Assembly (NCBI GenBank): GCA_010645155.1 | Contig: JAAGOF010000023.1 | Span: 454,245 to 518,244 of the forward strand | Length of the DNA: 64,000 nucleotides | DNA from: Tigriopus japonicus | Taxonomy: Eukaryota; Arthropoda; Copepoda; Harpacticoida; Harpacticidae | Direction of reading: 5' to 3' | In this document: positions 1-64,000 of the stretch, in pieces | Layout: each line of letters starts with the position of its first letter | Position numbering within the stretch: the stretch's first letter is position 1 | Made by a program: the position numbers and the translations under genes | Notes under the pieces: generated by a model | Seen by the model: the letters and a program-made list of their open reading frames with translations, nothing else | What the model was told of the DNA's origin: nothing | The model's database searches: none

Positions 1-176
1 AATTTGGCAAACCTGTAAGGTGGGAAAAATACTTGTACAGGCACCCAAGTAGACCCAAGTTTCGGCAAGTCCAAGGTACTGTACCGGACCGCTTGCCCAA
101 GCTCCTGTTTGCCTCCCATCACTAGCATCAAGCCTCTAAGTCCTCATTTCTTTTGGTACCGTCTCAAGCTACTTGA

Positions 177-328
177 TTCCAGGGTGGCTAAAGTCCCATC
201 ACTACTATCTATACCTATAAACCATATCATATCAACTGTCGAATAAAACCCAACATTCGTTCTTGTCTCCTCATGGCACGTTGTCGATCTTCGTCCTCCG
301 TCCTCGTATCGGTCACGCCCACTCTCCA
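177..328 (+). repeat. 5' LTR of Gypsy-A
   Basis: The stretch from about 200 to 328 matches 4976-5104 with only scattered substitutions and ends in ACTCTCCA. It contains AATAAA near 242, a likely polyadenylation signal in R. The start is set by the length of the 3' LTR and is uncertain because the first bases have diverged. Confidence 0.75.
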
Positions 329-346
329 TGGCGCAGTGTTAGTTTT
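329..346 (+). other. Primer-binding-site-like sequence of Gypsy-A
   Basis: TGGCGCAGTGTTAG follows the LTR end directly. Primer-binding sites pair with a tRNA 3' end and so begin TGG. The tRNA was not identified. Confidence 0.5.
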
Positions 347-607
347 GAGCCACGCCCACATTCTTCTACGCTTCACACCTCTAATCACACCTCCATGAAC
401 GATCTAAGAGAGCACGCCGTCTCCACCAGTGAACTTCGTCACGTTCAGTGGTTTACATCATCAAAATGGGTCTGAAAGAGAAAGTGATGAACCGGAAGTC
501 TCAAATTTCTAAAAAAATTAAAGCTTATTTGTGACCTCAACAAACCAAAAGCAGACCTCGACCGTCTTTGGTGTCTCCTGGGCGAGGCGGAGGCCATTTT
601 ATACAAA

Positions 608-1705
608 ATGATGGATATTTACGATGACTTGGTAGACGAACAAGACCTTGAATCCAACACCAAGGCCGTAATTGACGACAAAGTCAAAACAAACGATGAA
701 TATGCCACAAAAATATCGGAGGTTGCTGCACTTCTAATGAACCGAGACGTACCGGCGCCAACTACGTCTAATACAAGACAACGAGGCGAAACATCACACG
801 AACATCAATTCAAACAAGTATCCGATATGAAACCGTTTATGCTATGCTCTCATCTGATGCGGAACCATTTGAGATGAGAATCTGGATCTAAAAGTTTCAA
901 GCGTATTACGAAGCATCACATGCAGAGGTACTGACTCTGAACGGCAGGAAGGCTATATTCAAAAAATATCCTCTTTATGCACCTTCGGGAGTGCTTGAGT
1001 TGTCCGATACAATAAACAATAAAAACCTTTCTTACGGCGGACCTTTGTGTTGTCATCGAAGAAGACGTGAAGAAGGCCACCTCAATTGATTGACCCCTCT
1101 TCTCTCGTAGACTGGCTCTTTTCCAAATCAAAAAGGACAAAAGGCCATTTAAGGATTTTGTGGCAGATTTGCGAAGACGGGCACGGGAGGCTGAGTTATC
1201 TTCAATCACCACTGGACAACTTCTCACATTCTTAGCTATTGCTGGTTGTAAAGACGAGATAATCATCTTTGCGAAATTGCGCGAATTAAAAGATCCTAGT
1301 ATGAGCGATCTTTTAGGAAAAGCTGCTCAATTTGAGGGCGTTCTCAAGGATGTTGAATTGCCATCTCCGGTGGTCCAAGCAATTTCAGCAGACGAAATAA
1401 TTGCAGCCGTTGCCGCAAGCTGTGGTGGATGCGGATACCCACACCCACGAGAGAGATGCCCGTTTCGCGATAGGCCATGCTATTCATGTGGAAAGGTCGG
1501 TCATATCCAGAATCTATGCCGACAGCGTAGCCCGTCCGGTGGAAGCAGCTCTAATAGTTCCACTAACCGAGGACGCCCTCGTGAACGGACACGACGTGGT
1601 TCTCCTGGAATACGTTACGATGGAGAAAATAGTCGATCCCCATCTTTCTCGAAGGTAAACGTCATCAACACATATCCACGCTCCTCGTGCATTGGAATTG
1701 ATTGA
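608..1705 (+). pseudogene. Gypsy-A gag (broken)
   Basis: Gag remnant. Two open stretches, 608-877 and 1160-1705, lie in the same frame and are separated by stops and a shifted segment. The second half ends with a CX2CX4HX4C zinc knuckle (CYSCGKVGHIQNLC, near 1477-1520) followed by a basic Arg/Ser-rich tail, typical of a nucleocapsid that binds element RNA. The gag end overlaps the pol opening at 1692 in a different frame, as expected if pol was made by ribosomal frameshifting. Confidence 0.8.
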
Positions 1706-4700
1706 AATAACAACTACAAACAATACCGTCCTTAAGGCTTTACCCGACTCCGGGGCTGCATGTACAGTCTTTTCTCAAAAGGCTTGTCCCAAAGGAACAT
1801 TATTGGAATCATCCCACACAATCCTCAGCGCCGCCAACGGTACAATCTTGAGAAATTTGGGAAAATTTATCTTTCATGGTAGTGCCAAGGGTGGACCAAC
1901 AACCAAGATATCAGCAATCATCTCACCTGACGTTGCTGAGCCACTTATTAGCAAGGGGGATCTCATGACTTTGGGCATCCTGCCTCCTGATTTCCCCAAA
2001 GTTCATCATTGCCAAAACATGTTCGCAATCGTTCATGGCGAGATGAGGAACCCGAGAAAAGAAAATGTCATGCCCCTTTCTCCGTCAAATACCAAGAAGA
2101 TCGCCCCTTTGAAGCCCGATCAGGTGAGAAACATCGAGAATGCGATCAAGCGCATCGACCAAAAGGTGGAAACTGATGTAAAACGGATCCGTCAATTCCT
2201 CTTTGAATCGTCTGATGTCATGGTCTCTTCACTGGGTGAAGCTGCTGGATCCATGACGGGTTTCGACCCTATGAAAATTGAAATCAACACCAATAAAGAT
2301 TTTACTCCTTACCATGTTACAACTGCCCGATCAATACCTATACATTACGAGGAGCTGTCTAATACTCTTTGTCGAGAGCTCGTACGGGCCAAAATGATGA
2401 TCCAATGCCCAGAGAATACAGAGTGGTGTGCTCCTGCACATTTTGTTCCAAAACCTAATGGTAATGTTAGAATGGTCATTGATTACCAAAAGTTGAACCA
2501 AGCCACGAAGAGACCCATTCATCCATTTTCTTCAGTACATGATTTGATGCACCAAATATTACCCGAAAGTCAGTGGTTTGCGAAACTCGATGCTGTCCAT
2601 GGGTATTTTCAAATTCCGTTGGATGAGGCCTCGTCATACTTGTGCGCGTTTCTCTTGCCCGATGGCAAATATCGCCCTCTTGTTGCTCCAATGGGCTGGA
2701 AAGGCAGTGGTGATGTCTTTAGTTTAAGGACTGACCTCGCACTGGAAGAATTAAAACGATAAAAGTGGATAGCAAAAATAGTCGATGACATCTGTGTACA
2801 AGCTATTACCTTATCATAATTACTCGATCGTCTTGAGATGGTCATAAAAAAATGTCGCGAACATGGAATCAAACTCTCTATCAACAAGTTTGAGATGGGA
2901 CAATCCGTCAAATTTGCTGGATTTATTGTGTCTTCCACCGGCATGAAACCCGATCCCGCAAAGCTCTCCGCTATCCGGGATTTTCCAACCCCAAAGTCAT
3001 TGACTGACTTGAGATCGTTTCTCGGATTGGCGAATCAACTTGGAGCGTTTATTCCTGATCTCCAACATTCAACCGTTAAGATGAGAGAATTGTTGAAAAA
3101 GACGTCTTCATGGTTGTGGCTCCCCGATCATGAATCCGAATTCCACAAGGCAAAAGAGTTGCTAACATCACATGCAGTAGTTCAACCCTTTGATCCTAAA
3201 TTACTCACCCAACTCCTTACCGACGCATCTCGCTTGCATGGACTTGGGTTTGCCCTCATTCAGCGAGAGAGAGCCATGGATGGCAAGGGAAAGATTTGCT
3301 TGATCCAATGTGGCTCCTGTTCCTTGTCACCTGCTCAAAAAAATTACGCGATAATTGACTTGGAGCTCAGTGCAATATGGTTCGCTGTGCAAAAGTGTTC
3401 TTACTATTTACGAGGGATGCCGAATTTTGAAATCATCACGGACCATCAACCATTGCTGGGAATCTTTGGGAAACCCCTTGCAACACTGAACAACGCACGT
3501 CTACAGAGGTTATGTGAGAATTTGAGCCAGTTTTCTTTTTCAACAACGAGGAGTAAGGGTAAAAATCACCTTATTGCCGATGCTCTCAGCCGTGCTCCTG
3601 TTTTCGCCGCTGACCCATCCCTTGATGTGGCGCTTTGTGCAGCCATATCCAAGACCGACACCGCGTTCAATATTATCAGGAATCATATCGATGATGAGTA
3701 CGCTCGTTTACGCGGATGTGTACAGCGAGGTCATCCTCTACCTCGTCCACTCTACCCTTATGGAGACGTTGTCGATGAACTTTAGATTGATGATGAGTCT
3801 GGAATAGATCTAGTTCTTGTCGGAGACCGTTTGATTGTCCCGCGTCAAGCTCGGCAGCGAATCCTGGACTTATTGCATCTATCTCATTCTGGAATTACGA
3901 AAACGTACGAGTTGGCTCGTCAGTTGTACTATTGGCCCCGAATGAAAAACGAAATCGAGCTCTGGATCCGAAGATGCTCTGTCTGTGTCAAAAATTTACC
4001 ATCCTTACCTATGGAACCTATTTTATCAGCAATTGACACCGCCAGTGCCCCAATGGACGCTGTGTCAGTAGATCTTTTTGACCTAGAAGGCAAAACGTTC
4101 CTCGTCATGGTCGATCGCTTCAGTGGTTTTCCGTTTGTGTGCAGAATGAGTTCGCTCTCGACCAATGCTGTCTGGAAAAAGTTGAAAGCATGGTTCCATG
4201 AGGTGGGCTTCCCAAAACGCCTCAAGTCCGACGGTGGTCCACAATTTCGACAAAAATTTGCGGAAATTTGTACGGAATATGGCATTATTGATGAACAGAG
4301 TTCACCATACAATCCTCGGAGTAACGGGCTAGCTGAAGCCGCCGTGAAGCAAATCAAGGGCCTCCTGAAAAAGATTGGCGGCCATGATAGTGATGCCTTC
4401 CGCTCCGCCTTACTCGAGTGGCGCTGCACTCCCCGTGCGGATGGTTTTGCACCGGCCACTTGATTTTTCGGCCGACAAGTTTATACTTTGTTGCCATCTG
4501 CACGCTATGCGGAATTTCTGCCAGAAGCAACACGACGAGATTTCGCCGAAGCCCGTAAAATGGCGGACGATCGGCGTGTGAGTGCGGCCTCAGGTCATTC
4601 ACTGGCACCCTTGCGGGTCGGAGACTGTGACACGTCCAACATCCCATCGATAAAGATTGGTCATACTGCACCGGTCTCATCAAATCTATATCCGCGTCGG

Positions 4701-4910
4701 GCCACTCGTCCGCAAGATTTGTCCGCAATTGACGATTCTTACGTGCCGCTTTATCATCCCCGGACTCCCCATCGGCGGAACCATAAGAAGCAACGGAAAC
4801 GAATTTGGCTCCAACCGGTCCTCAAAGAAGCGCGCGCAATCGTCGAGTCCGATTTGATTTATGAGTATGGAAAGCTGAATACCATAAGTAATTCACAAAT
4901 AACATCGTGA
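1692..4910 (+). pseudogene. Gypsy-A pol: protease, RT, RNase H, integrase (nonsense-mutated)
   Basis: One reading frame runs the full length, interrupted only by in-frame stops at about 2760, 2817, 3783 and 4461. Protease is marked by DSGAACTVF near 1747. RT shows KLDAVHGYFQIPLD and the metal-binding IVDDI between the first two stops near 2780. RNase H follows, with TDASRLHGLG, DLELSAIW and ITDHQPLL. Integrase has an HHCC zinc finger (3886-4005) and a complete D,D,E triad (AVSVDLF, KSDGGPQF, NGLAEAAV). The frame is kept and only stops have accumulated, so decay is by point mutation rather than large deletion. Confidence 0.87.
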
Positions 4911-4941
4911 TTTATTACTTTATTCACTGTGCTCCAAAGCT

Positions 4942-4952
4942 GGGGAGGGAAA
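4942..4952 (+). other. Polypurine tract of Gypsy-A
   Basis: GGGGAGGGAAA lies directly before the TG that starts the 3' LTR, the expected place and composition for the plus-strand primer. Confidence 0.75.
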
Positions 4953-5104
4953 TGTAGTATTCTTTGACAACCATCTACACCTATCTATACCTATATACCA
5001 TATCATATCAACTGTCAAATAAAACCCAACATTCGTTCTTGTCTCCTCATCGCACGTTGTCGATCTTTGTCCTCCGTCCTTGTATCGGTCACGCCCACTC
5101 TCCA
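4953..5104 (+). repeat. 3' LTR of Gypsy-A
   Basis: A 152-bp LTR beginning TGTAGTATTC and ending CTCTCCA (TG...CA termini), with AATAAA near 5020. It follows the polypurine tract and repeats 5' LTR sequence. Confidence 0.82.
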
Positions 5105-7339
5105 GCTTGATGGTAAAGGACCAACAAGATCGACGTGCAGGTTGGCGCATTTTGCTGATGGTGGACAATTGAAGTGATGGAGAGGAGTTTTGGTGTGGAT
5201 AGTCACTTTGGAGGCTTGGCAATGGACACATGAGTGCACCCAACTAGCAATATCACGTGGCATGGATGGCCAGATATAAAGGCCTGCTATGAGCCTGGGT
5301 GTTGCCTTAGTTCCAGGATGGGACATGTTGAGAAGAACATCAAAAACAGGGCAAGTCATGGATGTTGGAACCACTGGTTGAGGACGAGGAGCTCTTGTGT
5401 CTACTAGGACCTTGTAGTCGTCAATTTTGTAGCTCGTCCAATGCTCTGGCCACGTCGGATCGGTGGTGTCATGAACCATACCAATGGTTTTCTGTGCCAC
5501 TGCAATGCGTTCCGTCAGATCATTCACCGGGGCCATAGCACTAATGGGGTTACGCGACAATGCATCGGCAACCACATTTGTGGAGCCTGAAATGTGGCGA
5601 ACATCAGTGCACAATTCACTGATGTAGTGGAGCATGCGTGCGGCCTTTTTGTTCTTGGACATGTCGGGCGTTGAGCCTGGTTGGAATGCAAACGAGTGTC
5701 TGTGGTTTGACGTGGTTTGTGGTCTGTGAGGATGTGGAACAGGTCGCCACAGATTCCGACGATGAGGTGCTCAAACTTCCTAACTGACAGAAAGATTGCC
5801 AACAACTCCCTGTCATAGGTAGAGTACCTCTGTTCACGGGGTTCCAGCTTCTGGCTGAAAAACCCTATTAGGCGCCATCCATCATCCATTTGTTTTTCCA
5901 GGACCGCACCGACAGCAGAGTCAGATGCATCCATGACCAATCATGTAGGAAGGTTAGGAGTGGGGAATGCGAGGGTGACTTGTTTCGCGAGGGCCTGTTT
6001 CAATGCTGCAAAGGCCTTTCATGCCGGATCTGTCCAAACAAGGGGCTGCTTGGCCAACTTGCGTGCTCCGTGTGAAGAATGGGGCCTCAACAGACCGTAG
6101 AGTGGGCAGGCAACATGAGCAAACTGAGGTGTGAATCGTCGATAAATATTGGCTAGCCCCAGAAACTCCTGGAGCGACTTGACAGTTACAGGCTCTGGGA
6201 ACAATTGAATAGCAGCCACCAGAGTGTCAAGCGTATGTGCTCCTGCTGCAGACAAGGAGAAGCCCAGGAACGTAATTGTGTCTTTGCCGAGCATCATCTT
6301 AGTTTTATTGATAAGGAGGCCATACGCGCGAAGACAGTCAAACAAGGCCATCAAGTGGTCCTGATGCTCTTGAGGAGAGGTGCTTGCAATGAGGATGTCA
6401 TCGACATAACAATAAATGCCTCGGAGTCTGCGCAACACCTCATCCATGAATCTCTGGAAGGATTGGGCAGCATTCTTCAGGCCAAATGGCATCCTTGTGA
6501 ACTCAAACCCCAAAGGGAGTGGCTATGGCTGTCAGAGGGATGGAGTCCTTATCCAAGGGGATCTGATGGAAAGCACGGATGAGGTCGACTTTGCTGAAGA
6601 ATGTGGCGCCACGCAATGAAAGGCAAAAATCCTCAACGTGTGGCAAGGGGTAGCTGTCGTTCTCGGTGATGGCGTTGAGCATGTAAAAATCCCCGCAGGG
6701 GCGCTACGTCCCATTGTGTTTATTCACCACCTGAAGAGGGCTGGAAAGTTCACTACAGGAAGGCTGAAGAATACCCAAATCGAGCAAACGAGCCACCTCC
6801 GACTTTTTTGCAATATCTAACTTTGACCCAAAATACCACCGCGGGGGCGACTTGAACATACGGGCGTTGGGTTTAAGGCGGAGGGAGTGTACGTAGTTGT
6901 GCTTAACAGGGGGCATTCGGCCAGGTGGCTCCAGTGTGGCCACCAAATCGGAATGTTTATTGAGTAATCGTGAGAATGGGTTATGAATCTCCTCGACAGA
7001 GAGCACGGACACTACATTACACGCAGCTCCTCAGAGCTCATGGAACTGACGTGTGTCAATCAGTTTATTCCCAACACAGTCGACATATATGTGGTGTTCA
7101 GCTAAGAAATTAAAGCCCAAGAGGATGCTCTGTACGTCTGCCATGAAAAACTTATGCTTGAAGACTCGTCCTAAGCCAATATCAAATTCGATCTCACGAT
7201 AGTCATACTTGTTGACAGGGGATCCTGATGCAGTTTTGAAAAGGTCAGTTCGAATGGGGTTCTGGCGATCATGGTCAGAGGCAGGGGCCATACTCCACGT
7301 GGCCCCACTATCAACGACCACGGTACGGCCGGTGAGCAC
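5105..7339 (-). pseudogene. Gypsy-B pol: protease, RT, RNase H, partial integrase (broken)
   Basis: Minus-strand segments in order: protease with VVDSGATWSM (7339-7031); N-terminal RT (7012-6704, same frame after one stop); central RT with the catalytic YVDDI (6513-6019, shifted frame); RNase H with VMDASDSAVGAVL and TDHKP (5940-5524); then the end of RNase H and the integrase zinc-finger region with HVDLVGPLP (5662-5105, shifted again). The integrase is cut right after the first catalytic Asp region, where Gypsy-A begins, so the catalytic core is missing. Confidence 0.85.
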
Positions 7340-7727
7340 GTCACTAACTTTGACACACTTTCGTGTGTTGTCGTAAAAGGTATTAGGAAGTCTGGTGTCT
7401 GTGAGAATTGGGGACGAAAACTGCGATTGTTATTTTGATTGTTGTCTTAATTGTTTCTGACTGGATGGGCGCTCAAACAGAGTTCGAACTACTGCTGAGC
7501 GCCTAGCCCGTTTTCCGCCCGCCGGAAGGATCATCCGAGGCCATTGCATTTCTTAGCCTGAGCCCCCCGCTAATGGCTCCGAAGACGAGGCCAAACTTGG
7601 CTGGAGCAAGGGAGGTAATTTTTGAACGAATAATTGGCGGAACACCACAGAGTCATCAGGCTTGCCTTCTGGCCACGACTCTTGCATCAGATGCTGGAGT
7701 TCAAATGGACGACGATCACCCAGACGC

Positions 7728-8490
7728 TCTAAGCTGGTTCCGCAGCACCTTTAATTGATCTGTCAGCTGATTTAGACAATTCTAAGGTTGCGTGATTAAA
7801 AATACACGAGTTCCGCGTGCTAGAAACCAACCCAGGCGTCGTCCTCGTTCTTGAACTTGGTAATTTTGTAAACAACGGCAAACACCCTTGGAAACTGGAA
7901 ACCATTACGGACAAACCAGGCGAAGCAGACGACTAACCACCTCTCATGTCCAGGAATGATTGGTAGACTAATTCAGCTGAAGAGCACCCAATATCCTCTT
8001 TGAGTGAGGCTCTCATACCAAGTAAAACCAACGGAAGGTGTTCCATCCTAGATTCTTTTGCATGATGCGCTTTCAGAGAGGTTTTCAAATGTCGATGCAT
8101 ACATTCCACCATCCCATTAGCTTTTGGATGACATTGACATGAAGTCGTTTGAAGTGGTTTAATGCCCAACAATGTCATTAAGAGGGTCCACATATGGGGT
8201 TAGATTGCTCAATAATCACCTTATACAACATCAACGCACTCGCGACATTTTCGCCAAATCACAAACAGAAGTGAAACTAACCCCACAGACATTTCTAGTT
8301 ATAGAAACTTTGTAGCATTGAAATTCATACGGTATAATTCAAGTGCAAAGTACAAATTTCTATTTCAAGACCGAGGGCGACGGGTGGGTTGGTTTCTAGC
8401 ACGCGGAACTCGTGTATTTTTAATCACGCAACCTTAGAATTGTCTAAATCAGCTGACAGATGAATTAAAGGTGCTGCGGAACCAGCTTAA
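7728..8490. mobile_element. Mutator-like element with a captured gypsy integrase fragment
   Basis: A 763-bp element flanked by a perfect 10-bp direct repeat, ACCCAGACGC, at 7718-7727 and 8491-8500. Its ends are inverted repeats: about 105 bp near-identical, then fading over 25 more (left from 7728, right inward from 8490). Long terminal repeats with 9-11-bp target duplications fit the Mutator (MULE) superfamily. No Mutator transposase is seen; the interior holds only a minus-strand gypsy integrase fragment, so the element is non-autonomous. It interrupts Gypsy-B gag in frame. Confidence 0.85.
7933..8193 (-). pseudogene. Gypsy integrase fragment inside the Mutator-like element
   Basis: An open stretch of 86 codons resembles the end of a gypsy integrase core. 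It has the region around the catalytic Glu (HPKANGMVECMHR), followed by LPLVLLGMRASLKEDIG and AELVYQ, which are typical of arthropod gypsy integrases. It lacks the zinc finger and the first two catalytic Asp residues. It sits between gag segments of Gypsy-B, where integrase cannot belong, and inside the terminal repeats of the Mutator-like element, so it was carried in. It could derive from Gypsy-B itself, whose own integrase is lost beyond 5105. Confidence 0.8.
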
Positions 8491-8826
8491 ACCCAGACGC
8501 AGATCCATAATGTCTTGAAGGCGTTGAGCCACAGGTTTAATGGTAGCTCGAAGCAAACCGTCTTTGAATGCAGTGTACGGGAGATCCTCGTCGGGCTCCC
8601 TGATGAAGGACTGGACTTTTCTTAATACATCCGGCTCTAAACGCGACACGCAGTAATTGAATTTGGTCTTTTCGGCAGTAATACGCGAAATGGCGAATAC
8701 CGCCTCACATTGCGCAAACCAGAGCTCGGGGTTGAAATCTAGGAACTTTGGCAACTGAACCGCAACATGACTGACGGCGGCGGCGGTTTCGTCTGTAGAG
8801 GAACGCCTACTCGGGGGACCGTCTTC

Positions 8827-10461
8827 CAGGGCTGTCAGATGGCGGTTTGGCCAGCCAGATTTTGGTGTATCTGGCGGTTTGAGGCCTCGTCTGGCGGCGA
8901 GATTTTTTTTGGCGGGACGGAAAAATCTGGCGGTTTATGTTACATTCTGGCGTTGGGAAATTTCTGTTTGGCGGGGAAGAACATTTTGACAAGTTTCTGG
9001 CGGTATTTAACTGAAAATCGTGAAATTTGGCGTATTTTCTGCGATATTGTGGGATTAATGGATTAGTGCGGTTGGACGAATTCAGTTAGGGATTCTTGGG
9101 GCCAAATGACTAGAGGTGGGCCAGATCTCAGACTTTGGCGTTCAATGGCTTGAATTGTGTTAAACGAGGGAATATTGTTTGTAGCTTGATCTCATGTTGT
9201 TGATGAACTGAATTTTGAACGAAAATCGGAAATTTTCAAGAAACTTTTATCAAGTTTGTCAAAGAGAGAGTCTAGGCTCCGACATATCCCTAGCCATTTG
9301 GCCCCAGGAATCCCTAGCTGAATTCGTCTGACCACACTAATCCATTGAAACACAATAGTGTCACACTGTTCATACAGAATTCAGTATAACAGAGCTCAAA
9401 GTTCGAGCAATAGTTACAAAAAATGTGACCATTTTTTGGCCCATCTCTTTCGTTTTTCTCTTTTTTTGTTAACTTTCCTCCAATTTCAGACAAACAACCA
9501 AAAGTAGCGCTTATAATAATAATAATTTTTACATACTGATATTAAAATCTCATAGTTAATATAAGAGAGTGCTAGGCCATTGAAACTAGTTTTGGTAAGC
9601 TTGAAGATTCAAGAAAATGGAAGATGCTTTTCAAGCAGACAAAGGGGCAAGCAAAATGCGCTAGATTGGAAAAAATGTGCTGGCATTGTAAAGAAAGTGT
9701 GTTGGGATGAAAAAATAAATACTTGAATGGTAATTGGAATGGCAAATCAATTTATTGCAGTAACAAACTCAAATGTCAGAAACTGGAGAGTTTTCAAGGA
9801 AGTACAAAAAAGCTTTAAAAAATACGATTTTGCGTGTTTCTGTTGCCTAAAACATGAGGTGCTAATGAAATGCAAGAAATGCCAAAAAATCAAACTTTGT
9901 AACTGTATGGGTAAAATGCTAAACAAATAATACACAAAATTTCCGAATATTTCAACTATTTGCAAAAGCACATTTTTAGGGTACAAAACCTTTCGAAAGT
10001 TTAACACTCATGATCATTAGCTTGAATATGATGGTGGTTTGTTTTATTTTTTGTCTTATTTGGTCTTCCTGATAAACTCAAATTCAAAGCCTGATTCTAT
10101 CTGAATGAGAGCAAATATGTGCAAAAAATGTGTTGTATTAAACTCTATCAACCCAAAGAATGCTTCATAAGTTCAACCCAGCTATCTTTATTGATGAAAG
10201 GTTTGTAGGGGACACACAACCTATGAAACAACAATAAAGCAGGAGACACAATTGGAGATACACACCTTATTTGGTAATCCGGATCTATCAAAGAGATCTC
10301 TTCAGGTTAGTCTGCTCTAGAACAAATGCATAAAGAAGAAACTGGAATCAGGCGTTATTCTGGCGTTTTTTTGAAAAAAAAATCTGGCGGCGAATTTCGA
10401 TATCTGGCGGTTTTGACAGGTTGATCTGGCGTTTTTGGTCTCCAATTACCTGGCAGCCCTG
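8827..10461. mobile_element. hAT-type DNA transposon, non-autonomous
   Basis: Ends CAGGGCTGTCAG and CTGGCAGCCCTG are inverted repeats, flanked by an 8-bp target duplication, CCGTCTTC (8819-8826) and CCGTCTTT (10462-10469). CAGGG-type ends with 8-bp duplications define hAT. About 150 bp at each end is packed with the motif TCTGGCG, likely transposase-binding sites. No transposase motif is visible in the 1,635 bp; the middle is AT-rich. Confidence 0.85.
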
Positions 10462-10639
10462 CCGTCTTTGCCGAACAATGCTGAGGCGAATACCCCCGCC
10501 ATTTCTCTCAATTCTTCTGTAGTGAAAGGCATGATAAATTTGCGATGGATTCCGGGGCTGCGGGACGGCCAGGTGGGTTATGGCGGCCTCAGACGGTGAA
10601 AGAGCCTTAGACTCCGAGGATGGAGGTGTGTTGCTGACA

Positions 10640-10750
10640 CACGTTGGGGTCACCAATATAGGATCCCAAAGAGACCCGTGTACGCGCTTGGAGTACTGAG
10701 TAACGAGTGTCTTTATTCCTCCTCAGGGTTACCAGGCACTACAGATCCAA
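10640..10750 (-). repeat. Gypsy-B LTR end and primer-binding-site-like sequence
   Basis: On the minus strand TGGTGACCCCAACG (10655-10642) precedes gag, as a primer-binding site would. Upstream lies AATAAA (10717-10712), fitting the polyadenylation signal of an LTR. The outer LTR edge cannot be set because the partner LTR is not in the window. Confidence 0.5.
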
Positions 10751-11099
10751 GTTTTGTTTTTATAGGGTGTTTATTGCCTTATAGTACAATAAACAATCTT
10801 GAAGAGGCATCACAGAATGTGTTGTTTCATTACTCTGAACTTAGTATGAAATATTTATGGCTGCCATTCCGTTTTTAGCCAAACATTTGACGTCATCAGG
10901 CCGAAGGCTAATAACGTCTCTGTTAGAACACTATAATAAAAGAGAACGTGCATGTGACATTTTGGTCCCAAGACATTGGTTCCATTGTACTGTGGTCCCT
11001 GGGTTCGACCAGTTTGAGCCAACTTTGCCTATGTACTATTTACTACCAAATTGAGGCTCATGATCTCTGCTTACCTTTGGAAGCATAATCTGTGAAGTA
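10751..11099. other. Intergenic, possibly LTR remainder
   Basis: No gene, paired repeat or transposon end is recognisable here. Part of it may be the U3 of the Gypsy-B LTR. Confidence 0.4.
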
Positions 11100-11417
11100 A
11101 TTAGGCTTTGAAGGCCAAGCAGGCCAAAATCATGGGTGCCGGAAGATGACCTTTTTCCCTTGAAAACCTGGATGCACATTCATGCCCAGTGCTGCTATGA
11201 TTGACTCAGTGATGTCAGCCTTTGATGAATCTCCACGCTGATTTGCTCGTTTCCCTCGGAAATGACCCCAGGTTCGCCCATTTGACCCGTCAAGGGCCGT
11301 GACTATTGCACGTAACTTAATACCACAGGCCACTAGGAATCAGCAAGCCCGGGATTCGAACCAGGGATGTTGCAAAGAGCTGGGGAATGCACAACCGTTA
11401 CGCTACGACTGCTTGCC
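11100..11417 (-). mobile_element. tRNA-derived SINE
   Basis: The minus strand from 11417 to 11342 is a 76-nt tRNA-like head: end segments GGCAAGC and GCTTGCT pair as an acceptor stem, there is an A-box-like TAGCGTAACGG and a B box GGTTCGAATCC. The D and anticodon arms do not fold properly, so it is not a working tRNA. The roughly 240 bp following (to about 11100) is taken as the SINE body; its end is not defined. Confidence 0.6.
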
Positions 11418-12270
11418 TACTTAAATATTTTGGGCGTTTGGAGAAATTTTCAATTTCTCCATGCAATTGAAAAATACTCTTTTCTTATCTTTTACTTCTT
11501 GACATTATTCATTATCATGATATGAGACGGTTATTGTGGTAGTTCTTTTTTGCTAGTTATATTTGCTTCACAAAAGTAGGTTTGATATTTCCTCCAGCAC
11601 TCGAAAATCTGGTATCGAATGGGAGATGATAAGTAAACATCAGCTAGGCCTGATTGTTTAACCCATAGTTCGGTCGTGCCCTCTGGTGCCTCATTGCGTC
11701 ACTAAAATTCGACGATCGCATCTCATTCTTGACTGTTTCTTGCGGAGCAAATGACCGTTTGAAATATGTGATCGAGCACACAACAGAAAGGAACAGACGC
11801 ACCACAAAAGAGAGGCGCAAGACTAAGGGGCGCAAAATCAACAACCTTTTTCTCACATCTCTTCCCTCATTAAACAAGGAGACCGTTTCAAATCACATTT
11901 AAGCTTTTTCGGAAGTCCTGTTGACTAAACCAGGGATTACCTATATACTAGCATTAATTGAGAGGTCCCTGGCTGAACATTTATGTAAAAAAGGGGACCC
12001 TTTTCATACAGTGGGCGTTTCTCCAAAAGCAAATTTTTAACGGCATAGACCACTCTTGAAGTTGCGGATAATTTGGCAACTCGTGCTAAAATTTACTTGA
12101 GCATTTCTATCATATCCAAAAGGTGATCAGGCATAATAAAAGGGATAGATTTTTTCCCCTCAACAAATCTAAACGCTAAAGCAATTGCACAAATTCATGT
12201 AAATCTCTCGACAGTGAACTTTTTGTGCTGGCAAGAGGTCACTGTATCGTGATTCTACTTTAGAATACTG
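11418..12270. other. Intergenic, no feature recognised
   Basis: AT-rich sequence with only short chance reading frames and no terminal repeats. Confidence 0.5.
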
Positions 12271-12272
12271 TA

Positions 12273-13181
12273 CAGGGTGCGTCTAACGTTTTTGCCGCGT
12301 ATTTGAAATGACATTACTCGTTAGCTGTTGGAACTATTGTGCTGAAATTTGTAATGAGTCTTCCTCTATCATTGCTTAATCATTGCAAGAATAAATGCTT
12401 TACAAAGATGCCGAGACGTTCCTGCAGGAATGGAAATTGCACATCATACCAGTGGCAATCCGCGCCGGAAGATCAAATTCTAAAAATGATGAGTTTCGGG
12501 ACTTGCCAAAAAAGAAGTGTAAAAAGTGTAAAAAGGCCCCAGAGGCAAGTGGTTATGATTACAAACCTGCGGGAAACAGAAAAGTCCAATCCCATCAGAA
12601 TGATGTTTTTTTAAAGCCAAGAAATCATTGAACAATTTTGACAATTTCTCGAGAATCATCTTGGCAAGCCCTTAAGGGCCATTAGCCAAAACTTGAGTGT
12701 GCCTGAGGCCACAATTGTGTCCTCATGCAGACATTGTCGAAAAGTGGCCTCAGACACACTTAAATCTCGGCTAATGGCGCTTAAGGACTTGCCAGGGTGA
12801 TTCTCGACAAATTGTTCAATTTGTTCAATAAATTCTTGGCTTTTTTCAGCGTCATTCTGACGGGATTGGACTTTAACACTCCTACAGCTATGAAGTCATA
12901 ACCAATGTCTTCTAGCGCCTTTTTCACATTTTTCACACTTCTTTCTGGCAACTCCAGAAAATTGGCAATTCAAAATATTGATCTTCCAGCCTGAATTGCC
13001 ACTGGTATGGTATGCAATTTCCATTCCTGCGGGAACTTCGCGGCATTTTTGGAAACCATTTTTTCTAGCAATGGTTAAGCAATGTTTGAGGAAGACTCCC
13101 AAAAAATTTCAGCTTAATAGCTCCAACAGCTAACGAGTGACGTCATTTCAAATGCACGGCAAAAACGTTAGACGCACCCTG
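12273..13181. mobile_element. Mariner/Tc1-type giant foldback element
   Basis: A 909-bp palindrome: arms 12273-12712 and 12744-13181 are inverted copies about 440 bp long around a 31-bp spacer. Ends are CAGGGTGCGTCTAACG, flanked by TA on both sides, the Tc1/mariner target. Each arm encodes, reading inward, remnants of a transposase N-terminal helix-turn-helix region (on the minus strand of the right arm: AISRDLSVSEATFRQ). The arms have diverged at many sites, so the structure is old rather than an assembly artefact. No catalytic domain is present. Confidence 0.8.
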
Positions 13182-13183
13182 TA

Positions 13184-13733
13184 TGTGTTCAAATATGATG
13201 TAAAGAGAACGACTGTCGCATCATGGCTTAAACCCAATTTGTCACTTAAAACACACGTAGCAAAGCTCCATTTTTGATTCAATAACGAACGTACACTTCA
13301 TTTTTTTTATTGTCATTTACAAGTCAAAGTATTCAGATCTTTTACATTCTTCCCCAAATTTGAGTCAATTACTTTTTTTTAATCATTTTTTTTGGCCGAA
13401 AAATAGTCAAGTTCAAGTCTGGGCCTAGTAAAAATAAAAGTAACAATTTGAAAGCGGGAATCGAAACCACGGCTTCTGGGGCGATCCATTTGTCGCGTGA
13501 CATACGGTACTTCAAACCGGGTGGCTGTTCTTTCTCCTTCGCCTTCGGAATCAAAATTGTAATTTTATTTAGGAACCAAATGACACGATAAGAAACGTCG
13601 CCGAACCGACCCGGACCCGGAAAAATCTTGGTCCGACCATGGACATGCCGACCCAGCCCTACACCTGAGCGAGATTTTCGCAATGTTACAGACAATCCAT
13701 TTCAATGAGATTTTTGCCGACATGTGTACGTAG
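13184..13733. other. Intergenic, with a weak tRNA-like segment
   Basis: No gene is supported. Around 13450-13540 the minus strand has a B-box-like GTTTCGATTCC, possibly a SINE scrap. Confidence 0.35.
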
Positions 13734-14699
13734 AATTCAATGGGACTAGAGGGCTAGCAGAGAAATGACACTCCGAAAATATTCGTGAGTCACCAAGCCT
13801 GCACTGTGTGTGCGATGGGATTTGACGTTGAACACCCGAAGTTACGTGATTCAAAACCAGAACCTTGCGGTTTCAGGGAGTCAGTAGCAAAATTGCCCAT
13901 TCAAGTGCTTGGTCACACAAGAGCAATGTACGATGAATCAAGTCACTTGACACCCTTGCTGCCGGACTACTGGAGCGTGTTCAAAACAAATCTCCACTGA
14001 CTGAACTGGAGTGACATTTCTCTGTTAGCCCTCTAAATGGGACATGCATAAGGTTGCTTCAAGTGAGCGTTTTAAATCATTCCGCGGGCGGCAAAACAGG
14101 GCCGTTGGCTGCGCTGGGCTGCTCAGCCCATTTTGGCGAATTTAAGTTTTTTTCCATTTTTACGTGCATTTGATGATTGTAGGTCCCTGGAAACGATCTA
14201 AATTTTACGTTTTGATCCCTCTGCTTTCACCTGGTTGAAAAATTGCTCAACTTGTTTGCTAGAAAATGAGACAGAAAAAATTAGATCTGAGCGGAAAGAA
14301 GCATTAAAAAATATTGCATTTCTCTGTATGCCAAATATTTTGAAATATTCAAAAGATTCTTTGGAACCCAACGAACAAATCAGCATCTTTAAATTGGTGT
14401 TTGGATCAATGTTAAGCCCTATTTTTGCAATAGCACAAGGCTTGCTTATTTGCTTTTACATCAATCAACCTAAAAATATTTTTTGCATATTATTGACCCA
14501 ATTCCAACCGAGGCATCTTTAAGTGAAATACCGATCGTTTCCAGGGATCTAGAATCATCAAATGCACGTTAAAATTTGAAAAACTTGGATTCGCCAAAAT
14601 GGGCTGAGCAACTCAGCACAGCCAACGGCCTTGTTTTGCCGCCCGCGGAATGATTTAAAACGCTCACTTGAAGCAACCTTGTGCATGTCTAATTGAATT
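13734..14699. repeat. Inverted-repeat element with a nested hAT MITE
   Basis: Arms 14041-14200 and 14533-14689 are inverted copies about 160 bp long sharing GACATGC near the outer end. The pairing continues outward through AATTCAAT at 13734-13741 and ATTGAATT at 14692-14699, once the 289-bp hAT MITE inserted at 13747 is removed. The interior (14201-14532) has no recognisable gene. No target duplication was found, so the superfamily is open. Confidence 0.65.
13747..14035. mobile_element. hAT-type MITE
   Basis: A 289-bp element with terminal repeats TAGAGGGCTAGCAGAGAAAT and its inverse (TCTGTTAGCCCTCTA), flanked by a perfect 8-bp duplication AATGGGAC (13739-13746 and 14036-14043). It lies inside the left end of a larger inverted-repeat element. 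Confidence 0.85.
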
Positions 14700-15000
14700 A
14701 AACTTTTACTAACTTTAGGTTGAATCTAATTGAAATCGACTCTTGTCAACCTCAGGTAACTTTTTTTCACTCAACAAGCAACTAGCACGCTGTCGAAATT
14801 GAAAATTATACTTGAACAAAATGGGAGAGCTGTATGCAATACAGATTTGAACGTAAATTATTGAATTTTCCAAAGATGTCGGGAACTCCTAGGCGGTCTA
14901 GAGATTCCGTGAAAACCTTCAATCTATAGAAGGGCTAACGGATCATTCCTAAGTAAATTTCAAAATTCTCTCCTGTTAGAAAAATAAAAATCATTTAAAA
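14700..15000. other. Intergenic, no feature recognised
   Basis: AT-rich, nothing supported. Confidence 0.5.
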
Positions 15001-15002
15001 TA

Positions 15003-15153
15003 CAGTCGAATCTCGTTTTAAGGGATTTTTTGGTCAGCGGGAAAAAATCCCTTATATCGAGACTCACTATTGTTATAAAGTACAATTTCCGTCTGCATCA
15101 ACAATCCCGAGATTTTCCCTTATATCGAGATCCCTTATATCGAGATTCGACTG
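15003..15153. mobile_element. pogo/Tigger-type MITE
   Basis: A 151-bp element with ends CAGTCGAATCTCG and CGAGATTCGACTG, flanked by TA on each side (15001-15002 and 15154-15155). Ends of this kind with a TA target are characteristic of the pogo/Tigger group. It also holds repeated CCCTTATATCGAGA subterminal motifs. Confidence 0.8.
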
Positions 15154-15605
15154 TATTCGAATTTGAATAATGAGGTTTAAGGCTTAAAGGAGGTTTATTT
15201 AACAAGATATGTTTACGAGTCGTTTAAAAACTACTTTTATATTTACCACATTCCTGTCATGCTATAGGAAAACATCATTGACTTCTTTAGGCTCTTTTTT
15301 GCAAAAAAATGATACGTCCATGATCTGAGAAATGTCCAAAGTTCAATCTACAATTACTCCTTTATGCTTGGTCAAGGATGACTCAACGAAGGATATATTA
15401 CAGAATACCACTTAAGGCCAAGTTACTAAGACTCACCAGCTGACGCGAAAGCAAAAGGAGGAAGTTTTTGTCTCCCTTCATTCGTTAAGGTTATTCATAC
15501 ATTTAGAACATCTATGGTGACAAAATTGTGTGAAGACCCATCGTTGAGAGTTGTTTATTCGATTGGTGCACGCAAACTCCATTTAGCCCGCCTCCCTTTT
15601 GGAGG

Positions 15606-16843
15606 GTGTGGCTAAATATGATTCAACGTTCCCCAGTCAAGGGAACCTCAACTAGGCCATCAAGTGTTGTTGAGGTGACCAATGTGGAAACCCCCGCCGG
15701 AATCCCCCAAGGCGAACCACCGAACTACGTTCATGCGGCCAAGAAGGCGCCGACGGAGGACATCAGCGTCGGCCGTTACTCCTTCGTAGTGGTGGATTTC
15801 ATAAGTGAAACTGCCAATGCTTTCCTGCCATGGTCAGTGTTGGCTGATTTCATTTTCACGGATTTACAGATCCGAAAAACCGAGATTGCCGCCTCATGAC
15901 AACCCGAGGGCCAGCAATTACGTCTTCAAGAATTCGGACCCATGAAGTCATTGACGTTAAGGCCAGGTTTGGCGGAAAGTATGAGTTCGCTCGCGCTTCC
16001 AAGGGAGTGAACTGGAAATGCGTCGTTCGTGGAGCCCAACGGTTCTCGCCATTAAGATACCTCCATATTTTTGGAGAAATCGCAAAGGCCACCGAGGCTT
16101 TTGCGGAGCTCAAGTCAAACATCACGAAGGAAGTTTTCGAAAATCATCATGACGCTCGATTAGGTGGAATTCCCAATGGCCACATGCGAGCTCTCATCCT
16201 ACCAACTGCTCCAATACCCGATTTCATTGAGGTTGGCTCAAGGAAAATCTGGATAAGCCATCGGGACCAAGTCCAAAAATGTTTTCGTTGCCGTAAGGAG
16301 GGCCACTTGAAGAATAAATGTCCTCAACTTCATCCCGAATTCGAAGGGGTCAAATTTGAGACGTCTCAAGAACAACCATCTCTTATTGATGAAGATAAGA
16401 CCCCTATGGATCAAGAATATTCTTCCAGTTTGTTGGATGAGAACAAGGAGACAGAGGATGCAAGTAATACGGAAGATCTCGAAATCACCTCTCAATCCGT
16501 TGTGGCCAGTGATGGTTCTGGAAATGGCAAATGGATCGTTGTTTCCAAGAAAAACCGTCCAAAGATAGACCATAATATCCAATCAATTTCTTCGACGAAA
16601 ACCGGAACTCGGATAGCAAAGAGGCTCCGTGGAAAAGACATACAGGAAGAGAAAGAAATCCAAGACAACCAAGAAAAAGAGGAGGAACATGGAAAAGAAA
16701 ATGAGCGCGAAAACCAAAAAGTGGTTGATGCTATCCCTCGGATATTGACGAGGTCTACGTCTCTGTCTCTTCGTGATGATCCCCCTCGGGGTGTGAGCGA
16801 GTCAAGAGGTAAAACTGGCCGCGATGATCCCCTCGGGGTGTGA
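15606..16843 (+). pseudogene. LINE-A ORF1 (nucleic-acid-binding, frameshifted)
   Basis: Two overlapping open stretches, 15606-15899 and 15896-16843, in different frames. The second contains a CX2CX4HX4C zinc knuckle (CFRCRKEGHLKNKC, near 16279) and an acidic, Lys/Glu-rich C-terminal part. ORF1 proteins of this type coat the element RNA. The end carries a duplicated phrase (GATGATCCC with GGGGTGTGAGCGAG) that also occurs in LINE-B. Confidence 0.75.
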
Positions 16844-17044
16844 GCGAGAGAAATGCCTAACCCGGTTGCGTCGAATCATGAAATGATTTATAAAACTAGC
16901 TTTACACAGGACCATCTATTGACTACCATGTACCATTATAATGTTTATGTTCGTTTTCCATATCTTCTTGTATCTCTCCCTCTATTTCTATTTTTATCTA
17001 TTTAAGATGGACTATCTGACTGCAAGCAGTAAAGGGTTGGGTGT

Positions 17045-20022
17045 GTGGAAGATCTTGGTTATCTCAAACTCTTGATCCAGATGGAAGGCTTAAACGGTGA
17101 ACTGGGATGTCTGAGCGAAGCATCCGTACTTCAAGACCTTGGCTATTGCAACGAATTGATTCCAGGTGAGCAGTGGCTCGTTTCTCTCAATGTTCGGTCC
17201 ATCGTTGCAAACAAATTTAAGCTAGAGGATTCGCTTTTAAATAAGAAACCAAAAATAGTTGCCTTACGAGAGGTGTGGCAAGCCAACAGCGTGAATTTGA
17301 CGTTTGAGAATTATAATTCTGAATTTGAAACACGAGTTGGACGCAAAGGAGGGGGAGTGGGAATATTTCTTGAAAAATCCATCTCGTACTCAAAGCTAAA
17401 AAATCTCTGTTTAATTTCTGAATCTTGCGAAATCATTGCAGTTGAGACAGACAAACAACTCATTTTTTCTGTGTACATTCCTCCCGGTGCCAATACTCAT
17501 AATGTGATTAAAGAGCTAGAAAACCTTTTAACTGTATGCAAGTCCAAAAAAAATTTCTTATGCGGAGACTTTAATATTGATTTTTCGAAAGATACGTTTC
17601 GGACCAATTCATTCAATGATCTTATGATGAATCTAGAATTAGTGCCAGCCATAAACCAACCAACCAGAATAACTCCATGGTCTAGTACTTCAATAGACAA
17701 TATTTTTAAAAATTGGAAAAGAAATGTGAAGTGCGGAATATTTGTCTGTGATATTAGCGACCATTTAGCACCATTTATTGCAATTGGAAAGGAGAAAACT
17801 GATGCATTTCCAAAAGACGACTACCCAAAAAGATGCACAGGCCCTAAAAACCTTGGAAATTTGCGCAAGTTGTTAACTTGCAAGTTGTAACTTAACTAAG
17901 GATGTTCTTTGGAATATTTCGGAAAATGATCCCCTGGGGTCTTTCCACAACTTCCAAAACCAACTTTTGAATGCCTTCCACAAATCTTGTCCAGTAGTGA
18001 AACATCAGTGAAACATCAGATGAAATCAAGAAAAAAATCCAATCTCTGGATGTCAATAGGCCTTCTTAAATCCCGTACACATAAACAAAAATTCCTAAAC
18101 AAATTTCATCAGAATCCAACTGAGGTGAATCAAAGGAGGCTCCGAGAATATTCCAAAATATACTTTAATCTCATAAAATCGTCGAAGGGAAAATATTGGC
18201 AAAATTACTTTGAATCACATAGGAGTAACTCTAGTTCTTTGTGGAAAGGGACAAAAAGCTTGTTAGGTTATAAAAGAACAAATAATGAAGCCCCCTCGAA
18301 ACTGAAAATTGACAATGCTGTGGTAGAAAATTCTCATGATATCGCTAACTCATTCAACAGGTATTTTTCATCCATTGGAAAAACCTTGTGTGACGAAATA
18401 TCTATCGATAGTGAAAATTATTTAGAACAAATGCCTGAAAACAGTAGCTCACGTAAATATTATTTTAAAGTAGTTAATTACGTAGATATTCTAAAAATAA
18501 TCGACAAACTGCCGAGTAAAACTAGTCATGGTTTAGATGAAATTTCTAACATTGTTTTAAAAGCCATTAAAAGAGAAATTGCCACCCCACTAACAAGATT
18601 AATAAACATATGTTAATAAGTGGATATATCCCCAGTGACTGGAAAGCGGCTAAGGTACTACCTTTATTCAAAGGTGGTGACAAAGAAAACATTTCAAATT
18701 ACCGACTTATCAGCATATTATCTTCGTTGTCCAAAGTACTTGAAAAAGTTGTGTACAGCCAAATTTTGGCCCCTTTTTCGGAAAACCACATAACGAAATT
18801 TCAGTTTGGTTTTAGACCGAAACACTCAACTCTCCATGCCATCCACAACTTCTTGCAAAATATCTCAAACCACAGTGACTTCAGATACTCAGTCGGAGTA
18901 TTTATTGATTTGAAAAAGGCATTTGACACAATTAACCACAAGATATTAATAAATAAAATGCAAAGCTACGGGTTCAGTAGTAACATTTTAAAATGGATTG
19001 AAAATTATGTGCAAGATCGAAAGCAAGCGGTAAAAATTGAAAACACTTTTTCTGAATTTTCAACCATAACGTGTGGAGTGCCGCAAGGGAGCATCTTAGG
19101 CCCACTTTTGTTCTTAATCTATATCAATGACCTACCAAACGTGACTGATTTTGACGTGACGATGTTTGCAGACGATACAACCTTACAATTCTTTGGTGAT
19201 AATTTATAAAAATGAAAATCGAGGTAAGTCAAAATCTAAAAAAGTTGGCAAATTGGCTACGAGTTAATAGACTTGTACTAAATGTAGACAAAACTAAGTC
19301 GATATTGTTTAGTCCCCGAAATAAAAAGCATGACTTCAAATTGGAGCTAAATGGGATAATGATACAACAAGTTGGATCGCATTGTCATGAAAAGAATCTC
19401 AGATTTCTCGGTTTAACGCTTGACGATCAGCTAAATTGGAAAGATCGTATCAAACAAGTAAATAACACTGTTAGGAAGACTATGTTTACACTCTTTATGG
19501 CTAAGAAAGCAATCCCAACGAGCCTAAAGTTGACACTTTATAACGCACTAGTCAAGAGCCGAGTACGGGGTTGAATTCTTTGGTTTGAGTTCGGCTCTAA
19601 AAAGTCTAGTCATTCTCCAGAAACGAATTGTCAGATGGATTGTAGGTGTTAAATCCAGATCCCACACTAGTCAAATTTTTAAAAACATGGAAATTTTAAA
19701 AGTTGATGATTTATTTAAGGTAAATCAATTAAAATTTATGTTCAGTTGTTTTTATGAAGACGTACCTGACACAATTAACTTATTTACTTACAAAAAACGT
19801 CATTTACGTTTTAACATACGTCTAGTCAAAATATCCTGGTATCAACGACTCCCGGTGATTTCTTTTCCAATTTCTTGGAACAATTTTACGACTGAGAAAG
19901 ACATAAAAGTTTCTGATTTGCCCAAAACATTAAAGCGATGGACCAAATTATTGACAGAAATAATCACTAGCTCGTACGAAACGAAATGTAATCTTTCTGA
20001 ATGTTACTCATGTGCCAAATAG
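17045..20022 (+). pseudogene. LINE-A ORF2 (endonuclease and RT, frameshifted)
   Basis: An APE-type endonuclease occupies 17045-17890 (VSLNVRSI, KPKIVALREVWQ, GRKGGGVGIFL, GDFNIDF, SDHLAPF). RT follows in 17987-18616 and 18610-19209, with FQFGFRPKHST, FIDLKKAFDTINH, GVPQGSILGPLLF and the catalytic FADDT. The C-terminal part continues at 19212-19574 and 19585-20022 and ends in a Cys-containing tail (ECYSCAK). At least three frame changes interrupt it. Confidence 0.82.
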
Positions 20023-20436
20023 TTTTTAATTTGTCAGACATCCTGGTGACCCACGTCAAGTTCGACCATTATAATAAAGGAAGTGCGATATGCCAAGGTT
20101 GAAAGCATTAATCGGGTAGATGCAAGCCCACGTGTCTGATCTAGTCAAGGATCCCCATGAAAACAAACCATACAGTTTATGGGGAATCCTAGGGATCTCA
20201 CTTTTTGTATATATAAATATCCAATGACAATTCATTACATTTATTCATATCCAGTTCATCCATCTTAATGAGTCCCAAAAAAATACATACATACATGCAT
20301 ACTACAATGAAAATTCAACGGAACATTTACTGCTTTGAAATAACCTCTCACTTTAATACAATGACCGGCCTTAAGCTGCATTTCTGTAATTCCTCCTGAG
20401 AAATTAAGATGTCCTTGTGCTTGGTTGATGTGGATC

Positions 20437-20528
20437 CAAATTTAAGATCTAAGTGAAGACTTCCAGCTCAAGAGCTCGTCTTTCGGGTGAGCTCTTGAGC
20501 GGGCCGTCTTCACTAGATCTTGAATTTG
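20437..20528. other. 92-nt imperfect hairpin
   Basis: CAAATTTAAGATCTAAGTGA at the left pairs with TCACTAGATCTTGAATTTG at the right, and AGCTCAAGAGCTC pairs with GAGCTCTTGAGC around a short loop. The size and internal mismatches resemble a microRNA precursor, but it may equally be a small MITE end. Either strand could form it. Confidence 0.45.
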
Positions 20529-20601
20529 ACGTTCTCAAACTCGGGGTATTCACTCAATGATAGTTGTAGCGATTGTAGAGGTTTTTCTCGCGTTCTGAGA
20601 T

Positions 20602-20912
20602 ATGAGCTCTATACCCTTTATTGGGCTCCTTCATTGTTCAACTTGTTGCCTTTGTCTTCGTCGGGAATATGTAAAAGCTGATCCTCTAACATCATTCCAG
20701 ACAGGATTGGACAAATTCTTAATACTTTCCAGACCAACCACTGTTCAAGAGTTGTACAGATCTGCCAACAATAACTCCTTGTTTGATCAAATTTTCATAT
20801 AAACGGTAATTTATAAACTATGTTTACCACTAACTCTATTTACAGGGAATTCCATTCCTTGTAGCGTTATTAAAAAATCGCCCCCCCCCCCAAAAAAAAA
20901 AATGTGACAGTA
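20602..20912 (+). mobile_element. LINE-D 3' end, copy 1
   Basis: The end of a LINE ORF2 (FQTGLDKFL, TTVQELYRSANNNSL, stop at 20800-20802) followed by a 3' UTR ending in a poly-C then poly-A run near 20880. A second copy with the same coding end and tail lies at 37725-37950. Only the extreme 3' part is present, as in 5'-truncated LINE insertions. Confidence 0.7.
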
Positions 20913-20965
20913 AGATCATGCGACAAAGGAAAAACAACTCTTTGGGATACAACCATAATTAAATG

Positions 20966-20971
20966 TTTATT
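20966..20971 (-). terminator. Polyadenylation signal of the serine protease gene
   Basis: AATAAA on the minus strand, 136 bp past the stop codon. Confidence 0.5.
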
Positions 20972-21106
20972 TCTATGGTTTCTTCGATTACACTATAGAT
21001 TTACATATAGACAATTCCAAGTTGATCCTCGATTTGAGCTCTGGTCTCAATCATAGACCAGATAAAATAATAGAACTCGGCAATTAAGACAGAGGAAAAG
21101 AAAGCA

Positions 21107-23464
21107 TCAATAATTGGCATTGCGAATAATCCAGTCTTTGAACTCAGATATCCTTGTGTACACTCCCGGTCGATTCCGGTCTCCACATCCGATGCCCCAA
21201 CTGATAACTCCAGCTAGTTCATAACGACCATTTTGACCCTTGATCACCATTGGGCCACCACTGTCGCCTTCACAAGAGTCGGCTCCGCCATTGGAAGTGC
21301 CAGCACAAACAAAAATTCTAGGAATCCACTCATTCTGACCAGATTTACGGTAGAGTGTCATGCACTTGGAATTGGAGATAATAGGAAGATGCACTTCTCT
21401 GAGAACAGGCGAGATGTTGCCATATTCAGATCGCCGGCCCCACCCTGTGACGGTGCCAGTTCGGCCAACAAGTTCTTGATCAGGACTTGGCAAACAAATG
21501 GGAATAATATTGGGTTGGAATTCAACTCGGTTAACCAAACGGAGAAGGGCAATGTCATACTCGTAGCTGAACTTGTCAAAATTGACGTGAGTTATGACTC
21601 GCGTGATCCTTCGGTTGACATGTTCGTGTGCCTCACTGTCGTCCAAAACGTTGTACTCGCCTATCCGGACAAGGAGATTGCTGGGGGAAATATCCTTGAC
21701 GCAATGGGCAGCAGTCAAAACCCAATTGTGGGTGAGAAGGGCAGCCCCACATTTATGCCTGAACTCTCCGTTCTTGTACTGTCGTAGAGACACTTGCCAA
21801 GGCCACTCCCCGTAGCTGGAGACTCCTCCGCCAACAATGCGGGCTTGGCGGATGAACCTCCGGCCGCAGATGTCTTTGTAATTGGCCCTGGGGTTCAACG
21901 TATCGAACTTGCGTTGTCGCTCACTTCGGGCATTCTCAGACAAGTCATTGGAAGGTTGACTGTTTTGGGCCAGATCCTCGCTGTATTCGCACACAAAGCG
22001 AGACAAGAACTCGCAACTATGAGCTATCCAATTACCCCCCCGGGCTCCAACCTGAATGCACCGCTGATCTTTCTCTTTGTCGGGAATCTCCCCTTGAATC
22101 CAGTTTCTAGAGCTGACATCGCTGCCGTTGTGAAACCACCGGAATTCCCCTTCCTCTTCAAAGTCGCTAGCTCCTACCCAGTACCGTCCGGACGAATTTG
22201 ATTTCTTCAAAACCTCCACCAAGCTGTCCAAATCGCCATGATTGACAATCTCAGCCAAGTGTCCCAATCGATTAAGGCACTCGTATTGGGCCTGAGGCCA
22301 AGGAAGGCTTTCAGGGCTGATGTAGTAAGATTTTGAACCAACTTTGATGTAGTCGTTGGGGACTTGATGTATGGCGGCCATGGGATCGGAACAAGTTTTG
22401 TTAGAGCAAGTTGAACTAGGTCCAAACACAAGGCAGTGCTCATCGTAAAGACACTCGTGGCAACTGTAGTAAGGGTTGCCATTGGGAAGATCATCGGGAC
22501 ATGTGCATCGATAGTTGCCACCAGAACTCCAGCAGGCGGCACTGGTTCCGCAAGGATTACGCATGCAAGGGTCACTGCTTTCAATATCATCATCGTCATC
22601 CAAAGCAGAGGAATTTTCTCTTCGATCCAATTGCGGGAAAGATTCAGCCAAAAAAGACAAAGAGTTCTTGATCCATGGTCCAAAGCGAGCCACTCTAGTC
22701 ATAGCTCCAACAGAGCACCAAGATTCCGACGATGTAGGTAAAGCAACCAATTGATAGCTTCCTTGATCGAGGCAAAACACAGGACCTTGAACTTCCTTAA
22801 GGCATGGTTGACTTGAACAAACCAAATCTTCTGACGAGGTTATGTAACCTCTCAACTGAGGGGTCTCCATGCAGCTAAGACTGGGCTGAAATTGAGTTTT
22901 ATGAGCCAACAATTCACCATCGGACCAAGCTAACACTTGACACTTGGCCACAGGATCATCTCCTATTTCGGGTAGACAGATCTTCAGGCCCTCGTCAAAA
23001 TCTTGCAGTTGAAGAAGCGCAATATCGTAGCCGTGAGTTGGACTGTCTGCTTCAAACTCGGGATGAATGACTATGGTCTCGATGGACGTGCTCCTGTTGT
23101 CGGTCGTGATTATTTCAATATCACCCTTGGGATGCCCAACAACACAATGGGCACTAGTGATAACAGTCTTGGACGAAATAAAAACACCCGCACAACCCTC
23201 TTTATCCTCGCCAGTACGTATTTGAACGAGCCAGGGAAACACAGCGGGATCAACCCCAAAGAGCTTGGGGTCGAACGCGGTGTCCCGGGTAACATTGGTT
23301 AAAGCTTGATCGACGCCGTTGTCCACTTGACCACATGATCTTTGGCTTGGAAAGTGACTGGATGAATTGCTTGTGGGGTTTGAGGATAAGATTGGAGTAG
23401 ATATATGACCAGAGGGAAAGACAGCGACCGATAGCAACGCGAGAACCACATAGTTTGAAGACAT
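21107..23464 (-). CDS. Secreted pseudoprotease-EGF-C-type lectin-serine protease
   Basis: An intact single-exon gene of 785 residues. The chosen start (23464) begins a hydrophobic signal peptide (MSSNYVVLALLSVAVF); an upstream in-frame Met would add 53 residues before it. Domains in order: trypsin-like domain, about 65-270, with His106 and Asp147 kept but Val225 where the catalytic Ser belongs (EVQGP in place of DSGGP), so probably inactive; an EGF-like, Cys-rich region, about 299-360; a C-type lectin domain, about 368-495 (RYWVGASD, NWIAHSCEFLSRFVCEY); and an active trypsin-like domain, 543-785, preceded by R/IVGG for activation cleavage. That domain has His587, Asp637, Ser735 and Asp729 in the specificity pocket, predicting cleavage after Lys/Arg. 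A haemolymph role in immunity or clotting is inference. Confidence 0.9.
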   Translation of the reverse strand: MSSNYVVLALLSVAVFPSGHISTPILSSNPTSNSSSHFPSQRSCGQVDNGVDQALTNVTRDTAFDPKLFGVDPAVFPWLVQIRTGEDKEGCAGVFISSKTVITSAHCVVGHPKGDIEIITTDNRSTSIETIVIHPEFEADSPTHGYDIALLQLQDFDEGLKICLPEIGDDPVAKCQVLAWSDGELLAHKTQFQPSLSCMETPQLRGYITSSEDLVCSSQPCLKEVQGPVFCLDQGSYQLVALPTSSESWCSVGAMTRVARFGPWIKNSLSFLAESFPQLDRRENSSALDDDDDIESSDPCMRNPCGTSAACWSSGGNYRCTCPDDLPNGNPYYSCHECLYDEHCLVFGPSSTCSNKTCSDPMAAIHQVPNDYIKVGSKSYYISPESLPWPQAQYECLNRLGHLAEIVNHGDLDSLVEVLKKSNSSGRYWVGASDFEEEGEFRWFHNGSDVSSRNWIQGEIPDKEKDQRCIQVGARGGNWIAHSCEFLSRFVCEYSEDLAQNSQPSNDLSENARSERQRKFDTLNPRANYKDICGRRFIRQARIVGGGVSSYGEWPWQVSLRQYKNGEFRHKCGAALLTHNWVLTAAHCVKDISPSNLLVRIGEYNVLDDSEAHEHVNRRITRVITHVNFDKFSYEYDIALLRLVNRVEFQPNIIPICLPSPDQELVGRTGTVTGWGRRSEYGNISPVLREVHLPIISNSKCMTLYRKSGQNEWIPRIFVCAGTSNGGADSCEGDSGGPMVIKGQNGRYELAGVISWGIGCGDRNRPGVYTRISEFKDWIIRNANY

Positions 23465-25607
23465 TTTGACCTTAATCGAGAGTTCACTTATTTTCTCAAA
23501 GGAGATCCAGCTTGCTAGCTGGTTCTTACTCAATTGAAGTTGTGAAAATCTTTTGTGAGCAAAAGTGCTCTTTTTGTGATGAGTTTGTGAGTTGAGCAAG
23601 TTCAAGATTGGCGGTAGCTTCAAATTTGATGTTGATGACGATTTGCTCTTGGAAAGAACAAGTTTTGTGTTCTGGAGTCAACCAATTTATGGCTCAGAAA
23701 AGCCTTTTGGAGTGAAACGATGTTAAAGAACCCCTGCTTGCTTCCAATAATGAATGTGAGACACGGTGATTGCCCCAAATTTCCTGCTACTTTCCCCCTT
23801 CCCCACTTGATCCACTAAGGAAATCTGGCGAACAGGTAGCTTTGCTTGACGAGCAAGTGGCCGAAGATAATAAAAAAAGAATATGAAGTTGGTCGAAGTG
23901 AGTGAAATGGCAGTCACTCAGCTGTATGGTGGTGATGGTCGTGGTAGTGAGTGCTTGGAAGACTAGGCCTTAATTGAAATTATCTTGACGAATATCAGTG
24001 AAATTTCTTTGTCCTCAGTTTGCAACGGCCCCAAGAATGAAATTCCCCACTGAAGCTGCACTCAATGCAAAAATATCTCAAAAGGATTTCGAGGTATTTT
24101 TGATTGCTCACTTGGAGAAACCTTGGCTGCTGAAGGCAAAGGACAGAGGAGAAGTAGTGGCCACCTCGCCTACACGATTGCGACTGAAATATCTCCGCTC
24201 CACAACCCAAATAGTTCCAAGCGGCGAAGCTGTCGACTTTGATCCCCACCAGCAACGTTCACAACCAAAACCATTGAGACCATCGAGCGCCTAGAGCACT
24301 CACTAACCACCTAAGAGCTTTGGACTGGCAGTTCATTGACGGCTTCTGAGCAAAGAGGAGCCGCCAATTCGTCATAAATCCATCATAACACTCAGGCGAC
24401 CATTCGAATTGGACGAGGGGAGAGGGGCTCCTACTTACACTACTGCATAGCGTAGCGACGGGGTTTTCAATGAATGTACCGTAGAGCATGACCGAAAAAC
24501 GTCCGTCGGTCCATGGCGACAACACACACGACTCACCGATGAAACCGACTCCGATAGTGCTTCGAAGTTTGTATGTATGTTCTAGGAGCCCTGGACGGAG
24601 AGCTCATCATCCATGGGCCGAAAGAGCCCTTTAGATAAAGGCATTGATTGTGGGAATGAAGAGTAAAGAGGCCTGGTACTCCTCCCGGCGCCACAAAGAA
24701 GTTGAACACAAATGGTTGTAGACCAGCAAGATGGCCTGGGTCCTCCCTTGAACCATTCAACACCACACGGATATCAATGGTAGAGAGCTTTCGACTTCAA
24801 TAGAAACAAGTTTATTATTATTTGTAGAAAAAGCCAGCCGTAAATATGTTTGTTCATTAAAAATCAAAACATGCGCAATTGATTGTATTGTGATTATATC
24901 GTAAATCATTGGGATGGTAGAACTCCAATAAGAATTGAACTTTTAGATCCTTTGGAGAAGATTCGTCAAGAAATGACGTTTACCAAAACGTTCTGTGCAT
25001 AATTGGTAACTAGTATTCGGTCCCGTCGACCTCCAAAAAACTTTGAAGTACTTTCTTTAGAATCTTTGAATATTTTGCCCTCTCAAGTAAAGGGCAATTG
25101 GGAATCAGATTGAAGTAGACGGGGAGGCTCGAAGTAGTGCTCTTTTTGTTCTGATTAGCTTAGAAGCTTCAAACATGAGAGGTGAATGAATATGTTCAAA
25201 ACAGCAGATTTTATGGTGCATTGTGGCTCACTAACTAGAGAGCTGCCATAAAAAGAGTCAACTGTTTATGTGTTAAGCGTGCGAGACCATGAACAATGGA
25301 AAAAGACTGGCACAATAAGGATCTTTGATCTTGATAAGCTGTCACTCATTGAGCAACAGCTTCAATAGCTACTGCGTCACTCATTACGATTTGTAGGCTC
25401 TTTTGTTGATTGCCGCCCTGATATTATCTTGTCCCGAGTGATATAATTTGATCCCTCATAAAACCGAATCGTCGCTAATGAAAGGCGCCTTTCCAGGTAG
25501 CCGCTCACCTTAAAGCAAGTCTATTTCAACTCAACCCTTGTTGAGATCTTAATCAGTTTGCTGAAGGAACATGAAATTCACTATAACTGGGCAATCTTAA
25601 ACAAATG
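23465..25607. other. Intergenic upstream of the protease
   Basis: It contains the presumed promoter of the protease but no clear TATA box or exon. Several short reading frames on both strands have no recognisable domain. Confidence 0.45.
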
Positions 25608-25615
25608 TTTTTTAT

Positions 25616-25965
25616 TAGTGATGGACCGAAAGGGCTCATAACCGAAACCGAAAGTTTCGGCCGAAAGCGGGCTTAACCGAAACCGAAACTGAAAGCAGTG
25701 TTCACTGTTTACAAAATTGTTCAAATGCAAAATCCGCCTTAAAAATTAGAATGTGTTCGATGTTGGGTAGTCGCAAATTTTGAAAAATCTTAAAACTTAA
25801 ATTTCAGAGGTTTTTGGGCCATTTTTTTCGATTTTGTTGTCAAACTCCATTTTATATTGTGCTTGTCTGCTTTCGGTTTCGGTAGGCATAACCGAAACCG
25901 AAACCGAGATTTCGGCCGAAATTTCGGCCGTAATTTCAGCCGAAAGCGCTTTCGGTCCATCACTA
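25616..25965. mobile_element. hAT-type palindromic MITE (CCGAAA family), copy 1
   Basis: A 350-bp element with ends TAGTGATGGACCGAAAG and CTTTCGGTCCATCACTA, flanked by TTTTTTAT (25608-25615) and GTTTTTAT (25966-25973), a 7-of-8 target duplication. Both subterminal regions are tandem blocks of AACCGAAACCG and TTTCGGCCGAAA. A related diverged copy lies at 35962-36313. Confidence 0.8.
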
Positions 25966-25973
25966 GTTTTTAT

Positions 25974-28640
25974 TGCCTGCTTTGGACACCTTTCTTTTAC
26001 ATTTGTTGCACTTTTGGACACTTATGGAAGATTTGAAATAAAGATGGAAGTTTTTTTGTCCTCAGAACGGTTGATGCGTTAGAAAGGAAATTTTAGCATA
26101 TTAGTTTATAAATTCAAATGTGGCCAAAAATATCATATTTGACGAAAGCACATCTCTTTGTTAGTTTACAAGCTGTTGACAAGATTTGAGTTTTTTTCTC
26201 CCCTATGATTATACTCGTACATGAATTCACATCAGTTTAGCATTTTTTTTTGACGAATAAATTATTGTTTTGTAAGTAGATCAAGGGCGCTGGTCTCAAT
26301 TTGTCTCCTTTTTAAGTAAAATATTTGAATATGTTGTGTCTTATCATAAAATGTTACTTTCCTTGGAGAACAAGCTTTACCAGAAGTGGCATTACCTTTA
26401 CCAAATATCATCTCTCTTAAAAGCAATTACTTGTCTATTACACTTGTCGGTTAAAAAATGCAACAAAATTTACAAGAATCCTTTTTAAAAAACTCTTATA
26501 TAGCAAGCTAAGAAAGATACAAAATATAATTGAGTTTCCAAATATTCCTTTTTGCCTTTTGTTCCTAAGATTCTCAAATTTTAGACCTTAATTGAATTGA
26601 TTAATTGAAATGAAAGTCCTCCTATCGAGAAAACATTTTTACTTTTTATTATTAATTGCAATTCAACCACTGTTGATTTAGATTTTGCAATTGCAAGTTG
26701 CAATTATTATTTTTCCTTTTTGACAGATTCTCCTGGCATCTTCATTGTTGATTTGCGTGTATACTATCAAGTCAAGACTTAACTATACATGTATTTTTTA
26801 GATGCTTCTCCTTGAGCAATGTTAAATGACGAAAAAACTCCAGGGATGCAAAAAAATCTGCCATTGAGTGTTATCAAATGTACCGGTAATTCACATAAAC
26901 TCCACCTGATCTACCTAACGTTTTTTTAAGTGACCAAGAGCAGCAAATTCAACCCATTACCTGACCAAGTGTAACATTTTTGTGCAAACGTGCTACGATA
27001 AAAAAACAAAAAAAATCATTATAAATTTGAATTTAATTGTAAGTATAGTTAGGAATGATTACCTGCAACTAGCTGCTACTTTTTCAACCAAAATAATGAC
27101 AATTCATTCTTTTCTAATAGTTACTGACTTGTCTGCTACGCAATCTTTTGAAAGGACTTTTCTTTTGATTTACGTAACGGACGCACACCGTCAACATGAG
27201 TGACGAAACCAAATTGGAAATGCATATCCAGTCATCATAGTCGGTGATCACTTTTGTTGAGAAAAAGAATGACCTTCAGATCGTATTTGAGAGTACTGAA
27301 CTTTGGTATACAGAACCAATTGAGAACCAGCTATTACGATGTGAACAATCAAACAGACGACGGGATGGAGAGTCAAATCTGACTTGGATTGAAAACCTGA
27401 ATTGCCACAAGACTTTCAGTCGATGGTTGGGGTGATTTCAGTTCCAAATATCTTGATGTAAAAACTTATTTACAATATCACATTCAAGATTTGGAATAGA
27501 ATGTACGTTTGGAAACAAAGTACAAATAATTGTAAAAAAATAATGTTTTACCTTAGGTTTTTGAATTTGTGTTTACTTTATTCAATCCAAGACTGACTCT
27601 TCTTTCATAAAACTAGGAGCAAACACCGTCTAACAACCAATCACTATCAAAATGAAAATTGTCACAATTCTCAGTGATTTTAGTACTACTACACTCGAAG
27701 AGGTAAGTAAAAGTCTCTAAAAAAGATATTTGTTTATGTTTTGGCAAACTACTATCACTGAGGGGAATAATTGTGTAATTTGTAGGGCGCAGATTTTTAG
27801 TTGGTGAAAACGCCAAAAAAAGTTAACTTTTAAACCTTTTTTTTGTTTTAACTTTTAACTTGTTTAAGGTGTATTTGGGACACGGTGTTTAAAAAAGTCA
27901 ATGTTAGGACAAGGACTTCAATCTGTTACAGTTTTTACCTTATAGAGTAAGCTTCTACGATCCAGGATATTCTAGACTTCTGGATGTTGAATATGCAGTT
28001 GTTTGGTTGGTGTAAAAGTGCAAAGGAAGGTATCGTTCAATCTTTTTAAAGCTTGGGATTCATAATATTTACGTAATGATGCTAAATGTGGGTGAAACGC
28101 AACCTGGGTTGCGCTGATCGCCGGTCTGAAACTTCCGTTCAAGTCCGTTACTAAAATCAGCTGAGGCTTGTTTGTCAACCACGCCAAGGCGCCCACTTCT
28201 CTTCAAGGCTCCTCAGGGTGACCATTCTTTCTCCCCTTTTTCCCACCTCCAACAATTCAAGCACTTGTCCCTACTCAAAGACAGCTACTGTAGCTCTAAA
28301 ACACTTCTATTTGACTTTTAAAGCCACTCCATTAAAACTATTTGTCAACTTTCTTACCAAAATTTTGTCTTAAATGGTCCTTCTCAACGTGGGACACCTT
28401 ACTACAGCCTTCTTTTCCCACCTCATTCCCCATTCAGCCCAAATCTCCTCCAAGCAAGCACTGCCATCAATCAGGTCAATAGAGCGTGTGTGTGCGTTTG
28501 CTTCAAAGATCTTCTGAATTCAGCTGTAATCAACGACGCGATATAGCAGCAAAAGCTGCCATTTCTTGCAAAAGTGGCAGTATGGAAAACTAGGTGGCAG
28601 TGAAAATTTGAAGGAGGAGGAAAAGGTAATGAAGAAAACA
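25974..28640. other. Intergenic, AT-rich
   Basis: No conserved gene or complete repeat was found. One isolated splice-donor-bounded ATG segment at 27652-27702 is discussed under rejected items. Confidence 0.45.
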
Positions 28641-28685
28641 GACTATGAAAATTTGACGTGGCGGGAAGTTAGAGAACTTGAAAAA

Positions 28686-29503
28686 AGTGGCAGAAAGTGT
28701 ATGGACTGTTTCCCGCGGTAGAAAGTGTGAGTCAGCTGCCACTGACTCAAAATGCAGTTCTCAACTTCAAATGCTGTCAACTTCGAACGAACTGTTCCCC
28801 CACGTCTTGGAGGGTGATGCAACGCACACAAATTAGTAGTTGGTTGCATTGCCCCAAGGGATGAGACATGAGGCAGTACATGAAGTACTGTTTCGGGTCA
28901 TTGTGAGGAAGGTTGGGATTAAATCTCCTTCTGACTGCATACTTCTAGACTGAATTCTTTTGAGTCAAAATTTAGTTTTGAACCATCTTCCAATGCAATC
29001 AATTCCCAAAATATCCCATTAGCTTCCAAAACATAGGTACGAACTCATAATTCTTCATGGAACAACCATTATCAGGGATGTGCCCTATAAATAAATAACT
29101 TCTGATTACATAATGGATCAACATCGGATCAATTAAAAGTTTGGCCCAATTAGACCTTTTAAGATAGGTTCTACCACATTGCATGACCATTTTTGTCTTT
29201 TGTTTTTTCCAATAGATTATTTGCGTTTAAATATAAACCAAAGTATATTATTATTCTGTTTAAGTCACTTTAGAGGAGGAACATTACAAGAATGCCATTG
29301 CAAAAAAACGGAATGTAGATGTTTTTAGCACTGTTTTATGTTCAGAACATCACTTCTCGGCGCTCAGAAATGCAGAGCGCTGCATTGTCAAAATGGATCT
29401 ACTTTTCCTTTCGGCGTAGGTGCATTTCAGAAAACTTTTCAGGTGATTGCAAATGACAGCTGACTCACACTTTCTACCGCGGGAAACAGTCCATACAGAA
29501 AGT
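28686..29503. repeat. Inverted repeat pair with AAAGTGGCAG motifs
   Basis: 28692-28740 and 29455-29503 are nearly perfect inverted copies of about 48 bp (GGACTGTTTCCCGCGGTAGA and its inverse). AGTGGCAGTATGG recurs near 28573 and 29501. Probably a decayed DNA transposon; no target duplication was found. Confidence 0.5.
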
Positions 29504-29528
29504 GGCAGTATGGCGAAATTCTTGACCC

Positions 29529-29640
29529 AAACATTATTTCTCCCAACAGCTTCAATTCGACCCCCGACAGGATTCGAACCTGCCCCGTCTGGGGAAGCAC
29601 TTACACTCGGCACTTTCTTTTTTTTTTAAAGAGTGTCAGA
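29529..29640 (-). mobile_element. tRNA-derived SINE head
   Basis: On the minus strand GCTTCCCCAGACGGGGCAGG is followed by a B box GGTTCGAATCC and a GGGGG/CCCCC T-arm, then a body segment GTTGGGAGAAAT. The same body, in diverged form, follows the first tRNA-like head of the SINE at 46485, so both belong to one family. Confidence 0.55.
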
Positions 29641-29822
29641 ATGTGGCACTATTTTCCATTGGACAGTAATAGGGAAGTTAAAGTATAGCTTTTTTGAGCC
29701 TTTTCAAGGAGCGAGACCGTAGACAAGTGTTACGACCAGCAAAACTGTATCAGTGCTTTGAGACAGATCAAGTGAAAAAACGTCCCTATCTTTTTATTTA
29801 AAAAGGGCAAGTTACTACATAC

Positions 29823-30270
29823 CAGACCTGCAATGTAATTGTAATTAATTACATTTGAAATCCAAGTAATTATAATTGTAACTAATGACATTTAAAATCC
29901 AAGTAATTATAATTGTAACTAATGACATTTAAAATCAAAGTAATTATAATTGTAACTAATTACATTTGAAATCAAAGTAATTGTCATTGTAAATAATTAC
30001 ATTTTCACCAATGCAATTGACATTTTTCAATTACAAATTACAATTACATTTTCATACACATTATAAGTTTTGGGATAAAGCATTTAACAGATTAATCCAT
30101 CTTTCCAGCGACATTCAGTATGAAAATTAGTGCACCCAAAGTTAACGGGGTTTTCGACCTTTCTCACACATTTTCTAGCACTTACAAAGAAACGAATTCA
30201 AGGTGGGGTTGCACAAAAAAGTAATTGAATGTATTTCAATTACATTTGAAAAGTAATTGACACAGGTCTG
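29823..30270. mobile_element. hAT-type MITE (GTAATT family)
   Basis: A 448-bp element with ends CAGACCTGCAATGTAATTG and CAATTGACACAGGTCTG-like inverse, flanked by a perfect 8-bp duplication CTACATAC (29815-29822 and 30271-30278). The left 120 bp is a tandem array of about 50-bp units containing AGTAATTATAATTGTAACTA. Confidence 0.85.
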
Positions 30271-30278
30271 CTACATAC

Positions 30279-30728
30279 ATCGTTCAATTTTTCCCGTAAG
30301 CTAGACCCTGAAAGGCGCAAGATTGGCACACTGAAAGAGACAAAACTTGGCGTATGTTAAGACATTGTGCAAAATGTTAGCATTGTCCAGTTCCAAGCTA
30401 CATCACATGAGACAATTTGACCCATTTGCTTGAGTTATCCTGAGTATCCTATCTCTTTCCAAGTGCATCCCAGACTTGCCCAACCTCTAGATTCTTGTAA
30501 AAGGCAATAAATGCCAGTCTTTCAAAGATCCATTGGCAGTCTCGCCTTGAAACTCTCTGACAACGCTGAATGTTTTAAGCAAGCAAGCAAGCACGGTTGA
30601 TTCGGTGACTGACTGACTGACTGATTGAAGGTTAGTTACTACTTGGGTGTAGGTAGCATTGAAATTGTCATTCTGCGATTGGCGCGTGGATTTCGATCCA
30701 ATCATACCTCTTCATCATCATCATCATT
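30279..30728. other. Intergenic upstream of FAM76
   Basis: Presumed FAM76 promoter region. It contains short microsatellites, (AAGC)n near 30585 and (GACT)n near 30607, and (ATC)n just before the start codon. Confidence 0.45.
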
Positions 30729-32684
<1,956 letters not shown>

Positions 32685-33045
32685 AATGAAGGTTGTTCAC
32701 GTCTTCCTTTGTGATACACATATGACACAAACCAATCCATAATGACTAATGAACAGTTACGATGTTAGTAAGTGATGAAGTAATGAACTTATGCCATGCC
32801 TTTTTTTGACCAATAGGGGTTCCCTTTTTTGTTTTTTTTTGTCTGTGGTCCGTGAACCGTACGTAATACTCGATTTTTAACTAGAGCACACAATTAATTG
32901 TCAAATGTTATTTTAACCTGTTTAACGCTCTGTATACATACTGGGGGATGGCCATTTGATTGTACATACAATGTATCCGAAGAGAGACAGACGTCTCCGC
33001 GATAGATTGACAATTTCAAGGGACTCGCAGAATTATTTTTCAATG

Positions 33046-33051
33046 AATAAA
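33046..33051 (+). terminator. Polyadenylation signal, probably FAM76
   Basis: AATAAA, 362 bp past the FAM76 stop and 40 bp before the end of the converging RTN4IP1 coding region. Confidence 0.45.
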
Positions 33052-33089
33052 CCCAAATATCCATTTGTCAGTGAACGCAATTTAGGCTC

Positions 33090-33095
33090 TTTATT
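33090..33095 (-). terminator. Polyadenylation signal overlapping the RTN4IP1 stop
   Basis: On the minus strand the end of the coding region reads AAATAAAG: AATAAA contains the TAA stop (33093-33091). If used, the 3' UTR would be only about 20 bp. Confidence 0.4.
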
Positions 33096-34714
33096 TCTCG
33101 GACTGAACGCGAAGTACGATTTTACCCCGTTGACCGACTGAATTCATGTGATTCAAAGCCAAGGGTAGATCTTGAAAGTCGAATGTTCGGTCTATCACAG
33201 GTTCCAGCTGAAAAAATACATATAATAAGAGCTAGTAGTAAGATACACGAGTTATGGATTAAGATCTTGACAAGAGAGAGACAAAATCAGGCTTTGAAAA
33301 TTACGTATTGCAAACTGAAATTTGTCCAAAGTCTCAATAAATTTCTTTAAAAAACTTGGTCACTTATACTAAAGCCGTTCAAAAGACATGTTTTCTTTGA
33401 TCCATTGAGAGCCCATCCCTAGTAAATTAGGGTAATGCACTTCTGGTAACTTTCAAAGAAACATGATGGAAACGCAACCTTTTCCCCCAAATTTTCCAAG
33501 TAAAATAATTGTTGTTAATCTTTACCTTTTTTTGTTCAACGAGTAAGTTCATAGCTTTTAATGCGCCTGGGATAGGCCCAAAATAGCCCCACCGAACGGT
33601 ACCGCCTGAACTTGTGAGTGATTGGAAATTGGCTCCCACCAATTTCGAAAACACCTTCACACCCCCACGAATTAACCCTTGATCATCCGTGGCGGACAAC
33701 AAAGGACTATTTAAGGACACGAAACAAGCCTCAGGACTCGATTTGAGCAACGGGGTGAAGGTTTCGGCCTTCTTCTGTCCACTACAATCCAGGATCACAT
33801 CAAAGCTGAAAGACACACTTAAACACATAAAGTAAAACTTTCCACCACACCATATAAATTCGAATAACTACCCTGCCAACTTGGTCAAGTTCGACGCATA
33901 ATCCGGATCTTGATAACTCAAAACGTGATTGGGCTTGAACTTTTGGACAAATTCTCGGTTAGCCGAGCTGCACACCGCCACAACCTAAAACCTCTCATCA
34001 ATCATCTTTGTTTTTAACGCAAGACTTTAAAGAGGCTTACTTGACAATCCCAAGCATGCAGGAATTGAAGCGCAATGTGTCCCACACCCCCGGAAGCGCC
34101 CAAAACTAAGACTTTCCGAGATGGTTGGGTCGTTTCACTGTCCAATCCAGCCGTGAAGGTCAAAGCCGACCAAGCCGTCAATCCGGCATAAGGTAAGGCC
34201 GCAGCGGTTTCGAAGCTCAAACTCGGTGGTTTCAAATGGGTCTGCGACAAAATCTCCAAAACCGAAATCCCTCAATCATTCGTTTGGGCGACTCATTTTT
34301 TACCAAATATTTCGATGCCACCACGAAATCGGTCCACGTGCCCGAGCTCGAAGGAAAAACGGCGCCGTAAACGGCGTCCCCGGGACGAAAGTGGGACGCA
34401 CATCCGCTTCCGGCATACTCCACGGTTCCAGCAAAGTCCCGTCCCAAAATCAAGGGTAGTTCCGGGGATTTTTCGGATTTCAAACATCGGGAAGTAGCCA
34501 AGATTCGTCGACCATACCCATGGGACATGGCCGTATCCATGGGATTGAGGGACGCGGCATGGACCCGAACTAATAAATCGTCGGGATGACGAACCACGGG
34601 TCGGCTTATCGGGTCCAACTTCAAGGCTGAAGGACCTTCAAAGGCGGTCAAATGCCAGGCCGAGAACGAACGACCGACATTGGATAAAATAGATACACTT
34701 TTAAGGCTCAACAT
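33091..34714 (-). CDS. RTN4IP1: Reticulon-4-interacting protein 1 homologue, mitochondrial
   Basis: Five exons on the minus strand: 34714-34304, 34241-34041, 33984-33872, 33805-33526 and 33207-33091. They give 373 residues (human about 396), and all introns are GT-AG (62, 56, 66 and 318 bp). It is a zinc-less medium-chain dehydrogenase/reductase of the quinone-oxidoreductase group. The N-terminal half has LVRVHAASLNPMD and LGRDFAGTV with RPGDAVYGAV. The Rossmann nucleotide-binding loop LGASGGVGHIA lies near 184-194, followed by FDVILDCSG. The Ser/Arg-containing N terminus (MLSLKSVSILSNVGRSF) looks like a mitochondrial import signal. The mammalian protein is an NAD(P)H oxidoreductase needed for coenzyme Q synthesis and complex I. 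FAM76 converges on it. Confidence 0.92.
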
Positions 34715-34943
34715 GATGATGATGATGCCAATGTTTAGGTGAAATCCGCAGACGTTGGCATCATTAAACTATGAATTAAAAATTAGATGTCATGATTTTA
34801 ACTTAACAAAACATTAATGATCATTGTCAACACACCCTTTGGCGCAGGTTATCCGTGAACGACCTTTGAAGGCTAATTTGAGGTGGATGTTTGGCTTTTC
34901 CAGGGGGCCTACTACGGCATATACATGACTGTTTGCTTCAGCT

Positions 34944-35224
34944 ATGGCGGACCAGATTCTGTCATTTTACGCGGCATTAGACGTAAGTCCTTTGTTATTA
35001 TTTCTGTCATGACAGACAAGGACTTCAAAAAGACCATTTTAGAAAAATAATCACGGGGTCCCAGGTCTGAACGGTGACCCTTGTGTGATGAAAACGAACA
35101 GGCCGGTGTCCTAACTAACTCTTTCTGCAATTTTTCTGTATTGTAGGTTGTAATCTTCGGGTTCAGGAACTTGCGCAATGTATTTATAAAATCAAATAAT
35201 GACGTTCAACCCATCTTGATTTAA
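34944..35224 (+). CDS. Candidate two-exon micro-gene diverging from RTN4IP1
   Basis: Exon 34944-34982 starts with ATGGCGG (good Kozak context) and ends at a GTAAGT donor. The 164-bp intron has a CTAACTAAC branch-point match at 35111 and a pyrimidine-rich acceptor ending TAG. Exon 35147-35224 continues in frame to a TAA, giving 38 residues (MADQILSFYAALD, then VVIFGFRNLRNVF...), partly hydrophobic. The ATG is 230 bp from the RTN4IP1 start, so the two could share a bidirectional promoter. I do not recognise the product. Exon 2 could also lead to further exons, or the whole could be a non-coding transcript. Confidence 0.35.
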
Positions 35225-35353
35225 ACTCATTGCAAATTTCTGCTTGATCATTTACTTTCCAGATGGATATCTGGAAAACGTTATCTGGAAACATTAATAT
35301 TGTCAACAAATCTCAATGACATTGAAAATAAGGATTGGTGGGTGAATCATGAT

Positions 35354-35425
35354 TAGGGTCCGGAAATATTTCTTTTTAAATATAAAATACTTCATATTTA
35401 ATAATTATATTATTATCCGGCCCTA
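35354..35425. mobile_element. 72-bp hAT-type micro-MITE
   Basis: Ends TAGGGTCCGG and CCGGCCCTA flanked by a perfect 8-bp duplication ATCATGAT (35346-35353 and 35426-35433). The interior is almost pure A/T. The flanking 8-mer is itself a palindrome. Confidence 0.7.
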
Positions 35426-35506
35426 ATCATGATTAACCCATTGGATTGGTTGCATGAATAAATTGACGCGGGGACTTTGCCTCTCTAAAATTATATCACC
35501 GGGGCC

Positions 35507-36843
35507 CAGCGTTGCCAGGTCCCAAGGAGGGCTCGCGGCCAAATTTAAGATCAAAAGTTGCCTTTTGGCAACCAACAATGAGGAAAAGTTGCCACTTGGC
35601 AGCCATTTTTTTAAATTTCCACATCATTGTTGTATTGCAAAAAATGTGAGTGTAAGGAGCACTGGTCAAGACTTTTTTACACAAAAAATATATATATTTT
35701 TTAAATTCTGTACATTTTTTTATGTGCGTGCTAGTAAACAAGTTCATGGGAACAAAGCGTCAACTTGGCACTATAGACAATTAACATTAACTTGAATCCT
35801 TAGGTGCTAGGATTGTAGAGTTGATCCTCCCCCGCCCATTATTGACCCAATTTTGCCAATAGGTAACATTGTGTGTCTGTAAATCGGAAATGTTAAGTGC
35901 ATAGGGTTTCGCCTTTATTCTTTAAACAACATTATTTAACAATCAAAATTCATTCCATTTAGTGTATGTCTGCTTTTGGTTTTGGTAGGCATAACTGAAA
36001 CTGCTGATGGAAAGAAAGCGCTTTTGGCCGAAATTACAGCTCAAAATTTCGATTTTGGTTTCAGTTATGCTTAACTAAACCAAAAGCAGACATGCACATT
36101 AAAGAAGTCGAAGACTTTTTTGGTTCAAAACCCTCCACAACTTATTTTGTCGGTTTTATTTTCAAAATTTAGTTTACAGGATGTTGAACCCAATCAATTT
36201 AAATTTAAAATGAATTTTCCATGTATACAATTTCTCAATAAGATGCTTGCAGTTTTGATTAAGCCCTCTTTTGACTAAAACTTTTGGTTAAGGTCTCTTT
36301 TGGTCTATCACTAACTGATATAAAAAATGAAATTTCAACCCAAAAGCACGTTTTGTCCAACACTGACACCACAATTTACTGCGGTCAAAACAAAGCACAA
36401 CCGTATATTTAACTTAAGCATTTGTTTAAAGAACTTGTTTGAAATGGACCTTCAACTGGCAGCCAAAGAGTGTCATGTGTCGCAATTTAGCAATCACTTA
36501 GTAGATACCTTTACCATCAAGTTTCAAAAGTTGCCAAATTTGGCCAAGAAGCCACGAAAATTTTCTTTTTGGCCATTCAGCAGCCTCAAAAGTTGCCATT
36601 TGGCGGCCAATTTTCCCCCGGTGGCCACTATTTTGTTTCCCGTGGCCATCAGGTTTCAAAAGTTGCCAATTTGGCGGCAAATTTCCCCCCCGGTGGCCAA
36701 TATTTTGTTTCCCGTGGCCATCAGGTTTCAAAAGTTGCCAATTTCCCCCAAGCCAATTTACTATTTTTTCTCGTGGACAAAAGGTTTCAAAAGTTACTAC
36801 TTTTGGAAATTTTGGCCACCGCGGCGGCCACCTGGCAACGCTG
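35507..36843. mobile_element. hAT-type transposon (GTTGCCA family), non-autonomous
   Basis: Ends CAGCGTTGCCAGGT and ACCTGGCAACGCTG; flanks CCGGGGCC (35499-35506) and CCAGGGCC (36844-36851) form a 7-of-8 duplication. The terminal 150-300 bp is crowded with AAAAGTTGCCA and TTGGC motifs. It contains a related CCGAAA-family MITE at 35962-36313. No transposase is visible. Confidence 0.8.
35962..36313. mobile_element. CCGAAA-family MITE, copy 2 (diverged)
   Basis: TGTCTGCTTTTGGTTTTGG with TAGGCATAACTGAAAC parallels the copy at 25866-25890, and the right end GGTCTATCACTA matches GGTCCATCACTA. CpG-containing CCGAAA motifs have largely become CTGAAA or CCAAAA, so it is older than copy 1. No target duplication remains. 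Confidence 0.5.
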
Positions 36844-36851
36844 CCAGGGCC

Positions 36852-37372
36852 ACCAAATTTATGTTGAAAAATCGCCAAAAAAATGAATTATTTTTGGTAG
36901 GTTTTTGAGAAATAATGTAACTGAAACAGGCATTTTACATTTTTTCAAAATTTTCCCACTTTTTGTAGTTTTAAACAAAAAATAGCACATTTTTGTAACT
37001 ACAATGTAAAATGCCATTTACAACTATCTAGCAGGCCTGATGATAAACTAAATTTACATCTATCTGGTGGCATTGTATATCACCTCTAAAATTAGAGTTG
37101 CATACTTTTTTGGCTTTTGTCCTCTTCAGTAGCAAATGCGGCTAAATGTAATCTCAAATATTGTCTTGTTTTACCACTAAAATATTTGGTTAGACTCAAA
37201 AAGGTCAAAAAAGGTTCAAATTCATAACAAAAACGAACAAATGGCATGTAAAATTTCATTGCTATTTGGCACCTCTAACGCAAGCAACTTTAATTTTGCA
37301 ACCCAAGTACACATTCAAAAAATCTGGAAAAAGTAACCAAAGAGGCCTGCCCTTTCATCCCTTTTCCAAGCA
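36852..37372. other. Intergenic, no feature recognised
   Basis: AT-rich; nothing supported. Confidence 0.5.
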
Positions 37373-37381
37373 TTTCCAATG

Positions 37382-38477
37382 TATGAACGTTACATGGATT
37401 GAAAATCCACGTACATAGAAGCCGCCGTACATAAACAAATCCAAGTGAACGGCAAAGTCAATCAGGGTTGCCAAAAAATGCTAGACACGCCATTACTATT
37501 GGCACAATTTTCTATAAATTATTATGTTTGGTATGTGTACATGTTTCAAAATTTGATTTGCCAAGAGAGTGATATTATTTCCTAAACTATTATTTTATGT
37601 AGGTTTTTGATATCCTATTTCAAGTCACTGAAATTCTAATGACTTTAGTAATGAATTTGCCTTACAAAACAAAAAAAAAATTGCAAACAACTTTAAACAT
37701 GCCTTGATATTTCTTCCAGATTCTTTGCATTTAAGGCAGGATTGTGGACAAATTTTTAAACACTTTTCCTGACCAACCCACTATACAAGGGTTGTATAGA
37801 TCTGCCAACAGTAACTCATTGGTAGACCAAATATCATATAAACATTAATTGTAGAAATTATTTCAATGATTAACTCTCTTTACAGGGAATCCCATTCCTT
37901 GTAGCAGTATTTAAATATCGGCCCCCCCCCCCACAAAAAAAAATAGTAAATGAAACCATATTTGAACAAAATTTTTGCTGAATGTATAGTAAATCATAAA
38001 CCCACAGAGATATTTTATTGGCCTTGTGGTCAATACTTGACATATGCTTCTATTCTCACAACCATTTTGGGATAGTAAAATCCCCTAAAAAGAGGGGCAC
38101 ATCATCCTTTTGGCACCTCTAACACACTTCCAAACTGGCGAGACTACCATACTAGGTATATAGCTCCCCATGACATCATAACTCATTTTCCATTTGCAGA
38201 TACATAATGTTGCCAAGTTCAAGCATGGGTTAGGAGCTGAAATAGGTTTGGTCTTAATCTACCTACAATGAAGATTATGGAGAGAACTTGCGTAATTATT
38301 GAATGAATAAAACAAAAATATTTTTGCAATATGATTTCTGAAAGAAAAATTTGTTTCTATTAACTGCCATGTGTGTAGCATATTTTAGCAACCCTGATTA
38401 ACTTTGCCCTTCACTGAGGTTTGTTTATGTACATCGGCTCCTATGTACGTGGATTTTCAATCCATGTAACGTTCATA
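37382..38477. mobile_element. Mutator-like element with about 120-bp terminal repeats
   Basis: A 1,096-bp element starting TATGAACGTTACATGG and ending with its inverse, with inverted repeats extending about 120 bp. It is flanked by a perfect 9-bp duplication TTTCCAATG (37373-37381 and 38478-38486). Terminal repeats of this length with a 9-bp duplication suggest Mutator. It carries a LINE-D 3' end (37725-37950) and no transposase. Confidence 0.75.
37725..37950 (+). mobile_element. LINE-D 3' end, copy 2
   Basis: Parallel to 20690-20912: the coding end with YRSANSNSL near 37800, then GGGAATCCCATTCCTTGTAG, then a C run and an A run (37920-37945). It lies inside the Mutator-like element. Confidence 0.7.
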
Positions 38478-38507
38478 TTTCCAATGGAGTTCATGAGAAA
38501 TGTATTC

Positions 38508-39985
38508 CAGGGTAGCCAGGTGTTAGACGGCTCTTATCGCCAGATTTACCACCGAAATTCGCCAGAATTCGACACCTCATTTGAAAAATCGCCAGATTTT
38601 CGCCAAATTTCTTTTTATTAAAACGTTATGTACATAAATAGTCAATCATGCTAAAGTAATGTTCAAGGAATACCTCAAATAGTCAATATTTCAGTTTTGT
38701 TTTTCAACTTTCATTTCAACTTTTATCTTTTGAAACACATTTCATGACAAAAGTTCTCGAAGAAAAACGGAATGCCACCATATTGACTTTCCTTCACAAT
38801 CTCTTATTTGTATCATTTGGAACGCGTTTTAATTTGTAATTTGCACACAAAATTGAAATTTTATTGATGCTCACTCAATAACAAAATCTTTCGGGCTCTT
38901 TTCTGAAATGCTATTAAATTTATAACTCTTTAAAAGCAATGTTAATGGTATTACGTTAACAAAAACTGACCAATTGCCATTAAAAATCCCTAAATGTAAC
39001 GTCATCACTCAAATAGTAAATAAAACATTTTTTATGCCAATGACATTATTCATGCCCTGTATTTTGACCTTATGATAATTGATTGAGTAGTAAACCATAA
39101 AGAGGGCGTAACCAAACCCAACCGGGCGCAGTCGCAAAATAATAGGATGCACAATTTATTTTGGATTTTAATTGGCCCTTCCATTAGGAAGATCAAATTG
39201 GGAATTTTTCAAAATCAGTTACATATACAGTACATTTGCCGAAGCTCTTGACTTCATAACAGTCTCTTTTTCCCAAACTCTCTTGTTAAAAATTCTAGTC
39301 TGCATTTTTTAACCGATTTTGACTTGTACACAGAATGTCAATCCATGTAAATGTCAAAAAAAGATAAAACCAGAGTGGGGAAAAGTCATGTCAGTTAAAA
39401 GCATTGGTCTGTAAGGGAGTTGGAATTAGCTGCCCGATAAAGCCCCTGAACTTAGGGCAAGTCACAGATAGTGGATAACAAGTCGTCTAAATGAGACTTA
39501 TAAAGAAAATAAAGAAAATTTATAATGGGCCGTCAAATGGATAGATTTGTTGCAAAGAGGGAGGAAGCAAGTTCTACAGCAAAAGAGCGAAACAAAATTT
39601 TCATGTTCTTGGTAAAAGCACAATCAAATCAAAAAACAATTCTTTCGTCAAAGCTCTTCCCCTTTAGTGATTGTCATCTAAAATATTTAATCCTTGTTTT
39701 TCAGTCAGAATGAAAGTCGAAATCATTAAGAGAGAATCAAAATTTGCCTGAGTTATCGCAGAAAACGGACGATTTTGACAAATTTTTTCGCCAAATTTCC
39801 CCGATTTCACCTAATTTTTCACCAAATATGCTCATTTCGCCAAATTTATCGCCAGAAATATTAAAATCGCCAGATTTATCGCCAGTGATATCAAAATCGC
39901 CAGATTTATCGCCAGATCAGCTGATTTCGCCAGATTAATTTTTCCATCGCCAGACACGTTTCAAAATCGCCAGTTGGCAACACTG
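38508..39985. mobile_element. hAT-type transposon (TCGCCAGA family), copy 1
   Basis: Starts CAGGGTAGCCAGG and ends GCCAGTTGGCAACACTG. It is collinear with the copy at 56470-58002 over its whole length. Both ends are dense in TCGCCAGATTT. A shared short reading frame (39525-39713, MGRQMDRFVAKREE...) is all that is left of coding capacity. The flanks do not show a clean 8-bp duplication. Confidence 0.75.
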
Positions 39986-40023
39986 AAATGAACTTCATCT
40001 TGAGTCTTGGAAAGAGCCGTTCG

Positions 40024-40915
40024 TAGGGCTGTAAACGAGTCATTTTTTATGACTCGCGAGTCAAGAGTCATTTTTCCGATGAACCAATGACTCGCACTCG
40101 ACTTCTACGAGCCTTCTGGTACAAAAGCTAGTTTCAAAATGACTTGCAAGTCCTTTTCTCACATAGATACGACTCACGCGTCTGTTTCACGTAAGAGGCA
40201 TTATTTTTAGAAGCATTACTCATTTTACATTGTAAGTAATTGACCATTGGGTCTTCACATTTGTTTGGACACGACCTTCCCACCGTTTCTCCAGAAAAGT
40301 TACGGACACAATTGGTCACTCACAAATGCTCACTAATGTTCTGAGTTGCAAAAAGTATTGCAAAACTATGCAAAGTTTAAAAATAATTTCATACACTAAT
40401 TTTGACAGTTAACAACTCGTTTCATTGATCATCACTATGTGACAGAGCAAAACAGGGTCTTTTTGCAGTTGTCTTACCATACGTATCTAAGCAGAAATTG
40501 TTTTTACCCTTCACTCTCTCCTTGAAAAAGCACAACAATGCCATTCTTGCCCGAAATGGTCTCACTCTATTTGATGAAGACCTAAGGCTTCAGTATTGCC
40601 AAAATGGCCAGAACTCGCCTATTTATTGGCTTTTTAAAACAAAATTAAGATTAGATAGTAGATAGTTAGATAGATAGATTAATTATTATAGAGTAGGCAC
40701 TATATTTTGGGGTTTGAAGTAAGGATTTGCTTTTCATGACAACGATTCGAAATTCATTTCTTTTAAAGTTAAAATTGTTTGGTTTGGTCCTACTTCCAAA
40801 TACTCGTGATAGACTCTAGTCTTTGTACAGATTTGGAGTCTTTTCCAATTTTAAGGAAAAATCGGTTTTTGATCCGGGTCCTACGAGTCATTGTAAAGAC
40901 TCGTTTGCAGCCCTA
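40024..40915. mobile_element. hAT-type transposon (GACTCG family) beside the OST4/GTF2H5 promoter
   Basis: Ends TAGGGCTGTAAACGAGTC and GACTCGTTTGCAGCCCTA; flanks GCCGTTCG (40016-40023) and GTCGTTTG (40916-40923) agree at 6 of 8 positions. The left 90 bp repeats ACTCG motifs. No transposase. It ends about 75 bp before the first GTF2H5 splice donor, so it lies in or next to the core promoter. Confidence 0.75.
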
Positions 40916-40990
40916 GTCGTTTGTCTGTCTCGTCCGGTCTCGGCTCATTGCGGATTGGTGGCTCAGGTAGACGACAAGAAAAAAAGTCAG
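40916..40990 (+). promoter_or_regulatory. Putative shared 5' non-coding exon and splice donor
   Basis: A strong donor CAG/GTGAGT lies at 40990/40991 and the acceptor TTGTTTTAG ends at 41249. The exon has no ATG. Splicing would join it 12 bp before the GTF2H5 start and remove all of OST4. The transcription start is unknown. Confidence 0.5.
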
Positions 40991-41004
40991 GTGAGTGTTC
41001 GTGA

Positions 41005-41061
41005 ATGGTTACGTTTCACATCTTGGTCCATCCATCCAACCATCCATTCATCCATCCATAA
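41005..41061 (+). other. 18-codon upstream reading frame before OST4
   Basis: ATG at 41005 to TAA at 41059-41061, two bases before the OST4 ATG. Much of it is a CCATCCATT microsatellite (41026-41060). In an unspliced transcript it would be met before OST4. Confidence 0.4.
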
Positions 41062-41063
41062 TT

Positions 41064-41216
41064 ATGATCACCGATGTGCAATTGGCTACGGCCGCCAACT
41101 TCATGGGCATTGGCATGTTCCTCTTGGTGGTCTTGTTCCATTTGATCTCTGCCAATGATCCCGCCACCTCCAATCCCACTCAACACACTTCCAACACCAA
41201 GAACAAATCCCATTGA
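41064..41216 (+). CDS. OST4: Oligosaccharyltransferase subunit OST4 homologue
   Basis: Fifty residues in one exon. The N-terminal 30 residues match animal OST4 closely: [15 protein letters not shown], then the single membrane segment [17 protein letters not shown] hydrophilic Asn/Thr-rich tail (about 18 residues) is longer than in the 37-residue human protein. OST4 is a tiny integral subunit of the endoplasmic reticulum oligosaccharyltransferase that stabilises the catalytic subunit during N-glycosylation. The gene lies wholly between the splice donor at 40991 and the acceptor at 41249 that serve GTF2H5, 45 bp upstream of the GTF2H5 ATG. Confidence 0.9.
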
Positions 41217-41261
41217 CTTTTTGATACATCTATATTCATATTGTTTTAGTTGACCATCATC

Positions 41262-41489
41262 ATGGTGAATGTGATCAAGGGTGTGCTGGTCACGTGTGAT
41301 CCGGCCATGAAGCAGTTCTTGCTCCACTTGGATGAGAAAATGGCGTTGGGATCGCGATTCATTACCCAAGATCTAGATGACACGCATCTATTCATCAGCG
41401 AGGATGCCGTGGGACAATTGAAGAACCAAATCGATGACCTCATGGACAAGATCTCCATTCCCGTAGTCGAAGGGTCCCAACACAACTAG
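41262..41489 (+). CDS. GTF2H5: TFIIH subunit 5 (TTDA/Tfb5) homologue
   Basis: Seventy-five residues (human 71). [20 protein letters not shown], then DLDDTHLFI and a C-terminal helix ([12 protein letters not shown]), match animal GTF2H5 throughout. It is the smallest TFIIH core subunit, stabilises p52 and stimulates the XPB ATPase in nucleotide excision repair. The ATG at 41262 is chosen because family members start MVNV. An acceptor AG at 41249 lies 12 bp upstream, so a 5' non-coding exon is likely. OST4 precedes it on the same strand. AATAAA follows the stop by 50 bp. Confidence 0.92.
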
Positions 41490-41539
41490 ATGTCCCCGGA
41501 TCTCTTGACACTTTCACTCTTTGGTCAGATTTGTTAGAA

Positions 41540-41545
41540 AATAAA
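41540..41545 (+). terminator. Polyadenylation signal of GTF2H5
   Basis: AATAAA, 51 bp after the stop codon. It would also end any OST4-containing transcript. Confidence 0.6.
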
Positions 41546-42759
41546 CGTGATTAACGCAGAAAGAATTGTCATCCGACTTTAAGCGATTATCTAAGGTTTC
41601 ATTTTAATTAAGTATTGGGTGAAAAGCAATGCAACCTGGATGGAGTCAAGATATTTTGTCAAATGTTTTTTATATGTGTGAGACGATTACCAAGTTGATT
41701 TTCTTTTTAATCCAAGAGCTTTGAAAACGTTTGGAATGAAAAGTTACCATAAAAAGAAACTTATACCAACTAATATAACTAAAATCGGCCAAGTAGTAAC
41801 GAAATGTTACATGGATAGTTGGAGGATTTGCCGACCGATAGCTCGTCTTTAACTTTAACTAGGCATGGGGAGTTGTTCACGCCCTTCAGAACGTGGAATT
41901 GCCTGATTTGACTTAAATATTTAAGGAATGATTGTCATTTTGTTCGCTCAGTTACTTTAGTCTCAGATAAAGAAGCTGTGACGGCCAAAATTGCTTTGAA
42001 AATAACAATAAACTCGAACAAATACATGTATTCCTTAGATTCTGGATAAGCTACTTCTTGTTTTCACCAGAACCTGGGCAATTTAGTTTAGGGCAGTTCA
42101 GGAACTTTCAAGGTGGAACGGGATAAAAATGTGTTAAATATTTGCAGGTGTTGGTAAATTGTCACCGGATCAAGGTTTATTGTTATGAAGAAAGTATAGC
42201 GGATCATGAGATGATGAAATTGGAACGACCACAATCCAATTCAAATTAACACGATTATATGTTGAAGGCTTTTTTAAAATAGATGCAACTTTAAAACATT
42301 GAGACGCAAAACAATCGCATAAAAATCATCCCGTACTTTTTGAGGAAGTAAATGGATATAATCCTAAATTAAACACACGTAAGTTCTGAACTTAGAAAGC
42401 AAAAGATACAAAACAAGTAATTCCAAAGCTAAACAGAATTGGATGAATAAACTTTTATTTGACTACACCTGATTGCTGAAATTCAGGAACCGGGCCAACT
42501 TTTGTGTCCTTGCAAATTTTTGACCGATCCCTCAATTTATTTAAAAAATAACCAAAACCATTATTCTTTTTAACAAGCTCTCCAAAGTTAAAGGTGCTCT
42601 CTTTTGGCAGTACTGATGCCGATCAGCTGATTCACGACGCCCATACAAATACAATGCACACATATTTCAATTACCAAAACAACCAGCATCTTAAAATCTG
42701 CACAAACCCAAAACACTTCCCATCTTGAAAATTGCGGCTTGGCAAATTCTTCAGATATC
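41546..42759. other. Intergenic between GTF2H5 and CDC26
   Basis: No further gene or repeat recognised; presumed CDC26 promoter at its right end. Confidence 0.5.
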
Positions 42760-42990
42760 ATGATTCGTCGTCCTCCCACCCGATTGGAGCTCAAGATGGA
42801 CGATATCAAGGAATACGAGCGGATGAAGTCCGAATCTCGGAAGAACAACTTCGGCAACTCACCCACACACAACAGTACCATGGCTAATGAGAGTGGCTCT
42901 CTCTCAAGTGCTGAACCCAGTTCCACCGAAAAGAGGAACGCCTTGTACACCAGGATTGGATTCGATCCCAAGCCTCGAAAGCCTTCTTAG
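42760..42990 (+). CDS. CDC26: Anaphase-promoting complex subunit CDC26 homologue
   Basis: Seventy-six residues in one exon (human 85). The N terminus MIRRPPTRLELKMDDIKEYE matches the family's conserved region, which inserts into the TPR groove of APC6/CDC16 with an N-acetylated Met. The middle is Ser/Asn-rich and variable, and the C terminus RIGFDPKPR matches the conserved end (RIGYKPQPK in human). It stabilises the APC/C ubiquitin ligase that drives mitotic exit. An upstream in-frame TTG was not used because family members begin at this Met. No neighbour suggests an operon. Confidence 0.9.
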   Translation: MIRRPPTRLELKMDDIKEYERMKSESRKNNFGNSPTHNSTMANESGSLSSAEPSSTEKRNALYTRIGFDPKPRKPS

Positions 42991-43815
42991 TATCAAACCA
43001 TGGACCTTAAGAAGATTTTATTTATATCGTGAAATACCTGGAATAATAGAAAAAAGCATAGTGACTTCGTAGTTTTGAATTATTTTAAGGTTATACATAT
43101 CATGTAGCAGAGTTTTGGCAGTTCCTCGGAAAAACGAACGGATTTTTTAAATAGGCATTAATTTTCAGGATGATTAAAGGTGTGATTTTAAACATCTCAA
43201 TCACAACAATTTAGTTTGAAAGGAAATGCATCCTGCTTCATGTCGGGTTCTTGTTTTCAGTTTTTACGTTTAAGAGTTTTTTTTTTCAGTTTTCTAAAAT
43301 TATCAGCTCAGAAAATTTCAAAGGAACATAAAAGTATTTTATGACATTGCCATTTGAGACGTTTTTTTCTTTAGTTTTGAACACCTTGTGATTTACTAGC
43401 CAATCCCTTTGGATTCCGGACTTCGTACTTGTTTTCTTCATAATCCTTTTCAAAACCCTTACAATGGCTAGCTAGCATTTTGGATTAAGGGTTGATTTAA
43501 GGTAAGTGAGCGAGATATCAATTATCAAGTGAAATCTTGTAAAAAAAATTGCAAAGATTTGTGTACAATTTGGTTTGAAAGTTTTTAGAATAGAAAAAGC
43601 ACGAGTTCTAATAATTCAAATGAAGGGGAATAGACTCACTGTAAGCGATACTGGTAATGCCGATTTAACTAAACATGCGTGGAAGTTGACAAAAAAAAAA
43701 CATTGCCATTTTGACCCACATTGAAAAATCCCCTGTCTTAAAACCGGTAAGCACGGTACTGAAAAATCCATATCTAGTATGTACGGAAATTCCCAAACAC
43801 TGAGCAAGTGTTACT
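42991..43815. other. Intergenic, no feature recognised
   Basis: AT-rich 3' flank of CDC26. Confidence 0.5.
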
Positions 43816-45070
43816 TTTTAGCACGCATCGTATTAGACCGCGAACTCTCGTCGCCGAAATTTTAGAGAAGCGAACTTTTAGCGCCTGGTTTTCTTAGAGC
43901 GCGAACTTTTAGCGCCAATTCTAGACACCGGGTTAACTTTAAGTTCCTAAAAGTTTCCATATTAAAATATCTGTCACAACACAATATTCTTGTTCCACGA
44001 ATTGTTTTGCTAAATGTGATGTCCATTCTGCAACGCTATCACTAGTGCAAGGATGAAAAAGTAAAACAATACTTTTTTTGCCCTTTTTAATGGATTTAAC
44101 ATCTTTCAATCAAAAAACTTTTTTTACTTTTTTAACCACATTTGTATCTCACTGCAATTTTTTAAAATAAATATTCAGCAAATTCTTCCATATTTTGCGC
44201 TTTCACGCAAAATCGCATTTTGATGGTCTTATGTATGTACGTGCTCTTTGGGCCCTTTGCATCTTGTGCTTTTCAGATCCAAGGATAATAACGAAAACTT
44301 ACATGTTTGACCTCTAAAATCTCTTTCACCTCTAATTTTACTGGCATTAAATCGAACCATACAAATATTTTGTAATAGCTTTCGCAAACTTTTCTGACAC
44401 TTTAAAATAAATAACAATTATTTGTGCATGCCATTTTCTCCAAACAAATCTTATATGTGAACAAAACACCACAACAAAGTATGAAATATAAGTCAAAAAA
44501 GTAATTTATTCATTCATGGTTGACTTTTTTATCAAGTTTAGATATGTACTAGTACTTAACCCATGCAAGGGAGTTCCAAAAGTAATATTAAAATTCATCT
44601 GTATACTTTCATTTAATGAAGAGTTGACTTTTAAATAAACAAATATCTAAACTTTTTTTGTTTTAAACTACTAAAATGCATGATAGTTTCGCTTGTAAAT
44701 GGCATGAAGATTTATTCCTAGGTTGTGTGAGTGTATTTATCCTAATGCAATGAAGAAGTTTATTGGAGGTTACAAAAATCGCCACTAGAAGGAGCCAAAA
44801 CATGGGCAAATTCTCGTGATTTCAGACCTATCCTCAACTTTAACTTGTTGCCAAAATTGCACCTTCCATCTTAAAGTGGATTTCCCTTCATATTTCGAGT
44901 CTTCTAAAGCTCAGCTACGATATTTTTGTGTTCAAAAATCAAAAAGCCATACTAAGTAATCGCAAATTAAGGCCAAAGACTAAACAGAACCACCCACAAC
45001 CCTCTCTGCATCAAGATGGCGCTGATTGTCATTTTTCTCTTAGAGTGAAGTTCAACTTTGCTTCCTAAAG

Positions 45071-46185
45071 TAGAGCTCTATATTAGAAAGAGTACAATCA
45101 TATCCAACGCCATCTATTTCCTTCTGCTCGCAACTGCTCGCCGTTCCCAAAAGGATGCACAAGTACCCTCTAAGCTGAACAAGTTTTCCAAATTATCAGA
45201 CCAAGATAGCACCTTTTGAGAAACTAAAGGGCCTAGAACCTTAATGAAGGGGTCCAAAATGAACTATTAGTGTGTTTCAAATGATTCAAAGCTGAATTGC
45301 CTGTAAAATTAGGTTTAAAACCTAAAAGACCAAGAGATAAATGAATATCTCACCCCTCATTGTGATCAATGCTTTTTCAGAGAAAACGTTCACAATCAGG
45401 GCTCCTACCATAAAAAATGTCTCAGAAAGAATAGTGATAGAGAGGAGCATGTTGAGTTTTCCTTTCTTTACCTATCAACCCTGAAATGTTGAGTCAAGTC
45501 CTTCAAGTCCCTGTTTGCTCACTGGGCTCAGTGTGGAGAGCGAGAGAGCGAGAGAGCGAGAAAGAGGGAGAGAGAGCTGACCCGGCCCAGCAATCCTTGC
45601 AGTTCCCTTCTTAACAAGTGCCAGTGGGCAAGCTGGGCAAGCCATCTGAAGCTAGCAAGCATTTGACTGGACTCCCCTGCTGGCCACCACCACTTACACC
45701 TGTGATCTTGCATATCAAGGGGTAAGTGGGCAAGTCTAAATAGCAGTCAGGGGTGAAGTCAAGAGAGGAAGAAAATTCCCTGCGCTCTTTCTCAGCAATA
45801 ACCATGACAGCGACGCACAAGCGGGAAGAGAATTCAGCAGCCTTGCAATTTCATTTCCAATCACATTGCTGCCATCACCTCTTGCATCAATATGTCCAAG
45901 GGGATAGATTTTCATTCTCTTACTGTCTTTTAAGGCTTTAAACCTAATTTTACAGGCAATTCAGCTTTGAATCATTTGAAACACACTAATAGTTCATTTT
46001 GGACCCCTTCATTAAGGTTCTAGGCCCTTTAGTTTCTCAAAAGGTGCTATCTTGGTCTGATAATTTGGAAAACTTGTTCAGCTTAGAGGGTACTTGTGCA
46101 TCCTTTTGGGAACGGCGAGCAGTTGCGAGCAGAAGGAACTAGATGGCGTTGGATATGATTGTACTCTTTCTAATATAGAGCTCTA
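45071..46185. mobile_element. Long-terminal-repeat foldback DNA transposon with 8-bp duplication
   Basis: Arms 45071-45319 and 45937-46185 are near-identical inverted copies of 249 bp beginning TAGAGCTCTATATTAGAAAG. A perfect 8-bp duplication TCCTAAAG flanks it (45063-45070 and 46186-46193), consistent with hAT-like or another 8-bp-target superfamily. The 617-bp centre contains a GAGAGC-type microsatellite (45536-45580) and no transposase. Confidence 0.82.
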
Positions 46186-46484
46186 TCCTAAAGAAGGCTT
46201 GGTCCGATGGCGAGTTGTTCATTGTGAGAACAAGAGATAGGGTAGATGTACTTGACTATGCTTAAAGGCTTTGTTTTGGCAACTTTTTTTTGTTTTCTTG
46301 CCGGTTTTTTTCAACTTTTTAAAAACTTTCTTCGGTGTGTTTTTTCGACTTTTTTCCTTGCTCTAGCTATCACTCATCAACTTACAGACTACTTCCCAAG
46401 GACTATTTTGTTTTAATGCACTGTCTCTTAATTAAATCAATCATAGATTGCCAGAAAATGATTGCATAAATTGTTGCAATAAGG

Positions 46485-46830
46485 ATGCAGGAATAGCCGC
46501 GCGTGCTAACGCGTTCTTGAAAGGACCAGACGGCGAAAGTTCGAATCCTTTTGGGGATAGAATTGACACTGTCGGGAGAAATCGTTTAAGGGGAGGAGAC
46601 GTGGTGTATTGGATCGCGCAGTTTCCTGTTGTAAGAGAGGTCCCATGTTTGATTCTCCTCCCCGACCTTCCTCAAGGAAACCTTTGGACGCTAGTTCATA
46701 CCCACAAATGGAGAACCAATCTAATACCGGACATGAGAATGCCTATCGGAAAAAAGGATGAAGTGATGGCTGGCTTCGCTGGCCGGGCGAGGCTCAACCC
46801 TCCGACCCTAGCACCCAACAAACCATAGTG
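46485..46830 (+). mobile_element. SINE with two tRNA-like units
   Basis: The first unit (about 46490-46560) contains GTTCGAATCC. The second, 46590-46663, is 74 nt with a perfectly pairing 10-bp end stem GGGGAGGAGA/TCTCCTCCCC, an A-box TGGTGTATTGG and a B-box-like TGTTTGATTC. The body after it ends near AAACCATAG. The first unit and its following ATTGACACTGTCGGGAGAAA are shared with the SINE at 29529. Confidence 0.6.
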
Positions 46831-47034
46831 AACCTAATTCCAAAGAAAAACTCATTTTATTCTATTTTATTGGGCAAACAGGTGGAAAAAAGAGACTACC
46901 GCTCTAAGAAGTCACCTCCTAAAAAGTCGTGGCGATGAAAATTCGGCGACTAAAGTTCGCGGTCTAAGAAATACCGCGCTTAAAGTTCGCTGCCCCATGT
47001 AAACACCGGCTGAATAGAATTGAAAATCCTTGAA

Positions 47035-47130
47035 AATATGTTACTTAGGTGCTGAGTTATTTGAGTTGAACTGGTCCGTTTTTTACCCCAAAAAGCGAAA
47101 AAGCGCTCCAGGTAAATGAAAACTCAAATG
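47035..47130 (+). repeat. Dispersed repeat shared with 62980-63085
   Basis: TTTGAGTTGAACTGGTCCGT...CCCAAAAAGCGAAAAAG here parallels TTTGAGCTGAGGCGGTCCAT...CCCAGAGAAGCGAAAGT at 62998. The identity of the family is unknown. Confidence 0.5.
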
Positions 47131-48348
47131 TTCAAGGCAAAGTTGAGGGTTGAGGGATTGGAAAAAGGGAATCAGGAAGAACGAGGAAAAAAGGAAAACC
47201 AGAAGAAGACGAACAAGAAAAGCAAAATGAGAAGAACAGCCAAGAATGGGAAGTTCGTGAACAAATACTACCACAACATAGGAAAGGGAAGAGACGGAAC
47301 AAAGGAGAGAATCTTGAAGATCGGATTGTACAAATAGGAACTACAAGAACATGATGACAAATTTGAAAAAAAGACCAACTCGATGAAACGGAGAAGTTTG
47401 CTATGACAAGAGCAAGGAGCAAGCACATTCGGAATGATCCCACCCAAGGTGTGAGCGATGGGTCACCAAAGCCGAGAGGCCACGATGATCCCAATATCGG
47501 TGTGAGAGGCCAGTCCAACTATACAAAGTCCACAAAAAGTGTCACGACCGCAGATATTCCAAGATACTTCGGAAATGGGGTCGCACCAAGAATTGATGCC
47601 ATGGACAGTATCAATTTCTTCGCTCGACTGCAAGAATCAAGACGGGATGAGGAAAGTCTGGTCGAACCGTTTATTGCGGATGACCTTGGTTATTGCGATG
47701 AGTTGGTTGAAGGTGAGCAATGGTTAGTTTCCGTAAATATTCTGTCCATCTTAGCAGACAGATTTAAGCTAGAAGAAATGTTATTGAAACGAAAACCAAA
47801 AATTGTGGCACTGCAAGAGGTGTGGCAAGTCAACAACGTTCATTTGTCTTTTGAAAACCATTATCTTGAAGTTATGACCCGTACGAGTCGCAGAGGAGGT
47901 GGAGTTGGCATTTTAATTCATAATGCTTATTCCCACAAGGAGAGGAAAGATCTTTTCGCTAATTTCAGATGATTACGCAGTAATTTCAATTGATCATCCC
48001 AAATCCATGATCATATCGATCTACAAAATTGTCTAAAGACAATTTTCGAAATGCAATTGCTGAACTTGGAAATCTAATTAACGTATGCAAGGATGACTCA
48101 AGCCAGGATTACTTTCAAAATACGGACTGGGTCCGATTAGTACAATGGAAATTCAACGGAACAGTATATTTGTTGCAAAAACCTTACATTTTAGTACAAT
48201 GATCGGACCCAGTGTGTATTTTTGAAATCCGTCCTGAAGTACAGTGGTTCCTGACGTATGCAAGTCGAAATTAATATATCTCCGTGGGGACTTTAACATT
48301 GACTTTTCCAAAGACACATTAATAACTTCTAAGCTATATGACCTAATG
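47104..48348 (+). pseudogene. LINE-B: relative of LINE-A, ORF1 end and endonuclease
   Basis: The Lys/Glu-rich ORF1 end (about 47116-47337), then the duplicated GATGATCCC/GGTGTGAG phrase (47435-47515), then the endonuclease N-terminal part (47403-47972: LGYCDELVEGEQWLVSVNI, KPKIVALQEVWQ, SRRGGGVGI). Further endonuclease sequence with GDFNIDF lies near 48290 on the far side of a 166-bp MITE. The copy is lost after about 48348, where a hAT element begins. RT is absent. Confidence 0.8.
48088..48253. mobile_element. 166-bp hAT-type MITE, copy 1
   Basis: Starts CAAGGATGACTCAAGCC and ends GTGGTTCCTG, with an inner inverted repeat ACTGGGTCCGAT/ATCGGACCCAGT. It splits LINE-B between ACGTATG (48081-48087) and ACGTATGCAAG (48254-48264). 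LINE-A has the corresponding uninterrupted site CTGTATGCAAG at about 17532, which confirms the insertion. Confidence 0.82.
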
Positions 48349-48356
48349 ATTACTGA

Positions 48357-49512
48357 CAGCGTAACCAATTGTTGAAGATCAAAAAGAGCTAAAAATCTTA
48401 GTTAACACGCAAATTTTCGAGCTAAAAGAGCTAACTTTTCTTGGAAAAAGAGCTAAAAAAGACACATTAATTAAAATCATTGATTCGGGCCAATGGACGA
48501 AGGGAGCAAAATCATAGTCGATATCGAATGGAGGTGTATTTGGTCTATCTAAAACCGGTAACAAGGATTTGTTTCAGTGTTCATTTAAGCATTTATTTTG
48601 TCTTTTAAAGTCGATAAGTTTCTCATGACAGTGTTCTTTTTTAATTCAGCTGTTCGGCAAGAACACATCAGACATTTTTTGCAGGCTTGCCAATTGTAAC
48701 CTCTTTAGATCTCAATGGGCTTGAAAAAGTCAGATGAAACCGATGGCCATGCTCTTGATTCGCAAACCATGTAGAGTAACTATTCATAAAAGTAGCAAAA
48801 TACATACAATAATGCTAAGTGATATAGTGCAATAGTGCCAAAAACGCTTTGTTTTTAAAGATTGGCCCCTTCAAGAGTGAGTGTGTGTATTTAGGTTTAG
48901 TAAGGGGTTTATGAAATGTTCAAGTGTAAATGTGCATCTGTTCAAGGACGAGATAGGAAAACAAACACAATACAAAATACAAAAGACAATATACAGGAAG
49001 ACCTGGATACTGCTACCATTGGCATTGAAGTTGTTCTTCAACTTCTTGATTGGCCAGAGAAAAATCAACTGAAACCAGTTTATTGCTGGTAATTCAAAGC
49101 TTGCATGCTTGATTTCAAATTGATTGAATGAGCTCTTTGTCAGTTAGAATAGTTTGAAGCATACCTACTTTTCCCACTTTTACAATTGTCCATTTTTAGT
49201 CTGAACCTGTACATCAAACAAGAATATGAAAGCCTAGCCAAAAGCTACATTTTTTTGCTTTAGAAGTAGGTTGATTCTTTTGAAAATCCTACGTATTTTC
49301 AAAATGACCAATTTTGAAAAAAACTCATTTGTTTGGGGTAGAAAATCATGCAACTTGGAAAATTGTGAAAAGGAGCCATAAATCCCAAAAGTCCTTAGAA
49401 AATAAGCTAAAAATTGGTCAAAAAATTGAAAAGACGTAAAAGAGCTAAATGTTTCCAATTTGGAGCTAAATTTCCAAAATATCGGGAAAAGGAGCTAAAT
49501 TTGGTCACCTTG
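48357..49512. mobile_element. hAT-type transposon (GAGCTAAA family)
   Basis: Ends CAGCGTAACCAA and TTTGGTCACCTTG, flanked by a perfect 8-bp duplication ATTACTGA (48349-48356 and 49513-49520). Both ends repeat AAAAGAGCTAAA. No transposase is visible in the 1,156 bp. Confidence 0.8.
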
Positions 49513-49520
49513 ATTACTGA

Positions 49521-50025
49521 TATGTTTCGAGGTGGATTTTTGGCACAGTTTTGCCATTTTGGTTTTTAGGATCAAAAAGCTGAGCACAACTTAACTTCCC
49601 AACAAGCAATAAACCTAATCTGCCAAAAAATGTGGCAGCACTGCCAACAAATCCATAACTATATCCACTGATGAAACTCGAAATCGAATTAGTTCGAGTG
49701 TTGCCAAATCGGTCTTTTTGGGTCTTTTCAAAAAGTTCAATACAACCTTCCTTAATGAACAATGATAAACTTCCGAGTAAAAAATGGCAGCACTCCCGGT
49801 TCGAAACACATCACTAGTGCTTACAACTGGACCCTTTCATGAACAAAAATATCACACATTTTGGAGCCATGCTTTTGATTGAAAATCACTCCGATCAGAT
49901 TCGATATGAACAAAGAAACAACTTCAACAAATTCCACGAAACAATTATTGAGTTATTTTAACAAACCTATGCTGAGTTGGCCAACCACTGCAACAGGGAA
50001 ACAATGAATTCTCCCTGTCCACTTA
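49521..50025. other. Intergenic, no feature recognised
   Basis: Short GGCAGCACTGCCAA-like segments hint at transposon scraps, but nothing is delimited. Confidence 0.4.
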
Positions 50026-50032
50026 TCCCATT

Positions 50033-50198
50033 CAAGGATGGCTCAAGCCAGGATTACTTTCAAAATATACACTAGGTCCGATTAGTACAATGGAAATTCA
50101 ACGGAACAATATATTTGTTGCAAAAACCTCACATTTTAGTACAGTAATCGGACCTAGTGTGTATTTTTGAAATCCGTCCTGAAGTACAGTGGTTCCTG
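50033..50198. mobile_element. 166-bp hAT-type MITE, copy 2
   Basis: Same length and about 95% the same as copy 1. Flanks TCCCATT (50026-50032) and TCCCATT (50199-50205) are the target duplication. Confidence 0.82.
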
Positions 50199-50710
50199 TC
50201 CCATTTCATGTTTTCGTGCCACAATTTTCGTAGTGCGGAATAAAGACAATCAATCAAGAAAGTAGTTTCATTTTTTGCAACGAGGCAAGACGTCTATGAA
50301 AATTGTATCAACAAATGATATTTTTGTCTTGAAAACAACACTACTCCATTTTTGTTTGTTTTCGTGCTCCTATAAGATTAACTCTTTTCAATCAAGTTAC
50401 TTTACTTTTGTGTTGTTTTGAAAATTGGTTGATGATAATTGTTGGATAGAATAGATAAAAATAGATAACTTTAAATCCATGTTGCCCTATGTGGCCTTTC
50501 AGATCATAACATTCTTGAGATAGGGTCGACCATTACTTAAAAGCTGGCGAGCTCTTGAGTTAAACCCGCACAAAAAGTGGGTCTGGCAAAGTTCAAGTTC
50601 AAAGAGGAACATTGGCTTCTTATTGTTGACAGATTTGAAGAGTTGGACTTGATTTCCATTCTGAAGCAGGAGCCATAAATGGGCTGATTTCCAGTTTTCA
50701 GGACGTTTGT

Positions 50711-51735
50711 TTGTCTTTGTGTATTCCAGAAACGGCGCAAAAAGGTGGGCCATTGTCTAGAATTCCAAAGTTTAGAAAGAAGTTGTTCAAAAGGAGTTGT
50801 CAGTTTTCGAATAGACTTCGGCGTACTTCAAATCCAGTTGTTGTAGCCAGCCTCCAAAGCAAATTGGATGCGGTCCAATCAAAGATTAGGGCCTCCATTG
50901 ATTTCGATCAGTTAGAGAAGGAAAGTAGAGTGATCCAGGAGGTTAAGAGTAATCCAAAGGCGTTTTTCTCTTTTGCAAACACAAAGAGAAAAATAAAGCA
51001 TCCATTAGGACCTTTTGAGGTCGACGGTAAAACCGTCAATGATGGCGAGGTTTTGGCCAATATGCTTGGAGATCAGTTCTCAAGTGTATTTTCAATTCTG
51101 AAAAGGGTTGGCAGAGCAGGCCATGACTGTAGCAATGTTGTTGATGAGACTGGCATTGATAGTCAGGACAATCAATTGGAGGATCTGGTAGTCACAGATC
51201 AAGATGCTTTTGAGACCATCAAGAGCTTAAATCTCTCGAGTTCTCCTGGACCTGATGGTGTGACATCTCAGTTTCTGATGAAATGTTCACAGATTCTTGC
51301 CCCTGTTTTCTCGTTGTTGATGGGTCGCATTTTAGATCAGGGCAAGTTTCCCTCTTCTCTAGAAGTAGCTCATGTCGTTCCAATTTTTAAGGGCGGAGAT
51401 AAGTCACTCCCTAGTAATTATAGCCCCATTTCCCTGACTTCCAGTATTGCAAAGGTCTTTGAGAAGATCATGAAGTCCAAGCTTGTTGAGTATTTGGAAG
51501 TCCATGATATCATTCCCCCAGGGCAGCATGGGTTTTGAGCCCATCTTGTACAATCAGCCAATTGGTTGACCATATCGAGCAAATCATTAAGGGCCTGAAA
51601 GTCACGAGCCAGTTGATGTAGTCTATTTTGACTCTGCATGTCATGTATGGTATCACGTCAGGTGTTCCACAAGGTTCAATTTTAGGTCCGCTCCTGTTTA
51701 TTCTCTTTATTGCTCCTCTCCAGAAGCTTAGAACA
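50711..51735 (+). pseudogene. LINE-C: truncated RT
   Basis: An open frame to 51538 with the RT N-terminal region: PGPDGVTSQFLMKCSQ, VAHVVPIFKGGDKSLPSNY and SPISLTSSIAKVFEKIM. After a stop, a further segment at 51655-51720 encodes SGVPQGSILGPLLF. The block between them with the first catalytic Asp is deleted, and the YADD region is missing. It differs from LINE-A, so this is a separate family. Confidence 0.82.
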
Positions 51736-51907
51736 AATACAAAGATCCTTTGAAATATCTTTGGAGCAAATGTTCAGGGGATTTTTTTGTTATTGGTCAG
51801 TTTTTAAGTAAAAATTTGACTAACAAGATCCAGACAACAAAAAACACTGATTTGAACGTATTTCGGGCCCGCTTGATCATAACCCTGGGTCACCAAGACC
51901 TTGGAGT

Positions 51908-52934
51908 AGTATAGAGGGGCCATTGTTGTCATTTTGTCTGCCTTGTTTTCAGCTGATACTGAAACCAAAGTTGCCCAAAAGTTGCGTGAAAAAGCAGATA
52001 TTTCCGAAGAATATCGTAAAACCTTGCCCAAGCAAGTGGAAGATCATAATACAAACGTCGGTGCGCAGGACTTATTTGGGCAAGTTTCAACTAGTTGCTG
52101 TTGCAGATTCGCCCTTGCTGCCCACTACAAAAAGTCACAGCCGGCCCGCTGTGGTATCTCCACTCTGGGAACTCTGTGACCAAGACTCATTGAGGCATGC
52201 AGGGGGAGGTTTAAGTGATCTCTTCAAAAATCTTATCGCGGGCGGAGGAAAAAAGAGAAAAGGCTTTTTCGTCAATGTAAGATTTAGGTCAGTGCAAGGG
52301 TTTTCGCGTTTTACAGACCGCCCTTATGACTTAGATGCTACAAAAAATGTCGAATTGCCAGTTTGGACATTTTGACTCTCGGTTTTGTAAGAATTTGCAA
52401 AATTATTCTATTGATTAAAAAATGGAAAGCACTTAAAAAAGACCTTTCATATTGAAGAGAAACACGTACAAAAAACGGCATTTTGTTTGAGACCATGATG
52501 GTTTTGGAGCTTTACAATACAAATCAGTGCTTATAACATCACTTACACTTGTACTTACCCAAAAAAGTGGCCTTTTGTTGAGAATTTTCTCGTGCAAGAA
52601 CGAGCAAATAAAGTGTGCATTTTTTTCCAAAATCCTAACCAAAGGTGTTCAAAATTGCAATTCGACATTTTTCATGGCATCTAATTCGCAAGGGCGGTCT
52701 GTAAATTGCGAAAACCCTTAAACTGCCCAAATTCTCACGAGCCACCCACTGTTGCCAAACAAGCCTTTTCTCTTCTTTCATCCGCCCGCGATAAGATTTT
52801 TGAAGAGATCACTCAAACCTCCGCCTGCATCCCTCATAACAAAACTTTGACCGGAACCCAGTATTTTTCGAAATCCGTGGCCAGTCTCAACTACAAACAG
52901 GGCAGACAAAATGACGATAATGGCCTCTCTATAC
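51908..52934. repeat. Large imperfect foldback
   Basis: Arms 51908-52365 and 52657-52934 share inverted segments: ATTTTGTCTGCC, a stretch around TCTTCAAAAATCTTATCGCG, AGAAAAGGC, and AAGGGTTTTCGC with ACAGACCGCCCTT. The left arm has an extra block (51953-52083) that reads like an exon. No target duplication was found. Confidence 0.55.
51953..52083 (+). pseudogene. Exon-like coding block in the foldback arm
   Basis: Preceded by acceptor TTGTTTTCAG and followed by a possible GT donor, it is open for 43 codons with protein-like composition (ETKVAQKLREKADISEEYRK, then LPKQVEDHNTN). The product is not recognised. It is absent from the opposite arm, so it may be a captured exon. Confidence 0.3.
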
Positions 52935-53019
52935 TCTTTCACCCCCGGCTAGAAAGCGTCTCCACCCCCAGCCAAGACACAGCAAGGATCCCCCAAAGCG
53001 AGGCTGAAAACGTATAAAA

Positions 53020-53924
53020 TCATTTGGTTTCAAAATTACATCCTCTCAATTGTCTTAGCAAGAGCTAATTAGGTAGTTGTAAGATTAATAGGTTTTTTTC
53101 TGTTCAAACATTTTCATCCAATCTCCCTGATCAAGGAGGACGGTATTACGTGGAGTGGGATCGAGCGAGGGCACGTTACTGCGTTGGTGTGAATTTTCCT
53201 GCGTGATAGCCTGGAGTTAGTGAAGAAATGCAATATAATTTGGATTAATGTCGTTTTATTGACATAATTTAAAAAATAAAACTGCACAAGGATTAGATGA
53301 GCAATCAATTGATGCCAAATTGACGTCTCTCAAAGAATTCAAACTGTGTTGTTTCATTGTGTTAAGTCAAATATCTTTTGATATTCTGATATTCTTCTGA
53401 ACTCCTGATCTAGTGACTTGCTTTGTGATAGTGATTGTCCACCTTTTGTTGAAAGCAACATGGTTTTTATCATTGGCGTTGTTTAAGGGCATTTTTCTCT
53501 TCATTGAATGCTTAAAAAATCTTCTTTGTGTCTTTTTTTTCAATATTTTACATTCTGCTTTTGGCTTTAGATCCCCAATTAAGTGCTAAAACCAAAGACA
53601 GAGAGGAACATTCATATCATTATTGTACAAAGGGAAGAATGCCCTAGAACTATCCCAATTATAAAAACAATGTTGCTTTCAACAAAAGGTGGTATTAAAG
53701 ATATGTCCTTGTGATGGTTGGATCACATGTTGGCCGCCATTCGAGGCGTCGTGTCCAGTCTTCCTTCCATCGATGGGACGTTGATGACCGAATAATGAAG
53801 TTGTTCTGTTTGAGCTGATCCTTGTCCTGTTTCGATTGAGGTCCGCCATCTGTGATCTGGGGAAAAGGGCTTATTAGGAAGGTGCCTTATCCACTTGACC
53901 ACTTCTCGTCCCTTTTATATAATC
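53020..53924. other. Intergenic with weak minus-strand exon-like segments
   Basis: Minus-strand segments ending near 53080 (…DWMKMFEQKK…, preceded by TCCAG at 53205-53209) and near 53690-53859 (preceded by CTTTTCCCCAG) look like exons but join to nothing recognisable. Confidence 0.25.
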
Positions 53925-54186
53925 CTGACTAATTTTTGAAATTGAGTTCATCCAGGATTGTAAGCTTTCTTTGTTTTCATAACAAATCCGCAAAGCAACA
54001 AGAGGTATTTAAGATAAGAATGAATCCAAGAAATAAAGAGTTGATGATTGATCTTCTGGAGGAACAAAAACGGCTAAAAAGCAAGTCACAAACATATCTT
54101 AAAAACCTCTTGTTGCTTTGCGGATTTGTTATGAAAACAAAGAAAGCTTACAATCCTGGATGAACTCAATTTCAAAAATTAGTCAG
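53925..54186. mobile_element. Perfect-arm palindrome (foldback MITE)
   Basis: Arms 53925-54006 and 54105-54186 are 82 bp long and identical as inverse copies, starting CTGACTAATTTTTG, around a 98-bp loop. Pairing continues imperfectly into the loop (TTTAAGATA/TATCTTAAA). Perfect identity implies a recent origin or ongoing gene conversion. The superfamily is not determined because no target duplication is evident. Confidence 0.75.
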
Positions 54187-56385
54187 TAGTTTCTACAGTT
54201 AAAGTTTCAAAGTAAGAATTTTGTCTTTCTTAGTAATTTTATTCTCAAATCAAATGCGACTCTTGTATAAAGAGATATTCTGTTGTGTTTTCTGATGAGG
54301 AGCGAACTAATATTTTCTTTTTCATTTTAATCTAAATTTTTTCATATCCAGCTTTGCCTATATTTAAGAATTAGGGATTTTAACTTTTAACATCCAAATT
54401 CATTTGTGTTAGATGAGTTTTTATTTTGGCTTTTACATAAGAACAATATGGTGGGGGAAATGTTATGCTGAAAAAATACAACCCAAATTGCGCAAAAAAT
54501 GAAGTACAACTGAGAACGCCGATATACCCTGTCAAAAAGAAATTCTGTCTTTCTCATACAGTTTGACATGATTAAACATCCAGTGTCCCTTCCATAACTT
54601 CTAGGATGGTTTGGATTAATTTAGGATGTAATGTAAAGACAAATAAGTGCGAATTTATTGCTGGAACATGAGGCAGGAAGCAGGACACGGTCGCTTTGAT
54701 GTTCATTGCCTTTTTCATGCAGTGTTCTAGATCGCTTTAAATCGTTGAAAAAACATAAATGGGGTGAAGTAAGTTTTACTTGGTCCTGGAGAAGGGGAGT
54801 AGTTTGGAAACATCTCCAACAAAAACGAAGTGACATTATTCTGTCCAACACAATTCAAGAGCTCATAGAATTTCGACCATTATTTCCATTTTTGCAAAGG
54901 GAAGACACCTAAAAATGTGGAAAAATTTTAAATGGTCCCCACTTTCCAATTCGGTAGATAGCATATTAAACATCAATTTCAGAGATAGAAAGATTTGTTG
55001 AGGGTCGATTGGATGATTAAGTGTTAAAATACAATGAAACTTTAAAAATACTTTGCTTCAAATTTTGGGATAAAGCTTTTTATTGGGATGAAGGTGCAAT
55101 TCTTGGTTGAAATCGAACTAAAGGAGACCCTTCTTTCATTTGTATGTTTTAGTCTTAAACCAATGAAGGAAAGTATCCTTTTGATCGGACCAAAACTACT
55201 GTTATAACTGCGTTTTTTTTTTCTTTTCAATTTATTTATTGCTCAAAGGAGCAAGAGCTCTCTCATTTGTTCCAAGATCAAGATAATTTATATGTCTCAA
55301 ATTATTGCAAGAAAAGGCTTAAAATGCATCCTTTGGTTTATTTCTCGAAAATCTTGATTCCTGAACTTTGAATTGAGTCTTCTGAGCTGTTGGTTTTTTA
55401 TATTTATCTTTTCGACGTCATGATTTTTCCATTGTTTTTGTTCTATTGATTCCTCTTTCCTCTGATGTTTCCTTTCCCTTGTTTTTAGGTGGATTTAAAA
55501 AGAGCCTGACAATCTCACAGTGTAGTGATCACAGGAAGCAACAGTAGGGGACTGATAAGTTTATTTTAAAGCAATGTTTAGTTAGTTTTTGTTTTTCTTA
55601 CTACACTGTTGGTTAATGAGGAAAATACAGCATTGATAGCCCTATTTATTCTAAAACACTTAAACTAACCTAAACTGACCAAAGCCAAACGACATCAAAT
55701 TAACCTTTCTTACGGGTTTCATTGGGCTATTTTCTTCAAATAGCTTTGTAATCCCATCCACAACCTCTTCCCTGCTTATTCGTCTCTCTTCCCTTGCTCG
55801 TGGTGCTTACACATGAAACCCTCCCCCTCCCTAGCGTGTTCGTGGACCCTACTCGGAAAATACTTTTGTAACACGAGACATTAATTTTGGCAAACTTATT
55901 TATAAGTGTGGTTGACCTTTAAAACTGGCATGATGATGTCAAATTTTGGCAACGCTGAAAAGTTTGTTTACGAAGATTTGTTAGAAATATAGGGCTCATT
56001 GTGGGCCTTAACTTTTAAAAACAACATTGCAAACTGAAAAGGTGTCATTTTCACCCAATCACTCACGTTTTGATCCCTTGTCATCAAAGTACATTTTCTT
56101 CTTCTTGACGTATCTCTTCAAAAATTCCAGTGTTTGGCGGCATTCACGTGGACGACAATCAGACCTCGCTTCGTGCTAGAAAAAAGTGGACAACTTTGCT
56201 TCATCAGCTGGTACATAACACAACACCCTAAAATGCTGGGAATTTCGATTTTTTCTAAAACTTGCCAGCGTTGCCAAATCCTGAACAAACTCGTCGTACC
56301 GTACTCGACGCGATCGAGCGTCGTTACTTATGAGCACGCGGTTGCCTTAAGATTTCGAATCTAGCTCAGCTAGGTCAAGTTGTGT
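54187..56385. other. Intergenic, no feature recognised
   Basis: AT-rich. Short reading frames such as 54706-54912 have no recognisable domain. Confidence 0.45.
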
Positions 56386-56469
56386 CACTTCCCTCTCGCC
56401 GACGGAACGGGCCAATGCGACATCTTGTCATTACATGATCTGTGGGACGACACCCCAAGGTGTCAGGAT

Positions 56470-58002
56470 CAGGGTTGCCAGGTCTTTGACGGCTCTTATT
56501 GCCAGATTTGCCACCAGAATTCGCCAGAATTCGCCACCTCATTTGAAAAATCGCCAGATTTTCGCCAAATTTCTTTTTACTAACAACCTTATGTACGTTA
56601 ATAGTCAATCATCCTGAAGTAATCTTCAAAGAATACCTCAAATGGTCAATTCTTCAGTTTTGTTTTTCAACTTTCATTTTCAACTTTTATCTTTTGATAC
56701 ACCTTTCATGACAACAGGTCTCAAAGAAAAATGGAATGCCACCATATTGACTTTCCTTCATAATCTCTTATTTGTATCATTTAGAACGCGTTTCAGTTTG
56801 TAATTTGCTCACAAAATTGAAATTTTATTGATGCGAAATAGCAAAATCTTTCGGACTTTTTTTCTGAAATGCTATGAAATTTATAACTCTTTAAAAGCAA
56901 TGTTAATGGTATTACGTTAGCAAAATCGGACCAATTGCCATTAAAAATCCCAAAATGTAACGTGACCACTCAAATAGTAAAAAAAAAACATTTTTATACC
57001 AATGACATTTTCCATGTCCTGTATTTTGACCATATGATAAGAAATTGAGTAGTAAACCATAAAGAGGGCGTGACCAAAACCAAACGGGTGCAATCACGAA
57101 ATAATAGGATGCATAGTTTATCTAGGATTTTAATTGGTCCTACCATTAGGAAAATGAAATTGGGAATTTTTAAAAATCAGTTAAATTTGCGTTTGTTGAA
57201 GTTGTTGACTTCATAAAAGTTTCTTTTTCCCAAACTCTCTTGTTAAAAATTCTAGTCTGCATTTTTAAACCGATTTTAATTGGTACACAGAATGTCACTC
57301 CATGTAAATGTCAAAAAAAAAGATAAAACCCGAGTGGGGAAAAGTCATATGATCATATGATATCAGATCATGTCTGATAGAAGTGTTGGTTTGTAAGGGA
57401 GTTGGAATATGCTGCACGATAAGGCCCCTGAACTTAAGGCAGGTCAACATAGTGGATAACAAGTCGTCTAGATGAGATTTGAAAATTTATAATGGGTCGT
57501 CTAATGGATAGATTTGTCGCAAAGAGGGAGGAAGTAAGTTCTACAACAAAAGAGTGAAACAAAATTTTCTTGTAATTGGTAAAAGCACAATCAAATCAAG
57601 AAACAATACTTTGGTCAAAGCTCTCCCTCTTTAGTGATTGCCATCTAAAATATTTAATCCTTAGTTTTCAGTCAGAGTTAAAGTCAAAATTATACAGAGA
57701 ATATCAAAATTTGCCTAATTTAGATTCAAAACTTGAGTTATCGCCGAAAATGGGCGATTTTGCCAATTTTTTTGCCAATTTTTCCCGATTCCGCCTAATT
57801 TTTCGCCAAACTTGCTCATTTCGTCAAATTTATCGCCAGAAATACTAAAATCGCCAGATTTATCGCCAGTGATATCAAAATTGCCAGATTTATCGCCAGA
57901 TCAGCTGATTTCGCCAGATTAAATTTTCTATCGCCAGACACGTTTCAAAATCGCCAGATTCGTGAAATCTGGCGCGATAGAAATCGCCGTTTGGCAACCC
58001 TG
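56470..58002. mobile_element. hAT-type transposon (TCGCCAGA family), copy 2
   Basis: A 1,533-bp element with ends CAGGGTTGCCAGG and GTTTGGCAACCCTG and a perfect 8-bp duplication GTCAGGAT (56462-56469 and 58003-58010). Repeated TCGCCAGATTT fills both ends. It is collinear with 38508-39985. A decayed reading frame starts at about 57493 (MGRLMDRFVAKREE). It is inserted 20 bp upstream of the next hAT element's left target site, within Merlin-related sequence. Confidence 0.87.
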
Positions 58003-58022
58003 GTCAGGATTACCTCGCATCC

Positions 58023-58902
58023 CAGGGTTGCCAAGTGGCCGAATCCTCGGCCACTTTTGCCAAAAGTGGCCGAATTTTAAAGACGGTGGGCGAAAGAAAA
58101 CAATTCTCTCGGTCACTTCTAAAAGTGGCCGAAAGTGGCCGAACATGAGATCTGGTGGCCGAGAGAAAAATATTTTCTCGGCCATATCCAAAACTGGCCG
58201 AAAGTGGCAAAAATCATAATCGAAATGTTTATGAATTTTGTAAAATGAAGCCTGCATTGGTCTGAAATCTTACTATATTTGAACGTGCCATGTTCTACCT
58301 ACCAGAGCATAGACATTTAGGTATAAATAGACTTGAAACATCAAGTTTGTGTCCAAAAATTGGGCACTAGCAAATCTTGAAATGGACGATTTTAGAATTA
58401 GAAAAACCCTTAGTAGAAATTTTAGGTTGATGTGACCTCAGTTAAATGTTAAACCCTCTTTCTGAAGAAACTTTTGGTTTCATTTGGGTACTAAAATCGT
58501 CAATCATTGCTAAACTTATTTAAAATGGACCAGTCAAATTCACATAGTCAAGAATTTGATAAATAAATCCTCGTATTTCTCTGGATTTGAAACATACCTC
58601 ATTGTGTTTGCAAATTTTTGTAACAATTTGATAACAATTTGAATTTAATTTTCTTTACTTGGAAATGTTGGAATTAGGAATGTTAATTAGGAGGCCAAAT
58701 GTTGATTGCGGGAATTGAAATTTGCTTTGTTGTGATATATCTTTATTTTTCAGAATATTTTTTCCAAATTTTCGGTGTTATACTGAAAACTTGAATTTTT
58801 TCAGATTTTTTTGAAAAAATTTTTTTGTGGCCGAAGTCAAAAAAGTGGCCGAATTTCAAAGCAAAAGTGGCCGAGAGGCTTCCCTAGAACCTGGCAACTC
58901 TT
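58023..58902. mobile_element. hAT-type transposon (GTGGCCGAA family)
   Basis: An 880-bp element with ends CAGGGTTGCCAAGTGG and CCTGGCAACTCTT and a perfect 8-bp duplication TCGCATCC (58015-58022 and 58903-58910). Terminal regions repeat AAAGTGGCCGAA on both sides. It shares CAGGGTTGCCA ends with the neighbouring family, so one transposase may have moved both. Confidence 0.85.
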
Positions 58903-58910
58903 TCGCATCC

Positions 58911-59375
58911 GTATTGAGGCTGAGGTTGTCGAAATTGACGAGAAATTGGTGGCAAAGGCCAAATATCATTGAAGGCGTTGGCCAGAACAACGGTGGATCT
59001 TTGGTGGAGTAGAAAGACAAACTGGCCGATGCTTCATGGTTGAAGTGCCTAACCGAGCTAGGGAAACATTGGAGGAGGCAATAGTGGAGTTCATATTACC
59101 CGGTACCCACATAATTTCTGATGGTTGGGCAAGCTATCGCCATCTTGACGAGATAGATGGCGGGATCTATAGTCATGATGTCATCGTCCATGATCAGAAT
59201 TTTGTTGGCCCTGTGGATGACAGAATCCATACACAAACGATAGAGGGGACCTAGATGCAAATGAAGAGGAAGATAAAGAGACAAGCCGGCATGTCAAGCA
59301 GTCTTCTTTCGATGTATCTCGCAGAATACATGTGGCGGAGGATACATAGGGATAGCGATCCGTTTACCCACTGTG
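58911..59375 (+). pseudogene. Merlin-type (ISXO2-like DDE) transposase, dead
   Basis: One frame from about 58918 encodes an ISXO2-like transposase core: VVEIDEKLVAKAKYH (first Asp), RWIFGGVERQTGRCFMVEVP, HIISDGWASYRHL (second Asp), and TQTIEG (Glu), ending MYLAEYMWRRIHR. In-frame TGA near 58962 and TAG near 59252 disable it. The catalytic residues otherwise survive. The 5' part probably lay upstream and is separated by two hAT insertions; about 12 bp (58011-58022) and the sequence before 56470 belong to the same original locus. Merlin is the eukaryotic relative of bacterial IS1016/IS1595. Confidence 0.8.
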
Positions 59376-59394
59376 TTCCTCTTCATTTGCATCC

Positions 59395-59528
59395 TGCCAA
59401 TCCCATCATCCATATATTATGTATACAAAATGTACCTCCATATAAATACTTCTAATGTTTATGTTGTTAATAAATAGATCCACATATTCTAGAACTGGAG
59501 TTATTTTACTGGCGACCAGGATTCCTTT
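59395..59528 (+). repeat. Possible solo LTR end with primer-binding-site-like TGGCGACC
   Basis: TATAAATA near 59440, AATAAA near 59469 and TGGCGACCAGGATTCC at 59510 are spaced as in a short gypsy LTR followed by its primer-binding site. No gag follows, and the partner LTR is not seen. Confidence 0.35.
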
Positions 59529-62385
59529 CCAAATCTATGCATAGTGTTAAAAATGGAGTTGAACGAACCTTCACCCTTTTATCCCGTCGAGTTGAGACCC
59601 TGTATAGAGACTGGTCAATAAATCTAGTTTAGAACTGCACACATAGCGATCGAGAGGTTGGGTGATTAGTTTCGTGATTAGTCCTCAACTTCAACTACAT
59701 CTGCAGTAGAAGTACGACCACATACAATACAACTTATTCAAGATCAAGGTGAGCAAACAACCTATAGTACATGATCAAGATGAATAAATGGCCAATAGAA
59801 ATTGAATATGAACAATCAATCAGATGCAGGAAGATGAATTAAAGAGGATTGGAAAACAAGGATTCTCTTGTAAAGTCGAATAAAGTATAGTCACATACAG
59901 GACCCACTGAGCACTGACTTCACACCCCAGATCATTCAAAACACTATGAGAGACACAACCACCCTGGAATTGAGTTCATGTCATCAAATAAGTCAAGACA
60001 TTAAAACACTCTTTAGTGACAGTTCCTTCCAATAGAGAAGTATACCTGTCCCTAAACAGGCACTATTTTCAGTGTTTCCAGTTTTTGAGGTGTTGACTAA
60101 CCCTTAGAACAACTAAAAATATTGCAATGCACAACTTCTTTCGCAAGCCAGTTACTCGACCATGGTGACTCAAATTGAGTGTTGAACGCAAGATGTAGCA
60201 CCCAAAATCTTCGACTGATTTCTGTGCACAACCATTAGTTTTGCATTCTAAGTTTTGGAGAGACTGGAAGAGCTTTGATCATAGTAGTTTTTGCATAGAT
60301 TGTGGCACGGCCTGATTAGCCTACTAAGCTCAAAATTTGAGCCTGTACTTTATATTTCCCTATGATTGTTCATTTATCTCACCCTTTTGTTGTTACTTAA
60401 TCTCACTCTTCTAGTATCAGTCCCTTGTTCATCTTGCTGTTATATCAGTCATTTGTTTATCTCGCTTTTGTATGGTCAATAGAAGACGCTATTTTGCGGT
60501 TTGCCATTGCACGGTATGGTCTCCACGCAATGTTTGAAAGCCAATCTCGTGACCTCTCGATTAGACTGTGCCATTCTAAGCTACAGACTCTAGAGCGTCT
60601 TTATGGGAGTGATTTTACGGACCTGCTGCCGTTAGCAGTGTAGGCTTGCCAAAAAAAATCTCAGTTTTCAAGGGTCAGATTTTCGAAAATGTTGTATTTA
60701 TGGGCAATGGCATGGTTAATGTATGTTGAGAAGTATTGCAAAGTAATTTGAAAACAAATGGAGAAATTGGAAGCCTTCAATTAAACAAATTATATGTTTT
60801 TAGGTTTAGTGTCCCCAAGAAGAGGTCTCCCTTGGCCATCTTGTTATTAAAAGTCGGGCAATCCTAATTTCAAAGTTCAGAAGAACCCTCTCAACATATG
60901 TAGCGAAATTTTAGATAAAAGCAACAAAACATACTTTTTTGCAAAAACAATGTCAAGAATTGCTATTGCAACTTCAAATTGTGCAGATAAGAAAGGCATT
61001 ATTGCAATCACCAGGCCTAAACCTTCGTTTTAGTTACCTTGCACGATCATCAGAAACCAATATTGTTTTGTATTGTATTGAACACAGGTCTTCCGAACTT
61101 TTATTCCCGCCAAAAATGATGACGTCATTAGGAATTGCTGTAATTCTAAGATAGAGTGAATCATCGGCACCCACACCATATGTGGGCGATTCCAAGGTTC
61201 TCCTGAAATTAGGTGAAAAACGTATATCCTCACTTATCATAATTGTGGCACCAAATTTACTACGCCAAGAGCTAATTAGTTTGTAAGATATTAGCCCAGT
61301 TTATATGCCCTGCGACAACATTGGTTGTTACAGAAATTTTCTGTCACCATAGGGGGTTGAGTTCATAAGCCAAGGAGTGAGTACATAAGTTGTGACAAGA
61401 AATCGTGTTACAGAAATCTTGACGGGGTAAAATTCCTCCGCCGCATCGTCAAAGAATCTCGTCACAACTTCACCTCCTTGCGCAAGGAGAAAGAAGTCGT
61501 CATCGAAAGAATAGTTCAATATTTATAAGGCAAAACTGAAGGAATACAGAAAATATGATTTTTGTGAAAAAATTACAATTTCAATTAATTATTTGGAATG
61601 GGATTGGAAAGGAATCTCGTACTCAATACGTTTTAGCGCATTTGTAGTCTTGAACTTCTAAGCTCCATTTGAAATCAGCTTGCAGTCCCCGCGAAAGTAG
61701 CGCCCTTACCAGAGTGGTTAATACTTCAATTTTGAACCAAAAGAAACATCTTCGGAAGTGCGAACGACTACTTGACAACTCATATTCTGGCCCTGGCCTT
61801 GGTTATTGATGATTGGAGGTGATTGGTAAAGGAGACTTGTGTTGACAAGTTGAAACCAGAATTGTTCATGTGGATTGTTGATGTGGAAGGAGATGGATGG
61901 CAAACGACCTTTATGGAAGACCCCAATAGACTTCTCATCAAGAATTTCCTCCCCCAATGGTTCTTCATCTCTTCCGGACCTTCACCATCCCCTATGACTT
62001 CACCTTTGACTTTGACTTCAACTTTGCTGAATCCGCCCTCAAATCCGCCAATGCCACACTCACCAAATTCCTCAAAAGATACCTCTGCGTGCCCCAATAA
62101 GGCAATAATGTATGGACACATTAATTATGAAAAACCGAGCCATTTACCACCAAGTTGGTAAGGTTAGTATAGTTTTCGAAAGCACAAGCAACTTTATCAG
62201 ATAAGTGACTATTTCGTTTAAATCAATGGCAGTCTAGCCGGATCCTGAACAACGCGCGCGGCATTTGGGAAGGAAGCATGCAATGGACTAAAAACACGGG
62301 GGGACATGGATCATTAGGACATTATCATACTTCAATTTCAATCTTGTGAAGCAATTGGATCAGGGTTTCAGAATTCAAAACGGCG
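59529..62385. other. Intergenic, no gene recognised
   Basis: Short reading frames at 60425-60643 and 61823-62161 have no recognisable domain. Around 61960-62100 another plus-strand frame reads YDFTFDFDFNFAESALKSAN before a stop; it is protein-like but unidentified. Confidence 0.4.
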
Positions 62386-62387
62386 CG

Positions 62388-62525
62388 TCGCCTTTTTCCG
62401 ACCTTCATTATTGCCCGATATGATTTTTCGACCTTCAAGATTGCCCGCGGTTGCTCTTTTTTGGCCTTCATTACTGCTCTGTTGTCTTTTTTCTTGGGCC
62501 TTCAATACCGCCCGTGTTGTGAGTC
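62388..62525. repeat. Imperfect tandem repeat, about 34-bp unit, four copies
   Basis: Units share TTTTTNNGACCTTCATTATTG or CCTTCAANATTGCCCG. Copies begin near 62390, 62424, 62456 and 62488. Confidence 0.6.
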
Positions 62526-62979
62526 AACTGCTTTTGATCGGCTTTTTTCGCTTTCAATTTCAATTTCAAGCTCGCACAACAATGAGCAACGTTGAGCGAA
62601 GGCGGAAATCAATTAGCAAGTCACATGAAATACGTCGACTTTTGTTATGTAGTGGGGAGTGAGCCAAACGAACGATATTGTTCTAAACTCGTAGTAAAGC
62701 AAGAATACGGTCGAGATTTGCCTACATCACTGCACTGGAAGCTTTTCCAATTTATTGCTCACTTCCGCAGGAATTACTTGGTTTACCCTTGATTTCATCT
62801 TCCTCTGAAACATTGACATATTTGATTATTGAGGATTAAATCTAAACACTACTCATATTTGACACCCATGCCAGAGCTACATGGTACTAAAATAACCCTC
62901 TTTCATTTTTTTTCATTTATCAGTCAGGTCTATATTATAGTTTATCCTTCTAATAATCTACTAAATTCAGTATTTTTCA

Positions 62980-63085
62980 ATGTTGAAATAAAATCGGCGA
63001 TATTTGAGCTGAGGCGGTCCATTTTTGACCCAGAGAAGCGAAAGTATCTCTGGGCAGATAAACACCCAAATTCTCAAACAATTTA
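62980..63085 (+). repeat. Dispersed repeat shared with 47035-47130
   Basis: See the copy at 47035. The two are about 70-75% alike over some 95 bp by eye. Confidence 0.5.
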
Positions 63086-63633
63086 AGTCTTTGAAAATTT
63101 AATTAAGATGGAAAAAATGCCATTTTTGTATGTTGTAACACAAAAAGTCAAAGAAATAGAATTAAATAAAACCCACTTGAAACACGGATTTTTGAAAACT
63201 GGCTTTTGAATGAGAAAAAGGTTACACAGGTCATCCATCATATTTAGTGGAATTCTGCGGTTTTAAAAATCGCCTTTTGGTCCTGATATTAATTAATAAT
63301 GAGAAAATGTGTGAAGACTTGTCCTCTGAGATGGACAAAGTTGGGTAGAATTTCGGATTTCCTCTTCTTTTTGGACCTCCTCCAAAAAACCAAACCGATT
63401 CTTTGGAGTTAGCTCTTTGCCTTTCTTTTTTATTTCGTGACAAAAGGATGCTTATTAGTAGGTTAAAAGCGCCCTCAAATGTCGATTTCCTGCTTTTCCG
63501 CTACGAATAATGAAGATTGTACAGCCTAGAGCTCTAGTACAGCCTAGGGCAAATAGCGCAGAACCGTGAAAGGTTGTGAGAGGATCGTCAACCACTTTCC
63601 GTTCTAGAGCTCAACGTCTTCTCGTCTATACCA
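63086..63633. other. Intergenic, no feature recognised
   Basis: It includes a short duplicated phrase ACAGCCTAG(A/G)GC near 63522 and 63540. Nothing else is supported. Confidence 0.45.
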
Positions 63634-63733
63634 GAGGCTAGTTTTTAAGACGCAAAGATCGATCTCAAGATCGGACTTATAGTACTATAGTACGATCTTG
63701 AGATCGATCTTTTGCGTTTAAAAAACTAGCCTC
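63634..63733. other. 100-nt hairpin
   Basis: GAGGCTAGTTTTTAAGACGC with AAGATCGATCTCAAGATCG pairs with its inverse (CGATCTTGAGATCGATCTT, GCGTTTAAAAAACTAGCCTC) around a roughly 20-nt loop that itself contains the palindrome TATAGTACTATA. Few mismatches. It could be a microRNA-like precursor or a tiny MITE. Confidence 0.55.
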
Positions 63734-64000
63734 AGGTGCGTGAAAAGTTCTGCAATCTCCGTTTTAGGACAAATAACTCTGATATTATTGATTCAATATA
63801 GTAATCAAAAGTTGCCCCTGAGATCTCTCTTTCCTGAAAATGAATTTATGCTATGTCTTCTAGTTTGAGAAATATTTTCAATCTACTAACCAACAATCAA
63901 AATGACCGTTTCGTATTCATTATCATGCGTAACCGAGGGAAGGGTAGCATAACGATTCCGAATTCTCACGAACGTTTGGACTCATCAATATGGTAAATAA

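Follow-up and report, generated by a model that had tools for sequence, protein, structure and literature searches.

A single candidate intron of 259 nt seems to tie together two small genes of the 64-kb window (the whole stretch of DNA analysed here, to whose first nucleotide all positions refer unless stated otherwise): spliced transcripts would give GTF2H5, and intron-retaining transcripts of the same promoter would give OST4b, an OST4 paralog that lies entirely inside the intron. We put the probability of this full model at roughly one half. Its first part, a splice from 40990 to 41250 that produces GTF2H5, appears quite probable from the anatomy of the locus. If the model is true, keeping or removing one short intron would decide between two unrelated housekeeping-type proteins, and a duplicated gene would have persisted inside the intron of another gene without a promoter or an acceptor of its own. 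Because the genome also has a canonical OST4 (on C8), the locus would then more likely concern a spare or specialised OST4 than N-glycosylation supply as such. Pairs of tiny genes with such small ORFs are easily missed, or mis-annotated as one gene. The features of the locus are listed in Table 1.

Table 1. Features of the OST4b-GTF2H5 locus, with positions in the window
Feature	Position	Strand	Basis or placement
Transposon copy, terminal inverted repeats TAGGGCTG...CAGCCCTA	40024..40915	.	directly 5' of candidate exon 1
Candidate shared non-coding exon 1	40916..40990	+	between transposon end and donor
Candidate GTF2H5 5'UTR intron, 259 bp, GTGAGT...TTTTAG	40991..41249	+	donor and acceptor scores, length
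uORF, 18 codons plus stop, inside candidate intron	41005..41061	+	ends 2 nt before OST4b ATG
OST4b, 50-aa OST4 paralog nested in candidate intron	41064..41216	+	Pfam, human OST4, dN/dS
GTF2H5/Tfb5, 75-aa TFIIH subunit, intronless coding sequence	41262..41489	+	Pfam, human GTF2H5
AATAAA poly(A) signal	41540..41545	+	only such signal in 41217-41700

An earlier note on this DNA had placed OST4 and GTF2H5 45 bp apart on one strand; the ORF coordinates are exact in this respect and Pfam matches confirm both identities. The downstream ORF matches the Pfam family Tfb5 (PF06331, E 5.5e-28, profile positions 1-63 of 67) as well as human GTF2H5 (E 2.1e-22), and a protein search with it returned 443 matches, with a Lepeophtheirus salmonis protein among the best 120 of them. 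A search for conservation in relatives with the GTF2H5 alignment gave 26 pattern matches in viral contigs and 15 in genome contigs, none of which was a relative. GTF2H5 has one match genome-wide, so that this locus must supply the protein. Its AUG is preceded in unspliced RNA, counted from 40918, by six others, at 41005 (the uORF), 41064 (OST4b), 41074, 41103, 41115 and 41155, those at 41103 and 41115 being in the OST4b frame. All six lie inside the candidate intron, and none precedes GTF2H5 in the spliced form counted from the same position. Three of the six have A at -3, G at +4 or both; the GTF2H5 AUG has both. With six AUGs upstream, unspliced RNA would therefore yield GTF2H5 poorly, whereas spliced RNA would be excellently suited to it, a start after the transposon being assumed, and the predicted spliced transcript would be the likeliest source of the protein if exon 1 does start there. 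Nothing speaks more strongly for the splice than this: a single-copy gene would stand behind six AUGs unless the intron is removed.

The same AUGs bear on the idea that the pair works without this splice, either through separate starts, with transcription of GTF2H5 beginning within the OST4b ORF, or through an unspliced dicistronic mRNA translated by leaky scanning or reinitiation. There is a parallel in the green-algal OST4_FAM32A locus, whose conserved transcript carries two ORFs, with OST4 in first place, and which is served by leaky scanning (PMC11892635, in the part of the text that is accessible). The likeness lies in OST4 being the first of two ORFs, but the algal locus differs in its leaky scanning, its partner gene and its lineage, and the copepod ORFs are parted by a splice site. 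Leaky-scanning first ORFs are described in that same part as AUG-poor, whereas here the first ORF and its leader would confront ribosomes with six AUGs to be bypassed, half of them with one or both of the bases given above. The near-perfect donor would also stay unexplained, and we consider either form of this idea quite improbable.

The weights used to score splice sites are general metazoan consensus frequencies and were not fitted to this genome. By this consensus score the donor CAGGTGAGT at 40991 ranks second among the 3,224 plus-strand GTs of the window, in which CAGGTRAGT occurs once on the plus strand and not at all on the minus strand, and a donor this strong would be found by chance in 40918-41063 with a P of about 0.5% (about 1 in 220). 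The acceptor ending at 41249, 12 nt before the GTF2H5 ATG, has a score of 7.0 and ranks 143rd among the 3,592 plus-strand AGs of the window. It is the top AG in 40918-41490, narrowly above one at 41466 inside GTF2H5 (7.0 vs 6.8), and since an acceptor this good would fall in the 45-bp gap by chance in about 10% of cases, it is unremarkable taken alone. Both sites are thus present where the earlier note had seen a strong donor before OST4 and an acceptor behind it. The reference set consisted of six introns of the window, three from FAM76 and three from a zinc-binding-dehydrogenase-like gene; their lengths are 72, 375, 63, 56, 66 and 318 bp (range 56-375 bp), their donor scores 4.0-8.8 and their acceptor scores -0.4 to 9.8. 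The candidate intron falls within these ranges in length and acceptor score, and its donor score of 12.3 is above all six. The candidate intron, with credible splice sites at both ends, encloses a complete ORF on the same strand, that of OST4b. The proposal that splicing selects GTF2H5 finds good support in this anatomy, which combines the donor, the acceptor shortly before the ATG, the size of the intron and the removal of the six AUGs.

Both reference genes have features of their own. The FAM76 gene (30729-32684) has three short introns, and its spliced translation is continuous (Pfam FAM76, 2.6e-77). In the zinc-binding-dehydrogenase-like gene (33060-34768, minus strand), which we take to be RTN4IP1-like, the frame of the first exon differs from that of the next coding stretch, a break that may be an assembly error, a missed intron or a sign of a damaged gene.

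On its 5' side the locus is bounded by a transposon copy of about 890 bp that abuts candidate exon 1. This copy is one of 43 matching places genome-wide, many of which start at the same end. Its inverted ends align, and its flanks, GCCGTTCG and GTCGTTTG, match at 6 of 8 positions, which makes them an imperfect 8-bp target duplication; from its ends, we take the element to be hAT-like. Given where the transposon ends, exon 1 can be at most 75 nt long unless transcription begins inside the transposon, and there is no ATG in 40918-40990. Elsewhere in the window, the open frames at 1094-4910, 5524-6522, 17033-20022 and 47367-51538 resemble pieces of retrotransposon proteins, as judged by eye.

In the model that we prefer, a promoter just 3' of the transposon copy would yield a pre-mRNA whose exon 1 is short and non-coding, and removal of the 5'UTR intron would leave a compact mRNA on which the GTF2H5 AUG comes first. 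OST4b, as a diverged second OST4 copy within the intron, would have no acceptor of its own. No AG occurs between the donor hexamer and its ATG, in agreement with the earlier note, so that OST4b is out of reach for splicing from the 40991 donor. A separate OST4 poly(A) signal is likewise lacking, as had been noted before, the sole AATAAA-type signal in 41217-41700 being the one after GTF2H5. OST4b would then come only from those transcripts, a minority, in which the intron is retained, and ribosomes would get to its AUG either by scanning through the weak-context uORF or by reinitiating behind this uORF, whose position before OST4b on the retained transcript counts against the full model. On such a transcript GTF2H5 would be largely silent behind the six AUGs. 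As there would be no junction 3' of the OST4b stop and the poly(A) site is common to both forms, the retained transcript could escape nonsense-mediated decay.

Intron retention, by which OST4 had been proposed to be selected, holds as one possible route to OST4b and not as the sole one, as a start inside the intron would serve it equally. Such a choice of start site is the main rival to retention: transcripts begun upstream would always be spliced and give GTF2H5, and those begun at about 40997-41063, without the donor, would carry OST4b first in a two-ORF mRNA. OST4b would in this way be expressed without any need for poor splicing of a consensus donor, and a start after 41007 would avoid the uORF. 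The accessible part of PMC4528330 also speaks of 159 dicistronic pairs in FlyBase, many of which have alternative monocistronic transcripts. The candidate start region is, however, 67 nt long and consists mostly of a CCAT-type repeat, with no core promoter element apparent in the region, and we regard this choice of start site as possible but on balance unlikely. Retention itself could go further, with the GTF2H5 intron acting as a regulated either-or switch (under stress or impaired transcription, for example) that would lower the amount of the TFIIH subunit and yield a specialised OST4 variant, from an ORF in which AG would be almost wholly avoided, leaving the spliceosome no alternative acceptor; this extension is speculative and we give it little credence.

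The identity of OST4b as an OST4 rests on its Pfam match (Ost4, PF10215, E 1.6e-13, 50.7 bits against a cut-off of 25), which extends over the single transmembrane helix, and on its match to human OST4 (E 2.3e-9). A genome search found a second OST4 at C8:5696818, with an E of 5.6e-14 vs 7.9e-11 for the window copy. This C8 gene (L005:1417-1743) encodes a protein of 38 aa that is more canonical than OST4b (Pfam 5.7e-17), and it has a predicted 74-bp 5'UTR intron (donor at 1417, score 6.9; acceptor at 1490, score 7.7; ATG at 1501) and its own AATAAA at 1738 of L005. With a canonical gene of this kind on C8, the claim that one promoter feeds N-glycosylation at the present locus has to be toned down.

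Between OST4b and the C8 OST4, 23 of 33 aligned residues are identical and 30 of 99 nucleotides differ, 16 of them at third positions, and the tail of OST4b departs from the C8 protein after residue 33. Over the 33 codons dN is 0.268 and dS 1.076, a ratio of about 0.25 that includes the constraint on the C8 copy. When the C8 gene was mutated at random to the same divergence (n=20,000), 11,973 mutants gained a stop and none was both as similar and stop-free. These figures suggest that OST4b evolved as a protein, and the window OST4 is a diverged and probably constrained paralog of the C8 gene. They also weigh on the view of OST4b as a duplicate in the GTF2H5 intron that is decaying or almost silent, with GTF2H5 the only protein made in meaningful amounts. 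The C8 gene, more canonical and complete in structure, fits such a view, as do the uORF and the missing acceptor, both of which would hinder OST4b, but a frame that has stayed open, the residues kept, the low ratio and the outcome of the random mutants all speak against it, and we find it improbable.

As to the origin of OST4b, the regions 5' of OST4b and of the C8 OST4 have no detectable homology (their local score is 16.0, and shuffled sequences average 15.4 and reach 22), so that either retroposition or DNA duplication could have given rise to it. A protein search with OST4b returned one match, to the OST4 of the nematode Steinernema, probably because proteins so short are scarce in the database searched. 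Retrocopies of the spliced transcript were sought as well, and a DNA search of the genome with 40900-41600 gave nothing beyond the locus itself and three short simple-repeat matches.

The candidate intron is poor in AG, with three occurrences (one at 41200 and one in each splice site), and 13 of 3,446 sampled stretches of 259 nt have three or fewer. Its AG density is 1.2 per 100 nt vs 4.8-10.7 in the six reference introns. In the coding part of OST4b there is one AG, where local codon usage would predict 4.3 (P 0.034, or 0.008 with uniform codons); the numbers in the C8 OST4 (2, P 0.27) and in GTF2H5 (13, P 0.86) are both unremarkable. The scarcity is due in part to protein composition and to the CCAT-type simple repeat, which makes up most of the 67 non-coding nt 5' of OST4b, and AG-free stretches were found in 582 of 18,268 samples of 67 nt from the window (3%) and in 3,493 of 18,278 samples of 31 nt. 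It would fit selection against competing acceptors but was noticed after the fact. For intron status we take AG avoidance as weak support and not as proof, given the simple repeat that occupies the non-coding part.

An acceptor between two ORFs spaced by 45 bp would also be expected if OST4b and GTF2H5 formed a two-gene operon in which the site at 41249 takes a spliced leader. Calanoid copepods possess such a leader, of 46 nt, for which the accessible part of PMC4664967 gives no hits in harpacticoid or cyclopoid data; operons are unreported in copepods as far as the accessible part of PMC7986045 goes. The presence of a strong cis donor speaks against trans-splicing here, as does the result of a leader search of the genome, which covered the CopepodSL and siphonostomatoid cores. 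No convincing match to either known core was found: the CopepodSL core gave matches with three mismatches only, 20 of them vs 11 for the reversed control, and the siphonostomatoid core gave none. The one CopepodSL-like match inspected among the 20 (L008) is part of a three-copy repeat, and an Rfam scan of two adjacent 5S loci on C132 detected 5S only. A known spliced leader is thus unlikely to be present in this genome, and we hold a trans-spliced operon to be very improbable indeed.

Small genes nested in another gene whose promoter they share are a known arrangement, and our candidate is most likely a further case of it. In the tick cholinergic locus, VAChT lies inside the first ChAT intron and the two share a non-coding exon 1 (PMC7524744, accessible part). 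The likeness to the layout proposed for the copepod locus, as far as that text goes, consists in the shared exon 1, the small complete ORF in the first intron and the choice of product by RNA processing. Tick VAChT, in contrast, forms exon 2 and is joined to exon 1 by splicing, whereas OST4b has no upstream acceptor of its own that could join it to the shared exon. ChAT and VAChT also belong to the same pathway, which OST4b and GTF2H5 do not, and the copepod pair is known from sequence alone. For Drosophila, the accessible part of PMC4528330 gives 130 genes with a common promoter and 5' non-coding exons; the pairs described there are backed by cDNA and RNA-seq, whereas OST4b-GTF2H5 was read off the genome. 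A second Drosophila case, CG31917, is a transcription unit with two ORFs that includes this very TFIIH subunit, TFB5 being the upstream ORF of a dicistronic transcript that is conserved within Endopterygota (PMC2276209, accessible part). TFB5 is the first ORF there, however, and GTF2H5 the second here, and the partner differs as far as can be seen from that part. An OST4-GTF2H5 pair was not found in open-licence PMC text; what is new is this pairing, together with a nested ORF for which there is no usable acceptor.

Two other genes in the neighbourhood may be mentioned. A CDC26 ORF (anaphase-promoting complex; 42760-42990) follows on the same strand 1.27 kb 3' of GTF2H5, with a Pfam match of 3e-7, a match to human CDC26 of 8.8e-8 and an acceptor-like TTCTTCAG just 5' of its ATG. 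Along with the L. salmonis match of GTF2H5, a neighbouring serine protease points to a Tigriopus-like copepod as the probable source of the genome, its best named relative being the protein Tk11670 (72% identity), presumably from the harpacticoid copepod Tigriopus kingsejongensis.
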